This document shows positions 1 to 64,000 of a stretch of 64,000 bases of DNA, one piece after another (position 1 is the first letter of the stretch; each line of letters begins with the position of its first letter). The notes under the pieces are model-generated. The model was not told the origin of the DNA, made no database searches, and was given only the letters and a program-made list of their open reading frames with translations. A program made the translations under genes and the position numbers. The DNA lies in assembly GCA_030673845.1 (NCBI GenBank), contig JAUTCQ010000009.1, positions 1-64,000 of the forward strand, read 5' to 3'. Origin of the DNA: Verrucomicrobiota bacterium JB022 (GTDB lineage: Bacteria; Verrucomicrobiota; Verrucomicrobiia; Opitutales; Oceanipulchritudinaceae).

Positions 1-62
1 CGCGGCACCCGCACGCGACCCAACCCGTCCTGCTTCAGGATCTCCAACTCGGCCTCACTCAT
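1..62 (-). CDS. N-terminal fragment of an IS66 accessory-like protein (partial)
   Basis: Only the first 20 or so codons are inside the window; the gene runs off the left edge. It begins MSEAELEILKQDGLGRVRVP. A GGAGG Shine-Dalgarno lies about 10 nt before this ATG; another in-frame ATG nine bases earlier is too close to that site to be the better start. The opening resembles the small accessory proteins that precede TnpB in IS66-type elements of Verrucomicrobia, but this is recalled resemblance from a short stretch. The ribosome binding site lies in the loop of a perfect 14-bp inverted repeat. It could instead be an unrelated small DNA-binding protein. Confidence 0.35.
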   Translation of the reverse strand, partial: MSEAELEILKQDGLGRVRVP

Positions 63-96
63 AGATGTCATACCTCCAAACCTATGACATCTATGA
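59..96 (-). promoter_or_regulatory. Perfect 14-bp inverted repeat around a ribosome binding site
   Basis: TCATAGATGTCATA (59-72) and TATGACATCTATGA (83-96) are exact reverse complements separated by 10 nt. On the minus strand the 10-nt loop holds the GGAGG of the partial gene at the left edge, and the left arm covers its start codons. It could be a protein operator or an RNA hairpin that presents the ribosome binding site. There is no U-run, so it is not a terminator. Confidence 0.6.
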
Positions 97-269
97 TACA
101 TCACGCTAGTCAGACCCCACGGTGCTTGGAGTGACGCTTACTTCTTAGCGGCAAAAAAAGCCTGCCTGGGGAACAGGTAGGCTTCGCGGCTCGGGCAGGG
201 AGGAGGCCGTATCAGGCGAACGCTGTGCGCAGCTTTTCGGCCGCCGCCACCATGTTAGTGAAGGCAGTA
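63..269. other. Short intergenic stretch with a C-terminal gene remnant
   Basis: It contains the inverted repeat at 59-96, a minus-strand terminator at 152-183, and a minus-strand reading frame ending ...TNMVAAAEKLRTAFA with stop at 212-214. That frame looks like the tail of a real gene followed by its terminator, but it is cut at 269 by the insertion element. When the element is removed in silence the frame does not join an open frame on the other side, because a TGA appears at once. The parent gene is therefore unidentified. Confidence 0.4.
152..183 (-). terminator. Rho-independent terminator
   Basis: On the minus strand, AGCCTACCTG and CAGGCAGGCT form a 10-bp stem (one G-U pair) with a short loop, followed by a run of seven T. 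It lies about 30 nt after the stop of the interrupted gene remnant ending at 212. Confidence 0.8.
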
Positions 270-1118
270 GAAGTGGTTTCAAAACTTCATCCTGCGCATC
301 GTTAGCATAACGCAGGCGATCATGAAGAAGGCATGGTAGATATTGAGGTGGTGCTCATGGCGCACGAGTAGCCTGCGGAAAGATCCGAACCAAGCGAAAG
401 TGCGCTCGATTTTCCAACGGTGCTTGTAGAGTCGGAGCTTGCGGCCGTCTTGGGTCATTGGCCTGACACGGCCCTTGCGGTGAGGGACAATAAGATCGAA
501 GCCCTTATGCTTGAGCATCTTGCGATGCTTATCGCTATCGTAGGCGCGGTCTGCGATTAGCTTGAGACCCCAGGGGCGACGGATTTTGAGGTGGTCGACA
601 GCGTCTTCGAGAAGCGTGATTTCGGCCGGACTGGCGCTCGCGAGCCGACATGAAAGAGGAAGACCTTGGCCGTCTGCCACCACCATGCACTTCGTTCCTT
701 TGCCCCGTTTGGTTTTGCCGACTCCGTCGCCCCTTTTTTCGCCGGAAAGAAGCTTGCATCGACGAACGACTGCTCCCAGTCCACCAGCCCTTGCGTATCG
801 AGTTCCCGCAGAAAGGCTTCCCAGATGCTCTCCCAGACCTCCAGTTCCTCCCAATCACGCAAGCGGCGCCAGCAGGTCGAGGCACTCGGATACTCTTTGG
901 GCAGATCACGCCAACGCGCTCCAGTCTTCAACACCCACAAGATGCCTTCCAGCACCACACGGTCGTCGCAGCGCGGCCGCGCCGTCTTCGCCCGTGGCGG
1001 CACGTGCTCGCTGATTTTATCCCATTGATCGTCAGTGATAAAGCGATTCGAATGGCTCACTCAGTTTAACGATCTGCCGCAGAGTACAAGCTTTTTCTGC
1101 GAGTTTTGAAACCGCTTC
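270..1118 (-). mobile_element. Complete IS5-family insertion sequence, 849 bp
   Basis: The ends are imperfect inverted repeats, GAAGTGGTTTCAAAACT at 270-286 and GAAGCGGTTTCAAAACT on the other strand ending at 1118 (16 of 17 match). The dinucleotide TA flanks both ends (268-269 and 1119-1120), as expected for a TA target duplication. The element holds one transposase in two overlapping frames. Size, TA target and frameshifted transposase fit the IS427-type branch of IS5. Both ends are nearly identical and the transposase is otherwise intact, so it is probably recent and potentially active. Confidence 0.9.
279..1060 (-). CDS. IS5-family DDE transposase made by frameshifting
   Basis: Two overlapping frames encode the protein: the first from 1060 (MSHSNRFITDDQWDKI) to 557 and the second ending at 279 with ...LTMRRMKF. 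They join through a -1 shift at the A6G4 run at 739-730, giving a product of about 260 residues, usual for this family. The first DDE acid is in FVDASF in the upstream frame; the second is in LIADRAYDSD and the glutamate in RWKIERTFAWF, both in the downstream frame. The final codons overlap the left inverted repeat. The family is known for programmed frameshifting at A-rich sites, so the break is best read as normal expression, not decay. Confidence 0.88.
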
Positions 1119-1120
1119 TA

Positions 1121-1413
1121 AAGCAATATCATCGTAGATATTATACAAAGCTGCATCCAGCCTCCTGGTTCTCAGCAATAAATCCAAATAGCTCGCTTGG
1201 AAGTTTATACAGAACGCATCCCTATTGAAATCTTGAAGATCAGCCGCAAAATTGGGGTGGTTGCAGTGGAGAACGTGTCGATGGCACAATTTACATTACA
1301 TAAGCCATACTAGCATACGACATGGCGCAGTTGGAATGTGTAAAGGTTATGCCCCTCCAGTCGCAGCGGGAGCGCTACCCCTTGATTAGCCATTCATTCA
1401 TTCATTCGTTCAT
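1121..1413. other. AT-richer flank beyond the last toxin module
   Basis: A weak minus-strand frame (1289 down into the insertion sequence, TTG start, about 57 host codons beginning MCHRHVLHCNHPNFAADL) is cut by the IS. It may be what is left of another immunity gene, but there is no recognisable motif. A segment at 1280-1354 is a diverged copy of 3812-3887. A CATT repeat tract occupies 1391-1421. Confidence 0.35.
1280..1354. repeat. Diverged repeat, copy A (after immunity gene of module 3)
   Basis: About 75 bp aligning at roughly 70 percent by eye with 3812-3887. Shared blocks include TTTACATT, GGCATACG/AGCATACG and GTAAAGGTTAT. Both copies lie on the downstream side of a displaced toxin-immunity pair. 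Confidence 0.55.
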
Positions 1414-1421
1414 TCATTCAT
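1391..1421. repeat. CATT tetranucleotide tract (7 units, one degenerate)
   Basis: Four CATT, one CGTT, then two more CATT and a partial unit. On the minus strand this is a TGAA/ATGA tract beginning at the stop codon of the SMI1/KNR4-like gene. Because TGA recurs in every frame within the tract, a gain or loss of units would change only the last residues. Confidence 0.85.
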
Positions 1422-2007
1422 AGACTCCTCGCATCCGCTGACGCCAGTAGGTCGAATTAGGATTAAGCTCCGCAGAAACCCTGTCTATAACACCTCTGCA
1501 ACCAGCCCTCACGACTAAACCACCATCCTCATTTTCATAAACACCCTCCTCAATCAGATTTATAATAGTAACAAACATACTTTCAATAGAATCATACCGT
1601 GAAACATCGCTTCTTGAATAACTAGAACAACGATAAACGGGAGCGAATTCAACCTCGTCCTTATGAATTGGAACACAATAACAATCACCGCCAAAATCGA
1701 TTAGTAATTCAAACATTTTAGTCTGCCAATGACTTTCAGCATCCCTTTCGAATACATTCATAGATCTTTCAAAGGGTTGGAAGAAAAAACCTGGTAACAT
1801 ACACGCATTCTCACCGACCCAATCATCTGAAATGCCGTTTTTATAAAGATATAGATCTTTCAGCTCCTTAGGTAAGCTCCACCCCCGAGAACTAAAATCC
1901 TCTAGCATATCAGACCGCACCGGAACAGCTTCCTCAAGCGCATCAGCTATTGAAAAACCTGCACGCTTATACGTATGAATAAGCAATTGAAATGTATGAT
2001 TTATCAT
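1414..2007 (-). CDS. SMI1/KNR4-family protein, putative immunity to the DNase tip
   Basis: A 197-residue cytosolic protein with no signal peptide. The central part (WSLPKELKDLYLYKNGISDDW, read in two pieces: WSLPKELKDLY and KNGISDDW) matches the SMI1/KNR4 pattern of 'P.el..ly..nG'. Members of this superfamily are common immunity proteins beside polymorphic toxins. It starts 8 nt after the stop of the nuclease-tip gene (ATG at 2007); an alternative TTG at 2019 would overlap that stop as TTGA. Base composition is AT-richer than the chromosomal genes, matching the toxin tip. The likely role, neutralising the upstream NucA/NucB-like nuclease, is inferred from position and family. Confidence 0.8.
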   Translation of the reverse strand: MINHTFQLLIHTYKRAGFSIADALEEAVPVRSDMLEDFSSRGWSLPKELKDLYLYKNGISDDWVGENACMLPGFFFQPFERSMNVFERDAESHWQTKMFELLIDFGGDCYCVPIHKDEVEFAPVYRCSSYSRSDVSRYDSIESMFVTIINLIEEGVYENEDGGLVVRAGCRGVIDRVSAELNPNSTYWRQRMRGVYE

Positions 2008-2015
2008 AGATCTAA

Positions 2016-3389
2016 TCAAGGAACTACCAACACATCAAAGCAATCACCAAGCTTCATGTTATATTCAGCGAAGAAACGACTCAAGTCTCCCCCGTGCAAC
2101 TGATTTTGGCTACGATCCACCAGCGAAGACACCGCACCCAAGCCTCCCTCAATAGTAGCGGCATATGGATATTCGTGCCAGTCGAAGTCTCCATACTGCC
2201 TTGCGCCTTTGTACCATTGCCTGACTCGCCGCTGAGCCAAAGATCTATTCCTATCTCTAAAATCTTCCCACTCCGCAGTATTCCTTGGGCCCACATGCAG
2301 GCGCTTGGGCAACCCCAACACTTGAGCACTCAAATCATGTGCAGCAACCTCAGCATAGCGGCTTGCGCTTACATAGAAATCCGGGCAATCACCTGAATCA
2401 CGTTTCCTCAACCTCGTCAAAACTGACCGCGGACTACTATGTGGATCAGATGCCATCGCGACTTTTATGCGTTCTTCCTGTTTAGAATCCAGTCCATCCG
2501 GAACAAGTCGCCGTATTTCGGTAATAACCTGAGACGCGACTGCACTTTGGTAACTACTATAAGCCTGCATTCCAGCAACCGCATAAATTCCAAGGGTTAC
2601 CTGCATCGTTACGGCTACTTTAACGCCTTGTCCAGCTAGGGAATATTCTTGAAACATCCCACTCGGATCGATCCCTACCACCGGGTTCGCGTGCGCATAG
2701 AGGTATTTGTGCAGCGTCTGCGGGTCGGAGCGCGAACCTTCGTAGGTGTCCAGCGTGTGGAAGCGGCCGGTTTCGGGGTTGAGGTAACGGGCGCGCAGGA
2801 AGTACATCCCGAGGTCCGCGTCCCATTGCTCGCCGGTGTAGAGGTAGGCGTTGAGGGTCCCGCGGCCGGTGGCGCTCAAGAGGAGGCCGAAGGCGTCGTA
2901 GCTGTAGGCGTCCGTCACCAGGCCCGCTTCGTCGGCGAGGGCGCGCACGGTCCCGAGGCCGTCGTAGAGGTAATACGACGTTTCCCAGGCGTTGGAGCGC
3001 AGCTGCGTCTGGCTGATAAGGTCGTGCCCGTAGGCATACACCTTCTCGACAGTCAAAGAACCGGTAAAGTCTTCGACCAACTCTTCTAACACCTGGCTGT
3101 AGCCCGTCAAGTTGTTGCGGTCCACCAGGTAGTAAGTCGTGGCGCCCCCGACCCTCTTCGCAAAGCGGTCGCCGTAGACATCATACGACACATCAATGAC
3201 TTCCCCACTGCCGGCGGTGCGGCGGATCAGCTTGTTGCGGTAGTCGTAGACGTCCGTGCCTGCGGGACTCAGCGTCGTGTTGCCGTTGAAATCGTAGGCA
3301 TCACGCGTCAGCCAGTCGTTCGCGCTGTAACCAAAGGTCTGCGCCCCTACCCCGGACAGCGACGAGGCACGCGTCAGGCGGTTGCCCAC
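2016..3389 (-). CDS. Displaced Rhs tip module 3: Rhs core fragment plus NucA/NucB-like DNase toxin
   Basis: A 457-residue open frame without signal peptide. Residues 1-245 are the end of the Rhs shell and core (GEQWDADLGMYFLRARYLNP, then GRFHTL and DPSGMF), nearly identical to the main Rhs gene. After DPSGMF the sequence is unique. Its last ~70 residues (DWHEYPYAATIEGG, then RSQNQLHGGDLSRFF and GDCFDVLVV) match the NucA/NucB deoxyribonuclease pattern of 'EYP.a...eGG ... n..gG..l..f'. Upstream the core copy continues to about 3535 but has an in-frame TAG at 3474-3476 and no N-terminus, so on its own the gene probably cannot be exported. It probably acts as a reservoir that replaces the tip of the intact gene by recombination through the shared core. 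A putative SMI1-type immunity gene follows. Confidence 0.82.
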   Translation of the reverse strand: MGNRLTRASSLSGVGAQTFGYSANDWLTRDAYDFNGNTTLSPAGTDVYDYRNKLIRRTAGSGEVIDVSYDVYGDRFAKRVGGATTYYLVDRNNLTGYSQVLEELVEDFTGSLTVEKVYAYGHDLISQTQLRSNAWETSYYLYDGLGTVRALADEAGLVTDAYSYDAFGLLLSATGRGTLNAYLYTGEQWDADLGMYFLRARYLNPETGRFHTLDTYEGSRSDPQTLHKYLYAHANPVVGIDPSGMFQEYSLAGQGVKVAVTMQVTLGIYAVAGMQAYSSYQSAVASQVITEIRRLVPDGLDSKQEERIKVAMASDPHSSPRSVLTRLRKRDSGDCPDFYVSASRYAEVAAHDLSAQVLGLPKRLHVGPRNTAEWEDFRDRNRSLAQRRVRQWYKGARQYGDFDWHEYPYAATIEGGLGAVSSLVDRSQNQLHGGDLSRFFAEYNMKLGDCFDVLVVP

Positions 3390-3535
3390 CTCATCGTAGG
3401 TGTAGCTGACGCTGCCGTCGTTGCTATACGGGTCGCCGGTGACGGCTTCACGCTTCAGGCGGTAAAGCTGGTCCTAGACGTAGTCCACCAACCGCCCGCT
3501 CGTATCGGTTTGCCGCGTGCGCAGACCCGAGGCGG
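2652..3535 (-). repeat. Rhs core duplication, copy 3
   Basis: This segment repeats the 3' core of the giant Rhs gene (main copy about 6878-7765). Identity is very high from the DPSGMF codons at 2652 to about 3535, where it stops abruptly. It differs from the main copy by a premature TAG at 3474-3476 (TAC to TAG in DYVYDQ) and shares the variant QLRSNAWETS with copy 2, where the main gene reads QLLPQGAPDHWETS. Confidence 0.9.
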
Positions 3536-3994
3536 CTGACGCCTAGACTCTATCCATAACGATACAAATTACATAGCCATGGCGCTCGCATATCTACCGG
3601 CTTCAAATGGTTCACCGAGATAAGCGCTACGAGGCGGGCAAGGCGTTGTTATGTTTAGTGAGATGCAGGCGATTGACCCTAAAAAACGATATCAAAGAAT
3701 GAAACGCAGACTGCGGAGCCGTTGGAGGCTGAGTCAATCAAGACCTACTGCTCGCAGATGAAACGAGGGGCGTGATGATCAGAATGGGGCGGTTGCCGCC
3801 AAGAAGATGCCGATGGCGTTAATTTTACATTGTATCAGTCATATTGGCATACGCCATGACATGGCTGGTGCTGGTAAAGGTTATCCGAGCTCGCCGTAGA
3901 TGCGGTAAGTTGCGCGGTCTTTGCCTTGAGGCGTTTGGGGCAAGCAGAAAGGAACCCGCTGTGTTAACAATCGAAGGGGCACTTTAATCCTTTG
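3536..3994. other. Spacer between displaced toxin modules, no gene seen
   Basis: 459 bp without a convincing coding region. It holds the diverged repeat copy B (3812-3887). The stretch around 3655-3780 has short broken frames (for example MQAIDPKKRYQRMKRRLRSR on the plus strand) that could be decayed mobile-element sequence, but I cannot assign them. Confidence 0.5.
3812..3887. repeat. Diverged repeat, copy B (after immunity gene of module 2)
   Basis: Partner of 1280-1354; both begin GATGGC and end in TAAAGGTTAT. It lies about 110 bp beyond the stop of the four-helix immunity candidate, the same side as copy A relative to its own module. Confidence 0.55.
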
Positions 3995-4309
3995 CTATCT
4001 TTCCATTATTGAAAATACAGAATACCATCCCGCAGTAAAACCTACCCACGATAAATCGAGAATAAACGAATATGAAGCCATCTCCCCAACCACAAATCCA
4101 GCAACAAAAACTATCACATTTACAATCGAAACAAGTGCTGCCACGCGTGGGGCAAAATTCATTCTTTCTTCATTTTTCAAACGTCTATAGCGGACAATGA
4201 ACAGCACCAGACCTATCCAGCATAGACAATGCGTCACCATCAAGCTGCCGCTTAGCGCAAACGAAAGATAGGGACAAAAAGAAACAAATAAAAGCAACCA
4301 TAATCTCAT
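3995..4309 (-). CDS. Small four-helix membrane protein, putative immunity protein of module 2
   Basis: 104 residues from the ATG at 4309 (MRLWLLLF). A TTG at 4318 would add three residues and overlap the toxin stop as TTGA. Four hydrophobic segments are visible at about 3-20, 24-41, 57-77 and 81-100, with a short basic-acidic loop RYRRLKNEERMN between the second and third. It follows the unknown tip gene with coupling distance typical of toxin-immunity pairs. An integral membrane immunity protein would fit a tip that acts on or crosses the inner membrane; that is inference, as no family is recognised. Confidence 0.6.
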   Translation of the reverse strand: MRLWLLLFVSFCPYLSFALSGSLMVTHCLCWIGLVLFIVRYRRLKNEERMNFAPRVAALVSIVNVIVFVAGFVVGEMASYSFILDLSWVGFTAGWYSVFSIMER

Positions 4310-4314
4310 AGGTT

Positions 4315-5265
4315 TCAATAATTAAAACTCCTGACATAGTCGATAAATTTCTCAGGATCCTCCAGCGCTGTGGCATACCTGTTAAAATCATTTATTAAGC
4401 CCCCAAATTCGTCAATGGTATCGCATACATTGACCGCGCCACGAAACGATAGCACGCCTATTCCAATTGGGCTATTTCCAGCTTTCCCTCCTTGAAACAC
4501 TGAGAAACTTGCAGCAACTCCATCACTCGTCATCGAGGGGGTAATACTTATCCGGGCCTCAATACCGCTTCGCTGAATTGCCATCGCCACCGTACGAAGC
4601 GATTCGACGACTTGTTCAGGAATTACGGATTTTAATCCGATGAGCGCAACTCGAAGCGCACCAGCAGAGAAATAAGAGGTAAATCCACTAAAGCCAAACC
4701 CACTTGAAACCCCTTTGCCCCAAATCATCCCAAACATGGATTCAAGACCCTTAGGTTTAGGCATTACTTTTCCAGGAGCGGAAAAAAACGACACGGTTGC
4801 TCCTCCTGCTACGGAAAGATATAAATCAGCTTTATCCCACAATGCGATCCCTCCCAAAGAAAGGGCGTATCCCACGCCCATCGAAGTGGAGCCTCCTATA
4901 CGACCTCTTACTCCTCCAAAATAAACATCAGGATTGTGCCAGCCATGCTGAATTACTCTGTTCAGCCCTACTGCGCCTACAGTAACGCTTGCCATTGTCC
5001 CAATTACGGCAGCTACAACGATCCGTTCCGCCAACGTAAACATCCCGCTCGGATCCACGCCCATCACCGGATTCGCGTGCGCATATAGGTACTTGTGCAG
5101 CGTTTGCGGGTCGGAGCGCGAACCTTCGTAGGTGTCCAGCGTGTGGAAGCGGCCCGTGTCGGGGTTGAGGTAGCGGGCGCGCAGGAAGTACATCCCGAGG
5201 TCCGCGTCCCATTGCTCGCCGGTGTAGAGGTAGGCGTTGAGGGTCCCGCGGCCGGTGGCGCTCAA
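4315..5265 (-). CDS. Displaced Rhs tip module 2: Rhs core end plus unrecognised glycine-rich toxin
   Basis: A 316-residue open frame. Residues 1-75 are Rhs core (GEQWDADLGMYFLRARY to DPSGMF) and are followed by about 240 unique residues. The tip starts with a hydrophobic helix (ERIVVAAVIGTMASVTVGAV), has glycine-rich stretches (GGVRGRIGGSTSMGVGYALS, VSSGFGFSGFTSYFS) and ends DPEKFIDYVRSFNY. No nuclease or other catalytic motif is recognised; the glycine/serine-rich amphipathic pattern could suit a membrane-active protein. The frame is cut off from the rest of its core copy by a one-base insertion at about 5272, so it is an orphan tip. It probably serves as a donor for recombination into the intact Rhs gene. 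The putative immunity gene follows at once. Confidence 0.68.
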   Translation of the reverse strand: MSATGRGTLNAYLYTGEQWDADLGMYFLRARYLNPDTGRFHTLDTYEGSRSDPQTLHKYLYAHANPVMGVDPSGMFTLAERIVVAAVIGTMASVTVGAVGLNRVIQHGWHNPDVYFGGVRGRIGGSTSMGVGYALSLGGIALWDKADLYLSVAGGATVSFFSAPGKVMPKPKGLESMFGMIWGKGVSSGFGFSGFTSYFSAGALRVALIGLKSVIPEQVVESLRTVAMAIQRSGIEARISITPSMTSDGVAASFSVFQGGKAGNSPIGIGVLSFRGAVNVCDTIDEFGGLINDFNRYATALEDPEKFIDYVRSFNY

Positions 5266-5781
5266 GAGGAGCGCCGAAGGCGTCGTAGCTATAGGCGTCC
5301 GTCACCAGGCCCGCTTAGTCGGCGAGGGCGCGCACGGTCCCGAGGCCGTCGTAGAGGTAATACGACGTTTCCCAGGCGTTGGAGCGCAGCTGTGTCTGAC
5401 TGATCAGGTCGTGCCCGAAGGCATACACCTTCTCGACAGTCAAAGAACCGGTAAAGTCTTCGACCAACTCTTCTAACACCTGGCTGTAGCCCGTCAAGTT
5501 GTTGCGGTCCACCAGGTAGTAAGTCGTGGCGTCACCGACCGTTTTCGCAAAGCGGTCGCCGTAGTCATCATACGACACATCAATGACTTCCCCGCTTCCG
5601 GTAGTGCGGCGGATCAGCTTGTTGCGGTAGTCGTAGACGTCCGTGCCTGCCGGGCTGAGCGTCGTGTTGCCGTTGAAATCGTAGGCATCACGCGTCAGCC
5701 AGTCGTTCGCGCTGTAACCAAAGGTCTGCGCCCCCACTCCGGCCAGCGACGAGGCACGGGTCAGACGGTTGCCCACGGGTT
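5039..5781 (-). repeat. Rhs core duplication, copy 2
   Basis: A second copy of the Rhs core, from the DPSGMF codons at 5039 to an abrupt end near 5781, just after the MGNRLTR codons. It is the shortest of the three copies. It shares the QLRSNAWETS variant with copy 3 and not with the main gene. Confidence 0.9.
5315..5781 (-). pseudogene. Broken Rhs core fragment upstream of tip module 2
   Basis: The reading frame beginning at MGNRLTRASSLAGVGAQ (5776) matches the main Rhs core but ends at a TAA at 5315-5317, where the intact gene has GAA (LADEAG). A one-base insertion near 5272 then shifts the frame before tip module 2. No start region or export signal remains. These lesions lie in the part that is redundant with the main gene, and the tip itself stays open, as expected if only the tip is under selection. 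Confidence 0.85.
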
Positions 5782-5889
5782 AGTTTCGCTCCTGAAAACA
5801 AGCAGGGAGATTGCAGTTGGAAAACGACACAATCGCCATCTTTCAAAGAACATTCATAATTTGGCATAGAGACAAATCATCGACTACAG

Positions 5890-6231
5890 TTAGCCCGTGG
5901 GTTCATTTTGACTTAACCGCTGTATTAGCTTACTAAAGATTTCAACTAAAACAGGATCTGCTTTTTCAGCTTCCAGAAGCAATGCATAGTTAAACATTCG
6001 GAGCCGAGGGTTGCACTCTCGATATACTCCATAGCCGAATCTCCCTTCCTTATAAGTGCGACATTTCACCGAAATCGCTGATTCAGAATACTCAACAGTT
6101 AAAGTTCGCATCCGCTGGTTACTGGCATGCTCAATAATACTCAATCTAGAAACGCCGTCATTTTCTGAGACGACGCAAACCCTAATTTTGCTACTCCCGC
6201 GCGAAATGCGGCAATCAGCTATAAGTTGCAT
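5890..6231 (-). CDS. Putative immunity protein for the main Rhs tip
   Basis: 113 residues, cytosolic, ATG 3 nt after the TAA of the giant Rhs gene. It starts MQLIADCRISRGSSKIRVCV and ends KLIQRLSQNEPTG. The first half is predicted beta-rich and the last third helical (YALLLEAEKADPVLVEIFSK). No family is recognised. Position directly after the variable tip, small size and AT-rich composition are the reasons for calling it the cognate immunity protein. Confidence 0.6.
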   Translation of the reverse strand: MQLIADCRISRGSSKIRVCVVSENDGVSRLSIIEHASNQRMRTLTVEYSESAISVKCRTYKEGRFGYGVYRECNPRLRMFNYALLLEAEKADPVLVEIFSKLIQRLSQNEPTG

Positions 6232-6234
6232 ACG

Positions 6235-9200
6235 TTACTTAAGTTGGCTTCCATTTGGATACAAATAAAAGCTCTTATTGGGATAAAATCTAGTCCATTC
6301 CAGCTCGGATAGGTAGTAACCTGGAAGAAAACTTGAAGAATTTCTGCTGGATCTTGAAGTATCAAATCCTATGTCATAAATAAGACAACCCCGCGACATA
6401 ATATTCTCGATCCAAGCGAAGTTAGCAATTTCCATCGCTCCTAAATCACTCCTGCCTCCAGGTGCCCATAATGGCGACATCGGACGTAATTCAGCTAACT
6501 CCTGCAAAAATTGATCTCCCTCCTCATCCCAGATGAATGCCTCAGCTTGAAACATTGGTGTGGATGCGTTCGAGATCGCGTGAGCAACGCGTTTCCAATT
6601 TTCTCCAATTACGGCCTTACAATCACCCTTTTTACTGCGAATCCGCTGAGCCTGAGAGACTGAAACCGTGCCAGATTTCGTCTCCATCACTTCTTTCCGC
6701 ATATCAAGCGGTATCGTTACACTGGAAGGAGGCGCTTCAACCTCATCTGGCCACACATTAATAGACGGCCAAGGCACAGAAATGGCTGCCGTTTCCATAT
6801 GAAGCATGTATGTGAGCGCCACTACCCCCAGCAGGGCGAGGCCAACCGAGGCTGAAGAAAGTGAATACGCCTGAGCAAACATCCCACTCGGATCCACCCC
6901 CATCACCGGATTCCCGTGTGCATACAAATACTTGTGCAGCGTTTGCGGGTCGGAGCGGAAGCCTTCGTAGGTGTCCAGGGTGTGGAAGCGGCCGGTTTCG
7001 GGGTTGAGGTAGCGCGCACGCAGGAAGTACATCCCGAGGTCCGCGTCCCATTGCTCGCCGGTGTAGAGGTAGGCGTTGGGGGTGCCGTGGCCGGTGGCGC
7101 TCAAGAGGAGGCCGAAGGCGTCGTAGGTGTAGGCATCCGTCACCAGGCCCGCTTCGTCGACGAGGGCGCGCACCGTGCCGAGGCCGTCGTAGAGGTAATA
7201 CGACGTTTCCCAGTGATCCGGAGCCCCCTGCGGTAGCAGCTGCGTCTGGCTGATCAGATCATGCCCGTAGGCATACACCTTCTGGACAGTCAAAGAACCG
7301 GTAAAGTCTTCGACCAACTCTTCTAACACTTGGCTGTAGCCCGTCAAGTTGTTGCGGTCCACCAGGTAGTAAGTCGTGGCGTCACCGACCGTTTTCGCAA
7401 AGCGGTCGCCGTAGACATCATACGACACATCAATGACTTCCCCGCTTCCGGTAGTGCGGCGGATCAGCTTGTTGCGGTAGTCGTAGACGTCCGTGCCTGC
7501 GGGACTCAGCGTCGTGTTGCCGTTGAAATCGTAGGCATCACGCGTCAGCCAGTCGTTCGCGCTATAACCAAAGGTCTGCGCCCCCACCCCGGCCAGCGAC
7601 GAGGCACGCGTCAGGCGGTTGCCCACGTCATCGTAGGTGTAGCTCACACTGCCGTTATTGCCGTGGGGATCGTCCGCCACCGTTTCGCGCTGCAGCCGAT
7701 AAAGCTGGTCGTAGACATAGTCGACCACCCGACCGCTCGTCTCGGTTTGCCGCGTGCGCATCCCGCCGCGACTGAGCGTATACGCATAACTATTGTAGGT
7801 GCGCCCGTCCGTGTGACTGATATCCAGATTGGTAAGGCGGTAAAGTGAGCCGTAGCTCCAGACATGCGTGATGTCGTTGGCATACGTCATCGCAGCTAGG
7901 TTGCCCACCTCGTCATAAGCGTAACTGTGCGCCAACGGCGGTTGCTGCGCCCCGTGATCATAAACTTGCGCCAGTCGACCCAGCTCATCGTAGTCATAGG
8001 CGAGTTGAACGCCATTCGCATTATTCGAAGCGACGCCCGTCAACTGCCCCGCGGGGTTGTAGCTATAAGTGAGCGTGCCTTCAGCCGACTGCTTTGAGAT
8101 GAGGTGGCCTTGCGCATCATAAGCATAAATCTCACGGTGCAGAACTTCGTCCAGGTAGTTGTAAGTCGCGGCAGAAGTCAACTGCCCGGTGCCATCATAG
8201 GTATATTCCAGCTTGGCCGTAGCATGGGCATAGATCAGCGACGGGTGCGAAGGGTCAGCCTCCTCCGTCACCAGACGATCCATTCCATCATAGGTGTAGG
8301 TGGTGGTGTAGCCGTTGAAATCGGTGCGGGTGGTCAAGGCGCCATTCAGATGATAGGTATAGTGCTCCACCTGCCCCTCCGGCAGGGCACGCCAGGTGCG
8401 GCGGCCCATCACGTCATAACCATAGCGTGTGGTGTGCCCTTCCGCATCGGTCTGGGCAGTCACGTTGCCCGCCTCGTCATAGGCATAAGTGGTAACCGGT
8501 CGATCGCCCCCAGCCTCCGGGGCGGGTTGCGTCACCGTCAGCAAGCGCCCCAGCGCGTCGTAGCCGTAGTCGGTGCGCTTGCCCTTCTGATCGATCGAGG
8601 CGACGCGGCGCCCCAAGGTATCGTAGACCGTCTCCGTCGTCGTTCCGTCCGCATATGTGGTCACCGTCGGGCGGCTGAGCGCGTCGTAAGTCGTTGAAGT
8701 GGTGCGGCCGAGGGCATCTTCCACCGCGACCTGGTTGCCCGCCGCGTCGAAGAAGCTCTTCGTCACGCGCCCCAAAGCGTCCGTCACCGCGCCGCGACGG
8801 CCCGAGCAACCGCACTGATCGTCGTAGGTATAAAAGGTCGCATGGCCCAGCGCATCCACGCTCGTCTCCACCCGACCCAATGCGTCGTAGTCGTTGCTGG
8901 TAAAGGGGTTGTCCTGCAGCTCGGGGGCCGCGAGGACCGCCTCAACATTCCTCAACGCTGCCGGATCGGCCGGCATCGTCTCGTCGGGCAAGATGGTGCG
9001 CACCACCCGGCCCAGCGCGTCGTAGATGTAGTAGGTGGTGCGCCCAGCGCGATCGGTGCGCGAAAGGGAGCGACCTTCCGCATCGTAGACCGTGGAATCG
9101 AAGCGGCCGTCGGCGTAGGTCGTCTGGATCAGATTGCCACGCGCGTCGTAGGCGTAGGTCGTGGGGCGGCCCAGCTGGTCGATCGTCCGCGCCTGCTTGC

Positions 9201-12200
9201 CAATCGCATTGTATTCGACGCGGGAAGTGGTGCCGTCGGCATAAGTCGTCTGCACCACGCGGTCGTTCCGATCGTAGGCATACTGCGTCGTCGCCGTTTC
9301 TACTTCCAAGGCCGTGCCGGTGGCGTCGTAAACGGTGCGCTGCTGCGTCTGGCTCGTCTGATTGCCGCGGCTGTCATATGTATAGCTGCTGACCCGCAGG
9401 ACATTGCCGTTGGCGTCGCGCAGCTCCGTCCGCGTGGTGTTGCCCAGAGAGTCGTATTCGTGAGCCGTCGTATTACCCGCCCCATCTGTCATACTCGTGA
9501 GGTCGCCGCGGGCATTGTAGGCAAAGGCGGTCACATTACCCGACGCGTCTTCCATGCGCGTGAGATTGCCAGCGGCGTCATATGCAAACTCCGTCACGTT
9601 GCCATTCGGGTCTTCGATGGTCAGCGGGTTGCTGTTCGCATCGTAGGTGTAGGTTGTCGTGGCAACGGCCACTTCGCCCTCCGCGTTGGTGAAGTATTGC
9701 GTTTCGCTCAGCACGTTGTTGCGTGCGTCGTAGGTGCGCTCGGTCACGTTGCCCAGCGGGTCCTCTTCTCGCGTCACATTGCCGCGCACATCGTAATCCA
9801 TCCGCGTTGTCAGCCCTGGTCCTTCCAGGTTCTCGGGATCGACGGTGGTGGTCGCGACCACATTGCCCTCGAAGTCGTATTCGTGCACCGTCTCGAAGCC
9901 CAGACGGTCCACGATCACTTCCTTGCGCGTCGGAATGTCGTGCTCGAGCGTGATCGGGAAGCCTTCCGCATCCACCTGCCCGATCACCCGCCCCTGCTCG
10001 TCATATTCGGTGCGGATCGCCCGTACCCCACGAGGGTCGATGACCTCCGTCAGGTAATACGGGAAGGCGGCGTTTTCATAGCGATATTCGGTAAAGGTGC
10101 CATACAGCGGGCTCTCCGGGTCGTTGCCTTCGCGGTCGGTGAACTTCACCAGACGCCCCTCGGTGTCGTAGTCGTAGGCCAATGCGTTTCCGTCCGGGTC
10201 TTCGATCCGCGTGATCCGACCAGCACCGTCGCGGGTGAACGCAATCGAACGCCCACTGCTGTGGAAGACGCCATCCTCCGTAATCCTGAGCGTGTTCTGG
10301 TTGCGGTCCGTTACCTTACGCAGGCCCAAGACCTCCGCAATCTCCAACCGCGTGCCATCCAGGGCCGTGTAGACATATGCCTCCGGATCCAGCACCCCCG
10401 CCCCAAAGTCATCGATCTGGTAGATCCCGTCGCCGTCGTCGTCGACCAGCGGGAAGCTTGGATTGGCGGCAGTCAGTGCCAGAGAGCCGACCGAGCCATG
10501 AATGGGCCGAAAACGCAGCACAGCCGCCGTCGGTTGCGGGCCGATGACGGTACCCTGAGGCTCGGTGTAGGCTTCGAACTGCTCCACCTGCCCATCTCCC
10601 AGCACCACAGTCACAATTGCCGGACGGACGGGCCGGAAAACCCACCTCCCGGACAGGCCGCTGCTCGTGGCATCCAGATACCACTCGGAGCCGAGAGCGT
10701 GGTTTTCATAGACCTGAACCGCTCGGAGCCCCAGATCCCAGCCACGACCGAAATCTCCCTGCAGCTCACCACGGCTGTCGTAGCTACGCAGTATCTGCAC
10801 AGGGATGCCACTCACCGGCAACTGCAAATCCTCAAATGCTAATGCGAAATGGCCCACCTTCATCTGAGAGTCGACCACCACGGATTGCGCCACCTTGTAG
10901 GAGCGCCCGAGAACGTCCACCGCCCGCAGTTGAACCTCGTAGATACCATTGCGAAGCATCGTCGGGTCAAATGTGCCGAGCACCCCCGCAGTCACTTCTT
11001 GAGTGCCGGTTGCAAAGACGGTCCACTCGCTGGTGCCCTTAAGCCGGTGTGCCAGCGTATACTGCTCCAGCAGCGCACTGGTGACGGTGCCCACCACCGC
11101 TGTCGGCGCCGTCACAATAGAGTCCGCAGCGGGAGAAGTGAGTTCCGCAAAGGGCGGTGCATTATCGTCTGAAACATAAAGAGTAATGCCCATCGGGTCG
11201 CTGGCGAAGCCGGAATCGTCGGTAGCGACCGCCGTCAAATGACTTACGGGTGCGAGCACTTCGTTGTCTGGAAGCGATAATGTGAACGTGTCCCCACCGG
11301 CGGCACTTGCAAAACCAAGAGACTGGCCGTCGGCGAATAACTCGACTTGCGCAATCGTCCCGTCGGCGTCCGTGGCTCGCACCATTAGGGTCAGGGGTAG
11401 TCCTGGCTTCAGCACGGCCTCGTCTGTTGGCGAGAGCCAAGCCACCTCCGGGCCATGCACGACCTCAATCGTCACATAATCGAGGCTGTAGAGCTCGCCG
11501 TCGGACACATAAAATTGAAGCACATAGGTGCCCGCTTTTGAAAAGTAAGCTTGGACTTCTGGCCCCTGCGGCAGCTCGATTTCCACTGGCGCAGGACCCG
11601 AAATAAAGAGCCACTTTGCCGTAATCCAACCGCCCAAGGGCAGGCCGTCGTCGGCCACCTGGCCCACCAGACGCGCGCCCGCCTGCAGCGTTACCTTTTG
11701 ATCCGGACCAGCATCGATTTGCGGAGGCTGGTTGGGCAGCGGTTCGACGATAATGGTAACTTCATCAATCCCGGTCAAATCGCCGTCAGAGGCCGACAAC
11801 GCGAGAACGTAGGTGCCCTCAGTATCAAAACTCACTTGGGTGGCAATAGCGTTGGGTTGGGTGATCGAAACATTGCCTGGCCCGCTCACGAGCGACCATT
11901 GTGCCGTCAGAGTCGCCGGCAGGGGCAACCCATCGTCGCTGACCGAACCCTCAAGCGTCACTTGAGCATGCAGCGCCACCGTGCGGTCCGCTCCGGCATC
12001 GACAACAGGAGCCGTATTGGCAGGCAGGCGGTAGGATACCGTAACGCTGTCGCTCCCCTGAAGCTCGGAATCGTCTGCCGTGAGGGTAAAGGTATAGTCG
12101 CCAGGCACAGAAAAAACGACCTCCGTATCGAGAGCAGAGGGATCAATTATTGCGGCCCCCTGCGCAGGTTCCACGGTCCAACCAGTGGAAACCCCTCCTC

Positions 12201-15200
12201 CCTCTGGAAGACCATCGTCAGCAAAGACTCCGTGTAGCCAGATGCGATCCTGAGGCCAAGTGACGACCGAAGAATCGCCAGCATCTACAAAAGGAGCAAG
12301 ATTCGTAGGTATAGGCGGACAACGCCCTGCCCCACGGGCCGCGTAAATAGACTGTATCTCGCTGCCGGACAGAGCTCGGCTATAGATTGCCAGTTCGTCA
12401 ATTCGGCCGGCCAGAGTGCGTGTGTCAAAAGCTCCAAAGATCAGCGTTTCTGCCACTTCCAACAACATGCTCCCGTCGATCCGGTGGTAAACTTGAATGC
12501 CGTCGAGATACAGAGTGACACTGCTTTCGCTCTGATCCAAGACCACCGAAATATGATGCCACTCAGTGCCAAGGCTGGAGCCGACATAAAATGTGGTATA
12601 GCCTGATACGGTAGGATACGTGCAGTAGATTCTCGCGCCATTATAGTCCGAAAGCAGGCCGACATTGCCCCAACGGAAGAGGCCATCAACCCCTGCCCCG
12701 TCACGTTTAAACCAGAATTCTACTGTCAAGGCACCGGCGTGCTCAACTTGAGCAGCCGCCTCGCCAGAGCTGACCAAAAACGATTGTCCTCCCTGAAAGC
12801 CAAACCCATTGAGATAAATGCCCGCGTCGTGGCCTGCCAGATTTTGGCTCCGGGCTTCAAGGTTACCCTTCCGATCAAAATCGCTATTTCCATCCCAGAA
12901 CGCGACTAGACCTTCAGGAGAATCAACCGAGCACGGCTCATCGATACGAACACTTATGAATTTAGTTACAGAAGCCAAACCGTCGTTTGCCGTTAGTTGC
13001 AGAAGATAACTACCGGCCCGCGCAAAAGAAGCCGTCGAAGCCGCTAATCTAACGTCTTTGAACGCAACCAGTCCGGATGGCTCCTCACCATTGGCGATTG
13101 GCCCCATCAACACCTTCCACTCCGTAACGACATCCCCGCCCGGTAATCCATCGTCCGACACGCTAGCCCCGAGTCCTATTGATTCACCAACTGAGCCCGC
13201 AAGTGGATCCTGGGTTATATCGATCAGAGGAGCTTCATTTAAAAATCCCACCGGGCACCTACCGGATCCACCTGCTTTGTAAAGTGCTCCGATCTCAGCG
13301 GCATCCAGTGCGCGACTATAGATGGCGAATTCATCAAGCTCTCCGTTTAGTCGTCTATGGTCGTATGCCCCTACCAAAAGCGTCTCGGAAAGACGCGTTC
13401 GCAAATCCGGGTTTGCCAGTGTGTAAACTTGCTTCCCGTCCACGAAAGCCCGCAATCTTTGCTCTGGTTCACTGAGGACAACAGCCATGTGATGCCAGTC
13501 GGTGCCCAATGCAACTCCTGCGTAAGGTGAAGAGGATCCGCCTGCAACAGGATAGGTAAAGTATAGCCGCGCCCCGTTATAATCAGACAATACCCCAAAA
13601 TCTCCCCAACGAAACAGACCGTCCGTTCCTGCACCGCTCCTTCGCATCCAAAACTCGACAGTAACTTCGCCGGTTTCAGCAATACTTTCCAGCAGGGCAC
13701 CTACATCCGCTTCAAGTTCCTGACCATTGGCAAAGTGAAACCCAGTGGTATAAATGCCTGGCATGAAGGCCAGCGGAGCAACAACATCAAGCTCTATGGC
13801 ACCAAGCTGATCCCAGCGACGAGTCCCATCCCAGAAAGCGATGAGATCTGGAGGTGAGTCAAATGTGCATAAATCATCAACCCGGACCGTAACCTCATCC
13901 CTTCCTGAAGCTAACCCATCGGACACTTCCAACTGCAGCCGATATGTGCCGGGACGGGTGAAATTTACTTGGGGATCCAGCACATTCCTATCACTAAAAG
14001 ATACCAGTTCGCGGGGATCTTCAACTCCTGTAGAATTAGGGGCTTCAAGAACGTCCCATTCCATCCACAACTGGTTCAGCGGAGCACCATCGTCGCTTAC
14101 ATCACCATTCAGCGGCAGCGGATCTCCAACAGTCGTTACCATTAGATCTTCCTCTATCGTCACCATCGGTGCACTATTTGGCAGATATACCGGGCAGCGC
14201 CCCATACCCTTACCTTGATAAAGCGACACAATCTCCGCTCCTGTTAAGACACGGTCATAGATGGCAAATTCATCCAGCGACCCCGTCATTCTGCGGTGAT
14301 CATAGCCGCCTAGCCGCAAAACATCGGATAGCATAAGATTGAGGTTGGCATTCACGACTTTGAAGATGCGAACCCCATCAAGATAAACCTCAAACGAATG
14401 ATCTTCCTTCTTGAGGAGAAACGCCACATGGTGCCATTCCATCCCCAGTGCGACCGATACGTAGGGGGTAGCAATCCCGGTTGTTGTGGGGTAGGCGCAA
14501 TAAAATCTGCTTCCGCTGTAATCTGAGAGTGCACCCAAATCCCCCCACCGGAAGATGCCATCAACGCCTGCCCCGGCTCGTTTAAACCAAAACTCGACGG
14601 TAACCTCCTCACTTTCGGCGATCTGCTCCGCAAGATGCGGAACTCTCGCCTCAAGCTCTTGCCTGGAATCGAAGGAGAATCCTCCCAAGAACTTACCTTC
14701 TGAATAGTGGCCACATTCGCCACCGTCCAAAGGAACATCACCAATCAAATCATGGTACCCATCATTGCCATCCCAAAAGGCGATCAGACCGGAAGGAGAG
14801 GGTTCGCAGTCTTCCGAAATCCTGATTTCCTGCCGCTGGCGGGCTACAGCTATTCCGTCGGACACCTCGAGCTCCAACAGGTAAACACCTTGGCGTAAAA
14901 AGGTCGCACGCGTGCCCGGCGATGTGGGCTCATCAACAAGAACGAGATCATCTGGAGACTCTTCCCCGGTGGTCGGAGCGCTCAAGACATGCCAGAAATA
15001 CGTAAGATTTTCACTGGACTCATCAGGATCAGAAGCCGCCGCCTCTATCCAAACCACAGTATCATAAAAGTCGGCCGCGCTTAATAAAATAGGATCCAAC
15101 GGCTCAATCAAGGGAGGTCGGTTCAATATTTCGACGGTAAACTCCTGAATGGAAAATTCATCATTTCGGTCTAGCACCATAATGGATACAGGTACGAATG

Positions 15201-18200
15201 CCGGCGTATCTCCTGTCACCTTGAAAGTCAAAAGGCCCGTCTTCGAATCCAAGACCGCGTCCGAAGGCCCGCTTAAAAGTGTAAATATATGCTCGTAAGG
15301 TATGGCGTCTACGTCTTCAACTACCGGGAAGTAGCGGAATTCATCCGACAAGCATTCCCCTTCCACACCAAACGCGAAGGGAGGCCTGCTCAAGAAACGA
15401 GGACGCGTCTCAAGCGGAAGTGCTACAACTATACCAAACTCTTGCTGAGATCGCCCCCCATTGTCATCTCTGACTTCAATGACCACCTTGAAAGCGCCTT
15501 GGCTTTCGGGTGACCAGGAGATCATCCCGCTCTGTGCGTCGATCATCATCCCTACAGGATGCTCAATGAGGTGATAGGTCAGAAAATCACCATCTTCATC
15601 ACTCGCTTGGACACGATGTTGATAGTGAGGCGGCGGCACCAGTTCAAGGCTGGTGGTAAGGAAGAAGTTGGAGCCACAGCAGTAACGCTCAGCGAAAAAG
15701 ATGTCGAAATCGTAGGTTTTACCGACGGTCAGTCCCAATGTGTCGAGGTCTACATTGCCCTCGACTGGGCCATGCACGCCTCCCAGATCGACCACGAGTT
15801 TACGGTCTATAAAGACCCAAACGTCATCGTCCCCTCTAAACGAGAACTGTTCGCCTCCACGATAGGTAAAGGTGCTATGGCCTGTCATCGTGAAATAGCG
15901 GTTTAGCTCAGTTGAACCGAAATCGAGCAAGCGTGACGTCAAAGGAAAGAATTGGCTGCTCTGGAACTCGTAGATGCCAGAACCCGGAATCTTTTCCGCT
16001 AGGAACAGGGGCATCCGCGCAGTTTCATTTACTCCAGGCACATCATGAAACCATTGGTAAAAGCTATCCTCACTCTGTATCGCGTTCTGACTGATCGCAG
16101 TATTCAATACCGGCGTTCCATCGTCTCCCAAGGCATCCATAACCAGATTCTTTACCCACCCTGAGAGCGTCCATTGCATGTCGGGGTGCGAGCTAGTAAA
16201 GTCCCGAAATGTTGCCAAGATATAAGCACCTTTCTCCTCGGAGACCTCGACAGCTGTAATGGGAGTCGAGGTGAAAAACGGATCATGGTTGATGTGCCGG
16301 ACCGTAATCACAATTGTAGCTACCACCGAAGCTTCCCCGTCTGAAATCAGGATTTCAAACCCGTCAGTGCCCGAAAAACCCGGCAAAGGATCGTATCGGA
16401 AATCGGCTCCCGCGATGAAAGTAATGATCCCTCTCTCAGGAGCTGATCTAACCGTGAATGTGAGGTGATCGCCATCGACGTCATGCGCCGGAATCGTTCC
16501 CAACAGCGACTGGTCCTCATCCGTTTCGAGGAAAAGATCTTCCGCCACCGGCGCATCGTTTCGAGGCTCAACCTCGATCGTCACCTTCGCACTGGAAGAC
16601 GTCTGCCCGTCGGAGACGGAAAATGTAAAGCTGTCGGGCCCGAAGTAGTCGGTCGTTGGCGTGTAGTGAAAGCTGCCATCGCTTACCAGCCCAAGACTCC
16701 CATGCTGCACGTCGGAAACAAGTGCGAATGAAAGTGCGTCGCCGTCGACATCGGTGGCCGAAAGCAAACCGCTCAGTACAGTATCTTCTGGCGTCGTGTA
16801 AGTAGCCGCGATGGCGTGGGGCGCGTCATTGACCGGGGCAACGGTCACAACCACTTGCGCTTGAGCCGACAATTCACCGTCCGAAACTGCGACGCGAAAG
16901 GAATCGAGCCCGTTGAAATTGACCCTAGGCTCGTAGCGGAAGCTGCCGTCCATAGCGACAATTGCCGCACCGAATGACGGACCATCGACCAAAGAAAAAC
17001 GCAACTCGTCTCCATCCACATCTGTTGCTGTCAAGTGGCCTACCACTGCAACATCTTCGATCGTCTCCAGCGCTGAGTCTGCCATGATGGGCACGTCATT
17101 CACCGCCTCTACCTCGATCGAAACGATGGCAGTAGCGACGTATTCACCATCTGACACCTGATAGATGAAGGTGTCTTTACCGTTGAAGTTAAGAGGCGGC
17201 GTATAAGTGAAGCCACCTTCTGCCTGGATCACGACCTGACCGTAAGCAGGGCCGCTGACCAAGGTGTAGGTCAAGGCATCACCATCTGCATCCTGCCCTG
17301 CAAGCTGCCCAGCCAGAGCCGTATCCTCTGGCGTGGTGAATGCGAGATCCTGCGCTACCGGAACGTCGTTAACGGCAGCGACGGTAATGACCGCAACAGC
17401 ACGCCCGGAGAGCGCACCATCGGAGACCGAGAAGACGAATGTATCGGAACCGTGGAAGCCAGGCGGAGGCTCATAGACGAAGCTGCCATCTGTTTGTAGA
17501 CGCAATCTGCCGTGCGCAGGCGCTTCCACCATCTCGAAAGCAAGATCGTCACCATCCGGGTCGAAGGCGACGAGCAACGCGGCCAAAGGCGCTCCCTCGG
17601 CAGTTTGGAAAGCCTGGTCTGAGACTACCGGCGTCTGGTTTTCTGGCTCTGGCCCTACGGAACCATTCAAAGGAGCCAATACATCGATACGGCCACTGCT
17701 ATTGAGGGTCAGACGATCGACGGCAAAATTCCCTCTCAGACGTCCGTTAACCATCAGATGGCGATCAGGAGCAATCACGATGGCGTAGGCGGTGCAGCCC
17801 GTGTTCAGCGTCACGTCTCCCCGAGCCTCCAGGCGCACCCAAGCCGGGTTTGCAGAGCTTCCTACTTTGCCGTTGATCGTCAGCGAGTCGCGCAGGCGGA
17901 TGACCACCGGCCCAGCAACCTCGAGCTGGCTGTTGCCGTTCAGCGTCAGGCTCTCGAAGGAATAGACCTCCGGCGTTTCGGCACCGGTGGTTCCCAGGAC
18001 GAGGCCGCTTCCGGCATTGACGGTAAAGCGCCCGTAACGGCCTGCGGGAAGGGGCTTGAGGCCGACGTTCGAATTCAAGTTGAGATCACGCAGCGTCAAA
18101 GGGTCGCCAAACAGATCGGAGGGTGTGTTGAGCGTTACTTGGCGCGTCCCGCTCGGCGGAGTCCAATCCCCCACCCTCGGCAGTTCCGTGGCGTCCGTCC

Positions 18201-19392
18201 TCGTGACGATGTGTTGCAGCGTCGCGCCGCTATTCAGGTAGAGCGTATGGCCACTGGGGCTGGCCGCGCCCGCTCCCGGGGCCACACCAGCGAAAGTAGG
18301 CGTGCCATTTTGCACGATGGTAGGATCCCCTGGCAGATACCAATCACCCTCCACCTGCGCTCCCCCGTTTACACTGCCGCCTTCGGGCAGCATTTGCTGG
18401 AGATCCCCCGAAAGACGCCCATTCAGCGTGGGAAAATGCCTCACCTGCGCACGAACGGTCGCGTCGAGGTTACCGTCGTCTTGAAATGCATCTGGAGTGA
18501 GTTCGCTCGGAGTCGGGACCGGCTCTGGAAAAACTGCAAGCGGCGCTTGATCAATGCGCGCGCCTGAATTGAGCGTGAGCCATTTGGCAACAACGGGGCC
18601 TACGATGCGGCTGCGATCATTGAGCGTCAGACGCTGGTTCACCACCCGCACCTCGCCAAAGACCTCGGCTCCCGTGTTTAACGTAAGCCCGCCTTCGACA
18701 ATCTCCAGTCGTAGAAGATCAGGCCGGGCGGCGTCGCCCACCACCCCTTGCATGCTGGTCCAATTCTTGATCCGGAGGTCGACCGGCCCCGCCACGGCAA
18801 TGGCCCCGCCCGCGTTTAATAAGAGGTTTTCGACATAATAGACAGCTGGCTCGGACGCACCAGCAACTCCCAGGACCAGTGCGCTGCCGGCGTTGATGCT
18901 CCAACTACCGTAGCTCCCGGCTGGTAAGGCGTGAGAGCCCGCACCTTGATTGAGCGTCAGACCTTTGATGCTCGCAGCCTCTCCCAACGCGTCACTCGGG
19001 AGACTCAAGGTGATCCAACGTGATCCTGCAGGCGGCAAATACGTTGCCGCAGCAGGCCAGACGGGCGGATTGGAATTAATTTTCAGCGTCGCAAGTGTGC
19101 TTCCATGGTTCAGCGTTACTACCGACCCGATTGGCTCACCTACACTACCCCCTTCGACGATTTGACCTAGCTTACCACCCTGCGTTACGATAGATGGAGA
19201 GCCAACGACATACAAATCACCCGATATTTCAGCTCCAGAATTCAGGATCACGCTTTCGGGATGAACCTGAAGTACATTTCCTTCAATAACGCCGTTCAAC
19301 TCAATATTCTTATAGACAAGAACTTGGGCTTCCAGGCACACTCCAAAAATGGCACAAAGCAGCGCCATCCACGCGACAGGGAGGATTTTCAT
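6235..19392 (-). CDS. Giant Sec-exported Rhs/YD-repeat polymorphic toxin
   Basis: About 4,385 residues from the ATG at 19392, which gives a clean signal peptide (MKILPVAWMALLCAIFGV...LEA); an ATG at 19443 would add 17 residues in front. In order, counting from 19443: two copies of a ~270-residue polymer-forming-like repeat rich in LTLNSGA (40-590); five cadherin-like repeats of the NDVPVAQDL...DGDALTY...FNGKDTF type (600-1050); a fibro-slime/PA14-like domain (1080-1266, with FRGDDDVWVFIDRKLVVDLG); a cadherin-like pair; three LamG-like modules each starting GLIAFWDG and ending GRCP (1544-1750, 1858-2064, 2169-2376); PKD and Ig-like repeats (to 2860); the YD shell; the Rhs core ending DPSGMF (4188); and a 214-residue tip with no recognised family. 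The shell is expected to enclose the tip; the front half looks adhesive. Export is by Sec, not a type VI spike. Confidence 0.9.
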   Translation of the reverse strand: MKILPVAWMALLCAIFGVCLEAQVLVYKNIELNGVIEGNVLQVHPESVILNSGAEISGDLYVVGSPSIVTQGGKLGQIVEGGSVGEPIGSVVTLNHGSTLATLKINSNPPVWPAAATYLPPAGSRWITLSLPSDALGEAASIKGLTLNQGAGSHALPAGSYGSWSINAGSALVLGVAGASEPAVYYVENLLLNAGGAIAVAGPVDLRIKNWTSMQGVVGDAARPDLLRLEIVEGGLTLNTGAEVFGEVRVVNQRLTLNDRSRIVGPVVAKWLTLNSGARIDQAPLAVFPEPVPTPSELTPDAFQDDGNLDATVRAQVRHFPTLNGRLSGDLQQMLPEGGSVNGGAQVEGDWYLPGDPTIVQNGTPTFAGVAPGAGAASPSGHTLYLNSGATLQHIVTRTDATELPRVGDWTPPSGTRQVTLNTPSDLFGDPLTLRDLNLNSNVGLKPLPAGRYGRFTVNAGSGLVLGTTGAETPEVYSFESLTLNGNSQLEVAGPVVIRLRDSLTINGKVGSSANPAWVRLEARGDVTLNTGCTAYAIVIAPDRHLMVNGRLRGNFAVDRLTLNSSGRIDVLAPLNGSVGPEPENQTPVVSDQAFQTAEGAPLAALLVAFDPDGDDLAFEMVEAPAHGRLRLQTDGSFVYEPPPGFHGSDTFVFSVSDGALSGRAVAVITVAAVNDVPVAQDLAFTTPEDTALAGQLAGQDADGDALTYTLVSGPAYGQVVIQAEGGFTYTPPLNFNGKDTFIYQVSDGEYVATAIVSIEVEAVNDVPIMADSALETIEDVAVVGHLTATDVDGDELRFSLVDGPSFGAAIVAMDGSFRYEPRVNFNGLDSFRVAVSDGELSAQAQVVVTVAPVNDAPHAIAATYTTPEDTVLSGLLSATDVDGDALSFALVSDVQHGSLGLVSDGSFHYTPTTDYFGPDSFTFSVSDGQTSSSAKVTIEVEPRNDAPVAEDLFLETDEDQSLLGTIPAHDVDGDHLTFTVRSAPERGIITFIAGADFRYDPLPGFSGTDGFEILISDGEASVVATIVITVRHINHDPFFTSTPITAVEVSEEKGAYILATFRDFTSSHPDMQWTLSGWVKNLVMDALGDDGTPVLNTAISQNAIQSEDSFYQWFHDVPGVNETARMPLFLAEKIPGSGIYEFQSSQFFPLTSRLLDFGSTELNRYFTMTGHSTFTYRGGEQFSFRGDDDVWVFIDRKLVVDLGGVHGPVEGNVDLDTLGLTVGKTYDFDIFFAERYCCGSNFFLTTSLELVPPPHYQHRVQASDEDGDFLTYHLIEHPVGMMIDAQSGMISWSPESQGAFKVVIEVRDDNGGRSQQEFGIVVALPLETRPRFLSRPPFAFGVEGECLSDEFRYFPVVEDVDAIPYEHIFTLLSGPSDAVLDSKTGLLTFKVTGDTPAFVPVSIMVLDRNDEFSIQEFTVEILNRPPLIEPLDPILLSAADFYDTVVWIEAAASDPDESSENLTYFWHVLSAPTTGEESPDDLVLVDEPTSPGTRATFLRQGVYLLELEVSDGIAVARQRQEIRISEDCEPSPSGLIAFWDGNDGYHDLIGDVPLDGGECGHYSEGKFLGGFSFDSRQELEARVPHLAEQIAESEEVTVEFWFKRAGAGVDGIFRWGDLGALSDYSGSRFYCAYPTTTGIATPYVSVALGMEWHHVAFLLKKEDHSFEVYLDGVRIFKVVNANLNLMLSDVLRLGGYDHRRMTGSLDEFAIYDRVLTGAEIVSLYQGKGMGRCPVYLPNSAPMVTIEEDLMVTTVGDPLPLNGDVSDDGAPLNQLWMEWDVLEAPNSTGVEDPRELVSFSDRNVLDPQVNFTRPGTYRLQLEVSDGLASGRDEVTVRVDDLCTFDSPPDLIAFWDGTRRWDQLGAIELDVVAPLAFMPGIYTTGFHFANGQELEADVGALLESIAETGEVTVEFWMRRSGAGTDGLFRWGDFGVLSDYNGARLYFTYPVAGGSSSPYAGVALGTDWHHMAVVLSEPEQRLRAFVDGKQVYTLANPDLRTRLSETLLVGAYDHRRLNGELDEFAIYSRALDAAEIGALYKAGGSGRCPVGFLNEAPLIDITQDPLAGSVGESIGLGASVSDDGLPGGDVVTEWKVLMGPIANGEEPSGLVAFKDVRLAASTASFARAGSYLLQLTANDGLASVTKFISVRIDEPCSVDSPEGLVAFWDGNSDFDRKGNLEARSQNLAGHDAGIYLNGFGFQGGQSFLVSSGEAAAQVEHAGALTVEFWFKRDGAGVDGLFRWGNVGLLSDYNGARIYCTYPTVSGYTTFYVGSSLGTEWHHISVVLDQSESSVTLYLDGIQVYHRIDGSMLLEVAETLIFGAFDTRTLAGRIDELAIYSRALSGSEIQSIYAARGAGRCPPIPTNLAPFVDAGDSSVVTWPQDRIWLHGVFADDGLPEGGGVSTGWTVEPAQGAAIIDPSALDTEVVFSVPGDYTFTLTADDSELQGSDSVTVSYRLPANTAPVVDAGADRTVALHAQVTLEGSVSDDGLPLPATLTAQWSLVSGPGNVSITQPNAIATQVSFDTEGTYVLALSASDGDLTGIDEVTIIVEPLPNQPPQIDAGPDQKVTLQAGARLVGQVADDGLPLGGWITAKWLFISGPAPVEIELPQGPEVQAYFSKAGTYVLQFYVSDGELYSLDYVTIEVVHGPEVAWLSPTDEAVLKPGLPLTLMVRATDADGTIAQVELFADGQSLGFASAAGGDTFTLSLPDNEVLAPVSHLTAVATDDSGFASDPMGITLYVSDDNAPPFAELTSPAADSIVTAPTAVVGTVTSALLEQYTLAHRLKGTSEWTVFATGTQEVTAGVLGTFDPTMLRNGIYEVQLRAVDVLGRSYKVAQSVVVDSQMKVGHFALAFEDLQLPVSGIPVQILRSYDSRGELQGDFGRGWDLGLRAVQVYENHALGSEWYLDATSSGLSGRWVFRPVRPAIVTVVLGDGQVEQFEAYTEPQGTVIGPQPTAAVLRFRPIHGSVGSLALTAANPSFPLVDDDGDGIYQIDDFGAGVLDPEAYVYTALDGTRLEIAEVLGLRKVTDRNQNTLRITEDGVFHSSGRSIAFTRDGAGRITRIEDPDGNALAYDYDTEGRLVKFTDREGNDPESPLYGTFTEYRYENAAFPYYLTEVIDPRGVRAIRTEYDEQGRVIGQVDAEGFPITLEHDIPTRKEVIVDRLGFETVHEYDFEGNVVATTTVDPENLEGPGLTTRMDYDVRGNVTREEDPLGNVTERTYDARNNVLSETQYFTNAEGEVAVATTTYTYDANSNPLTIEDPNGNVTEFAYDAAGNLTRMEDASGNVTAFAYNARGDLTSMTDGAGNTTAHEYDSLGNTTRTELRDANGNVLRVSSYTYDSRGNQTSQTQQRTVYDATGTALEVETATTQYAYDRNDRVVQTTYADGTTSRVEYNAIGKQARTIDQLGRPTTYAYDARGNLIQTTYADGRFDSTVYDAEGRSLSRTDRAGRTTYYIYDALGRVVRTILPDETMPADPAALRNVEAVLAAPELQDNPFTSNDYDALGRVETSVDALGHATFYTYDDQCGCSGRRGAVTDALGRVTKSFFDAAGNQVAVEDALGRTTSTTYDALSRPTVTTYADGTTTETVYDTLGRRVASIDQKGKRTDYGYDALGRLLTVTQPAPEAGGDRPVTTYAYDEAGNVTAQTDAEGHTTRYGYDVMGRRTWRALPEGQVEHYTYHLNGALTTRTDFNGYTTTYTYDGMDRLVTEEADPSHPSLIYAHATAKLEYTYDGTGQLTSAATYNYLDEVLHREIYAYDAQGHLISKQSAEGTLTYSYNPAGQLTGVASNNANGVQLAYDYDELGRLAQVYDHGAQQPPLAHSYAYDEVGNLAAMTYANDITHVWSYGSLYRLTNLDISHTDGRTYNSYAYTLSRGGMRTRQTETSGRVVDYVYDQLYRLQRETVADDPHGNNGSVSYTYDDVGNRLTRASSLAGVGAQTFGYSANDWLTRDAYDFNGNTTLSPAGTDVYDYRNKLIRRTTGSGEVIDVSYDVYGDRFAKTVGDATTYYLVDRNNLTGYSQVLEELVEDFTGSLTVQKVYAYGHDLISQTQLLPQGAPDHWETSYYLYDGLGTVRALVDEAGLVTDAYTYDAFGLLLSATGHGTPNAYLYTGEQWDADLGMYFLRARYLNPETGRFHTLDTYEGFRSDPQTLHKYLYAHGNPVMGVDPSGMFAQAYSLSSASVGLALLGVVALTYMLHMETAAISVPWPSINVWPDEVEAPPSSVTIPLDMRKEVMETKSGTVSVSQAQRIRSKKGDCKAVIGENWKRVAHAISNASTPMFQAEAFIWDEEGDQFLQELAELRPMSPLWAPGGRSDLGAMEIANFAWIENIMSRGCLIYDIGFDTSRSSRNSSSFLPGYYLSELEWTRFYPNKSFYLYPNGSQLK
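6878..7765 (-). repeat. Rhs core, main copy shared with copies 2 and 3
   Basis: The part of the giant gene that is repeated at 2652-3535 and 5039-5781. It extends from the DPSGMF codons back through GRFHTLDTYEG, GEQWDADLGMYF and NRLTRASSLAGVG to RQTETSGRVVDYVYDQ. In this copy the frame is open throughout. It supplies the homology through which a displaced tip could replace the present one. Confidence 0.9.
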
Positions 19393-19443
19393 AGGATCGG
19401 GAAGTAAGCAGCAGAAAAACGATCTAAACGACCAAGGCTGCAT

Positions 19444-20385
19444 TTAGGTTTTCCGATTCTCGAAAAGCAACTGATAAATTTGGCATTTTTGCCTCATCAT
19501 TTCGTCCCGGAAACCATACAGATATCACGTCTGGATTCGAACCGACACGATCCGGTCATAGAGGCGAAAGGAATTCGCCCTGCGCCATCCACCTGAAGGC
19601 CGCTCTGATATGGCGTCACCAGAAAACAAGCGAGGCCGTGCCGCCCAGCATGCCCAGTGTTCCCGCCAAAGATCGTGAAACAAGGAGCATCGCATCATAG
19701 GCAAGGTTTTTGAATAGTCGCCACACAACATCACTTCCTGCACGTCAATTCTCTGACGCGGGCAGGCGATAAAAGCAGGTATAAACTTCTACCCGTTTGC
19801 GGCGCGCCTCTACTGGGCCTGCCCACACAGGTAGCGGCAGATGTAGCCCCCTCCACTCTGCCACTGCTCCCAGGAGCTCACCATCGGAAACAACCTCGCT
19901 TTCCTCCAAGAGCGCCGTTACTGACGGGCTCTTTTTATACATCGAAACACCACATTTTCAGAGCCATAGACTTCCGGATGAAGAAGCCTTAACTCTTCCT
20001 CCATAGGCGAGAGGAAGTGCACTTAAACCTCGCAGAGGGAGACACCCGTCCTGAACACTTGGGCCAAGTTATCTGTGCACGCAACATCCGGCGTATTATG
20101 CTCGCCTCGATCGATCTCATAAGCCTCCGAACCAGAATTGCTGGCGGTCAACCCAGCGCTGGAGGCGGGATTTAGCTATGACCTATGGATTTTCAGCCGG
20201 TTCCGCTTGCTGTTTCAATTCAGCCGCAGCGCCAAGCCCCGGTAGCCTGATGTTCTTTTACCCATCCCCACGCCTGCTGATAGCGGCATATCATGAGAAG
20301 GTCATCGTTCGACTAACTCAATTGTTTATCCATAGCAGCGACACGACGGAGCGCTCCTAATACTCTCCGGTAGCGCGTTTGATGT
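19444..20385. other. 942-bp intergenic region, no convincing gene
   Basis: This holds the promoter region of the giant Rhs gene and of the AraC-type regulator. Two short minus-strand frames (19525-19743 and 19745-19942) have no recognisable features. A plus-strand terminator-like hairpin lies at 19908-19936, and a 7-bp inverted repeat CTTCCTC/GAGGAAG at 19995-20017. Near 20035-20165 a minus-strand frame reads ...SGSEAYEIDRGEHNTPDVA... and ends in a stop, which may be a decayed coding remnant. Confidence 0.45.
19908..19936 (+). terminator. Terminator-like hairpin with no assigned upstream gene
   Basis: AAGAGCGCCGT pairs with ACGGGCTCTT (ten pairs, one bulged G) around a 5-nt loop, followed by a T-run. 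It reads as a plus-strand terminator, yet no plus-strand gene is recognised upstream; only the divergent start of the Rhs gene is there. Confidence 0.5.
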
Positions 20386-21267
20386 ATGAAGCGGCAAAGG
20401 TTGCGGGCCTTGACTTTAAGACGGCATGATTTCGAGATTCATTCTCACATGACGCCGATCCTTGAAACGACGTGCCTGGGGAATATCCGCGTATTGCCTC
20501 TGCATCTACTCGCCACTTGCCTCGACACCAGCAGCGTATGGCTGGCAGTGGTGCTGGAAGGGAGTTTGCAGCTCCAGATTCCGGAGCTGGGCGCGCGGAC
20601 GGCAGACGCTGGTCATTGGGCTCTGCTGGCGGATTACAGTGCTCGCTCTCTCCTGCAAGCATCTCCTCGGGCTGAGGGCATCACCATCGGCTACCCGTTT
20701 AGCTTGCTGGAGCGGCTTTCGAAATTGCCCCCCAAACTGACCTGCCTTACCTGTCCACAGCGAGACGTAGCTTTTTGCGCGCAAGGCAACAGCGATGGCC
20801 GCATCGAGGAACTCGCGCGCTCACTTGCCCAAAGCGGTTGTTCCGGTTGCGGGCCCGAGTTGATGCGCACGGCGCATTGCCACGAACTGCTCGCCCGCGT
20901 CATCCAGCAGCCGCAGTGGACGACGCCGGGGTGCACCCATTCCCAATGCCGAGCCCGTGATCTGCGGGCGGTGGAAGCCGTCGCCGCCTATCTGGCCCAA
21001 AACCTGGATCTCGACCACAGTCTGGGCGCACTTTGCCGCCGCCACGGCTTGAACGAATTCAAGCTAAAGAAGCTTTTCCGGGCGCACTACGGCGTGACTG
21101 TTTTCAGCTATCTTCGCCAGAAGCGCATGGAGCATGCGCGCCGGGTACTGGAAGCGAAGAACGTGTCCGTGCTGGAAGTGGCCGGCGCAGTGGGTTACGC
21201 AAACGCCAGCCATTTTGCACGGGCGTTCCGCCAAGTGCACGGGATCAATCCGCGCGACTTGGCTTAG
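20386..21267 (+). CDS. AraC-family transcriptional regulator (PchR-like)
   Basis: 293 residues. The C-terminal ~95 residues are a two-helix-turn-helix AraC domain: LGALCRRHGLNEFKLKKLF then RRVLEAKNVSVLEVAGAVGY and SHFARAFRQVHGINPRDL. The N-terminal ~190 residues are an effector domain of the type found in PchR-like regulators, with a cysteine-rich patch (CLTCPQRDVAFC, CSGCG, CTHSQC) that might bind a metal. The start at 20386 is the longest; an ATG at 20449 (MTPILETTCLG) is equally possible as neither has a clear ribosome binding site. It converges with the TonB receptor, 9 nt away, and PchR-like proteins usually control such receptors in response to a ferric siderophore. Confidence 0.88.
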   Translation: MKRQRLRALTLRRHDFEIHSHMTPILETTCLGNIRVLPLHLLATCLDTSSVWLAVVLEGSLQLQIPELGARTADAGHWALLADYSARSLLQASPRAEGITIGYPFSLLERLSKLPPKLTCLTCPQRDVAFCAQGNSDGRIEELARSLAQSGCSGCGPELMRTAHCHELLARVIQQPQWTTPGCTHSQCRARDLRAVEAVAAYLAQNLDLDHSLGALCRRHGLNEFKLKKLFRAHYGVTVFSYLRQKRMEHARRVLEAKNVSVLEVAGAVGYANASHFARAFRQVHGINPRDLA

Positions 21268-21276
21268 CCGGGGCTT

Positions 21277-23409
21277 CTACCAGGCAGCGGTTAGCTTCAC
21301 ATACCACGTGCGCGGTTGTACCGGGCCATAGAGGTAGGTAGGGTCACGGTCTTCGCCGTTGTTCTGCTGGTCTTTCTGGCGCTCGTCGAAGAGGTTGTCC
21401 ACGCCGAGCCCCAGCGTTAACTCGCCTCCGTTGGGCAGGAGGTGGAAGTCCTTCGAGACCCCGAGGTCGAGCACGTAAAACTCGGGAGTTTCGCGCCAGA
21501 TGTCCGCATCTTCGCCCACTGCGAGCATCTTTCCCGTGTAAGTCAGCATGGCGTGCACGTCGACTAGGTCGTGGTTTTCGTAGGAGAGGCCCAGACTGCC
21601 CATCCACTCGGGCTGCTTCAGGTATTCGTCGGTCGTCAAGCCGGTGACACGGACGATCGGCTCGTCGTAGCGCGAGTGAATATACGAGAAGCCGAGGTCT
21701 AGCCTCAGGCGCTCATGGAGCTGCCAGTTTACGTTGTTCTCCCAGACGAAGATCTTGGAGTCCGGGCCATTGATGCGCAGCCAAACGCTCGGGTCGCCGC
21801 TGAACTCTCCTGAGTCGTCGATTTCGAAGGTGTCCTTGAGCTGCGTGTAGTGGATTTGCGAATGCAGAATCATTTGCCCATCGAGCGCAAGCGGCTGGTA
21901 TTCCGCCCCGATGCTCCAGGTCTGTGAGCTTTCCTCCTCCAAGCCAGGTTCGTTCACCAGATAGATCGCCCCACCGTTGTTGACCCCGATGTGCTTGTCT
22001 TCGTTGAAAGCGCCGGGAGCGTTGAAACCGGTCGACCACGAAGCCCGCACGGTGACCTCGTCCGCAACAGACCAACGAGCGGCAACCCGCGGTGAGACGA
22101 CGAGGTCTTCGACATTGTCATGATCATCTACCCGGACGCCAGGCACCAGCTCCAGCTTCGACGTCAGCATCCACTGGTCCTGCAAAAATGCGCTACGGTT
22201 GCTGAAATCGTCCTCCGTCTCCGGCACGTCATCGGCGTAGAGCGAGCCGTCCTTGAGGTCTTCATAAAGATACTGCACACCGTAGCTGAGGGTATGCTTG
22301 CTCCAATAGTGGTTGAGCTGACTGTCGAGGTAGTAGACCGCGTTTTCAGTCAGCCCCCAGGTGCGGCGCGCCATGGCATCGATCTCCGACTGGTGGCTGG
22401 CGACAAAATCGTCGGTCACCCCACCCATGTAGCCCGCGTTTTCGTAGGCACGCTGCTCGCTGGTAGCGCGCGCGCCATAAAAACTTGTGCGCTCGATGTA
22501 GAGGTAACTGGCTCGCAGATGGTAGTCGAAATTGGGCGTCAGCAGTTGGTGCCAGTCCGCATGGGCCATATGGATTTCATGGGCCAGCGATTCGGCGACG
22601 CGGGCCTTCTCCTCCGGCTGGTCCAGCTGGTCGCCTCCACGATGCGCCTGGTCCAGATATTGATAGGCCAGCTTCAAGGTGCCGTTTTCCGCCGGATGCC
22701 ACCAGCTCTGCAAACCCACGACCTTGTTCTCGAACTCCGGTAATTCGCTGAACCCGTCGGTGGTGAGATCGAGTGCCTCACGGTCTTGATAAAACCCATA
22801 GGCGCTGATGCTGTAGGCGCGTTCCGACTGCACATAGTCGGCGGCAAATGAACTCTCCCACTGGGTCGCATCGCCCTTGAGGCTTTCCAGCGAAGCCCGC
22901 GTCTCAAAGCCGGTCCGCGCCGGCTCCGTCGTCAGCAGGTTGACCACGCCCGCAATTGCCTCTGGCCCATACAAGACCGAGCTGCCCCCCTTTACCACTT
23001 CGATGCGGTCGACAAAGATCGCCGGAAAGAGGTCCGCGCCGTAGACTTTTGCCAACCCGGAATAGAGCGGTGCACCGTCAAAGAGAATCGACGTATAGTC
23101 TGTGCTCAGCCCCAGTAGCTGGATCTGGTTCAGCCCACAGTTTTGGCAGTCGCTCTCGAAACGAGCCGACGGGATGAGCTTCAACGCATCCTGGAAAGTA
23201 GTTACGTGGTAATCATCGAAGTCGCTTTGCAAAATCAGCTCCGTCGCGACCGGGGCCTCCGTGATCACGCGCGCGGTACGGGTGCCCGTTACCACAACGG
23301 GTGCGAGATCCACCACACTGCCCTCATCGGCCGCTTGGGCCTCAACCTGCGAGACAATAGCCGAGGCTGCCATCAAACTTCCTAATGAACATAATAAGCC
23401 TTTATGCAT
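21277..23409 (-). CDS. TonB-dependent outer-membrane receptor (siderophore/metal type)
   Basis: 710 residues with a signal peptide (MHKGLLCSLGSLMAASAIVS...VEA), a TonB box (LAPVVVTGTR at about 35-44), a plug domain to about residue 170 (VDRIEVVKGGSSVLYGPEAIAG) and a 22-strand barrel ending YVKLTAAW. The plug holds a CQNCG motif (DCQNCGLNQIQLLGL), seen in a subset of BtuB/FepA-like receptors. The barrel ends in tryptophan instead of the more usual phenylalanine, which is tolerated by the assembly machinery. The neighbouring PchR-like regulator suggests an iron or other metal chelate as substrate, but the substrate cannot be read from sequence. It is transcribed divergently from the gene at 23667. 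Confidence 0.9.
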   Translation of the reverse strand: MHKGLLCSLGSLMAASAIVSQVEAQAADEGSVVDLAPVVVTGTRTARVITEAPVATELILQSDFDDYHVTTFQDALKLIPSARFESDCQNCGLNQIQLLGLSTDYTSILFDGAPLYSGLAKVYGADLFPAIFVDRIEVVKGGSSVLYGPEAIAGVVNLLTTEPARTGFETRASLESLKGDATQWESSFAADYVQSERAYSISAYGFYQDREALDLTTDGFSELPEFENKVVGLQSWWHPAENGTLKLAYQYLDQAHRGGDQLDQPEEKARVAESLAHEIHMAHADWHQLLTPNFDYHLRASYLYIERTSFYGARATSEQRAYENAGYMGGVTDDFVASHQSEIDAMARRTWGLTENAVYYLDSQLNHYWSKHTLSYGVQYLYEDLKDGSLYADDVPETEDDFSNRSAFLQDQWMLTSKLELVPGVRVDDHDNVEDLVVSPRVAARWSVADEVTVRASWSTGFNAPGAFNEDKHIGVNNGGAIYLVNEPGLEEESSQTWSIGAEYQPLALDGQMILHSQIHYTQLKDTFEIDDSGEFSGDPSVWLRINGPDSKIFVWENNVNWQLHERLRLDLGFSYIHSRYDEPIVRVTGLTTDEYLKQPEWMGSLGLSYENHDLVDVHAMLTYTGKMLAVGEDADIWRETPEFYVLDLGVSKDFHLLPNGGELTLGLGVDNLFDERQKDQQNNGEDRDPTYLYGPVQPRTWYVKLTAAW

Positions 23410-23521
23410 AAGCTCATTATGACAACTCTGACAGGCGCTTTCCGCTCCAGGACGGATTCCGTTGACTCCCAGCCGGATTTACGACCGAGCCCTCTGCCAG
23501 GGGCAGGTAAATGAAGCCATA

Positions 23522-23580
23522 CAAGCAGCACCCGAGCCGCACACCTACCGGTTCGCGAAAGGAGCGTGCGCGGCTGCTTG
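23522..23580. promoter_or_regulatory. Long imperfect hairpin between divergent genes
   Basis: CAAGCAGC (23522-23529) pairs perfectly with GCTGCTTG (23573-23580); inside it CGCAC (23538-23542) pairs with GTGCG (23566-23570), separated by an asymmetric internal loop. It lies 113 nt before the TonB receptor start and 87 nt before the repeat-protein gene, so it could be a leader structure of either. It does not match the cobalamin or TPP riboswitch core motifs. Confidence 0.4.
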
Positions 23581-23666
23581 GATTGGCACAGCATGCCCCA
23601 GCAAACCGCCTTATGTTCTTGAACTTACGAATTGATCTGTGGCTTTCTATTTCCTAGGCTAGCGAC

Positions 23667-25403
23667 ATGAAGCTACCCCTCTGGCCCCTTACTCTTGTTG
23701 CTGGGATTGCGCTGGGCCTTACGTCCGCCCGCCTCTTTCCGCTGCCCCGTGGATCCTCGGCAAAGGGACCCCCGGTGACGAACCACAGCGCCACCCCATC
23801 CGATCAGGCAAAGGAGTTGCGGGCCGCGATCGCAGAGCTTTCCCCTGCCGAGCTGAAGTCGATGCTCGATCGGCTGTTGGAAGACCCAGCGCATCCACTG
23901 ATCCCGATTATCGTGGAAGCATGGGCGGATCAGTCACCCGACGAGGCACGCGACTACCTGACAACCCTGCCCCCCGGGCGCGCACGCGATCGTGCGATGG
24001 GTGTGCTGATGCAATATTGGAGGTGGAAAGACGAGGATACTGCATCCCTCGCGGCTAAAAGCCCTTCACGCACCATCCGGAGGGAGCAATCACTTCGATT
24101 ACCCGGCACTTTCGCCAGCGATGACACCATAGCGACGCGAGAACAAATGGAGCAGCTGATCGATTTGGCCCAGCAGAACCCGGAAGCGGCATACCAGCAG
24201 ATCGAATCCCTATCCCCCGGCCAAGAGCGTGGCGCGATGATGAGTGCCCTGGTGAGCAATCTCGTGAATACCGATCTGGATCTCGCGAAAGCCTTTGTCG
24301 AGGGGCTACCGGCAAGCCGCGAACGTGAGATCGCGATGATCTCTCTGGTCGCTGGGCTCACGCGCCAGGAGCCCCTGCGGGGTTTGGACTACCTCTCAAG
24401 CCTGCCCGCAGGCTCTGATCATAAAAACATGTTGCGGATGGCAGTGAGCCTGGCTGGTGAGCAGGATCCCCGCGCCACGCTCGCATGGGTCCAGAGCTCG
24501 ACCCGAGGAAAGCTGCGGGACGAAATCCTGCCCACGGCAGTCGGACATCTGGCCCAGAAGTATCCCGCCGAAGCTGCGGCCATGGTTGCGGAGATGCCCT
24601 TTGGTGAGGCCTACGAACACTCGGTCTTCCAAATCGCACACACCTGGTCGCAAAGCGATCCGACCGCTACCTGGGGATGGGTGACCCAGTTGCCGGCGGG
24701 CCGAGAGCGCGACAGTGCGATCTCCATCGTCAGCGAATCCTACGTCGGGGCCCAACCCGCCGCGGCCGAGCAACTTCTGCTGAACTCACCCGATAGCGCC
24801 ACACAGCAATCGCTGCTCAGCGCACTCTCGCAGCACAAGGCACAGGAAAACCCGCAAGCCGCGCTGGCCTGGGCTCAGACCTTGCCCGACGCCCTCCAAG
24901 GGGCAGCCCAACAGCGTGTATTCTCCAGTTGGGCCGAGCGCGACCCGTACGCGGCGGCTGAATATTTTGTAACCACAAGCGGCACATCCTCCAATGCGGC
25001 CTATGGCGACGCCATCGGGCGAGCCTTCGCGCGGCGAGACAACGCAGCGGCAGCGGCCTGGGCAACGAGCCTGAGCGACCCTGGGGTGCAGGCAGCCGCC
25101 GTCAACGGCGTCACCGCAGAATGGCTGCGCCATGACTCCCTCGCCGCATCCAGCTGGATCGCAGAATTGCCGGAAGGCCCGGCCCGGCAGGCAGCGGTGG
25201 AGAACATCGTGGAAACCATTTCCAGGTCGGACCCCGCGTCGGCGCTGAACTGGGCGAGGCAGCTCACGGACGAAGCCCAACAGACTCGCTACCTGCGTAA
25301 CGTCTACTACCGCTGGCATGAGCGTGACCCCGCTGCCGCCGAAGCCGCCCTCCAACAACTCGCCCTGCCCTCGCAGATCTACGACGAGGTTGCTGGCCAG
25401 TGA
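23667..25403 (+). CDS. Signal-anchored repeat protein with WxxxLPxGxxR units
   Basis: 578 residues. An N-terminal hydrophobic helix (LWPLTLVAGIALGLTSARLF) acts as an uncleaved anchor or signal. The rest is a solenoid of about a dozen ~35-residue helical repeats. The common core is DP.aAlaWa..LP.G..Rd.A, for example DPTATWGWVTQLPAGRERDSA, DSLAASSWIAELPEGPARQAA and DPASALNWARQLTDEAQQTR. Proteins of this make-up are common and poorly characterised in Verrucomicrobia. The fold is likely to be a TPR/HEAT-like scaffold in the periplasm. No catalytic motif is seen. The gene is on its own: its left neighbour is divergent and the next element downstream is a tRNA on the other strand. Confidence 0.7.
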   Translation: MKLPLWPLTLVAGIALGLTSARLFPLPRGSSAKGPPVTNHSATPSDQAKELRAAIAELSPAELKSMLDRLLEDPAHPLIPIIVEAWADQSPDEARDYLTTLPPGRARDRAMGVLMQYWRWKDEDTASLAAKSPSRTIRREQSLRLPGTFASDDTIATREQMEQLIDLAQQNPEAAYQQIESLSPGQERGAMMSALVSNLVNTDLDLAKAFVEGLPASREREIAMISLVAGLTRQEPLRGLDYLSSLPAGSDHKNMLRMAVSLAGEQDPRATLAWVQSSTRGKLRDEILPTAVGHLAQKYPAEAAAMVAEMPFGEAYEHSVFQIAHTWSQSDPTATWGWVTQLPAGRERDSAISIVSESYVGAQPAAAEQLLLNSPDSATQQSLLSALSQHKAQENPQAALAWAQTLPDALQGAAQQRVFSSWAERDPYAAAEYFVTTSGTSSNAAYGDAIGRAFARRDNAAAAAWATSLSDPGVQAAAVNGVTAEWLRHDSLAASSWIAELPEGPARQAAVENIVETISRSDPASALNWARQLTDEAQQTRYLRNVYYRWHERDPAAAEAALQQLALPSQIYDEVAGQ

Positions 25404-25708
25404 GGATGCTAAACGTCTGTCCTACCGTCGCCTTTTAACGGTGCAGATGAAATAGCGACGGGTGTGCAAGGAGGCGCTGGCGACCTCGGCCGCGTGACCT
25501 TCAAGGTGCGGATGGAGTGAGGGCCAAGACAACAAGGTTGCTGAAAATCGCGTCAAGGTATGCGCTGCCGCTTTGCGGCAGCCAGGAATCGAACAGGAAT
25601 ACCTAGGCCAGTGAATCCAGAGCCAGGATCAAAATCATCCGTTGCGCTACGGTCAGATTTACCATTTTCTGCGACTCGAAAAAATGCCGCAAGTCACTGG
25701 TAATAAAG
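25404..25708. other. Intergenic region with hairpins, no gene seen
   Basis: 305 bp. A perfect 8-bp hairpin GCTGCCGC-TTT-GCGGCAGC lies at 25564-25582, without a T-run on either strand. No coding region is supported. Confidence 0.5.
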
Positions 25709-25801
25709 TGGCGGAGAGAGCGGGATTCGAACCCGCGATACGCTTTAAAGGCGTATACCCACTTAGCAGGCGGGCGCTTTCGACCACTCAGCCATCTCTC
25801 C
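25709..25801 (-). tRNA. tRNA-Ser (anticodon GCU)
   Basis: On the minus strand the sequence starts GGAGAGATGGCTGAGTGG, has the anticodon loop CTGCTAA, a long variable arm typical of serine tRNA (GTGGGTATACGCC...), the T-arm GGGTTCGAATCCC and the acceptor end TCTCTCC-G-CCA. Acceptor stem pairing is complete and CCA is encoded. Confidence 0.97.
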
Positions 25802-25988
25802 GGGGAAAGTTCAAGAAAATGCAGAGGCCCTTCTGGGAGTGCAACCTTTTTTTGGTTAAAAATGCACTGGGTGGCCGATGCGGGGAATTCTCTCCCGGCT
25901 CGGACGGCTCTTGGGGCTCAAAGACTTGCCTTGATGCGGGCCTAAGCCAAGCGATGCAAGTGCCTCTACTGGCAGGCGCGTATCAGGT

Positions 25989-26047
25989 AAAAAAGAGAAT
26001 GCCCCCTCAGAAGCCCTCGCATCTTTGAGACTTCTTCAGGGGCATCC
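25989..26047 (-). terminator. Terminator of the large TonB receptor gene
   Basis: On the minus strand GGATGCCCC-TGAAGAAG pairs with CTTCTGAGGGGGCATTC around a 17-nt loop and is followed by a run of six T. It begins about 15 nt after the receptor stop codon. Confidence 0.7.
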
Positions 26048-26061
26048 TTAACTCACGGATT

Positions 26062-29000
26062 CTAGAAACGCAGGGTCGTCGAAACGAAGACCTGGCGCGG
26101 TTCCTTGATTCGGTAGTTGGCTACCGACCCGTCCCAGAGGGCATAAACCGGCAGGAGGTCGCCTTCGTCGGCAAACAGGTCGCGGATATTCAGCTGAATA
26201 CTGGCGTCGACCTTGTCGTCGAAAATCTTGAATTCATATTTGAACCAGAGGTCGATGTGAGTGAGGTCGCTCCACCAATCGGCGCCCACGTCCGTGTCGT
26301 AAATCGGGCGGGAAGGGTCCGTCGCATAATACTTGGCCTCATCCAGCGTCTCGTTCGTACTCGGGTCGACATCAGTCATCAGGCCGTAGTAGCCGATGAT
26401 AGCTTTGTCTTCCATCCGGATAGCCCCACCGATGCTGAAGCCTTCCAGCGGCCCTTCAATGAAGCGGTAATTGGTGATGATGTTACCACGCCACTTGCGC
26501 ATGCCATAAGGGGCGGCCCCTTCGAGTTGGCGCGCTTCGGCCACGGCCGAGGTCACGGTGCTGTCGAAGTAGGTTTGGGAGTTTTGGCTCCAATCGTTAT
26601 TATTGGGGTGCTGCGGCACGCTGCCAAAGCCCCAGCCTTGCCAGAAGTTGTCGACGCGGATGGTGTTGCTCCCGTCTTCTCCGGCGGGGATTTCGCCCGG
26701 GAAGTCTGGAGCGGTCGCATTGGTCCAGACTTGCATCCGCTCGGCGATCCAGGGCTCGTATTCGGGGAATACGGACTGGTAGCTGACGTCTTGCTTGGCG
26801 ATGACCAGCTTGATGTTCCAATTGCGAAGCGGGTTGTAGATCAGTTCGAATTCGGCGCCCTCGGCCTTGGCGGTCTGGGTCGAGGCGAGCGTCATCTCCG
26901 GCCAATCATAGGGCAGCCCTGTCAGTGCCTCCACTTCAGCCTCTTGGGCGTCAGTCAAAGGTGTCTGGAACCAGTTCTCTGGCTCGGTCCCGACATTGGT
27001 CGGATCTTCGCCTGCCCGGAGGCGCACCACCGTTTCGGCCCAGCCGCGCAGGTTACCCGAGTCGATGCGTTGCACGCGGTTGATCAGGGTACCGGCTTGG
27101 GACGAGCGTTCGTTGATTGATTCCGTCTCGAAGAAGTTGAGCTTCGCGATCAGCTTGTTTTCGAAGAGATTGACGGCGATCCCCCAGTCCTTGCCCTCCC
27201 CTTCCGGCTTGGGCAGCAGGCCGCCAAACATGTCGTAGGCGACCCCGCCGGGCGGGTTGAAATTCTCCGACTGGTTGTAGTGAAGGCTGAGCCAGCTAAG
27301 TGGCTTGGCCACAAAGCCAGCGGTAGCCGTTGTTTCTTCGAGGGTCTGCTTGCTTTCCTCCAGATTACGGTCGTAAAGGTAATCGATATTCGCCAGGCGG
27401 TAGTCGTTCGACTCTGGGTAAAGCTCCGAGCGACTCAGGCCAGCCAGGCTGTTGGCGTAGGCAGACCATTTGTCTCGCCTCATCCCGACGGTTGTGACGA
27501 GGCGGTCCTTGAGCAAATAGCCTTGCCAGACGCCTGCCCACGACTCCAGCTCGCGCTTCTGGTGAGAAACGCCCCACTCGTGGTGGACAGAATCCAGGCT
27601 CACTTCGTCGTTCTGGAACTGGCCTGTGACCCAGTTGTAGGTCCGCACCCCGGTGGTGAGCGGGCCGGAGGTGGTAAAGCCGGGCACGCCCCAGGAGTCG
27701 GAGCTGCCACCTGTTACGCGCTGTTGGGCGTCGCCCAGGTAGAAGATCCGCCTGACGTTGGCCGTGTTGCGGGCGTAGGCAAAGTTCTCACCTTTTGTAT
27801 CGGGCACCCAGAGGCTTTCCGAGGGCTCGACATACGCCATGCGGAAGCGGTTGTAGTACTCATGCTCGACTTGATATTGCCCCAGCGCCATAAACTGGTG
27901 CTTGCCGAGCCAGCGCATCCAGCCGTCCTTGTCGGTGAAATCCAGATTATAAGCGAACATGGCGCGCCCGACATCGTTTTCCTGAGGGGCGGTGACCGCG
28001 TCTTGTTGGTAGTCGTCGACAAACGGCTGCAGGTAATGCGGGTTGGGGTTGCCGTCCAGATCCGTCACGTTGGTGTCGATGCCGACGGTCACCGGCCACT
28101 GTTGGCCGAGCGGGTAGTATTCAAAAGAGTCGTATTCCTGACGGAACCAACCGGCCGAAAAATAGAGGTTGTCGAGAATACGCTGTTCGAGCTCGATGTT
28201 GTAAGTCTCCCCGTCGAACTCCCCGAAGTTGGCGGAGATGATGTTGACCTCCGTCCAGTCGTAGATGTCCTTGTTGGTGAGCGACGGGGCCGTGTAGTTG
28301 GAGTAGAAGTTGGAAGGCGCCGCCCCAGGGGATGAGAATGTCATCCGGCGATCGTACATCGCCCGGCGCGCGGGGTCCGCATCCAGCCATTGGCTTTGGT
28401 TGATCTCGTTCCCGTTCGCGTCCAGATAGGGGCTGGGGAAATTGGTCCGCGGCTGCAATTGAACAAAATCATACGAGCCGTCGGAGCTGACCCGGAGGTA
28501 TGGGCGGGAGTTGTTGAGCCAGCGGAGGGAGTTGACGTAGTGCGGCGAGTCCTGATTGTCGAGCAGCCGGTCGCCGGACAAACTCCCAACCGATGCATTG
28601 GTCGAATATACGAAGGGATCCGTCACTCCGCTATCCAGATAGGTGACCTGTCGGGTTACAGGATTCCAGACCGGGCGGCCTTCATTGATCCACGGAGTAA
28701 TCCCATCGATCGGCAGGATGGAGTTGGGAAGCTTCCGCTCATTGTGATAATGCTCGTAGAACGCCTTGATCGTCGTGCCTTTGAACGGCTTGTAGGTAAG
28801 GCCGATCGTGGCGCGATCGGTATCATCGTAGGAGGGCTTGCGGCTGAATTCCCGGTTTTCAGTCACCCCGGCAACGAAAATGGCAAGGGTATCGTCCAGC
28901 ATCGATTGATTGGTGGACGCGCTGATGCGGCCCCCATTCGTCCCGTAGCGGAACGTGATCTCGGTCTCGTCGACACCCGTCGCGGCATAGCCAACCGATT

Positions 29001-29598
29001 GGTTGACGATACCAGCCGGGCTGCCGAGGCCGAACAGGATGGAATTGGGCCCCCGGTTGATCTCGATCGAGCGGACGTTGTAAGAGTCTGCAGGAAGGCG
29101 CTTGAGGCTCGGGTAGTAATTCCAGCCAAAGTCCGGAGCCGCCAGGCCGCGTACCCGATTGGCCGTCACGGCGGATGCTGCCACTCCACCGTCGGTTGCA
29201 GAGCCACCCACGTTGTCCTTCAGGCCTCCCCGGTTGACTTCAATGGGTGTGTAATTAAGAGCGCCTTCGGTATTGGCTTCATACAGAAAAACTTCGTTGA
29301 AGCTCGTAGCGCCCGTATCCTCCAACTGCTGCTTTGTCACCACCGTAATGGGGGCAGCCAGGTCGGAAAGGTTGGTGTTCAAGCGACTGCCTGCCAGCGT
29401 GCTCGAGGCGTAATAGCCGATATCGTCCGCGCCGGAAGAGACCTCAAAGGGGGAGAGTTCGAAGATTTGGTCTTCGTCTGCCTGGTTGGCGGTCGAATCT
29501 TGAGACCATACATGGGGTGCCATCAACAGGGGCGCGAGGCAGGATGCCCACCACAGGGTACGCGTTTTCCTGAAAGCACGGCGGTTAGTTCGGAACAT
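26062..29598 (-). CDS. Large TonB-dependent receptor of the Opitutus type
   Basis: 1,178 residues from the ATG at 29598, chosen because it gives a signal peptide (MFRTNRRAFRKTR then WWASCLAPLLMAPHVWSQ); the frame is open to 29721 but the extra 41 residues are proline-rich and unlike a signal. The TonB box is FELSPFEVSS, the plug follows (PITVVTKQQLEDTGATSF ... VRSIEINRGPNSILFGLGSP), and the long barrel ends RQVFVSTTLRF with terminal phenylalanine. Receptors of this size and TonB box are abundant in Opitutaceae and often import sugars or polyphenolic compounds, but the substrate is not evident. It is divergent from a sensor kinase and response regulator, which may control it. Confidence 0.9.
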   Translation of the reverse strand: MFRTNRRAFRKTRTLWWASCLAPLLMAPHVWSQDSTANQADEDQIFELSPFEVSSGADDIGYYASSTLAGSRLNTNLSDLAAPITVVTKQQLEDTGATSFNEVFLYEANTEGALNYTPIEVNRGGLKDNVGGSATDGGVAASAVTANRVRGLAAPDFGWNYYPSLKRLPADSYNVRSIEINRGPNSILFGLGSPAGIVNQSVGYAATGVDETEITFRYGTNGGRISASTNQSMLDDTLAIFVAGVTENREFSRKPSYDDTDRATIGLTYKPFKGTTIKAFYEHYHNERKLPNSILPIDGITPWINEGRPVWNPVTRQVTYLDSGVTDPFVYSTNASVGSLSGDRLLDNQDSPHYVNSLRWLNNSRPYLRVSSDGSYDFVQLQPRTNFPSPYLDANGNEINQSQWLDADPARRAMYDRRMTFSSPGAAPSNFYSNYTAPSLTNKDIYDWTEVNIISANFGEFDGETYNIELEQRILDNLYFSAGWFRQEYDSFEYYPLGQQWPVTVGIDTNVTDLDGNPNPHYLQPFVDDYQQDAVTAPQENDVGRAMFAYNLDFTDKDGWMRWLGKHQFMALGQYQVEHEYYNRFRMAYVEPSESLWVPDTKGENFAYARNTANVRRIFYLGDAQQRVTGGSSDSWGVPGFTTSGPLTTGVRTYNWVTGQFQNDEVSLDSVHHEWGVSHQKRELESWAGVWQGYLLKDRLVTTVGMRRDKWSAYANSLAGLSRSELYPESNDYRLANIDYLYDRNLEESKQTLEETTATAGFVAKPLSWLSLHYNQSENFNPPGGVAYDMFGGLLPKPEGEGKDWGIAVNLFENKLIAKLNFFETESINERSSQAGTLINRVQRIDSGNLRGWAETVVRLRAGEDPTNVGTEPENWFQTPLTDAQEAEVEALTGLPYDWPEMTLASTQTAKAEGAEFELIYNPLRNWNIKLVIAKQDVSYQSVFPEYEPWIAERMQVWTNATAPDFPGEIPAGEDGSNTIRVDNFWQGWGFGSVPQHPNNNDWSQNSQTYFDSTVTSAVAEARQLEGAAPYGMRKWRGNIITNYRFIEGPLEGFSIGGAIRMEDKAIIGYYGLMTDVDPSTNETLDEAKYYATDPSRPIYDTDVGADWWSDLTHIDLWFKYEFKIFDDKVDASIQLNIRDLFADEGDLLPVYALWDGSVANYRIKEPRQVFVSTTLRF

Positions 29599-29718
29599 AT
29601 AATCTAGAGAGTTGATAGTGTTTGGGAGTAAGCTTTCCTGCGCCGATGCCTCCCGCCCCGTGGCGTATGAGGCGGGCGGTGCGGGAGAAAAAGGCGAAGG
29701 GTAAGGCGGATGGGGTGT

Positions 29719-29733
29719 CACAGATTATCTGTG
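29719..29733. promoter_or_regulatory. Perfect palindrome in the receptor/kinase divergent promoter region
   Basis: CACAGAT-T-ATCTGTG is a perfect 7-bp inverted repeat with one central base. It lies 121 bp before the TonB receptor start and 246 bp before the kinase ATG. The spacing of half-sites suits a dimeric helix-turn-helix protein such as the NarL-type regulator encoded nearby. Confidence 0.45.
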
Positions 29734-29978
29734 GTCCGCAGGGACAGGCTCGATCCTAACAAATACGGTTTGGAGTGGGGAATCCCTGAAAAGAGGTAAG
29801 AACAGGCAAATCAGACGAAATTCATGGCCTGTAGGCCTCAAGTCTGACTGTCAACTGCACGCCTTCTTTGCCCCCCATACGCATTTCCCAAGACTGGTGA
29901 AGCATTAGCGCAAATCCCCCTCCGTGCGTCGTGTACAAGATTGGTCTGACTCCTGTTCCGGCATTGTGCCGCCAATGG

Positions 29979-32906
29979 ATGCAGCTTTCCGTTGCCCTGC
30001 TCCTTGGGGTGTTTTTGTGCCCGTCGCGGCTGGCGGGGACCCCTCCCGGAGGTTATCATTTGAGGGTTTGGACGACCGATGACGGGTTGCCGCATAACTC
30101 ACTGACTTCAATCGTTCAGGATGCAAATGGCTATTTATGGTTCGCCAGTTTGGGTGGCCTGATCCGCTTCGACGGGGTCAATTTCAAGAATACGGAGCTT
30201 GCGTCGCCCTATCGTCCGCGAGGCTACAACATCCGCCTGTTAGTCAAAGACCGGGATGGCAGCTTGCTCTTTGAACCGACAGGGGAGCAGATCCTGCGTT
30301 TGAGAGAGGGACAGGTCGAGGAGCACCCGATCACGGATTCTCTCCGGCAGGAGCTGGTCAAGGAGCTCTATTGCGCGCCGGACGGCGCTCTCTGGGTCAG
30401 CACGCCCGACGGACGCCTCGGGCGGTGGACAAAAGCAGGCATACAGTGGTTCGAAACCACGCTGGAAGCCTCACTGCCACGCGAACGCGCGACTTTCGCG
30501 GTCGACGGCGCCGGACATCTCTGGATCTCTTTCAACGACTTTTTTGGGCTTTACCGTGATGGTAAACTCGAGCCTGCAAACCTGGCGGTCCACAACCCCC
30601 AACTCATAGCACCTGGGCCTAATGGGAGTGTCTGGATCTGCGATTCGGATCGCCTCCTACGCCTCCACGGCGATGGCGAATTGACGGTGCTGGCAAATGG
30701 GGTGCCATGGGCGCACGCCACGGCGGAACTCAAGCACCTCATGATCAGCTCGAGTGGCGCAGCCTGGATCTCGGCCGGGCGCCTCGGGCTGTGGTCATGG
30801 CATGAAGGCGCACTGCATCAGGTGGAAGTCCCCTTCCCCATCGTTAATTATGCCACGGAAGATCGGGAGGGCAGCATCTGGGTATCGTCCGACGGGAACG
30901 GGCTCGGGCAACTCCGCCAAAAGCACTATGTTCGTTACGACCGTAGCGCAGGCCTGCAGCAACAAGTATCCAACGCTGTGCTTTGCAGGGGCGACGGCAC
31001 GACATGGCTCGCCAACAACCTCGGCGGCGTCGCTCAGGTAGAAGGAAAAGTCGTGCGGCCCCTCGGCGTGACGCTTGGCGGGAGCCGTCCATTGGTCAGC
31101 ACCCTTTGCTTCGACTTGGAGGGCAACTTGTGGATGGCGGGGCGAGACGGCCTCTACCGCTCGTCGCCTCCTTACGATCAAGCCGAACGGCTGCCTTCTC
31201 CCGGGAGGGATATCACGCTGCTGCATACTGCCGGGGATGGCAGAGTCTGGTTTGCCTCCTTCGCCGGCGACTTCGGATACTTTGAGAATGGCAATCCAGT
31301 CTTTATGACGGAGCAGGATGGCTATCATGGCCAATCGCTGCGTTCGCTGGCGGAAAACAGCCGCGGAGAAATCTGGGCGAGCTCTTACAACGGAGACCTT
31401 TTCCACTACCACGCCGGGCAACTCCACTACCAGAATGTAGGCCAACCGATCCACAGTCTTCATGCGGACGACGAGGGGCGGCTCTGGATCGCGACCGTAG
31501 CAGGTCTTATGGTGATGTCTGGAGGCGAGCTTGTGCTGCTGGCCGAAGAGCAAGGGCTGGCGGACAGCCTGATTGCCCTGCTCACCGAGGACCAGCGCGG
31601 TAATATGTGGTTTGGCTCCCGCAGCGGCCTCTACTACGTTAAAAAAGAGGAACTTTTGGCAGTGCTGGCCGGAGAGCGTCTGCGCGTCGTCTCTTACCCC
31701 ATCGGTCGGGATCAAGGGCTGCTGGGCATGACTTTTCTGATCAACTATTACCCCTCCGTCCAGACGGGTGTCGATGGAAGACTCTGGTTTGCGACCTCCG
31801 ATGGCGTCATTGCAATCGATCCCAACGTTTCCCCGACACAGGCATCGCCCCCTGCAATCTTCATAGACGACGTAAAAGTAAACGGGCAGCTGCAAGGCAC
31901 ATCCGCAGGCAAGCTGACCGTCCCTCCGGGGCAGCAGCGCATCGAGCTGGCGTTTTCGATCCCGAATTTCAGCGACCCTCGCAGCGTAATCGTTCGCCAT
32001 CGGCTCGAAGGAGCAGATCCGGAATGGGTCGAAACGGGCACCGCACGATCGATCAGCTACTCCGGGCTGGCACCGGGGGCCTATCAGCTCACTGTCGCCG
32101 CCGGGGTTGGACCGAACAGTTGGACCAAGCGTCCCGCAGTTTTCGTCCTCAATGTCTTGCCGGCTTGGTGGCAAACACTGTGGTTTCGGGCTGGAAGCGC
32201 CTTGGCCGCCTCATTGTTCCTGATCGTATTGGTAAGGAAGTGGTCTCAATACCACCTGCGGCAACGATTGCAGCGTCTGGAGCGAGACCGGGCCCTGGAA
32301 CGAGAGCGGGCCCGAATCGCGCGAGACCTGCACGACGAACTTGGAGGCAGGCTGACTGCACTCCAGCTGTTGGCCTCTCGCCTCCGCAAACTTTCGGAGC
32401 CCGAGCGCGAATCGGCGCTGAACCAGCTTGCAGAACGAGCCCGCCGCCTCAACTCCGACGTCCACAGCATCGTATGGCTCATCACCCCACGCGACAGTTC
32501 GTTACGCAATCTCACTGAGTTCTTGCGGCGCTACGCGCTCGAGCTGTTCAAGAACACGCCCGTAGAATGCTCTGTCGACGATCCTGCCGCGATCCCCTCG
32601 CATCACATTTCGCCCGACGTGCAGCACAATGTCTTCTTCGCCGCAAAGGAAGCGCTGACGAATATCCTGAAGCACGCCCACGCCACCGAAGTCGCCATCT
32701 GCTTCAGTATCAACGAGGGTGTCTTCTGCTGCGCCATTTGCGACAACGGCAGTGGCATCCCCACCGAGGCGATCAATGCCCCCCTTGGCAACGGGCTCGC
32801 CAACATGAAGACGCGCATGCGCGAAATCAAAGGCGATATGCACCTCTCTACCCCATCCACCGGCGGAACCACGATCCAGTTTCGCCTTCCCCTTGCCCAA
32901 TCCTAA
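29979..32906 (+). CDS. Hybrid-type sensor: periplasmic propeller domain plus NarL-family histidine kinase
   Basis: About 975 residues from the ATG at 29979, which starts a signal sequence (MQLSVALLLGVFLCPSRLAG); a GTG at 29931 would add 16 residues. The large periplasmic part is a pair of seven-bladed propellers of two-component-regulator (Reg_prop) repeats, e.g. TTDDGLPHNSLTSIVQDANG and ..GYLWFAS, followed by a Y_Y_Y domain (RHRLEGADPEW...). A transmembrane helix (SALAASLFLIVLV) lies at about residue 740. The cytoplasmic part has HisKA_3 with the phospho-histidine in ARDLHDELGG and HATPase_c with N (KEALTNILKHA) and G1 (CDNGSGIP) boxes. It has no receiver domain. The response regulator follows 14 nt later. 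The divergent TonB receptor suggests that the ligand is a nutrient, perhaps a glycan breakdown product. Confidence 0.92.
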   Translation: MQLSVALLLGVFLCPSRLAGTPPGGYHLRVWTTDDGLPHNSLTSIVQDANGYLWFASLGGLIRFDGVNFKNTELASPYRPRGYNIRLLVKDRDGSLLFEPTGEQILRLREGQVEEHPITDSLRQELVKELYCAPDGALWVSTPDGRLGRWTKAGIQWFETTLEASLPRERATFAVDGAGHLWISFNDFFGLYRDGKLEPANLAVHNPQLIAPGPNGSVWICDSDRLLRLHGDGELTVLANGVPWAHATAELKHLMISSSGAAWISAGRLGLWSWHEGALHQVEVPFPIVNYATEDREGSIWVSSDGNGLGQLRQKHYVRYDRSAGLQQQVSNAVLCRGDGTTWLANNLGGVAQVEGKVVRPLGVTLGGSRPLVSTLCFDLEGNLWMAGRDGLYRSSPPYDQAERLPSPGRDITLLHTAGDGRVWFASFAGDFGYFENGNPVFMTEQDGYHGQSLRSLAENSRGEIWASSYNGDLFHYHAGQLHYQNVGQPIHSLHADDEGRLWIATVAGLMVMSGGELVLLAEEQGLADSLIALLTEDQRGNMWFGSRSGLYYVKKEELLAVLAGERLRVVSYPIGRDQGLLGMTFLINYYPSVQTGVDGRLWFATSDGVIAIDPNVSPTQASPPAIFIDDVKVNGQLQGTSAGKLTVPPGQQRIELAFSIPNFSDPRSVIVRHRLEGADPEWVETGTARSISYSGLAPGAYQLTVAAGVGPNSWTKRPAVFVLNVLPAWWQTLWFRAGSALAASLFLIVLVRKWSQYHLRQRLQRLERDRALERERARIARDLHDELGGRLTALQLLASRLRKLSEPERESALNQLAERARRLNSDVHSIVWLITPRDSSLRNLTEFLRRYALELFKNTPVECSVDDPAAIPSHHISPDVQHNVFFAAKEALTNILKHAHATEVAICFSINEGVFCCAICDNGSGIPTEAINAPLGNGLANMKTRMREIKGDMHLSTPSTGGTTIQFRLPLAQS

Positions 32907-32920
32907 CTCCCCCTCACCCC

Positions 32921-33637
32921 ATGAACACCTCCATTTCCGTCGCGATCGTCGAAGATAACCCTGAAATTTGCGACGAGCTCCAAAATATCATCCGTCGCGA
33001 GCCAGACCTGGATTGCCTTGTCTGCTGCCGCAATGTCGCCAGTGCCACCGCAATTTTGCCTACGCTCCAGCCCGACGTGGTCCTGATGGATGTCCAACTA
33101 CCCGACGGCACCGGAATCGAGATCGTACGACAAGTGAAGCCCCGCATGCCGGAGACCCAAGTCGTGATGCTGACGATTTCCCAAGACATCGACATCATCC
33201 TGAGTGCCCTCGGTGCAGGCGCGACCGGCTACCTGCTAAAAAATTCTTCCGATGATGAAATCGTCAACGCCGTCCGGAACGCCCGTCTGGGGGACTCTCC
33301 ACTCAGCGGCCGCGTAGCTCGCTGCATGGTCAATGATCTCCAGCGTCAATATCACACGGCTCCCGCTCAGCCCAAGCTGACATCTCGCGAACAGGAGGTT
33401 CTGGAATCGGTGGCATTAGGGCATTCCGACAAACAGATCGCCGCACAATTGAAAATCACGCTCCAAACGGTCAATAGCCACCTCAAAAATATCTATACCA
33501 AACTTGAAGTGCACTCCCGCTCACAAGCCATCGCCCATTACTTCATGGGCAAGCAGGGCGAAGAGCGTTCTCTTCACCCTCCCCATCAGGCCAAACCCGC
33601 GCGCCGCACATGGTTTACGCGAGCCGCTCGCGTCTAA
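32921..33637 (+). CDS. NarL/FixJ-family response regulator
   Basis: 238 residues. The receiver domain (1-120) has the acidic pair E11-D12, phospho-acceptor D57 in VVLMDVQLPDG, T/S in MLTIS and the lysine in GYLLKNSS. The LuxR-type helix-turn-helix is at about 150-212 (LTSREQEVLESVALGHSDKQIAAQ... then TVNSHLKNIYTKL). A basic tail (KPARRTWFTRAARV) follows. It starts 14 nt after the kinase stop, so the two form an operon and a cognate phosphorelay. The start at 32921 is preferred over the longer upstream frame, which overlaps the kinase. Confidence 0.93.
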   Translation: MNTSISVAIVEDNPEICDELQNIIRREPDLDCLVCCRNVASATAILPTLQPDVVLMDVQLPDGTGIEIVRQVKPRMPETQVVMLTISQDIDIILSALGAGATGYLLKNSSDDEIVNAVRNARLGDSPLSGRVARCMVNDLQRQYHTAPAQPKLTSREQEVLESVALGHSDKQIAAQLKITLQTVNSHLKNIYTKLEVHSRSQAIAHYFMGKQGEERSLHPPHQAKPARRTWFTRAARV

Positions 33638-33889
33638 GTCGAACTGATTCTGCCGAATAGCGCCAAGACTACAGGAGTTTACGTGCCACTTAAGCCCTTG
33701 CCTGCACCACTTGCGCCAAACGGAACGGTCTTGGGCCGGGGAGAGCTTCGCGAAACTGGGCCCGCAGCACCGCAATGGATCGCGCGATGCCTTGGCAAGG
33801 GCTTTCCACAATGCTCAGCCAGGAAATCGCGATCGACGCCGGAATTATTCCATTGCTTGGGGTTCACGTGAAACGCTAGGTTTCGTATC

Positions 33890-34642
33890 ATGCCTAACTT
33901 AGACGCGACCGGCCCACATTCTCGCCGCACCTTCATGCGACTGGCTCTGGGAGCAGGTTTGGCCTTCTCCTCCCTCCGGCTGGCGGGCGAGACGGCAGGC
34001 CAGCAAACCTACCGGGTCAAGGCAGGCGATACGCTCAGTGAAATTGCCCAATCCTTCAAAATCACGGTAGGCGACCTGAAGCGGGCCAACGGCCTTAAAG
34101 GCGACCGTATCCTGATCGGGCAGACCCTGATCATCCCGCAGACATCTTCCGAGCAGCCACTCGCGCCTGTAATCAAGGCAAACCGAGCGCTGAAAATCAA
34201 TCGCTCGCGCTGGCGGTATATTGTCGCGCACCATAGCGCGATCGAGAAGGGAAATGCCGCCATTTACGGGTCTGCCCACAAACGCCGCGGCATGGAAAAC
34301 GGCTTGGCCTACCACTTTGTGATTGGAAACGGCATTGACTCCGGCGACGGCGAAATTGAGGTCGGGCCTCGCTGGCACCAGCAGATCCGCGGCGGTCATG
34401 TGCGGGACTCGCGGGTGAACGATGTGGGCATCGGCATTTGTCTGGTGGGCAACCTCGAAAACCACCCGCCCACGGCCAGGCAGCACAGGTCCTTCGTTTT
34501 GCTGGTAGATTACCTCAGAGATCACTGCGTTGCTCGTGACTTCGAGTTCACCGTCCATCGCTGGGTCGACGGGCCGCGACACACGCTATGCCCCGGTAAG
34601 CACTTCCCTTATGAGGAGATGAAGAAGCTCTACTCCAGTTAG
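33890..34642 (+). CDS. Tat-exported LysM N-acetylmuramoyl-L-alanine amidase (PGRP-like)
   Basis: 250 residues. The N-terminus has a twin-arginine signal (SRRTFMRLALGAGLAFSSL). A LysM domain is at about 40-84 (TYRVKAGDTLSEIAQSFKI ... LIGQTLIIP), and the amidase_2/PGRP domain from about 105 to the end. Likely zinc ligands are the histidine pair in IVAHHSA and the histidine and cysteine in FTVHRWVDGPRHTLCPG. It would bind peptidoglycan through LysM and cleave the amide between muramic acid and the peptide stem in the periplasm, in wall recycling or remodelling. It stands alone; the following gene converges on it. Confidence 0.88.
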   Translation: MPNLDATGPHSRRTFMRLALGAGLAFSSLRLAGETAGQQTYRVKAGDTLSEIAQSFKITVGDLKRANGLKGDRILIGQTLIIPQTSSEQPLAPVIKANRALKINRSRWRYIVAHHSAIEKGNAAIYGSAHKRRGMENGLAYHFVIGNGIDSGDGEIEVGPRWHQQIRGGHVRDSRVNDVGIGICLVGNLENHPPTARQHRSFVLLVDYLRDHCVARDFEFTVHRWVDGPRHTLCPGKHFPYEEMKKLYSS

Positions 34643-34664
34643 CACGGAGCCCAAACGCTGCCTT

Positions 34665-35870
34665 CTACTGTGTCACAATGACTTTCAACCCTTCCTGGCG
34701 CAGATTGACCTGGATGGCTTCGTCGATCTCCGCCAGCGGAAAACGGTGGGTGATCAAAGAGCTGACGGGGAGGCCCATGCGCTCGGCCCGCTGCAGGAAG
34801 TGGTAGGCGTTGGGGTATTCAAAGCTGTTGTAAACCCAGCTGCCGGTAATGGTGATTTCTTTTTTGCAGACGTCCCGATGGGGGTTGATCTGGCATTCGC
34901 CCCCATCGACAAAGTGGCCGATTTCGCAAATGCCACCGCCTCGGCGGATGCACTTGAAGAGGTTGGCAAAGGCTGCGGGAACGCCTGTGACCTGAAAGCC
35001 GAAATGCGCCCCCAGCCCCTTGGTCAGGCTCGCCACCTGGGCCGCTACCTCATCGATCCCGGCATAATCGCGGTAATTGAGGGTGTCGTCGGCGCCCAAA
35101 CTGCGAGCCATCTGCAGGCGATCGTGGTTCCCATCGATGGCGATGATGTTGTTGACCCCGTAGCAGCGCAGAACTGCGATCATGAGCAGCCCGATAGGAC
35201 CGCAACCTTGGACGACGACGCGGGAGCGAAAACTCAGGGGGACGCCGCATTTCTTGGCGCGCTCAAGGGCGTGACATACGACGGCGGCAGGCTCGATCAG
35301 GCAACGCAGCTCCACACTCATATCGTTGACGACGAAGAAGGAGGAGCCGGGGCGGATAATGAGGTATTCGCCGAAATAGCCGTTGAAGTGGTAATCGGGC
35401 TGGTCGGGGAGCAGACCATAGACTTTCAGGTCGTCGCAGAGGTTGCTCTTCGCCGGGTTATATTTGGCGATCAGGCAATCCTGCGAAGCTTCGAGGATGC
35501 TGGTCACGATTTTGTCTCCCGCTTTGATAGGCTTGCCTACGCTATCCATCTGGATCTCGCTGCCCACTTCCAGCACCGTGCCAGTCCCTTCGTGCCCCAG
35601 CACCACCGGAGCCAGGCCGAATGGGTCGGACTTGTAGCAATGCACATCGGTACCGCAAACCCCACAAGCCTCGACCTTGACCAGAATTTCATCGGGCCGG
35701 ATCGCGCGCAGGGGAAACTCCCGGATTTCCAAGGTCTTGGGCGCAGTCAAGACCGCCGCCCGCCCTTTGGTTGGCTGCGACTGCGAGGAAGGCGCCTTGG
35801 CATCAGTCGATACCTTGGCAACAACGTTTCGCACGATTTCTTCGATCATCTGGGGACTGAACTGGCTCAT
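34665..35870 (-). CDS. Zinc-dependent alcohol dehydrogenase with N-terminal targeting-like helix
   Basis: 401 residues, medium-chain dehydrogenase/reductase. Catalytic zinc residues are seen in ACGVCGTDVH, LGHEGTGTV and LIEPAAVVCHAL; the Rossmann motif is GCGPIGLLMI. The usual four-cysteine structural zinc lobe is replaced by a stretch with only two cysteines (SQDCLIAKYNPAKSNLCDD). Ahead of the catalytic domain is an extra ~35 residues: an amphipathic helix (QMIEEIVRNVVAKV) and a Ser/Gln/Pro linker. That layout is characteristic of encapsulation peptides on enzymes targeted to bacterial microcompartments. It lies downstream of, and on the same strand as, a broken MFS gene. The substrate is not known; propanediol/lactaldehyde metabolism would fit the planctomycete-verrucomicrobial microcompartment, but no shell genes are in the window. 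Confidence 0.85.
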   Translation of the reverse strand: MSQFSPQMIEEIVRNVVAKVSTDAKAPSSQSQPTKGRAAVLTAPKTLEIREFPLRAIRPDEILVKVEACGVCGTDVHCYKSDPFGLAPVVLGHEGTGTVLEVGSEIQMDSVGKPIKAGDKIVTSILEASQDCLIAKYNPAKSNLCDDLKVYGLLPDQPDYHFNGYFGEYLIIRPGSSFFVVNDMSVELRCLIEPAAVVCHALERAKKCGVPLSFRSRVVVQGCGPIGLLMIAVLRCYGVNNIIAIDGNHDRLQMARSLGADDTLNYRDYAGIDEVAAQVASLTKGLGAHFGFQVTGVPAAFANLFKCIRRGGGICEIGHFVDGGECQINPHRDVCKKEITITGSWVYNSFEYPNAYHFLQRAERMGLPVSSLITHRFPLAEIDEAIQVNLRQEGLKVIVTQ

Positions 35871-36013
35871 TTGAATAGCTCGTCGAGGGGGGATTTCCGG
35901 GAGCTCATCGATACGCCTGTATCGCGGGCTCGATGACGCTCAAGATGCTGGGATTTTCTGTGATAATCTGTATCTTTCTGGACTATGCAAGATCATTGCC
36001 CAGCTTGCTGCCA

Positions 36014-37263
36014 TTAAGCACGCGGCACCTTGCGCTGTGACAACTTCCTGACTTCCAGGAAGGTCAGGAGCGCAAATATCAGCCCAACGACAAAGGCGCT
36101 TCCAAAAACATACAGGCTCACGCGGTAGCTCTGGGTTTGCTCGTAGACAATGGCGCTGAGGAGGGGGCCCACCACGCCCGCGACGGCCCAAGCAGTGAGC
36201 AGCTTGCCCAGGATGGCCGAGAGCTCCCTCACTCCAAACACATCGCCAATAAAGGCGGGCATCAGCGCAAAACCTCCGCCATAGCAAGAGATGATCACAC
36301 AGACTGCAAACTGGAAGGCGACAGGATGGCTTAGGCTAGGCAGGGCCCAAAAAAGACCAAACTGCAGGATACAAAAGAGACCGAAGACCTGGGCCCGCCC
36401 TAGGCTATCGGACAGGCTCGACCACGCGATCCGTCCGAGACCGTTAAAGAGCCCCATCAGGCCCACCATCGTTGCTGCGGCCGGCGCACTGAGGCCTGCA
36501 ATCTCTTGCGACATGGGAGCAGCAGCCGCGATTACCGCAATACCACAGGTGATGTTGATGAAGAGCATTGCCCAAAGGTAGTAAAACCGCTTTGTGCGCA
36601 GCGCTTCCGTGCATGTCAGCTGCAGGGCTTGCGGATGGCGCGGCGCATCTGCCGCTACAGTTACGTTGAGGCCTCCGCCGGGCGCCCATCCTGCGGGCGG
36701 CGGGGCAAGGTAACGCGACGAGAGCACCATGATCACCAGATAGGCCACCCCCGAACCTACGAAGTCGCAGGAATACCGACAGTCTCGATCAAGACCACAA
36801 AGATCTTGCTGGCAAAGAGCGCACCAAATCCGAAGCCCATCACCGCGAGACCGGTGGCCAAGCCACGCCTGTCGGGAAACCACTTCACCAGGGTGGCGAC
36901 GGGGCAGATATAGCCGATGCCCAACCCCACCCCAGCCACAACGCCATAGCCTGCGTAGAAAAGCCAAAGCGTGCCCAGATGCACCGCGACACCCGCCAGA
37001 ACAAGGCCCAGCCCATAAAAGACGGCCGCGATCTGGCCGCTAAGCCGGGGCCCCATGCGCTCGACGCGGGGCCCCAGAAAGGCCGCCGACAGCCCCAAGA
37101 CCAAGATAGCGAGGCTAAAGGCCCAGGCCGTTTCAGGGGGCTGCCAGCCAAGCTCCTGCAAGAGCGGCTTCTTGAACACACTGTAGGCATAAACACTGCC
37201 AATAGAGACATGGACACCCATCGCAGAAGCAGCAATGAGCCAACGGTTTTTAAGCTTTTCCAT
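36014..37263 (-). pseudogene. OFA-type MFS transporter interrupted by one frameshift
   Basis: The first part, from [20 protein letters not shown] (37263), encodes about six transmembrane helices in the OFA (oxalate/formate antiporter-like) branch of the major facilitator superfamily, with [15 protein letters not shown] and [15 protein letters not shown]. It stops at 36757 after VGIPATS. The rest of the transporter continues in another frame from about 36770 ([19 protein letters not shown]) to 36014. One missing T in the ACTTCG stretch near 36766 would restore a normal 12-helix protein (GIPATFVGSG). No other lesion is seen, so this is either a very recent mutation or a sequencing error. The likely substrate is a small monocarboxylate. 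The dehydrogenase gene follows 143 nt downstream. Confidence 0.85.
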
Positions 37264-37602
37264 TCCAATCGTTGTCAGGCGCATACGTGGCCCCCGATTC
37301 GGCAAAGATCGCCCTCGCCCTTTCCAACGTATCGCGGCATAGGACAGGCGAATCCTTCAGCTCACAGGGTAACTGAGACTGCGTATTTCGTCTCACTCAT
37401 TTTGTGAAAGGGCAAGATCTCAACGCGTGGCACATCCTCGTATCCCCTGATCTGTCCAATGCAGTGTGGATGAGTCTCCCACCGGAAACTCGCCGGCCTC
37501 CGCGCGGCTTACGCCGCTTCCGCAGTGTATACAGACACAAAAAAGCACGCCATTTTAGCGTGCTTATCAATCGGAAAGTCTTGATCTACAAAGTAGATAA
37601 AA
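37264..37602. other. Intergenic region before tRNA-Tyr, no gene seen
   Basis: 339 bp with the MFS promoter region at the left and the tRNA-Tyr terminator (37539-37565) at the right. No coding region is supported. Confidence 0.6.
37539..37565 (-). terminator. Terminator after tRNA-Tyr
   Basis: On the minus strand AAGCACGC-(7-nt loop)-GCGTGCTT is a perfect 8-bp stem followed by a T-run. It lies about 40 nt beyond the tRNA 3' end. Confidence 0.9.
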
Positions 37603-37689
37603 TGGTGGTGGGAGCAGGATTCGAACCTGCGAACCGATTACCGGGAGAGATTTACAGTCTCCATGCTTTGGCCGCTTGCATATCCCACC
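37603..37689 (-). tRNA. tRNA-Tyr (anticodon GUA)
   Basis: On the minus strand it starts GGTGGGATATGCAAGCGG, has anticodon loop ACTGTAAATC with GTA, a long variable arm (CTCCCGGTAATCGG), the T-arm GCAGGTTCGAATCCTGC and the acceptor end TCCCACC-A-CCA. Pairing is complete and CCA is encoded. Confidence 0.97.
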
Positions 37690-37767
37690 ATCAAAAGAAC
37701 GAAAAACCAGATCATGCCGCTTGCATTGAATCGTGCAAGGCAAAATTTTGAAAAAGTGCGTTTTTGT

Positions 37768-38181
37768 TCAAAGCGACCAATCCTGGCGGTCGAGCCCTTC
37801 CATGTCGCTGAGGTGGATTTCCAGCGCGCGCGCGCTGATGTTGATCTCGATCACGCTCAGGATCAGCGAGGCGGCAAGCAGGCCGAGGCTGAAGGTAAAG
37901 AAGATGCTGCCGAGGATGGGAAAGCCGTAGAAGAGCCAGCCCATCGAGATGACGCAGCAGAGGAAGGCCATGACTCCGGCCCCTTGCATGTAGCGGATGA
38001 TGTGGACGCGGCGGCGGAGGTTGGCGATCTGTGCGAGGTTCTTGGGGTCGGGCCGCTCGCGTTGCACTTGATAGAGCGCGCGAATGACGTTCGCGAGGGT
38101 GATGAAGCGGTTGGTGTAGGCCAACAGCAGCAGCGAAATGGCCGGGAAAAGCAGGGCCGGCGTAGTCAGATCGAGCCTCAT
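37768..38181 (-). CDS. DUF2721 family membrane protein
   Basis: 137 residues with three predicted transmembrane helices (about 6-24, 66-86, 91-113). The N-terminal LTTPALLFPAISLLLLAYTN and the following NRFITLANVIRAL match the DUF2721 pattern. The function of the family is unknown. The gene lies between tRNA-Tyr and the divergent ABC transporter operon; 84 bp separate it from the latter. Confidence 0.8.
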   Translation of the reverse strand: MRLDLTTPALLFPAISLLLLAYTNRFITLANVIRALYQVQRERPDPKNLAQIANLRRRVHIIRYMQGAGVMAFLCCVISMGWLFYGFPILGSIFFTFSLGLLAASLILSVIEINISARALEIHLSDMEGLDRQDWSL

Positions 38182-38265
38182 ATCTCCTGAGCATGCGGGC
38201 GCTTTTCGGCAAAAGCGAGCGATGTTTCCGTTGCGCCCGGGCTTCCGCTCCCCTATTCAGCGCGC

Positions 38266-39012
38266 ATGGGGAAAGGTGTCTCCGTCGAGATCGAAGACGT
38301 CGTGCAGACGTTCAGCGAGCAGACTCGGGTGCTGCGCGGCGTTTCCGCGCGCATTGGGGCCGGGGAATTCGTGGGGCTCCTGGGGCCGAGCGGCGCGGGC
38401 AAATCCACGCTGTTGCGCATCGTCGCGGGCCTGCTGCGGCCGACGGCGGGGCGCGTGTCGTTTGGAGGTGCGCAGCCGCAACTTAGCTTTATCTTCCAGC
38501 AGCCGTCGCTCCTGCCTTGGCTGCGGCTGCACGACAACATTGCCCTGCCCTTGCGCCTGGGCGGCACCGCACAGCCCGAACGGCGGCAACAGGCGGCCGA
38601 GCTGGCTCAACGGGTCGGCTTGCGCGAAGCACTAGAGCGCTACCCTCGCCAGCTTTCCGTGGGGATGCAGATGCGGGCTTCTCTGGCCCGGGCCTTGGCC
38701 GCACGGCCCAACCTGATGCTGCTCGACGAACCGCTGGCGGCCGTGGACGCTCTGACCCGCACTCAACTGAACGTGGCGTTGCGCCAGTGGCAGGAGGAAG
38801 ACGGCTGGACGGCTTTGCTCGTGACCCACTCGGTGGAAGAGGCGGTGTTTCTGTGCGACCGTATCCTGATCCTCGATGGGGGTGTGTTGGCCGACACGCT
38901 GGCGGTCGAAGGCCCTGCCCACCGCACGCTGGCCTGGCGGCGCGAAACGAGCTATCACCTGCAGGTGGACGCGCTGAACCGCAAGTTGCTGGAACAGGCG
39001 GTGCAGGCATGA
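38266..39012 (+). CDS. ABC transporter ATP-binding protein (NitT/TauT/thiamine-precursor type)
   Basis: 248 residues. Walker A GPSGAGKST at 40-48, Q-loop in FIFQQPSLLPWL, Walker B LMLLDEPLAAVD and H-loop LLVTHSVEEAV are all present. The signature is LSVGM instead of the normal LSGGM, a change at the conserved glycine. It is the first gene of a three-gene operon and overlaps the permease by ATGA. With the two partners it should energise uptake of a small organic molecule, by analogy with ThiXYZ (pyrimidine precursor of thiamine) or Ssu/Tau systems. Confidence 0.9.
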   Translation: MGKGVSVEIEDVVQTFSEQTRVLRGVSARIGAGEFVGLLGPSGAGKSTLLRIVAGLLRPTAGRVSFGGAQPQLSFIFQQPSLLPWLRLHDNIALPLRLGGTAQPERRQQAAELAQRVGLREALERYPRQLSVGMQMRASLARALAARPNLMLLDEPLAAVDALTRTQLNVALRQWQEEDGWTALLVTHSVEEAVFLCDRILILDGGVLADTLAVEGPAHRTLAWRRETSYHLQVDALNRKLLEQAVQA

Positions 39013-39800
39013 CCGCGCTTTGGCGTAAGTGCTGGCCCGTGCTGGCAGGGCTGACGGTGTTTATCGGCCTTTGGTATGTGCTGGTGTGGGCGCTGGATCT
39101 GCAATGGTTTCAGCTACCAACGCCCGACCGTGTGCTGGAGGAGCTGGTCGCACGACGGGATGAGCTGCTTCGGGCCGCATGGTTTACCTGGCGTAGCGCC
39201 CTGATCGGCTTCGTCGCGGCAACCGTAATGGGGCTGGCGACGAGCTTGTTCTTTGCCGCCCTGCCCCGCCTGCGGCTGATCGCCTATCCTGTGCTGGTGC
39301 TGCTGCAGATGGTGCCCATTGTGGCCTCGGCCGCAATGGTGGTGATCCTGCTCGATACGGGCACGATGGCGACGGTTTTTATCGCCTTCCTCATCAGCTA
39401 CTTTCCCATCATGGCCAATACGACTCGTGGCCTGGTGGAGGTGCCGCGCGAGCAGCTCGACTTGTTCCAGCTCTACGCGGCCAAGGGCTGGCAGCGCCTC
39501 TTCTGGTTGCGCCTGCCCCATGCCTTGCCTGCTTTTTTTGCCGGGCTGCACATTGCATCTACCCTTGTGGTGATCGGCACCGTGACGGGTGAGCTTTTTG
39601 CGACTTCCAGCGACGATCAGGGCGGGCTCGGCTATTTGATCTTTGCCTACCGCTCACAGGTAAAAACGCCTGCTCTCTACAGTGCGGCCTTGCTCAGTTC
39701 GTTACTGGGATTTTTCTTTGTAGGCGTGGTCAGCGTGCTCCGGCGCTGGCTGCTGTCCTCGTGGTACAAGCTCGAAGTCGATGAAGGTTCAACGGTCTAG
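39009..39800 (+). CDS. ABC transporter permease (NitT/TauT/thiamine-precursor type)
   Basis: 263 residues from the ATG at 39009, which overlaps the ATPase stop as ATGA. About six transmembrane helices are visible. The cytoplasmic EAA loop reads LDLFQLYAAKGWQRLFWLRLPHAL, read as two parts (LFQLYAAKGWQRLF and WLRLPHALPAFF), the contact site for the ATPase. It overlaps the next gene by 20 nt. Confidence 0.9.
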   Translation: MTALWRKCWPVLAGLTVFIGLWYVLVWALDLQWFQLPTPDRVLEELVARRDELLRAAWFTWRSALIGFVAATVMGLATSLFFAALPRLRLIAYPVLVLLQMVPIVASAAMVVILLDTGTMATVFIAFLISYFPIMANTTRGLVEVPREQLDLFQLYAAKGWQRLFWLRLPHALPAFFAGLHIASTLVVIGTVTGELFATSSDDQGGLGYLIFAYRSQVKTPALYSAALLSSLLGFFFVGVVSVLRRWLLSSWYKLEVDEGSTV

Positions 39801-40779
39801 CACGCTTATCTTTTTTGTCCTTTCCCTGCTCGCCTGCCTCGGTTGCGGCAAGCCCGCCCCTGCCGAGGAAACAGCGACCGGCCTGACGCCGATCACGCTG
39901 CAGACGGACTGGTTTGCCCAGGCCGAGCATGGTGGCTTTTATCAGGCGCTGGCCAAGGGCTACTACGAGGAGGCGGGGCTGGAGGTCACAATCCTGCAGG
40001 GTGGCCCCAACTCCATGAGCCTGAACAAGGTGCTGACCGGCAAGGCCCAGTTTGCGATGAACCGAGCGGATGCGATCATCGAATTCGGCTCGCAAGACCT
40101 GCCGCTGCAGCCGGTAATGGCCCACTTTCAGCACGATCCGCAGGCCTTGATGCTGCACGCAGACGACCCGGCGCAGTCGATTCGCGACCTCGACGGGCGT
40201 TCGGTCATGGCCATCCCGGGGCATACCTGGATCAAGTTTGTGGAGGCGCAATACGGGATCGACCTCAAGATCGTGCCTCACACCTTCAGCCTGGAGCGTT
40301 TTCTCTCCGACCCCACCTTCATCCAGCAGTGCATTGTGACCAACGAGCCGTATTTCGTGCGTCAGGCCGGGCAAGAGGTAAAAACCTTTCCCACAGCCAC
40401 AACGGGCTTCGACCCCTACCACGTCGTCTATGGGCAGAGTGACTGGATCCGTCAGCATCCGGAGCTGGTGGAGCGATTTGTAGAGGCTTCGATCCAAGGC
40501 TGGCGCGACTATCTGGAGGGAGACCCCGGCCCGGCCTTTGACCTGATCCTGCAACGCAACGCCCACATGAGCCGCGATCTTCTGGTCTACGGGCACGATT
40601 TGATTCTGCACGACAACCTGACCAAGGGGCAAACGGAGCGGGGCGAAACGTATGGCCAGATCGACGCCGCTCGCCTGCAGCAACTGGCCGATCAGTTGCG
40701 CCGGCTGGGCATCGTGCCCGAGGGCACGGGTGTGCCGGGTTTCGATCCGGAGCTGTTACCCCCGGCGGCGCGTAAGTAA
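39781..40779 (+). CDS. THI5/NMT1-like substrate-binding lipoprotein
   Basis: 332 residues. The N-terminus is a lipoprotein signal (STLIFFVLSLLAC, or the second cysteine in LGCGKP, as modified residue). The mature part is the NMT1/THI5-like fold: TDWFAQAEHGGFYQALAKGY near the start and the characteristic AQFAMNRADAIIEFGSQ region. Members bind the thiamine pyrimidine precursor (HMP/FAMP), riboflavin, or alkyl sulfonates and nitrate relatives; the TDWF..AEHGGFY motif is closest to the pyrimidine-binding ThiY/THI5 group. No TPP riboswitch core was seen ahead of the operon, so the ligand remains open. Confidence 0.85.
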   Translation: MKVQRSSTLIFFVLSLLACLGCGKPAPAEETATGLTPITLQTDWFAQAEHGGFYQALAKGYYEEAGLEVTILQGGPNSMSLNKVLTGKAQFAMNRADAIIEFGSQDLPLQPVMAHFQHDPQALMLHADDPAQSIRDLDGRSVMAIPGHTWIKFVEAQYGIDLKIVPHTFSLERFLSDPTFIQQCIVTNEPYFVRQAGQEVKTFPTATTGFDPYHVVYGQSDWIRQHPELVERFVEASIQGWRDYLEGDPGPAFDLILQRNAHMSRDLLVYGHDLILHDNLTKGQTERGETYGQIDAARLQQLADQLRRLGIVPEGTGVPGFDPELLPPAARK

Positions 40780-40837
40780 GGGCGGCCCCTCAGTCCTGCT
40801 TGTCAGGCCGCGGAGTCCTGTCATCATCGCGGCCAAG

Positions 40838-42391
40838 ATGGTCGTCTTGCCCCCGCGTCAATCGTGGCCCCTGCTGCTCACCGGCACAGGCTTGGCGCTG
40901 CTGTGGGCGCACTTCATCACCGTCTTTGCCGCCGAGTGGGCCATCGACGAGCAATACAGCTACGGCTTTATCGTGCCGCTCTGTACGGCCTACCTGCTGT
41001 ATCTGCGCTGGCCGGAAAGACCGTCGCCCGATGCCTCGCGGACGGGCTGGCTGCCGTTTGTGCTGCTGAGCCTGGCCCTGCTCTTTGTGCCGCTGGCAGT
41101 CATTCGTGGTTCCAACCCGGAGTGGCGGGCGGCGCTGTGGCTGGAGGGGCTGCTGGTCTACGGGCTCAGCCTGCTTGTGCTGTGGCGACAGGGGGGCTGG
41201 CCGTGGCTGCGCCATTTCGGCCCCGCCTTGGCGCTGATGCTGGTGGCGATCCCGTGGCCGCGGGACTGGGAAAATACGCTGGTCAACGGTCTGATGCGGG
41301 GCGTTGCGGCCGTGGTGGTCGAGATCATGAACCTGATGGGCCACTACGCGATGCAGCAGGGGAATCTCGTCTTCCTGCGGCAGGGTGTGATTGGCGTGGA
41401 AGAGGCCTGTAGCGGGGTGCGCTCGCTGCAATCGACCCTGATGGCGGCGGTGTTCCTCGGGTTGCTCTTTCGCTGGCGCTTCAAGCCCTTTCTCGGGCTC
41501 GTGCTGCTGGGCGGCATCGTGTCGCTGGGCCTCAACATCTTGCGTACGCTCACCTTGACCTGGCTGACGGTGCAGGATGGGCCGACGGGGGCCAAGGAGT
41601 GGCACGACCCGCTGGGGCAAGCGGTGGCGCTGCTGTCGTTTGCGGTGCTTTTCGCGCTCACCTGGCTGCTGCATCGCTGGTGGCGACCGCAGTCGCGCCT
41701 TCACCCGCCTCCCGCCGCACGTTCGACGCCCGGTGCCCTGCCCTTGCCCGCATCGGTGGGCCTTGGTGCGGTGTTGTTGCTGGCCCCGTTGGTCAGCGCG
41801 GCCTGGTATCACACCGTCGACCATCGCCACGAGGTGGAGGTGGCCGCGCAGGTGGTGGAAACGGTGCCGTTCAAGCAGCGGGAGATCCCGGAGCGCGTGC
41901 AGGCCCTGTTGCGCTTCAGCGAGGGCGCCCACTATGTGTGGACCGATGTCGACGGCACACGCTACACCCTCTTTTTCTTCTACTGGGGCGAGGGCCAAAC
42001 CTCGTCACACGCGGGGGTGCACCGCCCGGAGGTGTGCCTGCCTTCCGCTGGCTACAAGATGGTGGCAGAGGAAGCCCCGTTGGCTTGGGAGGGCGGCCCG
42101 TTGACACTCGAGTTCGAGACGTTCCGGTTCAGCTTTGCCCAAAGGCCGCTGTTCGTCTTCTTCTCGGTCTGGGACGAGTATCCGGGCCATCAGGTGCCGA
42201 TCGCCAACGACTGGCGCGACCGGTTGGCCAATGTCTGGAACCGGGAGCGCGTGCAGGGGCGCTACTCGGTCGAGCTGATCATTGAGCCCGGTCCGCAGGG
42301 CGATCTGGCGCGGGCGCGGCAACAGGCGGAGGGCTTTCTGGATCGCCACCTGCAACTGGTATCGGCTGCCCCCAGCGTTGCGCAGCCATAA
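40838..42391 (+). CDS. Exosortase fused to an EpsI-like domain
   Basis: 517 residues from the ATG at 40838; longer upstream frames overlap the binding-protein gene. The first ~290 residues are a multi-helix exosortase with the expected Cys-Arg-His set: C in GVEEACSGVRSLQS, R in LNILRTLTL and H in KEWHDPLGQA. The C-terminal ~200 residues, after another membrane helix, are EpsI-like (HAGVHRPEVCLPSAGYKM). Exosortases are membrane proteases/transpeptidases that process proteins with a PEP-CTERM-like C-terminal signal and are usually linked to exopolysaccharide loci. That link fits the neighbours. No protein with such a tail was seen in this window. The 3' end overlaps the convergent O-antigen-ligase gene by about 113 bp. 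Confidence 0.9.
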   Translation: MVVLPPRQSWPLLLTGTGLALLWAHFITVFAAEWAIDEQYSYGFIVPLCTAYLLYLRWPERPSPDASRTGWLPFVLLSLALLFVPLAVIRGSNPEWRAALWLEGLLVYGLSLLVLWRQGGWPWLRHFGPALALMLVAIPWPRDWENTLVNGLMRGVAAVVVEIMNLMGHYAMQQGNLVFLRQGVIGVEEACSGVRSLQSTLMAAVFLGLLFRWRFKPFLGLVLLGGIVSLGLNILRTLTLTWLTVQDGPTGAKEWHDPLGQAVALLSFAVLFALTWLLHRWWRPQSRLHPPPAARSTPGALPLPASVGLGAVLLLAPLVSAAWYHTVDHRHEVEVAAQVVETVPFKQREIPERVQALLRFSEGAHYVWTDVDGTRYTLFFFYWGEGQTSSHAGVHRPEVCLPSAGYKMVAEEAPLAWEGGPLTLEFETFRFSFAQRPLFVFFSVWDEYPGHQVPIANDWRDRLANVWNRERVQGRYSVELIIEPGPQGDLARARQQAEGFLDRHLQLVSAAPSVAQP

Positions 42392-44702
42392 AGTAGGCGG
42401 GCCAGCGTTGCCAGGCTGCCGTAGCGCCCTCCAGTACCTCCGTCGTCTGCGCCTGCCAGTAGTGGAGCGCAGGGGGCACCTGCCCCTCCCATGAGACGAG
42501 CTGCAGGACTTCGCGCACCTCCTGATAACGCCCTTCGGCGGCGTAACGCTGACAGAGCGCCTGCGCCGAGGCGTAGTCCTGCGCATCGCGCCGCAGCCTC
42601 AGCTCCAGCAGGTTGAGCGGCAGCTTGTCGCCATACGGCACGACAGGGGCAGCCAGCGTAGCCTGCAGCAGGGCCGAAGCCTCTCGCGTTGCGCCCGCGT
42701 TGGCCAAGGCCCACGCCTGCATCCACGAGCAACGGCGCTCCAAGGCGGGACTGCGGGCGAGCGCGCCCTCCACCCCGGTCGCCTGGCCGAGCTTCAGGTA
42801 GCGCAGCAACAGCGCCTGTTGACGATCTTCCGCCCATTGCGGCCAATTCGCACCCGCCAATTCAGCCGGCAGTGTGGCGGTAAAAGTCGCATCGTCCATC
42901 AGCTCCAGCGCGCGCAGGCGGTAGGCGGGGTGCAGTTGGCTCAGCGCGACCAACTGCGGGCGCACGGCGGGCTGAGCCTGAGCGGCTCCCCAGATCTCGC
43001 CAAAGAGCCAGTCGCGGCTCAATCCCTGACCGCTACTCAGGGCGAGGCGCCACGCCGCCACCGCTTTTTGCGGAGCAAACGGCAGCCACACCTGTGCCTC
43101 GCGTAGCGGGATGACGGTGTAAAATGGGGCCAGCCTTCGCGCGATGCGAAACTGGTTTTCCGCCTCGGCAAAGTCACGCGCCGCGACCGATTGCCGCGCC
43201 AGCTCGAAATGCGTGCGCCAGTCGAGCGGGATGCGATTGACCGCAGTCTGAGCAGCTTCGACCGACTGCGCGCGCTCGAGCGTCGGCTGCCGGAAGACGC
43301 CCATGGGCGAGAGCCCGACCAGCGCAGCCCAGCCGATCGTGAGCCCAGCGCAGGCGAGGCCCGAAAGCAAGGAGCGCAGTGACAGGCGCGGCGGGATCTC
43401 GGGCTTTTCCGTGGCAGGCAGCGCGAGCATGAAAAGAAGGCCGCTGATCGCCACGGTGACGAGGCGGTGCCCGGAAACGTCGATCAGGCTGTGCCCGAGC
43501 AGGAGCCATGCAGCCACCGCCGCCGTGCGGTGAAAACTGTCTTGATAGGCTCGCAAGCGCCAGAGCCAAACGGCCAGTGCCAAGACCAATGCCAGCATGA
43601 GCAAGGCGGCCGGCACCCCGGCCTCAGCCGCCAGCCACAGCCAATCGTTCTCCGGGTGGCGGGCGTTGACTACGCTGAGGGATGCGTCGCGATATTGCGG
43701 GAAGACATCGGCGAAATTGCCCAGCCCTACCCCTTGCCACGGCTGGTCGGCCACAAGCTGCAGGGTGTCGGCATAGATGGCCTTGCGCACCCCGGCCGAA
43801 ACTTCGTGCGGAGCCATTTGGGTAACCGGTGCCGCCCGCCAGATCGCGATTGCAAAGGCCAACGGCACGACCACGATGCAGGCCACGGCCCACCAGCGTT
43901 GGAGGCTGGGGCGGATCGCCCGCAGGATCTGCATCCCGACTAGATACCCCGCGCCGACCAGAGCCAGAAATTGCGCGGCCTGGCTCTCGGAAAGAGCCAA
44001 CGCAATCGCCATCACCGCCAGCGCCGTGCCCAGCAACAGGCGGGCGGGCACGTGTTCGCTCTTCAAAAAGCAACCGACCGCCAAAACGACGCCTTGCGCC
44101 AGAACCAGCGCCCATTGGTTATGGTTGGGCGTAAAGCTGAACACCTGCAGGTTGGGCGCCCAGGGGTTGATCACGCCTTGCATCGTCGCCAAGGCCGCGA
44201 CAAAGGCCAGCCCCGTCAGCAGCGCAATCCAGGCCTGCAGGATGTTCTTGCGCGAGCGACGCCCCAAGCGCATGCCCCACATCCAGCCGAGCAGGATGAC
44301 CATGGTAAAGGCGTAGAGCCAGCGTCCGGTCGACCACACCGGTTGCACAGACCACCCCGCCGTTTCCAGGCCGAGCTGCTGCAACGGCTCGCGCCATTGC
44401 GCGCCTCCCAAGTGCGGCAAAGGGGTGCTGGCCAGCCCCAGCCAAAGCAAAAACAAACCGCCCAGAATCAACACGGGCCACGGCAAGCCGACTCTGCGAC
44501 GCGCCAGGCACCAGCCCACGGCGGCCAGGCCCAACAGGATTACATTGAGCCAGCCGTCCGGCAGCCCAGCGAACAGCACCAGCACCGCCGCACTCGTCGC
44601 CCAGGACCAGGAGAGGAGTTTGGACTGTCGGGGCGTTCGCGGGGTAAGCGGCTCAACCGGGTCAGGCTCCAGCGCCAGAAGACGGCGGGGCGTAGTAATC
44701 AT
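42279..44702 (-). CDS. O-antigen ligase/polymerase-like membrane protein with TPR-like C-terminus
   Basis: About 807 residues from the ATG at 44702 (MITTPRRLLALEPDPVEP); this start lies inside the end of the kinase gene. The first ~430 residues carry about 12 membrane helices with the Wzy_C/O-antigen-ligase loop (PWQGVGLGNFADVFPQY and RHPENDWLWLAAEAGVP). The last ~320 residues are helical TPR-like repeats (WRTHFELARQSVAARDFAEAEN), followed by a proline-rich tail. It should act at the inner membrane to polymerise or attach exopolysaccharide repeat units. It is the last gene of the barrel-Wza-Wzc operon and its tail overlaps the exosortase gene on the other strand. Confidence 0.85.
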   Translation of the reverse strand: MITTPRRLLALEPDPVEPLTPRTPRQSKLLSWSWATSAAVLVLFAGLPDGWLNVILLGLAAVGWCLARRRVGLPWPVLILGGLFLLWLGLASTPLPHLGGAQWREPLQQLGLETAGWSVQPVWSTGRWLYAFTMVILLGWMWGMRLGRRSRKNILQAWIALLTGLAFVAALATMQGVINPWAPNLQVFSFTPNHNQWALVLAQGVVLAVGCFLKSEHVPARLLLGTALAVMAIALALSESQAAQFLALVGAGYLVGMQILRAIRPSLQRWWAVACIVVVPLAFAIAIWRAAPVTQMAPHEVSAGVRKAIYADTLQLVADQPWQGVGLGNFADVFPQYRDASLSVVNARHPENDWLWLAAEAGVPAALLMLALVLALAVWLWRLRAYQDSFHRTAAVAAWLLLGHSLIDVSGHRLVTVAISGLLFMLALPATEKPEIPPRLSLRSLLSGLACAGLTIGWAALVGLSPMGVFRQPTLERAQSVEAAQTAVNRIPLDWRTHFELARQSVAARDFAEAENQFRIARRLAPFYTVIPLREAQVWLPFAPQKAVAAWRLALSSGQGLSRDWLFGEIWGAAQAQPAVRPQLVALSQLHPAYRLRALELMDDATFTATLPAELAGANWPQWAEDRQQALLLRYLKLGQATGVEGALARSPALERRCSWMQAWALANAGATREASALLQATLAAPVVPYGDKLPLNLLELRLRRDAQDYASAQALCQRYAAEGRYQEVREVLQLVSWEGQVPPALHYWQAQTTEVLEGATAAWQRWPAYFMAAQRWGQPIPVAGGDPESPPPVAAPAPDRPADRAQ

Positions 44703-46761
44703 TATACTTCTTGTAGTAATAGTAGTCGCCGCCGCGGACGTCGACATAGTTGAGCACAAAGCCCCCGATCTTGGTGCCGCGCAGGCGCAGGCGCTCCAGC
44801 GAACCCTTGATCTGGCGCACCTGCGAGTAATTGGTGCGCACCACAAAGAGCGCCACGTCGACCCGCTGGGCCAGGCTCGTCGTATCGTCGGTCGCGAGGA
44901 TCGGGGCCGAATCGATCACCACGTAGTCGTAGGCTTCGCGGGCCTCGGCCAGCACCTCATCCATCCGGCGGCTCAGGAGCAGCTCACCCGGGCGCTGGGG
45001 ATACTCGCCCGAAGCCAGAAAATGCAGACTCTCGGAGCCAATGGTGCGGACGGCGTCCTTGAGCGAAATCTGCCCTTGCAGCACCTCCGCCAGGCCCGGC
45101 GCACGCGGCATCTGCAGCGTGGGAGCAATTTGGCCACGGCGCAGGTCGGCGTCGATCAACAGCACGCGCGAGGCCGTAAGCGAGATGGCAGCCGCAAGGT
45201 TCATCGCCACGGTCGACTTGCCCTCTTCCGGCACCGAACTGGTCACGAGGATGACTTCAGGGCGGTCTTCATCGGTGCCCATGAAGAAGAGCGACGAGCG
45301 CAGGGTGCGGCAGGCTTCGGCAAAGAGGTGACGGGTGTCGGCCGCTTGCAAGATCTCGACGCGGCCATCCTTGCGCTGGCTCTCCGTCGGGATGAGGCCC
45401 AGCACGGGCGTATCGAAGCGGTTGCGCAGGTCTTCGGCCGAAATCACGCGGTTGTCGATCAGCCCCAGCCCACCGACCAGGAGCGCGCCAAGGACAAAGC
45501 CCAGCATGGCGCCCTCGATCAGGCTGCGCTGAAAGTTCATCCGCGTCTCGCCCATGTAAATCGGACGCTCGAGCACCGAGACGATTTCGGGCGAAATGTC
45601 CTGCCCGCTCTCGATCGTCTGCAGCGAGCGCAACAGGCTTTCGTGCTGCGAGCGAAAGCGCGCGAGGTTGGCCTGCAAACGGTCGAACTCGGCGGAAAGG
45701 CGGCTGTTTTCCAGCGCCACGCCCTCCTGTTCGGAAATGATGATGTTGAGGTTGTCGAGCTGCACCTGCAGCTCTTCCTTGCGCTCGCCGACTTGTTGCT
45801 CGGCCTGTTGGCGATAGATCTCCATCAGCTCCTGCGTCCGGTTGATCTCGTCGGCCAAAGCGATCATCTTCGGGTGCCTCGGCTTCAGGTAGCGGGCAAA
45901 CTGGTCGCGCTCGGCCTTCATCTGGGCCAGCGAGCGCTTGGCCTCCTGATAAGATTCGGTGGCCGCCGTGCTGATGAGCGCACGGTCTAGCCCCATCGAC
46001 TGGGGGTTCTGCAGCTGCATGTCGAGCCCGAGCGACTGGATGAGCCGCATCTGGGTGCGCAGCTCGGAGCGGCGACGCTCCAGCGCCGCGAGGTTGGACC
46101 CGGCGGAGTCGCCCTGCTCCTGGATAAAGATCAGGTTGTTCTGCTTGCGAAATTCCACGACGGCATCTTCGGCTTGCTGGATCCTGCGCTCCACATCGTC
46201 GAGCTGTTCGGTGATGGCCAGCAAGGCGCGTTCGCTCGTCTCGCCCTTCATCTGTTGGCGCCAGTTGATGTATTCCTCCAGCAGGGCATCGAGGTAATAC
46301 TGGGTGTATTGGCGGTCCTGCCCCGAAGCCAGGATCTGGATGATCGAGGTGTCGGGGATTTGAACGGGGTTGATGCCTACGCCGCTGGCTTCAAGGTCGG
46401 GATGGAAGGCCGCGACTCGCTCGCGGGCAGCCTTGCGCACGTCGGAGCTTTCAAGAAAGGCCTTTTGATTGCCGAACCAGTAGCTGAACTGCTCCTGCAC
46501 ACCGGTATTGAGCTGCTGGGCGACAAAGCCGCTGAGCATGATCTTGGCCGCCCAACGGTAGGTAGGCTGATCGTTCTTGGCCTGCCATCCGCGCCAGCCA
46601 GCGCCGAGGACCAGCATCACGAGCGGCAGCCACCAGTAGCGCTTGAGCAACAGCTTGGCCAGTTGCCAGTAGTGGCGGATCTGGTCTTGCCAATCGGTGG
46701 GGCCGCTGCTACTGCCGCCCTTGGCCTTGTCTTCAAACAGGTCGAAATCGTTGGCTACCAT
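44662..46761 (-). CDS. Wzc-like polysaccharide co-polymerase/tyrosine autokinase
   Basis: 699 residues. Wzz-type N-terminus with two membrane helices (about 43-60, WWLPLVMLVLGAGW, and about 420-440), between them a long coiled-coil periplasmic part (215-400, rich in EQ and KR). The cytoplasmic BY-kinase domain has Walker A (SSVPEEGKSTVA, about 507-518), A' (VLLIDADLRRG) and B (YVVIDSAP). The C-terminus is a tyrosine cluster (YYYYKKYNDYY) that would be autophosphorylated. It controls polymer length and export together with the Wza-like protein. It overlaps the export-protein gene by 7 nt. Confidence 0.93.
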   Translation of the reverse strand: MVANDFDLFEDKAKGGSSSGPTDWQDQIRHYWQLAKLLLKRYWWLPLVMLVLGAGWRGWQAKNDQPTYRWAAKIMLSGFVAQQLNTGVQEQFSYWFGNQKAFLESSDVRKAARERVAAFHPDLEASGVGINPVQIPDTSIIQILASGQDRQYTQYYLDALLEEYINWRQQMKGETSERALLAITEQLDDVERRIQQAEDAVVEFRKQNNLIFIQEQGDSAGSNLAALERRRSELRTQMRLIQSLGLDMQLQNPQSMGLDRALISTAATESYQEAKRSLAQMKAERDQFARYLKPRHPKMIALADEINRTQELMEIYRQQAEQQVGERKEELQVQLDNLNIIISEQEGVALENSRLSAEFDRLQANLARFRSQHESLLRSLQTIESGQDISPEIVSVLERPIYMGETRMNFQRSLIEGAMLGFVLGALLVGGLGLIDNRVISAEDLRNRFDTPVLGLIPTESQRKDGRVEILQAADTRHLFAEACRTLRSSLFFMGTDEDRPEVILVTSSVPEEGKSTVAMNLAAAISLTASRVLLIDADLRRGQIAPTLQMPRAPGLAEVLQGQISLKDAVRTIGSESLHFLASGEYPQRPGELLLSRRMDEVLAEAREAYDYVVIDSAPILATDDTTSLAQRVDVALFVVRTNYSQVRQIKGSLERLRLRGTKIGGFVLNYVDVRGGDYYYYKKYNDYYAPPSSGAGA

Positions 46762-47699
46762 GCGAATTTGCGGTCGGTTACGCGGATGATGTCGTCGGGC
46801 TCGAGCACCGGATCGTTCTTGCGGTCGCCCTCTTCGAGGATGCGCTGGACGTCCACCACCACGCGCCGCTTGTCTTCCGGCAGCGAAGTGTCGGCACGGA
46901 TGAGTACCACGCGCCGCTTGTTGGCAAATTTGGCAAAGCCGCCTGCCTTCAGCACCGCCTCGCTGACCGTCACCCGCGTGTTGTCCGTCGGCAGGTTGTA
47001 AACGCCTTCGGAGGTGATCTCGCCGGTAATGTAATAGGTGCCGCCGAGGCGGTTGGACTCGGGGATCACGAGAGTGTCATCGGGCTGGAGCACGCGGTCG
47101 GCCCCCAGATTGCCCTTGTCGAGCACCTCCGTCAGGTCGATCACGATCTTTTCCTGGCTTTCCGGGTCGGTGGCATCGCCTCGCAGGATGGTAACCTTGG
47201 TCAGGTCGGCACCGACGCGGGTGCCGCCGCTGCGCAGCAGAGCCATACTTGCGGTGAGGACCTCGTCGGCCGGGATGGGCATCGGACCGGGGCGGACGAC
47301 CATGCCCACCACCTTGACTTCGCCGCGCGCCCCGTCGGCCCGCTCGAAGTCGATCAGCACCGTCGCCTGGTAGTAAAAGTCTTTTTCGAGCGCCTGCTTC
47401 ACGTCTTGCGCGAAGCCCTTGGGCGTCTTGCCCGCCGCCTGCATCCGGCCGGCCAGCGGCACATCAACATTACCCTGGGCGTCGACAAACAGGCGCATCG
47501 TTGGCTCACGCTCTTCGATCACCTGGTAGGTCAGGCGGTCGCCCACCCGCAGCGTCCGGGTGTCGTCGAGCAATTCCATGCGGCTGATCCCCTGGGCGGA
47601 GAGGGCCGAAAGGAGGCCCAGCGTCCACGCGACCCAGCAGGCCAGAGCCGGGGCGCATCGCCGCATGCCGAAATGCAAGAGGTGGTTCATCTCCCTCAT
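46755..47699 (-). CDS. Wza-like polysaccharide export protein
   Basis: 314 residues from the ATG at 47699, chosen to give a signal peptide (LLHFGMRRCAPALACWVAW...SA); the frame is open further upstream but there it overlaps the barrel gene. The polysaccharide-export (Poly_export) domain is at about 35-130 (LRVGDRLTYQVIEERE, FVDAQGNVDVPLAGR) and two SLBB domains follow (VRPGPMPIPADEVLTAS; YYITGEITSEGVYNLPTD). It forms the outer-membrane/periplasmic channel with the Wzc-like kinase. No lipobox cysteine is seen right after the signal. Confidence 0.9.
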   Translation of the reverse strand: MREMNHLLHFGMRRCAPALACWVAWTLGLLSALSAQGISRMELLDDTRTLRVGDRLTYQVIEEREPTMRLFVDAQGNVDVPLAGRMQAAGKTPKGFAQDVKQALEKDFYYQATVLIDFERADGARGEVKVVGMVVRPGPMPIPADEVLTASMALLRSGGTRVGADLTKVTILRGDATDPESQEKIVIDLTEVLDKGNLGADRVLQPDDTLVIPESNRLGGTYYITGEITSEGVYNLPTDNTRVTVSEAVLKAGGFAKFANKRRVVLIRADTSLPEDKRRVVVDVQRILEEGDRKNDPVLEPDDIIRVTDRKFAW

Positions 47700-47713
47700 T
47701 AACGTCAGAAACC

Positions 47714-48922
47714 CTAAAAAGTATAAGTCAATTGTGTCACGGCCATATGCTGCTCGTAGCCGCGATTGGCGCGATCCGACGTTTTGCGGGTGTAGCGGTA
47801 GAAGCTGGTCAAGTCGAGTTGCGGGCCGAGCTGGAACTGCCATTCGAGTTGACCACTGAAGCGGCGTGCCGTTTCGGCAAAGCGACCGCCTGAGTCTTCC
47901 ACCCATTCATGACCAAGGCGCCCCGTCACCGTCGAGCGGTTGAAACCGCTGTAGGTGCCCGCCCACATCACCGTGTGCAGGTCTTTGTAGTTGGAGACCG
48001 CACCGAGGCTGGTGGTATGACGGTAGCCGAGCGAATACGACAGGGTCTCGGAGACGGAGTGCTCCGCCTCGATGCCCCAATAGACGCCGCCCAGGTCGCT
48101 CCGGTCGCCATTGGTGCCGTTGGAGTCGAACTTTGTCGTATAGTAGCCCACATCGCCCACGAGCGTGAGGAAGTCGGTGGCCTTCCAGGTCGTGATCAGG
48201 CTGTAAGACTGTCCGTCGCTGTCGTTCTGCAAGTCTTGCCAATAATCGTTCCAGCTTTGCGAGGCCACCAGCTGAGTCGTCCAGCCCTTGTTCCAGAGGT
48301 GCTGCCAGTTGGCGGAGACGGCGTGCGTGGTCAGCTCGGTGTTGGCAAAGGCGCGGGTAAAGGTGTCGAGGTCGTGGCGGCTGAGCGTGAACGTCAGCGT
48401 ATCGAAGTCCGACAAATCCCACTGGAGGGAGGCCGAGCCGTTACTGGAGATGCGCTCGTAAAAGATCGCTTCCGTCGTGAGGTTGCCGTTGGCATCGACC
48501 CCCACCGCATCGACCGGACTGGTGAGGTAGGTGATCTCGTAGTTCAGATGCAGGTACAGCACCTCGCTGAAGCGGACGAGCGCCTCGAAGTTGGTATTCG
48601 GGAAGAACGTGTATTTCAGCTTCCGCGAATCCAGCTCGTTGTGCTCGAAAGCGTCGCGGTAGTCCGCCCCCAGGGTAAACGAAATGTTGTTCTCCTTCGT
48701 CAGCTCCCACTTGCTTTTGAGGGAGACGCCGGCTGTCCAGAAGAGGTCGGGCAACTGCGAGGTGGCCGAAAAGGTGGGGTTGGAATTCCATTCCAGCCCC
48801 GTCGTGGCTTCCAGTGACGCCGAATAGCGGCCCGCCTGGAATGTTTGGCCCCAGCCTTGGGTCACAAGGCAGGCGGCGGTACACCAACACAAAGCGGCCG
48901 TTCGAGATGCAGCGTTACTCAC
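47714..48922 (-). CDS. Outer-membrane beta-barrel protein of the exopolysaccharide operon
   Basis: 402 residues from a GTG at 48922, which starts a signal peptide (SNAASRTAALCWCTAACLVTQGWG); the upstream frame to 48985 does not look like a signal. The rest is alternating beta strands (TTGLEWNSNPTF ... LKSKWELTKENNISF ... LDLTSFYRYTRKT) ending TQLTYTF with terminal phenylalanine. EpsL-like and related barrels occupy this position in exosortase-type exopolysaccharide loci, and this one may serve as an export porin. It is first in the operon with the Wza-like gene starting 15 nt on. Confidence 0.78.
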   Translation of the reverse strand: MSNAASRTAALCWCTAACLVTQGWGQTFQAGRYSASLEATTGLEWNSNPTFSATSQLPDLFWTAGVSLKSKWELTKENNISFTLGADYRDAFEHNELDSRKLKYTFFPNTNFEALVRFSEVLYLHLNYEITYLTSPVDAVGVDANGNLTTEAIFYERISSNGSASLQWDLSDFDTLTFTLSRHDLDTFTRAFANTELTTHAVSANWQHLWNKGWTTQLVASQSWNDYWQDLQNDSDGQSYSLITTWKATDFLTLVGDVGYYTTKFDSNGTNGDRSDLGGVYWGIEAEHSVSETLSYSLGYRHTTSLGAVSNYKDLHTVMWAGTYSGFNRSTVTGRLGHEWVEDSGGRFAETARRFSGQLEWQFQLGPQLDLTSFYRYTRKTSDRANRGYEQHMAVTQLTYTF

Positions 48923-49086
48923 GGTAAAAAAGTGGCAAGAATGTCGATAAACCAAAATGTGCCCCTGCCAGCTGCACAACGACATTTTACAGCCAGCGTA
49001 GAAGCGGAATCTGCTTCCTTGGAGACTATTCTCTTGATGGCCCCAAAGAATTCCCTATTAGTATAGATAAAATTACCTATCTTCTG

Positions 49087-50322
49087 GTGAAGAATGCAAG
49101 CCATTTCCCTCGCCGCCTTTCTGGTCTAACGACCACGGCAGCTCTCGCCTTGACCTTGTGCCCCTGGGGCGCACAGGCCATGGTTACCGTGCCCCGGCCC
49201 AGCGAACAAGATCTCGCGCACTACCAGAAGAACGTGGCCCGGATGAACATGGGGGCGCAAATCGTCAACCTGAGCAGCGAGAGCGAAACGCCTCCTCCGC
49301 CTGCGTCCGACCTGGGCAATGAATATACGCCTGTCTGGCTCGGGGAAGACGAAGCCCGGGGTGCCGACCTACCTGCAGGCGAAAGCCTCCGCCTGATCGC
49401 GTTGAAGGATTTCCACACCGTCTCCAAGTTTATCCTGCAAAACTACGGTGCGCGGGGCAAGGTGACCGTCTACGGCTCCGAAACCCTGCAGGCGCTGAAC
49501 AGCCGAGGCTGGACCGAGCTGGGCTCACATAATCTGGGCAATACTAGCGACGTCTCGATCAATTTCCCCTCCATGAACGTCCACTACGTGGCGATGAAGT
49601 TCGAGCTGGAGCGGGGCGGTGAAATCGGCGGCCTCGGCGTCTTCGGGGAAGATACGCTGGACCAGGCTTCGGCCCTTTTTGCCGAAAACCCGGAGGAAAT
49701 CCGCGCGCTGCTCGCCGCCGGTGCCAAGCCCATCCCCTTCGACTTCGCCAGCCTCTTTACCGGCTCGACCATCACCGCCATCAGCTCGGGCAACCCGGCG
49801 GATTCGTTGTTGATGATCGACGACGACACCACCACGGGCTTCCGCTTCGACCCGGAAGAGAACAACGTGCTGATGCTCGACCTGCGCTACGATTACATGG
49901 TCGACCTCCTGTCGGTCGTGCTCAAGGCCGGCCCCGGCACGCTGGAGCTGTATGCAGCCAACAGCCTGCCCGTGGACGCAGCGGGGCTGAGCGCCGAAGA
50001 TGTAGGCTACAACTTGCCCGAAGATTATTTCGACACTCTGGAGCCGATCGTCACCAACAAGTTCGACGAGCCGGTGGAGCGCATCCAGATCAACCTCGAA
50101 TCGCTGGAACGTCGGTTCTACGTGTTGAAGTGGATCCCGGAAGACCCGAACGATCCGCCGCTGGAGATCTTCGAGATCAGCGTCATCGGGCAGGTGCCGG
50201 AGGAACTGTCCGAAGTAGCTTTCGTGTCGCGCAGCCAATTTCTCAGCCAGACGCCGACGCAGCAGGAGCCGCCCGACCTGGAAGCTCCGCCGGTCGACAA
50301 TCCCGACTCGTTCAGCGATTGA
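49087..50322 (+). CDS. Exported protein of unknown function inside the exopolysaccharide region
   Basis: 411 residues, GTG start, with a signal peptide (LTTTAALALTLCPWGAQA). The mature part (about 85-200) has a beta-rich, discoidin/F5_F8-like look (LRLIALKDFHTVSKFILQNY, KVTVYGS, VHYVAMKFELE), followed by a second similar section (SLLMIDDDTTTGFRFD ... FYVLKWIPED) and a proline-rich acidic tail. No family is claimed. It is the only plus-strand gene between the two minus-strand operons and converges with the TPR gene, overlapping its end by 11 nt. A role with the polymer, for example binding it, is inference from location. Confidence 0.6.
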   Translation: MKNASHFPRRLSGLTTTAALALTLCPWGAQAMVTVPRPSEQDLAHYQKNVARMNMGAQIVNLSSESETPPPPASDLGNEYTPVWLGEDEARGADLPAGESLRLIALKDFHTVSKFILQNYGARGKVTVYGSETLQALNSRGWTELGSHNLGNTSDVSINFPSMNVHYVAMKFELERGGEIGGLGVFGEDTLDQASALFAENPEEIRALLAAGAKPIPFDFASLFTGSTITAISSGNPADSLLMIDDDTTTGFRFDPEENNVLMLDLRYDYMVDLLSVVLKAGPGTLELYAANSLPVDAAGLSAEDVGYNLPEDYFDTLEPIVTNKFDEPVERIQINLESLERRFYVLKWIPEDPNDPPLEIFEISVIGQVPEELSEVAFVSRSQFLSQTPTQQEPPDLEAPPVDNPDSFSD

Positions 50323-52039
50323 TCGCCTGCAGGAGCGTGCGCTCCTCCGGGATGAGTTCGTCCGGGTTGACCAGCGCCGCATACTGGCGGGCAGGTGCCG
50401 CGTAGCCGTTGGCCTGCAGCACCAGGGCCAGCACCAGCTGTTGCCGGCTCTGCACCTGCTCCCATTCAACCAGACCGCGGACTGCCTCCAGCAGCGCCAA
50501 CGCCTCGCGCCCGCGGCCTGCCTTGGAAAGCGCGAACGCATACGTCATGCGCGGGAAGAGCAGCTCGGGGTTGGCCTCGACCACCGGCCGAATTACGTCG
50601 ATCACCTCCTGCGCATCTCCGCCGCCGAGGAGGTGAAAGTAGCACCAGTCGTTCGTCGCGCCCACATCGTTGGGCTTGAGCTTGCGCAGCTCTTCCAGCG
50701 CGCGGCGAATCCCCGCCAGATCACCCTGCTGCTTGTAGACCGAATAGAGCTGCAGGTAGGCCCACTCCGCACGGGCGGGTTGCTCCGTCAGGCGGTTCAG
50801 GGCCGAGATGGTGACCGGGAGAAGGCCGAGGCGTGCCGTGCGATCGGCGATCTGGCGCAAGGCCACCGGGTCCCGCCCGGCCGCGAGTAACAGGCGCTCG
50901 CGCACGCGGTTGAAGGCCCGCTCTTCGTTCAAGGCTCCGTAGCCCTGCAAGAGCCCGAGATAGCGCGGCACTTCCGTCACCGGAGCTTCGGGCTTTTCCA
51001 GAATCGCGACCATTTCGCGCCAGCGGCGTTGCTGGGCCAAGGCGTCGACATACACCTCAAGCAGGTCGCGCCGGCTCAAGGCCATCTGCGCGTCGATCAC
51101 CTCAAGGCTGTAGCCGCTCAGGCCCCGTCCATTGAGCCAGCTGGCCAAGGCGTGGCGCTGCTCCGGCGATTCCGGCGGCACGACCTCTTTTGCCCGAGCA
51201 AATGCCTGCGCTGGCGTCAAGCGCCCCAAGGCGTAGCGCAGCTGCACGTCCAGCAGGCGGGCATCCTGATCGGATTGCGCCGCCAGGGCATCCAGCAGCC
51301 AGTCAGCTGCAGGCAAATCCTCCGGCTTCAATTCGCGCCCTAGCACCTGCAGTTGGCGGGCATTCAGCCGTTGCTGAGTATAAGCCTCCTGCAGGGCCTG
51401 CCAAGCAGCCAGGTCGTCCGTCGTGGCAGGAGAAATGCGTGCCACCTGCAGCGGCAAGATGGCCGCCATCTCACCCTCCGGAGCCGCCTGCAACACCTTG
51501 GTGGCCGAGGCAAAAGCGTCTTCCCAGGTATTGGCGTGGGCTTCGAGCCGGGCCTTCAGCTCCCAGTAACGCCAGTCCCGTTCGCTGGGGGTGCCCGCCT
51601 TTTGCAGCGCCTCGCGCGCCCGCTCCGCCTGGTCGACGGTTAACGCCGCCAGCCCGTAGCGCACCCAGTTGGCCGGCTGTGGATCCAGCTCCACCAGGTC
51701 TTGCCAAAAGCCCACCGCCTGATCCGGGTCGACAATGTCTGCTGCCTGGGCCGTGGCGAGCACCACCTTGGCGTCTTGCGGCCGCAGCGCGTAGGCCGCG
51801 CGCACGTCTTCCCAGGCGTTCTGGCTCGCCACCACGTCGGGCTGGTTCAACCGACTCTGGGTGTCCAACACCGCCAGCCCGCTCTGGGCGAGGTCGCGCG
51901 CACGATGGAGCTTGAAGGCGCGGTAGCCGAAGTAACCGCCCGCGCCCAGGATCGCGAGGCCGAGCAGGCCGACTACAAGCCAACGCCCACGCGAGGGTGG
52001 CGGCGGTTCGGCGGAAGGAGTTGCGTCAGGAGGGTTCAT
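50312..52039 (-). CDS. TPR-like membrane-anchored protein closing the glycosyltransferase operon
   Basis: 575 residues from the ATG at 52039, 14 nt inside the previous gene. One transmembrane helix (RWLVVGLLGLAILGAGGYFG, about residues 20-38) is followed by a long helical repeat region (WEDVRAAYALRPQDAKVVLA; WVRYGLAALTVDQAERAREAL; RRALEELRKLKPND). TPR proteins of this type accompany exosortase-linked exopolysaccharide systems and are thought to act as periplasmic assembly scaffolds. No catalytic motif is seen. Confidence 0.75.
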   Translation of the reverse strand: MNPPDATPSAEPPPPSRGRWLVVGLLGLAILGAGGYFGYRAFKLHRARDLAQSGLAVLDTQSRLNQPDVVASQNAWEDVRAAYALRPQDAKVVLATAQAADIVDPDQAVGFWQDLVELDPQPANWVRYGLAALTVDQAERAREALQKAGTPSERDWRYWELKARLEAHANTWEDAFASATKVLQAAPEGEMAAILPLQVARISPATTDDLAAWQALQEAYTQQRLNARQLQVLGRELKPEDLPAADWLLDALAAQSDQDARLLDVQLRYALGRLTPAQAFARAKEVVPPESPEQRHALASWLNGRGLSGYSLEVIDAQMALSRRDLLEVYVDALAQQRRWREMVAILEKPEAPVTEVPRYLGLLQGYGALNEERAFNRVRERLLLAAGRDPVALRQIADRTARLGLLPVTISALNRLTEQPARAEWAYLQLYSVYKQQGDLAGIRRALEELRKLKPNDVGATNDWCYFHLLGGGDAQEVIDVIRPVVEANPELLFPRMTYAFALSKAGRGREALALLEAVRGLVEWEQVQSRQQLVLALVLQANGYAAPARQYAALVNPDELIPEERTLLQAINR

Positions 52040-52583
52040 GCCAGCGTCTTTCTTTAATCGGTCGGGCCGGGTTACCCGCCACCACGGTCCAAGGGGCCAC
52101 ATCGCGCGTCACGACGGCCCGGGCAGCCGCGACGGCCCCTTCGCCAAGAGTGACGCCCGGCAACACCATGGCGCCCGCCGCCACCCAGACGTTTTCGCCG
52201 GTGCGGATCGGCGCGGTGACGAGCTGGAAGGCCGGGTCTTGCAAATCGTGCGAACCCGCCGCGAGGTAGGCTTGTTGGCTGATCACGGTGCGGCTGCCGA
52301 GCTCGATCAGGCCCTTGTTGTCGATCACTGCCGTGTCGGCGACGATCACTTCGTCGCCGCAGCGCAGATTCCACGGAGCCCAGATCTCGGCCTTGGGGTA
52401 GATGCGGCAGCGCGCACCGAGTCGCGCCCCAAACAGCCGGAGCCACCACGCGCGCCAGCCGTGTGCCACACGCGGGCTGCAACGAATAAAGATGGTGTAG
52501 ACAAAGCCCCACAGCCAGCGACCGATACGGTTGCGGCGGGAAAAGCTGGGCGACAAAAACTGGCGCGGCTCGGCGGAACTCAT
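52026..52583 (-). CDS. Hexapeptide-repeat (WcaF-like) acyltransferase
   Basis: 185 residues from the ATG at 52583, which overlaps the glycosyltransferase stop as ATGA. Left-handed beta-helix repeats are visible (LGARCRIYPKAEIW, IVADTAVIDNKGLIELGS, VWVAAGAMVLPGVTLGEGAV), with the usual C-terminal VVAGNPARPIKERRW. The active-site histidine is probably that in AAGSHDLQDP. It probably transfers acetyl from acetyl-CoA to a sugar of the exopolysaccharide. Confidence 0.9.
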   Translation of the reverse strand: MSSAEPRQFLSPSFSRRNRIGRWLWGFVYTIFIRCSPRVAHGWRAWWLRLFGARLGARCRIYPKAEIWAPWNLRCGDEVIVADTAVIDNKGLIELGSRTVISQQAYLAAGSHDLQDPAFQLVTAPIRTGENVWVAAGAMVLPGVTLGEGAVAAARAVVTRDVAPWTVVAGNPARPIKERRWHEPS

Positions 52584-53722
52584 GTGGCGGACAAATCGTG
52601 CTGCAGGATCGACAGAAGGCGTTGCGCGGTCGCTTCCATCCGAAAGTGTTCGGTGAAGCAGGCAAGCGCATTTTCGCCCCAGCGTGCGCGTTCCGCCTCG
52701 AGCAGGTCGCGCCAGTGCGTGAGCAAGCGTCGCGTGCCCTCCAGCGTGTCGGCCTCGGCCAAACCCGCACCGGCATCGACCACTTCGCGCCAGATATTGA
52801 CCTGCCGGGTCAGTAATACCGGGGTGCTTACGGCCAAGGCTTCCGCCACCACCAGACCAAAATTCTCCTGGTGAGACGGCAAAATCAAGGCCTCGGCCTG
52901 CCGCAGCGCGCCCCATTTGGCGTCGCCCGCGATCGGACCGATCCAGTGGATCCGCTCCGCCGGGAAGCGTTGACGAATGTCTGCCGCAAACGGCTCATCC
53001 TCGCCCGGCCCGGCCAGCACCAGGTCAAAAGGCCAGTCGGCCCTTTCTGCATGCGCCTCGGCCAGCAGGTCGACGCCCTTTTTGGCGCACAACCGTCCCA
53101 GAAACAGCAAGAAAGGTCGCCCCGCCAGTTGCGGAAAGCGCTCCAGAAAGGCCGCCTGCTCCGCCTTTGGGTCGCCGGTCGGCGTGGCCGTGCCGAGCCC
53201 GCAGACGAGTTCGCGCGGGCGGTAGCGCGGGAAGCTGCGACGGGCCAGCTCACGCTCCGCCTCGGCGGTATAGAGCACGCCTTTGGCCTGATTCAACACC
53301 GCCCGCTCGATCAGCGTCCAGTAAGGCAGCTTTTTCAGGTATTTGAGCGGGTATCGCCGGTTGAACCAAGGGTCGAGCATGCCGTGCGGGAAGACATAGT
53401 ACGGCACCTCCTTGCCGCAGACCTGCCAGGCGATGAGGCTCGGGTATTGCCACAGGCCGTGCACCATTACCGCATCGAACTCGGCGGCATGGGCGGCCAG
53501 CCAGGGTTGAAAGGCGCGGCTGTGGCCGTAGAAATTTGTCGCCGGCCCCAGGGCCTGCACCGGAAGCGGGAACGCGGGCAGGTAATCCGCCTGCGGATCG
53601 TCGACCGTGGCGACCACCTGCTCCACCCCCAGCTCTTGCAGGGCGAGCCCCAACCGGCGAACCGCCTCCACGGTGCCGCCCAGCGCAGGATCCAAACGAG
53701 GTATGGCGTGAAGCAGGCGCAT
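52580..53722 (-). CDS. GT4-family glycosyltransferase
   Basis: 380 residues from the ATG at 53722 (MRLLHAIPRLDPALGGTVEA). The C-terminal glycosyl_transf_1 domain has the FLGRLCAKKGVDLLAEA turn and the E-x7-E motif in HQENFGLVVAEAL. The N-terminal half is a GT-B fold with the PHGML motif. It probably adds a sugar from a nucleotide donor to the lipid-linked repeat unit. It overlaps the polymerase gene and the acyltransferase gene by a few nucleotides. Confidence 0.9.
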   Translation of the reverse strand: MRLLHAIPRLDPALGGTVEAVRRLGLALQELGVEQVVATVDDPQADYLPAFPLPVQALGPATNFYGHSRAFQPWLAAHAAEFDAVMVHGLWQYPSLIAWQVCGKEVPYYVFPHGMLDPWFNRRYPLKYLKKLPYWTLIERAVLNQAKGVLYTAEAERELARRSFPRYRPRELVCGLGTATPTGDPKAEQAAFLERFPQLAGRPFLLFLGRLCAKKGVDLLAEAHAERADWPFDLVLAGPGEDEPFAADIRQRFPAERIHWIGPIAGDAKWGALRQAEALILPSHQENFGLVVAEALAVSTPVLLTRQVNIWREVVDAGAGLAEADTLEGTRRLLTHWRDLLEAERARWGENALACFTEHFRMEATAQRLLSILQHDLSAT

Positions 53723-53724
53723 GA

Positions 53725-55104
53725 TCAAACGGAGGTGCCAGACAGGGTATCACGTTGGGGCTCTGCCGTCTCCCCCGCTTTCTTTTTCTCTGCCGCCACC
53801 GCGCGCCAATACGGCTCCAGGTTTTCCAGCAGCAAGAGGGTGCCTACGCTGAGAAACCACCAGATGGCCAACGGCGGCTGGATGCCGAGCGTGGAAAAGA
53901 GGCCGTTAAAGATGACCGAGCCGAGCGCCAGCGCGCCCGCCAGAACAACGCGGCTGTGCTGCAGGCTGAAAAACGCCCGGATACAGACGGCGATGATGAA
54001 GAGGCGGAAGCTCATCCAGATCGCGACCAGGTAATAACCGCCCTCCAGCACCGTGTTGGCCAGATCGGCCTCGCCCCACACCTGCGAACGCACCTGCGCG
54101 GCGTGTGCGCTGATGTTTTGCACGCCGTTGCTCATCACCCCCAGGCCATAGCCGAAAAAGCCCGGCTGGTAGTGCTCGTAAAGGTAGATCCAGCCAAAAA
54201 AGGCGTGGTTCATCCGGTCCATATATTCCTCACCTACCTCGCCTTCCAGCAGGTCGCCCGAACGCACATCGAAGGCCTCGAAAGCCGCCGGGGCCACCAT
54301 GCGCGCCGCCAGCAAGGCCAGGCCAGCCATCGCACAAATCACGACGATCTCCCGCAGCGATTTTCCCTTGCCCCGTAGCAGCACGAAGCAGATGCCTACC
54401 ACCACGATCAAGGCGCTGCCGATGGCCGACAGACGCGAGCCGCTGATGAAGTTGGCGATCATGAGCAGAAACAGCAGCGGCAGCGGATGCGAGAGCCACG
54501 ACCACGGCTTTTCCAGCGCAGGGCGCACCATCAACGTGAGTGCGATGGCATAAATGGCCACGTGCAGAAACCAGCTGTATTGCGCGACAAAGGGGAATGG
54601 ACCGCTGACCCGCAGCCGTCCGCCTGCGGAAAACGCACTCAGGTCTTCCCCCGCCACCGAGAGGTTGAGCCAGTGACTGGGCGGCAGGGCGAGTTGCAGC
54701 AGCGAGAGCGCCACAATGGGATACAATGCCCATGCCATGTAGCGATAGGGACGGGTCGCCTCCAGTGGGCTCGTTTGGCCAAAGGCCGCCACCATACCCA
54801 GTGCCACCGCCGGGAACAGCAGGTATTGCTTGGCGCCGAAAACCGCGAGAATCGGGTCTTTGATCGCGGTAAAGAGGATCATCGGCAGCATTACGACGGC
54901 CAGCCCTGCCCACGCCGCCAGCACCAGCCCCGCCCTGCCCTTCGGCGGGTTTTGCAACACCAGCAGCATGATGAGAAATGCCAACCCGTCCTTGACCAGG
55001 ATAAACACGGTCGAGAGCCCACCCGGCAACACCTTGCGGATGATACCTTCGCAAATCAGCACGCCGATGAGCGCGAAAACGAGGTATTGCAGCCCCTTTT
55101 TCAT
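53725..55104 (-). CDS. Wzy-like polysaccharide polymerase
   Basis: 459 residues with about 11-12 transmembrane helices and a large loop (about 275-345, LLEGEVGEEYMDRMNHAFFG ... GFFGYGLGVMSNG) as in O-antigen polymerases. Arginine in GSRLSAIGS and the GYGLGV loop match the O-antigen polymerase/ligase superfamily. It sits in the middle of the glycosyltransferase operon, so polymerising repeat units delivered by a flippase is the likely role; the flippase is not in the window. Confidence 0.8.
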   Translation of the reverse strand: MKKGLQYLVFALIGVLICEGIIRKVLPGGLSTVFILVKDGLAFLIMLLVLQNPPKGRAGLVLAAWAGLAVVMLPMILFTAIKDPILAVFGAKQYLLFPAVALGMVAAFGQTSPLEATRPYRYMAWALYPIVALSLLQLALPPSHWLNLSVAGEDLSAFSAGGRLRVSGPFPFVAQYSWFLHVAIYAIALTLMVRPALEKPWSWLSHPLPLLFLLMIANFISGSRLSAIGSALIVVVGICFVLLRGKGKSLREIVVICAMAGLALLAARMVAPAAFEAFDVRSGDLLEGEVGEEYMDRMNHAFFGWIYLYEHYQPGFFGYGLGVMSNGVQNISAHAAQVRSQVWGEADLANTVLEGGYYLVAIWMSFRLFIIAVCIRAFFSLQHSRVVLAGALALGSVIFNGLFSTLGIQPPLAIWWFLSVGTLLLLENLEPYWRAVAAEKKKAGETAEPQRDTLSGTSV

Positions 55105-56255
55105 GCCGGAGAGATGCGGGCAAGAGTGGTAACGAGTTCTCGACCGGCGCGGTCCCAGCCGCCCACTTCGGCGATGCGACGGGCAGCCGCTTCGCCCATG
55201 ACGCGCCGAAGCTCTGGATCGACAGCGAGGGTTTCAAGGTGGGTGGTCAGTTCATCCACCCCACGCGCGGGAAAGAGCCAGCCCGAGCGGCCTGCCTCCA
55301 GCAGTTCGGCCGCGCCAGAGTGCTCGCTGGCCACCACCGGCAGGCCGTGCGCCATCGCCTCGCCCACCACCAGCGACAAGCCCTCTTCCAGGCTCGGCTG
55401 GACAAAGACATCGGCGGCGCGGTAAGCGGCGGTCAGCTCCTCGCCCTTCAAGACGCCACGTAACTGGGTGCCGGTCGGCCACTCCGCCCCCTCCATGCCG
55501 GTTGGCGGGGCTTCGGGCCCGACCAGCCACAGCTCCTTGCGGGGCACGCGCAGCCGATCGAAAGCCTGGGCGAGGTAGCGGAGGCCTTTGCGAAAGTTCA
55601 GTTGCCCTACATAGAGCACGCGAAAGGGTTTATCGGCGGCTTCGGGCTCAGACTTGAGGGCCACAGGCGCAGGTGCTCCGTAGCGGACCTTCAGCAGCCG
55701 GTCCGTCGGGACGCCGCGCGCACGAAAACTCTCCAGCACAAAATCGGACGGGCCCAGGATGCAATCCGCCTCCGCATAATCACGCAAACGCCGGTCGCGT
55801 TCAGCGGGGTGAAAGGGCGGCGCAGGCAGCTTCAGGCGTGCGCACTCGTCGGCCAGGATCTCGTATTGATGCAGCCAATGGCTGTTGACCGCCTCGCAGA
55901 CGAGCACGCGCTGGCCCTTCCAGCGGCGGCAAGTGGCGTTGCCCGTGCCGGCATAGAAAAGCGCACCGTTGGCCTCGGTCAACGCCCGGCTGGTGGCGGC
56001 GTCGAGAGCCCGTTTGCTCTGGACGCTAAGGGCTTCGCGCTGCCCGTAGGAAAGGAATGGCAGCCGCGCGGAGAGGACGTATGCGCTTTGCCACAGATCG
56101 ACCCGCTTAAGCCGCCCGCTCGGCAGCTCCACCTCGGAACGAGGGCTCAACCGCGAAAAACCGGACACGAAGGTCCCCAGCACGCCCGCATCCGCCAAGG
56201 CTCGGGCGTAGGGGTAATGGTGGGCCCGGTTCGGCGCGGTGTAGACCCACTTCAC
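55101..56255 (-). CDS. GT4-family glycosyltransferase
   Basis: 384 residues. The C-terminal domain has VLYVGQLNFRKGLRYLAQAF and the E-x7-E motif in LEEGLSLVVGEAMAHGLPVV. The start overlaps the preceding gene's stop by four bases (ATGA) and its own stop overlaps the polymerase start in the same way, so translation is coupled. Confidence 0.9.
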   Translation of the reverse strand: MKWVYTAPNRAHHYPYARALADAGVLGTFVSGFSRLSPRSEVELPSGRLKRVDLWQSAYVLSARLPFLSYGQREALSVQSKRALDAATSRALTEANGALFYAGTGNATCRRWKGQRVLVCEAVNSHWLHQYEILADECARLKLPAPPFHPAERDRRLRDYAEADCILGPSDFVLESFRARGVPTDRLLKVRYGAPAPVALKSEPEAADKPFRVLYVGQLNFRKGLRYLAQAFDRLRVPRKELWLVGPEAPPTGMEGAEWPTGTQLRGVLKGEELTAAYRAADVFVQPSLEEGLSLVVGEAMAHGLPVVASEHSGAAELLEAGRSGWLFPARGVDELTTHLETLAVDPELRRVMGEAAARRIAEVGGWDRAGRELVTTLARISPA

Positions 56256-57367
56256 CGGCGCGCCTCCTCGATCAGGCGTTGATAGGCGTCGGCCGCTTGG
56301 GGCAGGCGCGACACACGAGGCGGTGGTTCACTGGCATCCCACCAGCGCACGATGTCTTCCCCCGGTCGGCAAAGATGGGGCGAAAGCTCGCGGGCGGGCC
56401 GCCAACGCGGGAAGCTGACGTCGTCGCGCAATACCCGCACCCGCAGGCCGTGCTCCTGCATGGCGATGAAGCTGCCGCTCTTCTCCAGCAGTGCGACAGG
56501 ATTTGTTGTCAAGCCGAGATCGAGCTGTTGCAGGTAGCGGGAAATGCTGGCGGGGTCGTGACGGGCACAGCGTTCCAGGGGCCAACCGTGTGGTCGCTCC
56601 TGTTGCCAGCGTTGCCAGCGTGCCTCACCGGCGGCCCCCAAGCGGCCGGCCGCCATCAGCTTGACGGGGCGGTTGAGGTGGCTGGAGAGGCGTTGCAGGT
56701 CGGCAAAAAGCGCCTTCTCGTCCCACGGCTCGTAGAGGGAGCCGAAAAAGCCGACACGGAAATGGGGGTCGTCGCGGGGCGGCGACGGGTAAAGCGGGAT
56801 ATTGCCGCACAGGGGTAGCAACTCCGCCTGCACGCCGAGGCTCTTGAGCAGGTATTGATAAGGCGAGGCCTGCGTATGGACCCAATCGGGGCGCAGCGTG
56901 CGGATCATGCGACGCCAGCTATGCCACTGGCCTTGACCTGCGATACGCTCCCTGGGCGTGCTCTCGCGCTTGGCCCCGAGCCAGATTTCGTGCGCCATCA
57001 GCTGGACCTTGGCGGGGCCGGCGAGGTGGCGAAACCAGTTGCCCAAGCCGCCAACCCAGCCGCGCGGGTGAAAACCGTAGGGCGTCAACTGCCAACTGAG
57101 CACCGTAGGGCGGTGCGATTGCCACCACTCGACCGCGCGCTCGCGGCGAGCCAGCTCGGTTGAGGCGGCGCTGAGGCGTAGCTGCACGATACCGTGGTCG
57201 ATCCGGCCCTTGGGCTCCGACACTCCCGAATCGCGCCAAGCCAGCCAGCCCACCGCATAGCCGCGCGCCGCCAACGCGCCGCCCACCTGGCGCACGTAGT
57301 CGCCCACTCCGTCCTTTCCTGGTTCAGCCCCGGCGGTGAGAAATACGATGTCGAGCTGATCAGCCAT
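56252..57367 (-). CDS. Glycosyltransferase-like protein, GT-B fold
   Basis: 371 residues with the N-terminal glycine-loop (TAGAEPGKDGVGDYVRQVG) typical of GT4 enzymes and FRVGFFGSLYEPWDEKALF in the second half. The canonical E-x7-E of GT4 is not seen where expected (the region reads NPVALLEKSGSFIAMQEHG), so it may be a divergent enzyme. It overlaps both neighbours, by four bases downstream and eight upstream. Confidence 0.75.
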   Translation of the reverse strand: MADQLDIVFLTAGAEPGKDGVGDYVRQVGGALAARGYAVGWLAWRDSGVSEPKGRIDHGIVQLRLSAASTELARRERAVEWWQSHRPTVLSWQLTPYGFHPRGWVGGLGNWFRHLAGPAKVQLMAHEIWLGAKRESTPRERIAGQGQWHSWRRMIRTLRPDWVHTQASPYQYLLKSLGVQAELLPLCGNIPLYPSPPRDDPHFRVGFFGSLYEPWDEKALFADLQRLSSHLNRPVKLMAAGRLGAAGEARWQRWQQERPHGWPLERCARHDPASISRYLQQLDLGLTTNPVALLEKSGSFIAMQEHGLRVRVLRDDVSFPRWRPARELSPHLCRPGEDIVRWWDASEPPPRVSRLPQAADAYQRLIEEARR

Positions 57368-58496
57368 GCGGTGCAGTATCGTGCCTCAGCCAGTGCGCGT
57401 AAACTTCTAAAGTACGAGCGGCATGTTGTTCGGCGGAAAGATTTTGCACTTCCCCAGCCTGTGCGGACAGGACGGCAGGCAAAAGGTCTGGGGTTTTCAG
57501 TAACGCCACCGCCCGGGCCACCATCCCCGCCACATCACCCGCCGCAAAAAGCTGGGCGTGCGGCACAAATTCACTCGGTCCCGGCACGTCATAAGCGAGC
57601 ACGGGCAGCCCCGCATGCATCATCTCCAGCGCGCCGTAGCCAAAGCTTTCCAGATAAGACGGGAAGAGCCCGAGCGAGGCATCCGCCAACAGACCCGGCA
57701 GAGCTTCCGGCGAAAACTGCGGATGCACCTCCAACTGAGCCCGCAAGCGGGCTGGAAAGAAACCGCGCACCTCCGCCTCGGTCTGGAAAAGCCCCTTAGT
57801 GCCCAGCAGGCGCAGCCGCACACCGGGAATCGCCGCGCTGAGGCGCTCGAACATCTTTACCAGGTCCAGACAGCCTTTACGAAAATCGAAGGTGCCGACG
57901 AACGCGATGACCGGCGGGCGAGCCTTGGGGCGGGCCGCGACAGCCTCCAGCGCAGCCCGTTCGGCCTGAACGCAGCCCGGCAGGACCACGGCCACCTGGC
58001 GCGGGTCGAGCCCCAACTGGCCCAGGCGAGCGGCGTCGCGGTGGTTGTTGACCATCACGCCACCGGCGCGGCGAAGCGTCTCGGCAGTCTCACGGATCTG
58101 GCCCTCTTGCTGCCAGCGATAGCGCCACGGCTGCAGGGCCTTCTTCATGCGCACAAGCGGGCGCGGGTCGTCGGGCAGCCGCATATCGGCCAAATGCAGG
58201 AGCAGGAGCGAAACCCGGGCAACCGACAGCCGGATCGGAATTTGCGCCGGATCGAGCGGGAACGGCAGATGATCGAAATCCAGCACATCAAACGAACCGT
58301 GAGCCTCCACGTAACGGCCCAACAGGACTTCCCACGGTTCACCGGGCAGGGCGTGGGTCTTTTGGCGCAGGGTATCAGCCGACTCCACCGCAACGGACAC
58401 CCCTTGCGCGCGCAACCCGCTGGCGAGGTCCATCGGCAGGCGGGGGCCGCCCAGACGGCGGTCGAGCTGCCCTTGCACGAGCAAAAGCACTTTCAT
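57360..58496 (-). CDS. GT4-family glycosyltransferase
   Basis: 378 residues from the ATG at 58496 (MKVLLLVQGQLDRRLGG); a longer frame to 58994 is overlapped by the previous gene and not used. The motif IAFVGTFDFRKGCLDLVKM and the E-x7-E of LESFGYGALEMMHAGLPVL are present. The start overlaps the preceding stop as ATGA. Confidence 0.9.
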   Translation of the reverse strand: MKVLLLVQGQLDRRLGGPRLPMDLASGLRAQGVSVAVESADTLRQKTHALPGEPWEVLLGRYVEAHGSFDVLDFDHLPFPLDPAQIPIRLSVARVSLLLLHLADMRLPDDPRPLVRMKKALQPWRYRWQQEGQIRETAETLRRAGGVMVNNHRDAARLGQLGLDPRQVAVVLPGCVQAERAALEAVAARPKARPPVIAFVGTFDFRKGCLDLVKMFERLSAAIPGVRLRLLGTKGLFQTEAEVRGFFPARLRAQLEVHPQFSPEALPGLLADASLGLFPSYLESFGYGALEMMHAGLPVLAYDVPGPSEFVPHAQLFAAGDVAGMVARAVALLKTPDLLPAVLSAQAGEVQNLSAEQHAARTLEVYAHWLRHDTAPHG

Positions 58497-59587
58497 TGCC
58501 CCACCCCTTCGTCCAGGGCCGCGAGGTAGAGCGCCAGGTGTCGCTGGGCGACCGCTTCCCAGCCAAACAGCTCGACCCATTCGCGCGTGCGGGCGGCGTA
58601 GGCGTGCTGGTCGGCCAGAACCTTCTGCAGGCCGATGGCTAAGGCGGCAGGATCGTCTTGCCGGACGACTTCGCCCGACACCCCGCGCGCGATAAATTGC
58701 CCCATGCCCCCGGTATCGGAAGCGACGACCGGAGTGCCGCAAGCTTGAGCTTCGAGCAGGGTAAATCCCATCAATTCGGCAAACGACGGCAGACCGTCGA
58801 CCCGGGGAGCGGAGACCGAGGGCAGCACCGCCACAGCCGAACGCCGGTAAAGCGCCACGAGCTTCACGTCGTTGGCGTCGTGGATGAACTTGACCGGCAA
58901 GCCTTGGGCCAGCTCGCGCAGACGCTGCAGGTAAGCCGGATCGGCCACGCGCCCCACGATCCGTACCGGCGGGCAATCGCGGAAGTGGCGGCAAGCCTCC
59001 AACAAGACGTGTACGCCCTTGTGCGGCAGCAGACGGCCCACGTAGAGGATGCCTTCGCGAGGGGCACCGTAGGCTGGCGGCGTAAAGCGGTCGAGGTCGA
59101 CCCCACCGGGGATTTCCACCGTGCGCAGCCCCGGCTTAGTCTGTAGCAATTGCACGCCGACGTGGCTTTGCCCGATGCCCGAGGCGTAGCCTGCCGTCAC
59201 GGGTAGGCGACGATGCAAGACAGTGCCGCCCCCGCCCCCGTGATCGGTCACAAAGATCGGTTGGCGGCTCAGGCAGGCCTGTACTACCGCAAGATCGCCC
59301 ATCAAGGTCGAAACCTGGTGGACGTGCACAATGTCGGTCGCAACCAGCGCCCGGAGAGCCGAAAACGAGAGCGGATTGTCGCGGGTAAAGCGGCCGGAGG
59401 TGCGCGCAGGGAAAATGCGGTAAGATACCCCGTCCTGCACAAAGTCGCGCCGCCCTCCGCAGCTGACGACTTCGACCGTCGCACCTTGGCGGGCCTGAAA
59501 GCGCGCCAGCTCGTGCACATAGCGTTCGCCCCCGCCCATCACCGAGTCGGGGTGGAAATACGTGGGGCTGAAGTGCCGGATGCGCAT
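58493..59587 (-). CDS. GT4-family glycosyltransferase
   Basis: 364 residues. The N-terminal motif is PDSVMGGGERYVHELARF, the linker shows ILYVGRLLPHKGVHVLLEAC, and E-x7-E is AELMGFTLLEAQACGTPVV. The start codon shares one base with the stop of the GT2 gene (TGATG). Confidence 0.92.
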   Translation of the reverse strand: MRIRHFSPTYFHPDSVMGGGERYVHELARFQARQGATVEVVSCGGRRDFVQDGVSYRIFPARTSGRFTRDNPLSFSALRALVATDIVHVHQVSTLMGDLAVVQACLSRQPIFVTDHGGGGGTVLHRRLPVTAGYASGIGQSHVGVQLLQTKPGLRTVEIPGGVDLDRFTPPAYGAPREGILYVGRLLPHKGVHVLLEACRHFRDCPPVRIVGRVADPAYLQRLRELAQGLPVKFIHDANDVKLVALYRRSAVAVLPSVSAPRVDGLPSFAELMGFTLLEAQACGTPVVASDTGGMGQFIARGVSGEVVRQDDPAALAIGLQKVLADQHAYAARTREWVELFGWEAVAQRHLALYLAALDEGVGQ

Positions 59588-60513
59588 CAGGAGATCAAGC
59601 CTCGCTCCCGCAGGCGTTTCAAGGCCTCTTCACGTGCCTCGCGGCCCGTCGTCTGGATCACACGATCTTCCCGGCTCGCGCGGGCCCACTGGCCCCACCA
59701 GCGCAGGCGCGTCACCAGCCCCTCCGGCGCATCCACCTCGCCCCGCGTAGCCGGGCGCAGCGCCCGCAAAGTCAGGCCCGAGGTGATCATGGCCGCGTGC
59801 AGGTTGTTGATATACTCCAGCGTGAGGCGGCGGGCCGGGATCAGGTGCTGCAGGGTGAGGCTCGGAAATGCCCCCACGCCCAGCCCGACGTCGCAGGCGG
59901 TCAACGCGAGGTCGGTATCGCCGTCGGAGAGCAGGCTGTCGCCGCTCCGGTCGAGCGCCTGCCGCGCCGGGTCGGCCAAGGTGCGCTGCTGATAGGCCTG
60001 CGCGACCGCCCGCCTCAGCACCATGCCCGCGCCACAGGGCACTTTGGCATTGAGGTAGTCGTTGCTCCAGTAAACACGGTCGAAGGTGCGCTCGGCCAGC
60101 AAGCCCCGGTAGCGTTCGAGCCAGTCGGGAGGGCTTTGCTCGAAGACGAGGCACACGTTGCCGCCCCACGCGCCCACCCATGGGCAGGCTTCGCCGATGC
60201 GGACGGCTTCGGCCAGGTAATCGGGCGCCAGCACGTTGTCGTCGTCGACCATCAGCAGCAGGTCGGCCTTGGCGGCGGCAAAGCCGGCAAGGCGGGCAGG
60301 CGTCAGCCCCGGTTGATCGAGCCGGATGACGCGGGCAGCCGGATGCCACACGAGGTCGACCTGCGAGGCCAGCGGCCGGTCCGACGCGCTGTCGATGACG
60401 ATCAGCTCCCACGCGGAGGGCTCCAGCGTCTGTTGTCGCAGAGCCGCCAGGACCGCTTCGAGGTAATCCGCGCGGGGGTTGCGCGTGCAAAGGATGATCG
60501 AGATCCGGGGCAT
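59587..60513 (-). CDS. GT2-family glycosyltransferase
   Basis: 308 residues. N-terminal GT-A domain: ISIILCTRNPRADYLEAVL at the start, IDSASD, and the DXD-type motif in LLLMVDDDNVLAPDYL. It is inverting by family. TGATG overlaps link it to both neighbours. Confidence 0.9.
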   Translation of the reverse strand: MPRISIILCTRNPRADYLEAVLAALRQQTLEPSAWELIVIDSASDRPLASQVDLVWHPAARVIRLDQPGLTPARLAGFAAAKADLLLMVDDDNVLAPDYLAEAVRIGEACPWVGAWGGNVCLVFEQSPPDWLERYRGLLAERTFDRVYWSNDYLNAKVPCGAGMVLRRAVAQAYQQRTLADPARQALDRSGDSLLSDGDTDLALTACDVGLGVGAFPSLTLQHLIPARRLTLEYINNLHAAMITSGLTLRALRPATRGEVDAPEGLVTRLRWWGQWARASREDRVIQTTGREAREEALKRLRERGLIS

Positions 60514-61451
60514 CAGCGGTAGGTGCGGCTTTCGTGCGAGGTAAACCAGCAGTGCACGCCGTATTTGAGCGATTTGGCGGCCCGCTGCCAGCCTTCCGGC
60601 TTCGTCCAGGCCGACTGCAGCGAGTTGAGCGCGTGGTGGAAGCCTGTGCCGAAATTACGGTGCTGAAAGGCCATACAGCTCCATTCGAAATAAACGGAGC
60701 TGAGGGTGTCGGTACGTTCGGGCAGCGGCATGTCGGCGGCCTCCTGCGGGTCTAGCCCCCGGCGCTCCAGCGCTTCGGCCACGCAGAGGCGCACCATGCG
60801 CTCGTGCTTCTCGCGGCGGCGGTGATTCGTGCTGCGCAGGTGGAGACGGTATTCGAGCAACACGTCCATCAGGTTGTGGACTTCGCCCTGCTCGGCGAGG
60901 CGCAGGAACAGGTCGAGATCTTCCATTTCTACCGATTCGCGGTAGCCACCAAGGGCCTCCAGCGTGCGGCGGCGCAGCATGATGGTGGGGTGATACAGGG
61001 CGCTGCCATGGCCTTCCAGCAAGCGGGCGTCGATCTCGCCATGGCGCTCCGGCGGCAGGCCAACGCTGAGCACACGGCCGCGAGGGTCGACCACTTTGAC
61101 GGCGGTGCCAAGGCAGACCACCTGCGGGTGCGCCTCCAGGTATTTCAGCTGATACTCAAAGCGGTGAGGGTAACAGATGTCGTCGCCGTCCATCCGGGCC
61201 AGCCATTCCCCTTGCGCGGCTTGCCAGGCGACGTTGAGGGCCTTGGGCAGTCCCCGGTTTTCCTGATGGATCACCCGGATACGGCTGTCTTTGGCGGCCC
61301 AGGCATCGAGCAGCTCTCCCGCGCCATCGGTCGAGCCGTCGTCAACCGCCACGAGCTCATCGTAGGGCCGCGTCTGCTGCTGCAGGCTGCGAAGGGCTTG
61401 GTCGAGGTATTCGCGGCCATTGTAGACCGGCATGATGACGGAAAGCGTCAT
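60513..61451 (-). CDS. GT2-family glycosyltransferase
   Basis: 312 residues from the ATG at 61451 (MTLSVIMPVYNGREYLDQAL). It has AVDDGSTDGAGELL and the DXD in ARMDGDDICYPHRF. The longer frame to 61628 runs back into the NusG-like gene and is not used. It is the second gene of the operon, 7 nt after the NusG-like stop. Confidence 0.92.
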   Translation of the reverse strand: MTLSVIMPVYNGREYLDQALRSLQQQTRPYDELVAVDDGSTDGAGELLDAWAAKDSRIRVIHQENRGLPKALNVAWQAAQGEWLARMDGDDICYPHRFEYQLKYLEAHPQVVCLGTAVKVVDPRGRVLSVGLPPERHGEIDARLLEGHGSALYHPTIMLRRRTLEALGGYRESVEMEDLDLFLRLAEQGEVHNLMDVLLEYRLHLRSTNHRRREKHERMVRLCVAEALERRGLDPQEAADMPLPERTDTLSSVYFEWSCMAFQHRNFGTGFHHALNSLQSAWTKPEGWQRAAKSLKYGVHCWFTSHESRTYR

Positions 61452-61458
61452 GGAAAGA

Positions 61459-62019
61459 TCAGAGTTGCGACCATTTTTGGCGAGGGCTCGGGGCGTCGAG
61501 CGAATCGAGGTCGTCGCGGGCAAATTCAATCGTTTGCGGCTGGCCGAGGAAGTCGAGCAGCACGGCCACCCGTTCCTGAGCGGGGAGGACGGAATTGACG
61601 ACCGCTTCGAATCCCTTGAACGGCCCATCCAGCACGATCACGCGCTCGCCTGCCACCAGCACCGGCTCATCCATTTCCGCCGGCTGGTCGCCTTGGATCT
61701 GGGCCTGTAGCTGCTTGATCACGTGCTCGGGCATGCGGGGCACGGCGTCACCGTAGGCCACGAGGTCGCGCACGCCTTTGATGGCCTTGAGCTGGCGGTA
61801 AACCTCCGGCATGCGCTCGATCCAGACGAAGAGGTAGCCCGGGAACAGCGCTTCGACAAAGCGCACCTTGCCGCGCGCGGTGTGCTTGAGATACGCCAGT
61901 CGAGGGCAAAAAGTCGGTACACCCGCCTGCAAACGCAAGAGCTGGGCTGCCAGGTGCTCGCGTTTGGGCTGAGCCTGCACGACATACCAGCCGGGCGGAC
62001 ACTTCGCTAAATCAGGCAT
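61459..62019 (-). CDS. NusG paralogue (RfaH/UpxY/LoaP-like processive antiterminator)
   Basis: 186 residues from the ATG at 62019 (MPDLAKCPPGWYVVQAQPKR). The NGN domain (about 10-105) has WYVVQAQPKREHLAAQ and LFPGYLFVWIER; the KOW domain (about 125-175) has VLVAGERVIVLDGPFKGFEA. It is distinct from housekeeping NusG by its place at the head of a long sugar operon. Such paralogues bind RNA polymerase and let it read through long operons. It probably acts in cis on the following ten genes. Confidence 0.88.
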   Translation of the reverse strand: MPDLAKCPPGWYVVQAQPKREHLAAQLLRLQAGVPTFCPRLAYLKHTARGKVRFVEALFPGYLFVWIERMPEVYRQLKAIKGVRDLVAYGDAVPRMPEHVIKQLQAQIQGDQPAEMDEPVLVAGERVIVLDGPFKGFEAVVNSVLPAQERVAVLLDFLGQPQTIEFARDDLDSLDAPSPRQKWSQL

Positions 62020-62092
62020 ACGGCGTTCGACTAGAACAGGAACCGGACCACCGGGCAAGCGCTTCGGGCAGCCCTTCTGGCCTCCGCGCACG

Positions 62093-62121
62093 AAAAAGCC
62101 CCGGCAGCATCCTCCCGGGGC
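62093..62121 (-). terminator. Terminator of the surface-protein gene
   Basis: On the minus strand GCCCCGG-(10-nt loop)-CCGGGGC is a perfect 7-bp GC-rich stem followed by five T. It lies 24 nt after the stop codon at 62145 and 74 nt before the NusG-like start, so it separates the two transcription units. Confidence 0.9.
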
Positions 62122-62144
62122 GAAAAGCGTTCCTGACTGTAACG

Positions 62145-63641
62145 CTAGTCGTTGACCATCAGCTTGGCGCCCACCGCGAAATCCCAGAAGACGCGGGTGG
62201 CATCGTTGCGGCGCATGAAGCTGAACCAGCCGGTAGTGCCCTCGTAATCGTAGATCCACATCATCGGGTAAAGCTCGGGGGTGGTGTAGACCCAGCCAAG
62301 CGTCTGGTCGTAATACACCATCGACGCGCCGCCGTCGCCTTGGCTCCACAGCCAGTGATGGTCGGGATGGTAGATCCAGGGGTAGTGTTGGCTCCAGTAG
62401 TGGCCAAACCACGGGTTGCGCATCAGGCCGTCGTGGTCGAGCGGTTCGCTGCCGGGGTAGTAGGCCAGCGCCGGGTCGATGGCTTCGTCGCTGAGCTTGA
62501 CGAAGTAGGTGGCGGAAATGTTGCCGCCATCGAAGTCCGTTTCGCCTTCCACCCGCGCGGCGAAGTTCTTGCTCGCGTTGAGGTAAAGCGGGAATTCTTC
62601 GCCCTGGAAAGTCAACACGAGGTGCTGCGCCTCGACCTCCCACACGCCCTCGGCCTGATAAGGCCCGGTCATCCCTTCGGTCATGTGGGTCGGGTAGACC
62701 GTGAAGGTGCCGTCGGCGCGCAGGTCGATCAAGTCGCGCTCGACCTCGCCGCCGCTGTAGGCGTTGGTGATCAAGTCGTCCCACAGGTAGAGCGCCGCTG
62801 CTGCCCAGGTGCCCACCACGTCGTCGGCAACAAGGCTCGTCGGTTGGCGGAGGAACACATCTTGGGTCACGAAGGTGTCGAACGTTTCTACCTCGATCCC
62901 CGCCAACAGCATGATGTCGTGCGCCGCATTGACGATGCCCATCTGGTCCGGGTTGCTCGGCATGACGAAATAGCCGCCACTGAAATTCCAGCCCACATCG
63001 CGAAACGTCAAGCCGAGCTGGTCCTCTTCATCCTCATCGGTGGTCGAGGTAAGGGCGTAATCGAGCGTGCCGTCGGCGCGGATCGTCACCATGTAGGTGC
63101 GGGCGTAAAAATCGGCGATCGTATGGAGGATCAAACCGTCGATATGGACCTCGTAGCCGGCACCGATCCAAGTCCCTGCCATGGCCTCGGCAGAGAGCGT
63201 TTCCGGGACCTTCAGCGCGACCTCGAAAAAGATGTCGCGGTCAAAGGGCTCGATCTCGTCGTCGGGAAGGGAAGTCTGGGTCGCCGGCCACAGGAGCACG
63301 TCGCCCTCGGTATTGACCCATTGGCGGATGGGCGTGCCCTCAAGGTTGGCAAAGAAAAAGCCGGTAGCGGGGCCGTGACCGAGCGTGAAGCTGCCGGATT
63401 CGGATTCGAATTCTCTGTCGTTCAGCAGATCGATCTCCGTCTGCGTAAAGGTCGAGCCGTCGACCTCGATACCGACACTATAGAAGCTGAAGAACGTGAT
63501 GTTCGTCGCGTCGCCTGTCGGTAAGTCAAAGCCTTGACCGAGAGACTGCCATTGGCCGTCCAGGTCCGGCTCTGCGAGCAACGGCGAGGTGGAAACGAGA
63601 GCGAGCGCAGCGAGAGAGGAGGCGCGGGTGATGAGTGACAT
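62145..63641 (-). CDS. Exported protein with aromatic C-terminal repeats
   Basis: 498 residues from the ATG at 63641, which starts the signal peptide (MSLITRASSLAALALVSTSP...A); the frame is open 45 nt further. The mature part has two similar sections that look like lipocalin/beta-sandwich domains (LDGQWQSLGQGF; MAGTWIGAGYEV; VVGTWAAAALYLWDD). The last ~75 residues have repeated aromatic turns: HYWSQHYPWIYHPDHHWLW then TLGWVYTTPELYPMMWIY and GTTGWFSFMRR, a pattern seen at the ends of Verrucomicrobial surface proteins. No enzyme motif is seen. A terminator follows. Confidence 0.7.
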   Translation of the reverse strand: MSLITRASSLAALALVSTSPLLAEPDLDGQWQSLGQGFDLPTGDATNITFFSFYSVGIEVDGSTFTQTEIDLLNDREFESESGSFTLGHGPATGFFFANLEGTPIRQWVNTEGDVLLWPATQTSLPDDEIEPFDRDIFFEVALKVPETLSAEAMAGTWIGAGYEVHIDGLILHTIADFYARTYMVTIRADGTLDYALTSTTDEDEEDQLGLTFRDVGWNFSGGYFVMPSNPDQMGIVNAAHDIMLLAGIEVETFDTFVTQDVFLRQPTSLVADDVVGTWAAAALYLWDDLITNAYSGGEVERDLIDLRADGTFTVYPTHMTEGMTGPYQAEGVWEVEAQHLVLTFQGEEFPLYLNASKNFAARVEGETDFDGGNISATYFVKLSDEAIDPALAYYPGSEPLDHDGLMRNPWFGHYWSQHYPWIYHPDHHWLWSQGDGGASMVYYDQTLGWVYTTPELYPMMWIYDYEGTTGWFSFMRRNDATRVFWDFAVGAKLMVND

Positions 63642-63729
63642 AGCGGCGCCAGTAATGGATCCGCCACGACGCGTTGGCAAGATCAAGCTGTAGCCATGAG
63701 GTTTTTACAGCACGTTGGCAGATCCACCA

Positions 63730-64000
63730 CTAACGCTTTTCGAAGCGATAGTGACTGACGTGCCACTGCCAGCCGTCGGCGTAGTTGAACAACTCGCTGC
63801 AGGCGAGGTAGAACATGCGCCAGCGTTGGAACCAAAGCTTTGCCTCACGTTCTCCTCCGTAAGTTTCCTCGAAGAGCGGCATGATCTGCGCCCGTGCCGC
63901 ATCGTGCCTTTGCAGCCAGGCCTCCAGCGTGCGGGAATAATGCTGCCCGTTGACGCGCCAGTGGCCGGCAATCCGCAAGTCGTCCTGGTAGCGCAGCAGC
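63730..64000 (-). CDS. Cyclopropane-fatty-acyl-phospholipid synthase, C-terminal part
   Basis: About 89 codons up to the right edge; the 5' part is outside the window. The piece reads LLRYQDDLRIAGHWRVNGQH, then YSRTLEAWLQRHDAA, RWRMFYLACSELFNY and ends WHVSHYRFEKR. This is the typical C-terminus of the SAM-dependent CFA synthase family, which methylenates double bonds in membrane lipids. Start, SAM-binding site and catalytic residues are not visible here. Confidence 0.85.
   Translation of the reverse strand, partial: LLRYQDDLRIAGHWRVNGQHYSRTLEAWLQRHDAARAQIMPLFEETYGGEREAKLWFQRWRMFYLACSELFNYADGWQWHVSHYRFEKR

Follow-up and report, generated by a model that had tools for sequence, protein, structure and literature searches.

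We analysed a window of 64,000 nucleotides at the start of contig JAUTCQ010000009.1 of Verrucomicrobiota bacterium JB022 (assembly GCA_030673845.1, 25 contigs), and found on its minus strand a full-length Rhs gene followed by two orphan Rhs-CT/immunity cassettes, the first of which is the subject of this study. The main Rhs gene (6235..19443) encodes a protein of 4402 aa with an apparent signal peptide, Big_9/cadherin-like repeats, PA14, three LamG domains, PKD and RHS repeats, and its C-terminus consists of the core motif DPSGMF followed by a tip of its own. Behind this gene lie, in order, its putative immunity gene (5890..6231, no known family), the cassette studied here and the second cassette. 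The tip (215 aa) and putative immunity protein (113 aa) of the main Rhs form a second unrecognised toxin/immunity pair (5890-6882), for which no convincing family was found, a match to AGOG DNA glycosylase (E 9e-4) falling below the cut-off. At the end of the orphan array, an IS4/5-family transposase is present at 279-1060 in two overlapping frames (DUF4096 and DDE_Tnp_1).

The open reading frame of the first cassette (5265..4315, minus strand) begins within an Rhs core, the last 76 codons of which (5265..5038, Rhs_assc_core, E 1.9e-15) end in NPVMGVDPSGMF, and continues for 240 residues to a TGA stop at 4317-4315. Counted from the MF of the motif, the Gly-rich tip spans 4318..5043. Of 20,000 order-1 Markov sequences with matching composition, only 1 was free of stops across the 242 codons of the tip, and the open frame is therefore not due to chance. 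The adjoining gene (3995..4318) encodes a protein of 107 aa with four predicted membrane helices, and its TTG start overlaps the TGA of the tip (ATTGA), with an AGGAG 9 nt upstream; its frame of 107 codons remained open in 32 of 20,000 such sequences. An earlier note on this DNA had read the 240 residues as a toxin tip, a position borne out by their place directly after the Rhs core motif, and had described a small polytopic membrane partner coupled to the stop codon, which the four predicted helices, the TTG/TGA overlap and the AGGAG support.

The three Rhs cores of the locus are 90–95% identical to one another; the core of the first cassette matches the main core with 92.6% identity over 753 bp and the second orphan core with 95% identity over 739 bp. 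This homology stops exactly at DPSGMF, with no blastn or blastp match among the three tips, and the three immunity proteins are likewise without detectable similarity to each other. The GC content is 62% in the core, 47% in the tip and 40% in the small immunity gene. Differences between the cores are mostly third-position and synonymous, indicating that the orphan core descended from a selected coding sequence.

The reading frame of this core is nonetheless broken, by an in-frame stop (5317-5315) at which its upstream part (5315..5776) ends and by a one-base frame shift near 5272, and the last 76 codons are read in a different frame from the upstream core, continuous with the tip. Core and tip are therefore not one open reading frame, and with only a broken, partial core in front of it, the tip is an orphan rather than the C-terminus of a complete Rhs protein. 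Both lesions could be assembly errors within a near-repeat. The earlier note missed this context: a full-length Rhs gene lies nearby, and the tip belongs to an orphan cassette whose own core is broken.

The anatomy of orphan rhs-CT/rhsI modules has been described by Poole et al. 2011 (PMC3150448), and we found all three features of that layout here: the position, the end of homology at a DPxGL-type motif and the untranslatable core. As in those modules, a displaced pair of tip and immunity gene lies downstream of the main rhs gene, the reading frame is broken or lacks a start, and the partial core is of high identity, with 753 bp at 92.6% in the present case compared to the 522-bp, 95% identical core through which recombination activates the orphan Rhs of Salmonella LT2 (Koskiniemi et al. 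2014, PMC3967940). In contrast to those modules, the host is not an enterobacterium and both the tip and immunity families are new; furthermore, instead of a PAAR-Rhs of the T6SS, the main gene encodes a giant, adhesin-like protein with a signal peptide (Big_9, cadherin, LamG, PKD). We regard the locus as almost certainly a stored (orphan) Rhs-CT/immunity cassette.

The orphan toxin tip is probably silent, and given its orphan status the pair may be decaying. In the stronger form of this explanation, the tip no longer works and the immunity gene alone, if anything, is kept against neighbours. The stop and frame shift in the core are consistent with such decay, as are the lack of a promoter clearly standing out from background (8 found, 5.8 expected) and the finding of Poole et al. 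(PMC3150448) that, of an orphan pair, the immunity protein is produced but the toxin is not. However, tip and small gene are still open, the coupling and the ribosome-binding site are intact, and orphan toxins of EC93 and Dickeya work despite having no start signal (PMC3150448). In addition, more than 220 bp separate the tip from the lesions upstream of it, about 230 bp of intact core homology adjoin the tip, and recombination in this remaining homology would therefore exclude the lesions. We consider it unlikely that the cassette is defunct.

Next to this cassette, the second orphan (2016..3389) combines a partial Rhs core with a NucA/NucB DNase tip (E 2.6e-11), and is followed by a SUKH-1 (SMI1/KNR4)-like immunity gene (1414..2019, E 5e-4, below the Pfam gathering score). 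This pairing of DNase and SUKH has been catalogued by Zhang et al. 2012 (PMC3482391), and since the second orphan is a recognisable pair of this kind, the array stores ordinary toxin/immunity pairs.

No such identity was obtained for the first cassette, as neither the tip nor the small protein has a match in Pfam, NCBIfam or PADLOC. The profile searches of both proteins, a check that the earlier note had proposed, yield no family, and the claim that the residues after DPSGMF match nothing known holds in every library searched. In the PDB, matches of the tip to antibody light chains and MJ1338 (E 0.08-1) were judged to be chance, and no Rhs protein is among the matches at E up to 1. Matches in PHROGs (27-32 residues, best E 0.0046) cover only single hydrophobic stretches and are chance-like.

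We found no homologue of the tip by tblastn of plasmids and phages or by back-translated scans of viral and species-level genome contigs. With HMMER, in overlapping samples of 387 phylum, 17 family, 322 order and 384 class genomes, the tip found only itself and weak matches that were dismissed on inspection. One near-threshold match (L015) is antisense to genes reading as triosephosphate isomerase and phosphoglycerate kinase, and the genes neighbouring another (L019) are without Rhs. A third (L029; E 4.7e-4 for one genome of 384) falls in the last part of a LamG-type domain, with the sequence NGLIDEF...ALSDPEI, which the tip segment GGLINDFNRYATALEDPEKF resembles; as Pfam Laminin_G_3 does not match the tip, we treated this resemblance as chance. 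The small protein has no credible homologue in plasmids, phages, viral and species-level contigs or the sampled phylum, class and order genomes; its matches (L020-L028) fall on hydrophobic segments of other proteins or of frames that do not code, and no Rhs motifs occur in their vicinity. Accordingly, within the limited reach of these searches, we found neither of the two observations that the earlier note had named as contradicting its reading, namely a small protein widespread without the tip or a tip matching a known soluble enzyme. Tip and small protein are a new sequence pair at a locus of a well-known type. What the analysis shows is how the cassette is built, that its core is broken and retains recombination-ready homology, that the two genes are coupled and that neither product belongs to a known family.

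The composition of the tip is rich in glycine (14.5%; Gly+Ser 24%) and hydrophobic overall, with the highest GRAVY of the three tips at the locus (0.38, the others being -0.13 and -0.42). In 19-residue windows the only strong hydrophobic segment is residues 1-28 (peak 2.10), in agreement with the N-terminal helix of the earlier note, and a weaker one covers residues 116-147 (peak 1.27). Residues 39-86 and 157-199 contain amphipathic strands, with a strand-period hydrophobic moment of up to 2.0. The single-sequence fold model of the tip is unusable (pLDDT 35). The hydrophobic moment and this weak model tentatively divide the tip into an N-terminal helix, strands in a Gly-rich region (39-86), a helix at about 127-159, a set of two or three strands (160-199) and amphipathic helices towards the C-terminus. 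GxxxG motifs are no more frequent than expected by chance (5 found, 4.8 expected, p 0.54), and we therefore rejected an identity as a glycine-zipper toxin such as EsxX or Cdz. Looser small-xxx-small-xxx-small triples are enriched (18 found, 8.8 expected, p 0.005), an enrichment that may merely reflect clustered Gly, Ala and Ser.

We compared the start of the tip with those of its neighbours, because the earlier note had taken the hydrophobic helix as a sign of action at the membrane. The 19-mer peaks at the same place are 1.45 in the DNase tip and 1.79 in the main tip, and 1.42 in the tip of an Rhs protein from another genus of the same family (L005). With the other tips, DNase included, also starting hydrophobic, the N-terminal helix is not evidence of membrane action; a hydrophobic start is usual for tips on the shared core and says little about the target. 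The Rhs core of L005 is 66% identical, lies in a giant frame of 4347 codons and carries a tip starting FTISEVTVTNAIVG, which suggests that tips may be exchanged on a shared core.

These hydrophobic starts, as an apparently general feature of the tips on this core, also count in favour of the possibility that the tip is a cytoplasmic or periplasmic enzyme, acting for instance on lipids, cell-wall precursors or a nucleotide. In that case the hydrophobic helix would only aid translocation, while the four-helix protein would block entry or shield a membrane-side substrate. Residues 143-240, the C-terminal third, may form a small soluble alpha/beta domain according to a low-confidence model. Moreover, membrane-bound immunity proteins may block the entry rather than the activity of a toxin, as suggested by Zhang et al. 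for Imm-CdiI and the two-helix Imm17 (PMC3482391). The Gly-rich and hydrophobic composition of the tip argues against an enzyme, and so does the absence of any match to an enzyme family in NCBIfam, the PDB or, at E up to 10, Pfam. We regard an enzymatic tip as possible and less favoured.

The small protein probably protects against the tip and is thus a putative immunity protein. Its model comprises four helices (2-21, 24-49, 55-81 and 84-106; mean pLDDT 64), and K/R-rich segments are found at the N-terminus and in the central loop, a charge distribution that suggests a topology with both ends cytoplasmic (N-in/C-in). Immunity proteins are usually located at the site of action of their toxin (PMC12669606), and for this reason we lean towards a toxin that acts at or in the inner membrane. 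The predicted membrane location of the immunity protein is the only real argument for such action; counting against it, the tip has just one strong membrane helix. The further proposal of the earlier note, a new immunity family, stands in so far as no known family was matched, while a single sequence without a homologue cannot show a family.

Several known pairs offer precedents. The Rhs pore-former Tse5 of P. aeruginosa is blocked by Tsi5, an inner-membrane protein with two predicted helices (PMC9637101, PMC10684867). Like Tse5 and Tsi5, the present pair combines an Rhs tip devoid of an enzyme signature with a predicted integral membrane immunity protein. There is, however, no detectable sequence relation and no PDB match although a Tse5 structure is published; the small protein has four predicted helices compared to two in Tsi5, and Tse5-CT, with 149 residues, has several membrane or amphipathic helices. 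The small protein shares its predicted helix number and its predicted topology with Sip4, a four-helix N-in/C-in protein that confers immunity to the pore-former Ssp4 of the Serratia T6SS (PMC12669606); however, the two are connected by no library or structure match, and Ssp4 does not form part of an Rhs protein. Other small membrane-helix immunity proteins of polymorphic toxins are Imm-CdiI and Imm17; in contrast to Imm17, which has two helices and a defined motif, the small protein has four and belongs to no Pfam or NCBIfam family.

The best explanation overall, which we hold with modest confidence, is that of a stored pair whose toxin probably acts at the inner membrane and can be put to use once recombined into the main gene. 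That the tip is toxic, targets the membrane, is neutralised by the small protein and reaches the main gene by recombination is inferred from precedents. Under this hypothesis, the tip would be the toxic C-terminal domain of an Rhs protein, either a former one or a donor. Its cassette would be stored downstream of the main Rhs gene, and recombination between the homologous cores would join the tip to this gene whenever it is used. The fused tip would be enclosed by the RHS shell and released through aspartyl self-cleavage at the DPxG motif (DPSGMF), as in Rhs1 (PMC8636562). Once free, it would insert into the competitor's cytoplasmic membrane or act there, probably depolarising it, while the coupled four-helix protein would sit in the membrane of the producer and block the toxin. 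It is conceivable, at low probability, that the Gly-rich amphipathic strands after the membrane helix form a beta-type inner-membrane pore with a four-helix immunity family of its own; if true, this would be a new Rhs toxin family.

Collectively, the polymorphic-toxin repertoire gains a toxin/immunity pair that has no recognisable relatives. The orphan-cassette layout, for which enterobacteria have so far been the best-studied hosts, is found here on a giant signal-peptide, adhesin-like Rhs, and the picture of Rhs locus evolution is unchanged. Should the toxin act at the inner membrane, it would join a small number of Rhs pore-formers.

Follow-up and report, generated by a model that had tools for sequence, protein, structure and literature searches.

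A zinc-type alcohol dehydrogenase with an encapsulation-peptide-like N-terminus is a probable NAD+-recycling cargo of the PVM microcompartment

We analysed the first 64,000 nucleotides of contig C9 (JAUTCQ010000009.1) of Verrucomicrobiota bacterium JB022, hereafter the window, which carry a gene for an alcohol dehydrogenase (ADH) with an unusual N-terminus. A sequence-only reading of this DNA had proposed that the enzyme is a satellite cargo of a bacterial microcompartment encoded elsewhere, since its N-terminus has the layout of an encapsulation peptide and no shell protein lies in the window. This raises the question of whether the genome encodes such a compartment, whether the enzyme belongs to it and which reaction it might carry out there.

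The gene is a 401-aa open reading frame beginning with ATG (34665-35870, minus strand), in which a domain search identified the Pfam domains ADH_N and ADH_zinc_N. With both domains and the catalytic zinc ligand positions present, the enzyme belongs to the zinc-type medium-chain dehydrogenases/reductases (MDR). In the alignment of homologues Cys69 is found in 56 of 57 sequences, and His93, Glu94 and Glu193 are each found in all 57; we take Cys69, His93 and Glu to be the ligands of the catalytic zinc. An aspartate after a Rossmann strand favours NAD over NADP, and the corresponding Asp246 is invariant among 37 aligned sequences, which points to specificity for NAD. No equivalog among the NCBIfam models reached its cut-off. 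The nearest were threonine 3-dehydrogenase, HpnZ and scyllo-inosose dehydrogenase, all far below their cut-offs, and the relatives by sequence are mainly secondary-alcohol and polyol dehydrogenases. An AlphaFold2 model built from 37 aligned sequences (mean pLDDT 91.1) has a folded core from residue 35, and butanediol, threonine and sorbitol dehydrogenases are among the characterised proteins closest to it in fold. The closest solved structure, both by sequence and by fold, is TM0436 of Thermotoga maritima (1vj0; TM-score 0.84 by query and 0.92 by target, 30% identity), with a sequence alignment that covers only residues 45-399 of the ADH.

Encapsulation peptides are described, in the available parts of PMC8217296 and PMC12339742, as terminal amphipathic helices of about 15-20 residues joined to the enzyme by a flexible linker. 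The AlphaFold2 model of the ADH has this layout: a helix at residues 6-21 (PQMIEEIVRNVVAKVS; 35808-35855, minus strand) is followed by a disordered linker at residues 22-34 (35769-35807, minus strand), with pLDDT below 50 at residues 21-29. The linker varies in length and sequence among homologues. We derived a 14-position profile of targeting helices from the other cargo enzymes, 85 termini in all (29 aldehyde dehydrogenase N-termini, 28 aldolase C-termini and 28 PduL N-termini), leaving any ADH out. On this profile the ADH N-terminus scores 11.8 bits and ranks first among 144 termini from the ATG-started open reading frames of at least 150 aa in the window, the next reaching 8.7; just 36 of 20,000 shuffles of residues 2-36 reached its score. 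The helix and linker that had been read from the letters were thus borne out by the model and by comparison with the other enzymes of the compartment. The tag is recognisable, yet it scores below those of the aldehyde dehydrogenase and the aldolase, whose lowest training scores are 13.2 and 14.3. PduL N-termini, some of which probably have mis-called starts, fall as low as -6.2. The hydrophobic moment of the helix is only slightly out of the ordinary (matched in 653 of 20,000 shuffles and by 4.6% of 16-mers from the core) and by itself is weaker evidence for a tag than the profile score.

The same pattern recurs in 30 tagged homologues, a count that omits the frameshifted locus L092. Their profile scores run from 7.4 to 28.1; motif positions 4, 7, 8 and 12 are hydrophobic in all 30 and position 11 in 28, position 8 is valine in every one, and the positions between are mainly polar. 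A sequence search of the JB022 genome with the extension, a short query, returned only the ADH itself.

The JB022 assembly (4.35 Mb in 25 contigs, 97% complete) does encode a compartment. In a genome search, shell genes turned up only on contig C8, between 63.6 and 68.1 kb, three of them PF00936 and three PF03319; the window on C9 has none, in keeping with what had been claimed. The ADH gene and the shell locus are at least about 50 kb apart even if C8 and C9 were adjacent in that orientation. The C8 genes run in the order PduL, BMC-H, BMC-H, AckA, BMC-H, BMC-P, ALDH, BMC-P, BMC-P, class II aldolase and LDH. BMC-H and BMC-P shell proteins, a tagged class II aldolase, an acylating aldehyde dehydrogenase, PduL and acetate kinase are thus found together, and by gene content this single, complete locus is a Planctomycetes-Verrucomicrobia (PVM) metabolosome for rhamnose or fucose, a type described in PMC4207490, PMC8857213 and PMC8217296, as far as their available text goes. 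The pvm locus of Planctomyces limnophilus shares its parts, namely three BMC-H, three BMC-P, a C-terminally tagged class II aldolase, acylating aldehyde dehydrogenase, PduL, acetate kinase and LDH.

On contig C12, L-rhamnose isomerase shares a cluster (L164:5132-10713, about 133.1-138.7 kb of C12) with a LutA/GlcF-like protein, a LutB-type lactate-oxidation protein whose score clears the model's cut-off and a rhamnulokinase-like gene whose score falls short of its own, so that rhamnose entry and lactate oxidation are encoded together. For this reason L-rhamnose is a likely substrate of the compartment, and lactate would be a product that is oxidised further. The fucose-isomerase domain matches on C17, the only ones in the genome, were judged unreliable, and we recognised no clear FucI.

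We then compared the distribution of the tag with that of shell genes, using an order sample of 372 genomes and a phylum sample of 387, with some genomes in both; homologues in the order sample were taken at E <= 1e-60, and the lists of homologue and shell genomes were matched by eye. In the order sample 124 genomes have shells and 27 have an ADH homologue. The N-termini of all 27 were read, giving 23 tagged and four untagged forms, one of the latter (L070) cut by a contig end. Shells are present in all 23 tagged genomes and in two of the four untagged (G080 and G143, but not G038 and G328). In the phylum sample, where 65 genomes have shells and 45 have homologues, shells accompany the tagged form in 8/8 genomes and the untagged form in 0/37; 24 of these 37 N-termini were read directly, including one with an uncertain start (L099), and for the other 13 the starting point of the alignment alone was used. 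Neither sample yielded a tagged extension in a genome without shell genes, an occurrence that would have told against the targeting reading. Of the two findings named beforehand as contrary to the proposal, this one and a JB022 genome lacking shell genes, neither thus came up. One untagged homologue (L111, G400:C21) has a 45-residue N-terminal extension rich in Lys, Ala and Pro that scores -8.7 on the profile, in a genome without a shell match. Among named genomes with a homologue, at least ten of which are also in the order sample, shells were found in 17 of 17. This set includes Rubripirellula, Rhodopirellula, Aporhodopirellula and one Phycisphaerales MAG, and the tagged form therefore also occurs with shells in Planctomycetota.

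Fisher tests of tag against shells gave very small p values. In the tree, tagged and untagged sequences are split along essentially one branch, save for one very long outlier row, and because of this the co-occurrence counts are not independent and the p values overstate the case. What the counts do indicate is that, within one enzyme family, the division into a tagged and an untagged branch closely follows the presence of the organelle. Of the 124 order-sample genomes with shells, about 100, G016 of the same genus among them, have no ADH homologue at E <= 1e-60. Hence the ADH is not essential to this compartment type, and most PVM compartments presumably must recycle NAD+ in another way or with a more distant enzyme.

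Gene order in the relatives links the ADH to the compartment. In nine of the 17 named loci it is the last gene of a complete shell operon, after the aldolase and malate dehydrogenase (MDH); cultured relatives with this operon form include Pelagicoccus mobilis and Coraliomargarita sp. SDUM461004 (loci L081 and L088). G005 keeps this order, the ADH following after a further 1.4 kb, and in G101 a single contig carries shells and ADH, separated by about 5-7 kb. In the remaining loci, JB022 among them, the ADH was not seen beside shell genes, and it is on this ground that the JB022 copy can be called a satellite, as had been proposed; in the relatives mentioned the gene belongs to the main locus itself. 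No conserved partner appeared in those clusters of untagged homologues that were inspected. One operon copy of the ADH (L092:10001-10546, CAKZOI010000073.1) is broken by a frame change into two tblastn pieces, which could be an assembly error.

Upstream of the ADH in the window lies an MFS transporter gene (36014-37305, minus strand) whose best model is the L-lactate MFS transporter NF049980. It matches the model in two consecutive parts (1-158 and 159-376) in different frames, and so is frameshifted or misassembled near 36760. We considered it as a conserved partner of the ADH and rejected this, since the related loci searched gave no match; it is a possible functional neighbour only. The window also contains, at 6235-19443 on the minus strand, an open frame of 4402 codons for a giant predicted protein.

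The structural zinc lobe sets the tagged enzymes apart as well. Many, though not all, MDR members have a four-cysteine structural zinc site. TM0436 retains the four cysteines, unlike the ADH, in which they align with S129, C132, A135 and C145. The lobe had been described as reduced; it is in fact still present (residues 124-151; 35418-35501, minus strand), and what has degenerated is the site, with two of its four ligands replaced. The first and third cysteines are replaced in all 29 tagged sequences counted (the fragment L074 and L092 being left out), and the fourth is serine in nine of the 29, whereas 26 of 28 untagged homologues keep all four. Two sequences without tag or shells, L070 and L099, lack an intact site as well, which suggests that loss of the structural zinc preceded gain of the tag. 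Polyol dehydrogenases provide known cases of such a loss, and it is therefore a marker and not a novelty.

Taken with the tag, the shell locus, the co-occurrence and the operon membership in relatives, the comparison supports the microcompartment-cargo reading. We consider it probable that the ADH is a cargo of the PVM microcompartment and works in its lumen as an NAD-dependent lactaldehyde reductase, supplying the aldehyde dehydrogenase with regenerated NAD+. The predicted encapsulation is well supported on comparative grounds; the substrate and the reductive direction we infer from the compartment type and the tag. The helix and linker would act as an encapsulation peptide, and the ADH would assemble together with the aldolase, the acylating aldehyde dehydrogenase and PduL, all of which bear helices of the same pattern. 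Within the shell, the aldolase would cleave rhamnulose-1-phosphate or fuculose-1-phosphate to DHAP and lactaldehyde, and the aldehyde dehydrogenase would convert one lactaldehyde to lactyl-CoA with formation of NADH. Reduction of another lactaldehyde to 1,2-propanediol by the ADH would restore NAD+ in the lumen, the part played by PduQ in the Pdu compartment.

The enzyme could instead be a cargo that has a different substrate or catalyses an oxidation, taking for instance 1,2-propanediol to hydroxyacetone or lactaldehyde to methylglyoxal, as secondary-alcohol dehydrogenases do. Its nearest families and folds, which handle threonine, scyllo-inosose, butanediol and sorbitol and include HpnZ, lean that way, but the family models score far below their cut-offs, and an ADH that consumed NAD+ would be expected to compete with the aldehyde dehydrogenase for the luminal pool; we regard this as unlikely, though worth keeping in mind. 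More doubtful still is an ordinary cytosolic dehydrogenase whose helix serves oligomerisation or is incidental, and which keeps company with shells through shared ancestry alone. The single branch that divides tagged from untagged rows would be expected under such an account, as would the lack of linkage to the shell locus in JB022. Against it, the helix fits a profile made from other cargo of the same compartment, the gene lies inside the shell operon in 9/17 named relatives, and the tagged form and shells also occur together in Planctomycetota. On the co-occurrence and operon evidence we rejected it as the best reading.

The untagged homologues in the shell-bearing genomes G080 and G143 count against our preferred reading. 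There is also the question of whether the extension is translated at all, given that no strong ribosome-binding site precedes the ATG at 35870 and that a second ATG follows seven codons downstream. A start at Met8 would drop the first turn of the helix but keep most of it together with its hydrophobic pattern, and the amino-acid pattern is conserved in all 30 homologues next to a variable linker, so that an artefact of the start codon is very improbable.

The reading of the ADH as a cargo that recycles NAD+ bears on how PVM compartments regenerate this cofactor. Metabolosomes are thought to need the return of NAD+ within the shell (PMC4784909, in part), and the lactate/malate dehydrogenase of PVM loci was predicted to be the recycler, being the only candidate in the locus (PMC4207490, in part). 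We found no targeting helix on the LDH or MDH of the loci analysed at either end; on the profile the termini of 14 LDH sequences, both ends scored, reach at most 6.3 bits and those of 11 MDH sequences at most -0.9. Of 19 loci from genomes with tagged ADH, 11 have MDH as their dehydrogenase and six an LDH-like enzyme, and in two none was found, whereas in nine genomes without it LDH is found in eight, none in one and MDH in 0/9. This contrast leaves out L149 and L147 (cut off or empty), counts G080 as without tagged ADH, and is biased because the ADH itself led to 9 of the 11 MDH loci. In two PVM loci (L153 and L154, in G068 and G036) no LDH or MDH match lies near the aldolase, and a tagged ADH is encoded elsewhere in these genomes, where it may be the only recognised NAD+ recycler.

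A wider proposal, about as likely as not, is that the tagged zinc ADH and not the predicted lactate/malate dehydrogenase is the true luminal NAD+ recycler of a PVM branch spanning Verrucomicrobiota and Planctomycetota. On this view an ancestral dehydrogenase with no tag would have lost its structural zinc site and acquired an encapsulation peptide, and LDH would later have been replaced by MDH in one set of loci. NAD+ regeneration in PVM compartments has so far rested on prediction; the tagged ADH is an operon member in relatives, and the LDH and MDH of the loci analysed are untagged. As judged from sequence comparison, the place of this ADH as a satellite cargo is well supported, and we read it as a metabolosome core alcohol dehydrogenase, zinc-type and tagged, in a system whose NAD+ recycler was previously only predicted.

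A published scheme, reported in PMC6620236, has one lactaldehyde reduced to 1,2-propanediol and another oxidised; the tagged ADH fits the reductive step and supports a 1,2-propanediol branch of rhamnose and fucose breakdown in Verrucomicrobiota and Planctomycetota. Orellana 2021 has 1,2-propanediol in the legend of a pathway figure and an unspecified "dehydrogenase" from a BMC locus, which may be the tagged ADH. Among the passages covered by our literature search, none describes a zinc ADH with a tag in loci of the PVM type.

In the Pdu compartment, NAD+ is returned within the shell through aldehyde reduction by PduQ, which is of the iron-dependent family. The role that we propose for the ADH, recycling of NAD+ inside a shell by reduction of an aldehyde, is like that of PduQ, whose type of core alcohol dehydrogenase is cited in the accessible text of PMC4784909. 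The passages covered on the pvm system give this task, by prediction, to a lactate/malate dehydrogenase, and none of them names a tagged zinc ADH. The GRM5 compartment for fucose and rhamnose of Clostridium phytofermentans has a zinc-type ADH alongside a homologous aldolase (PMC4207490, in part); it is a different compartment with a different pathway from PVM, and its ADH is compared here by description only. Unlike PduQ, the JB022 enzyme is a zinc-type MDR protein with an N-terminal helix and linker, and it is encoded away from the PVM locus that it would serve.
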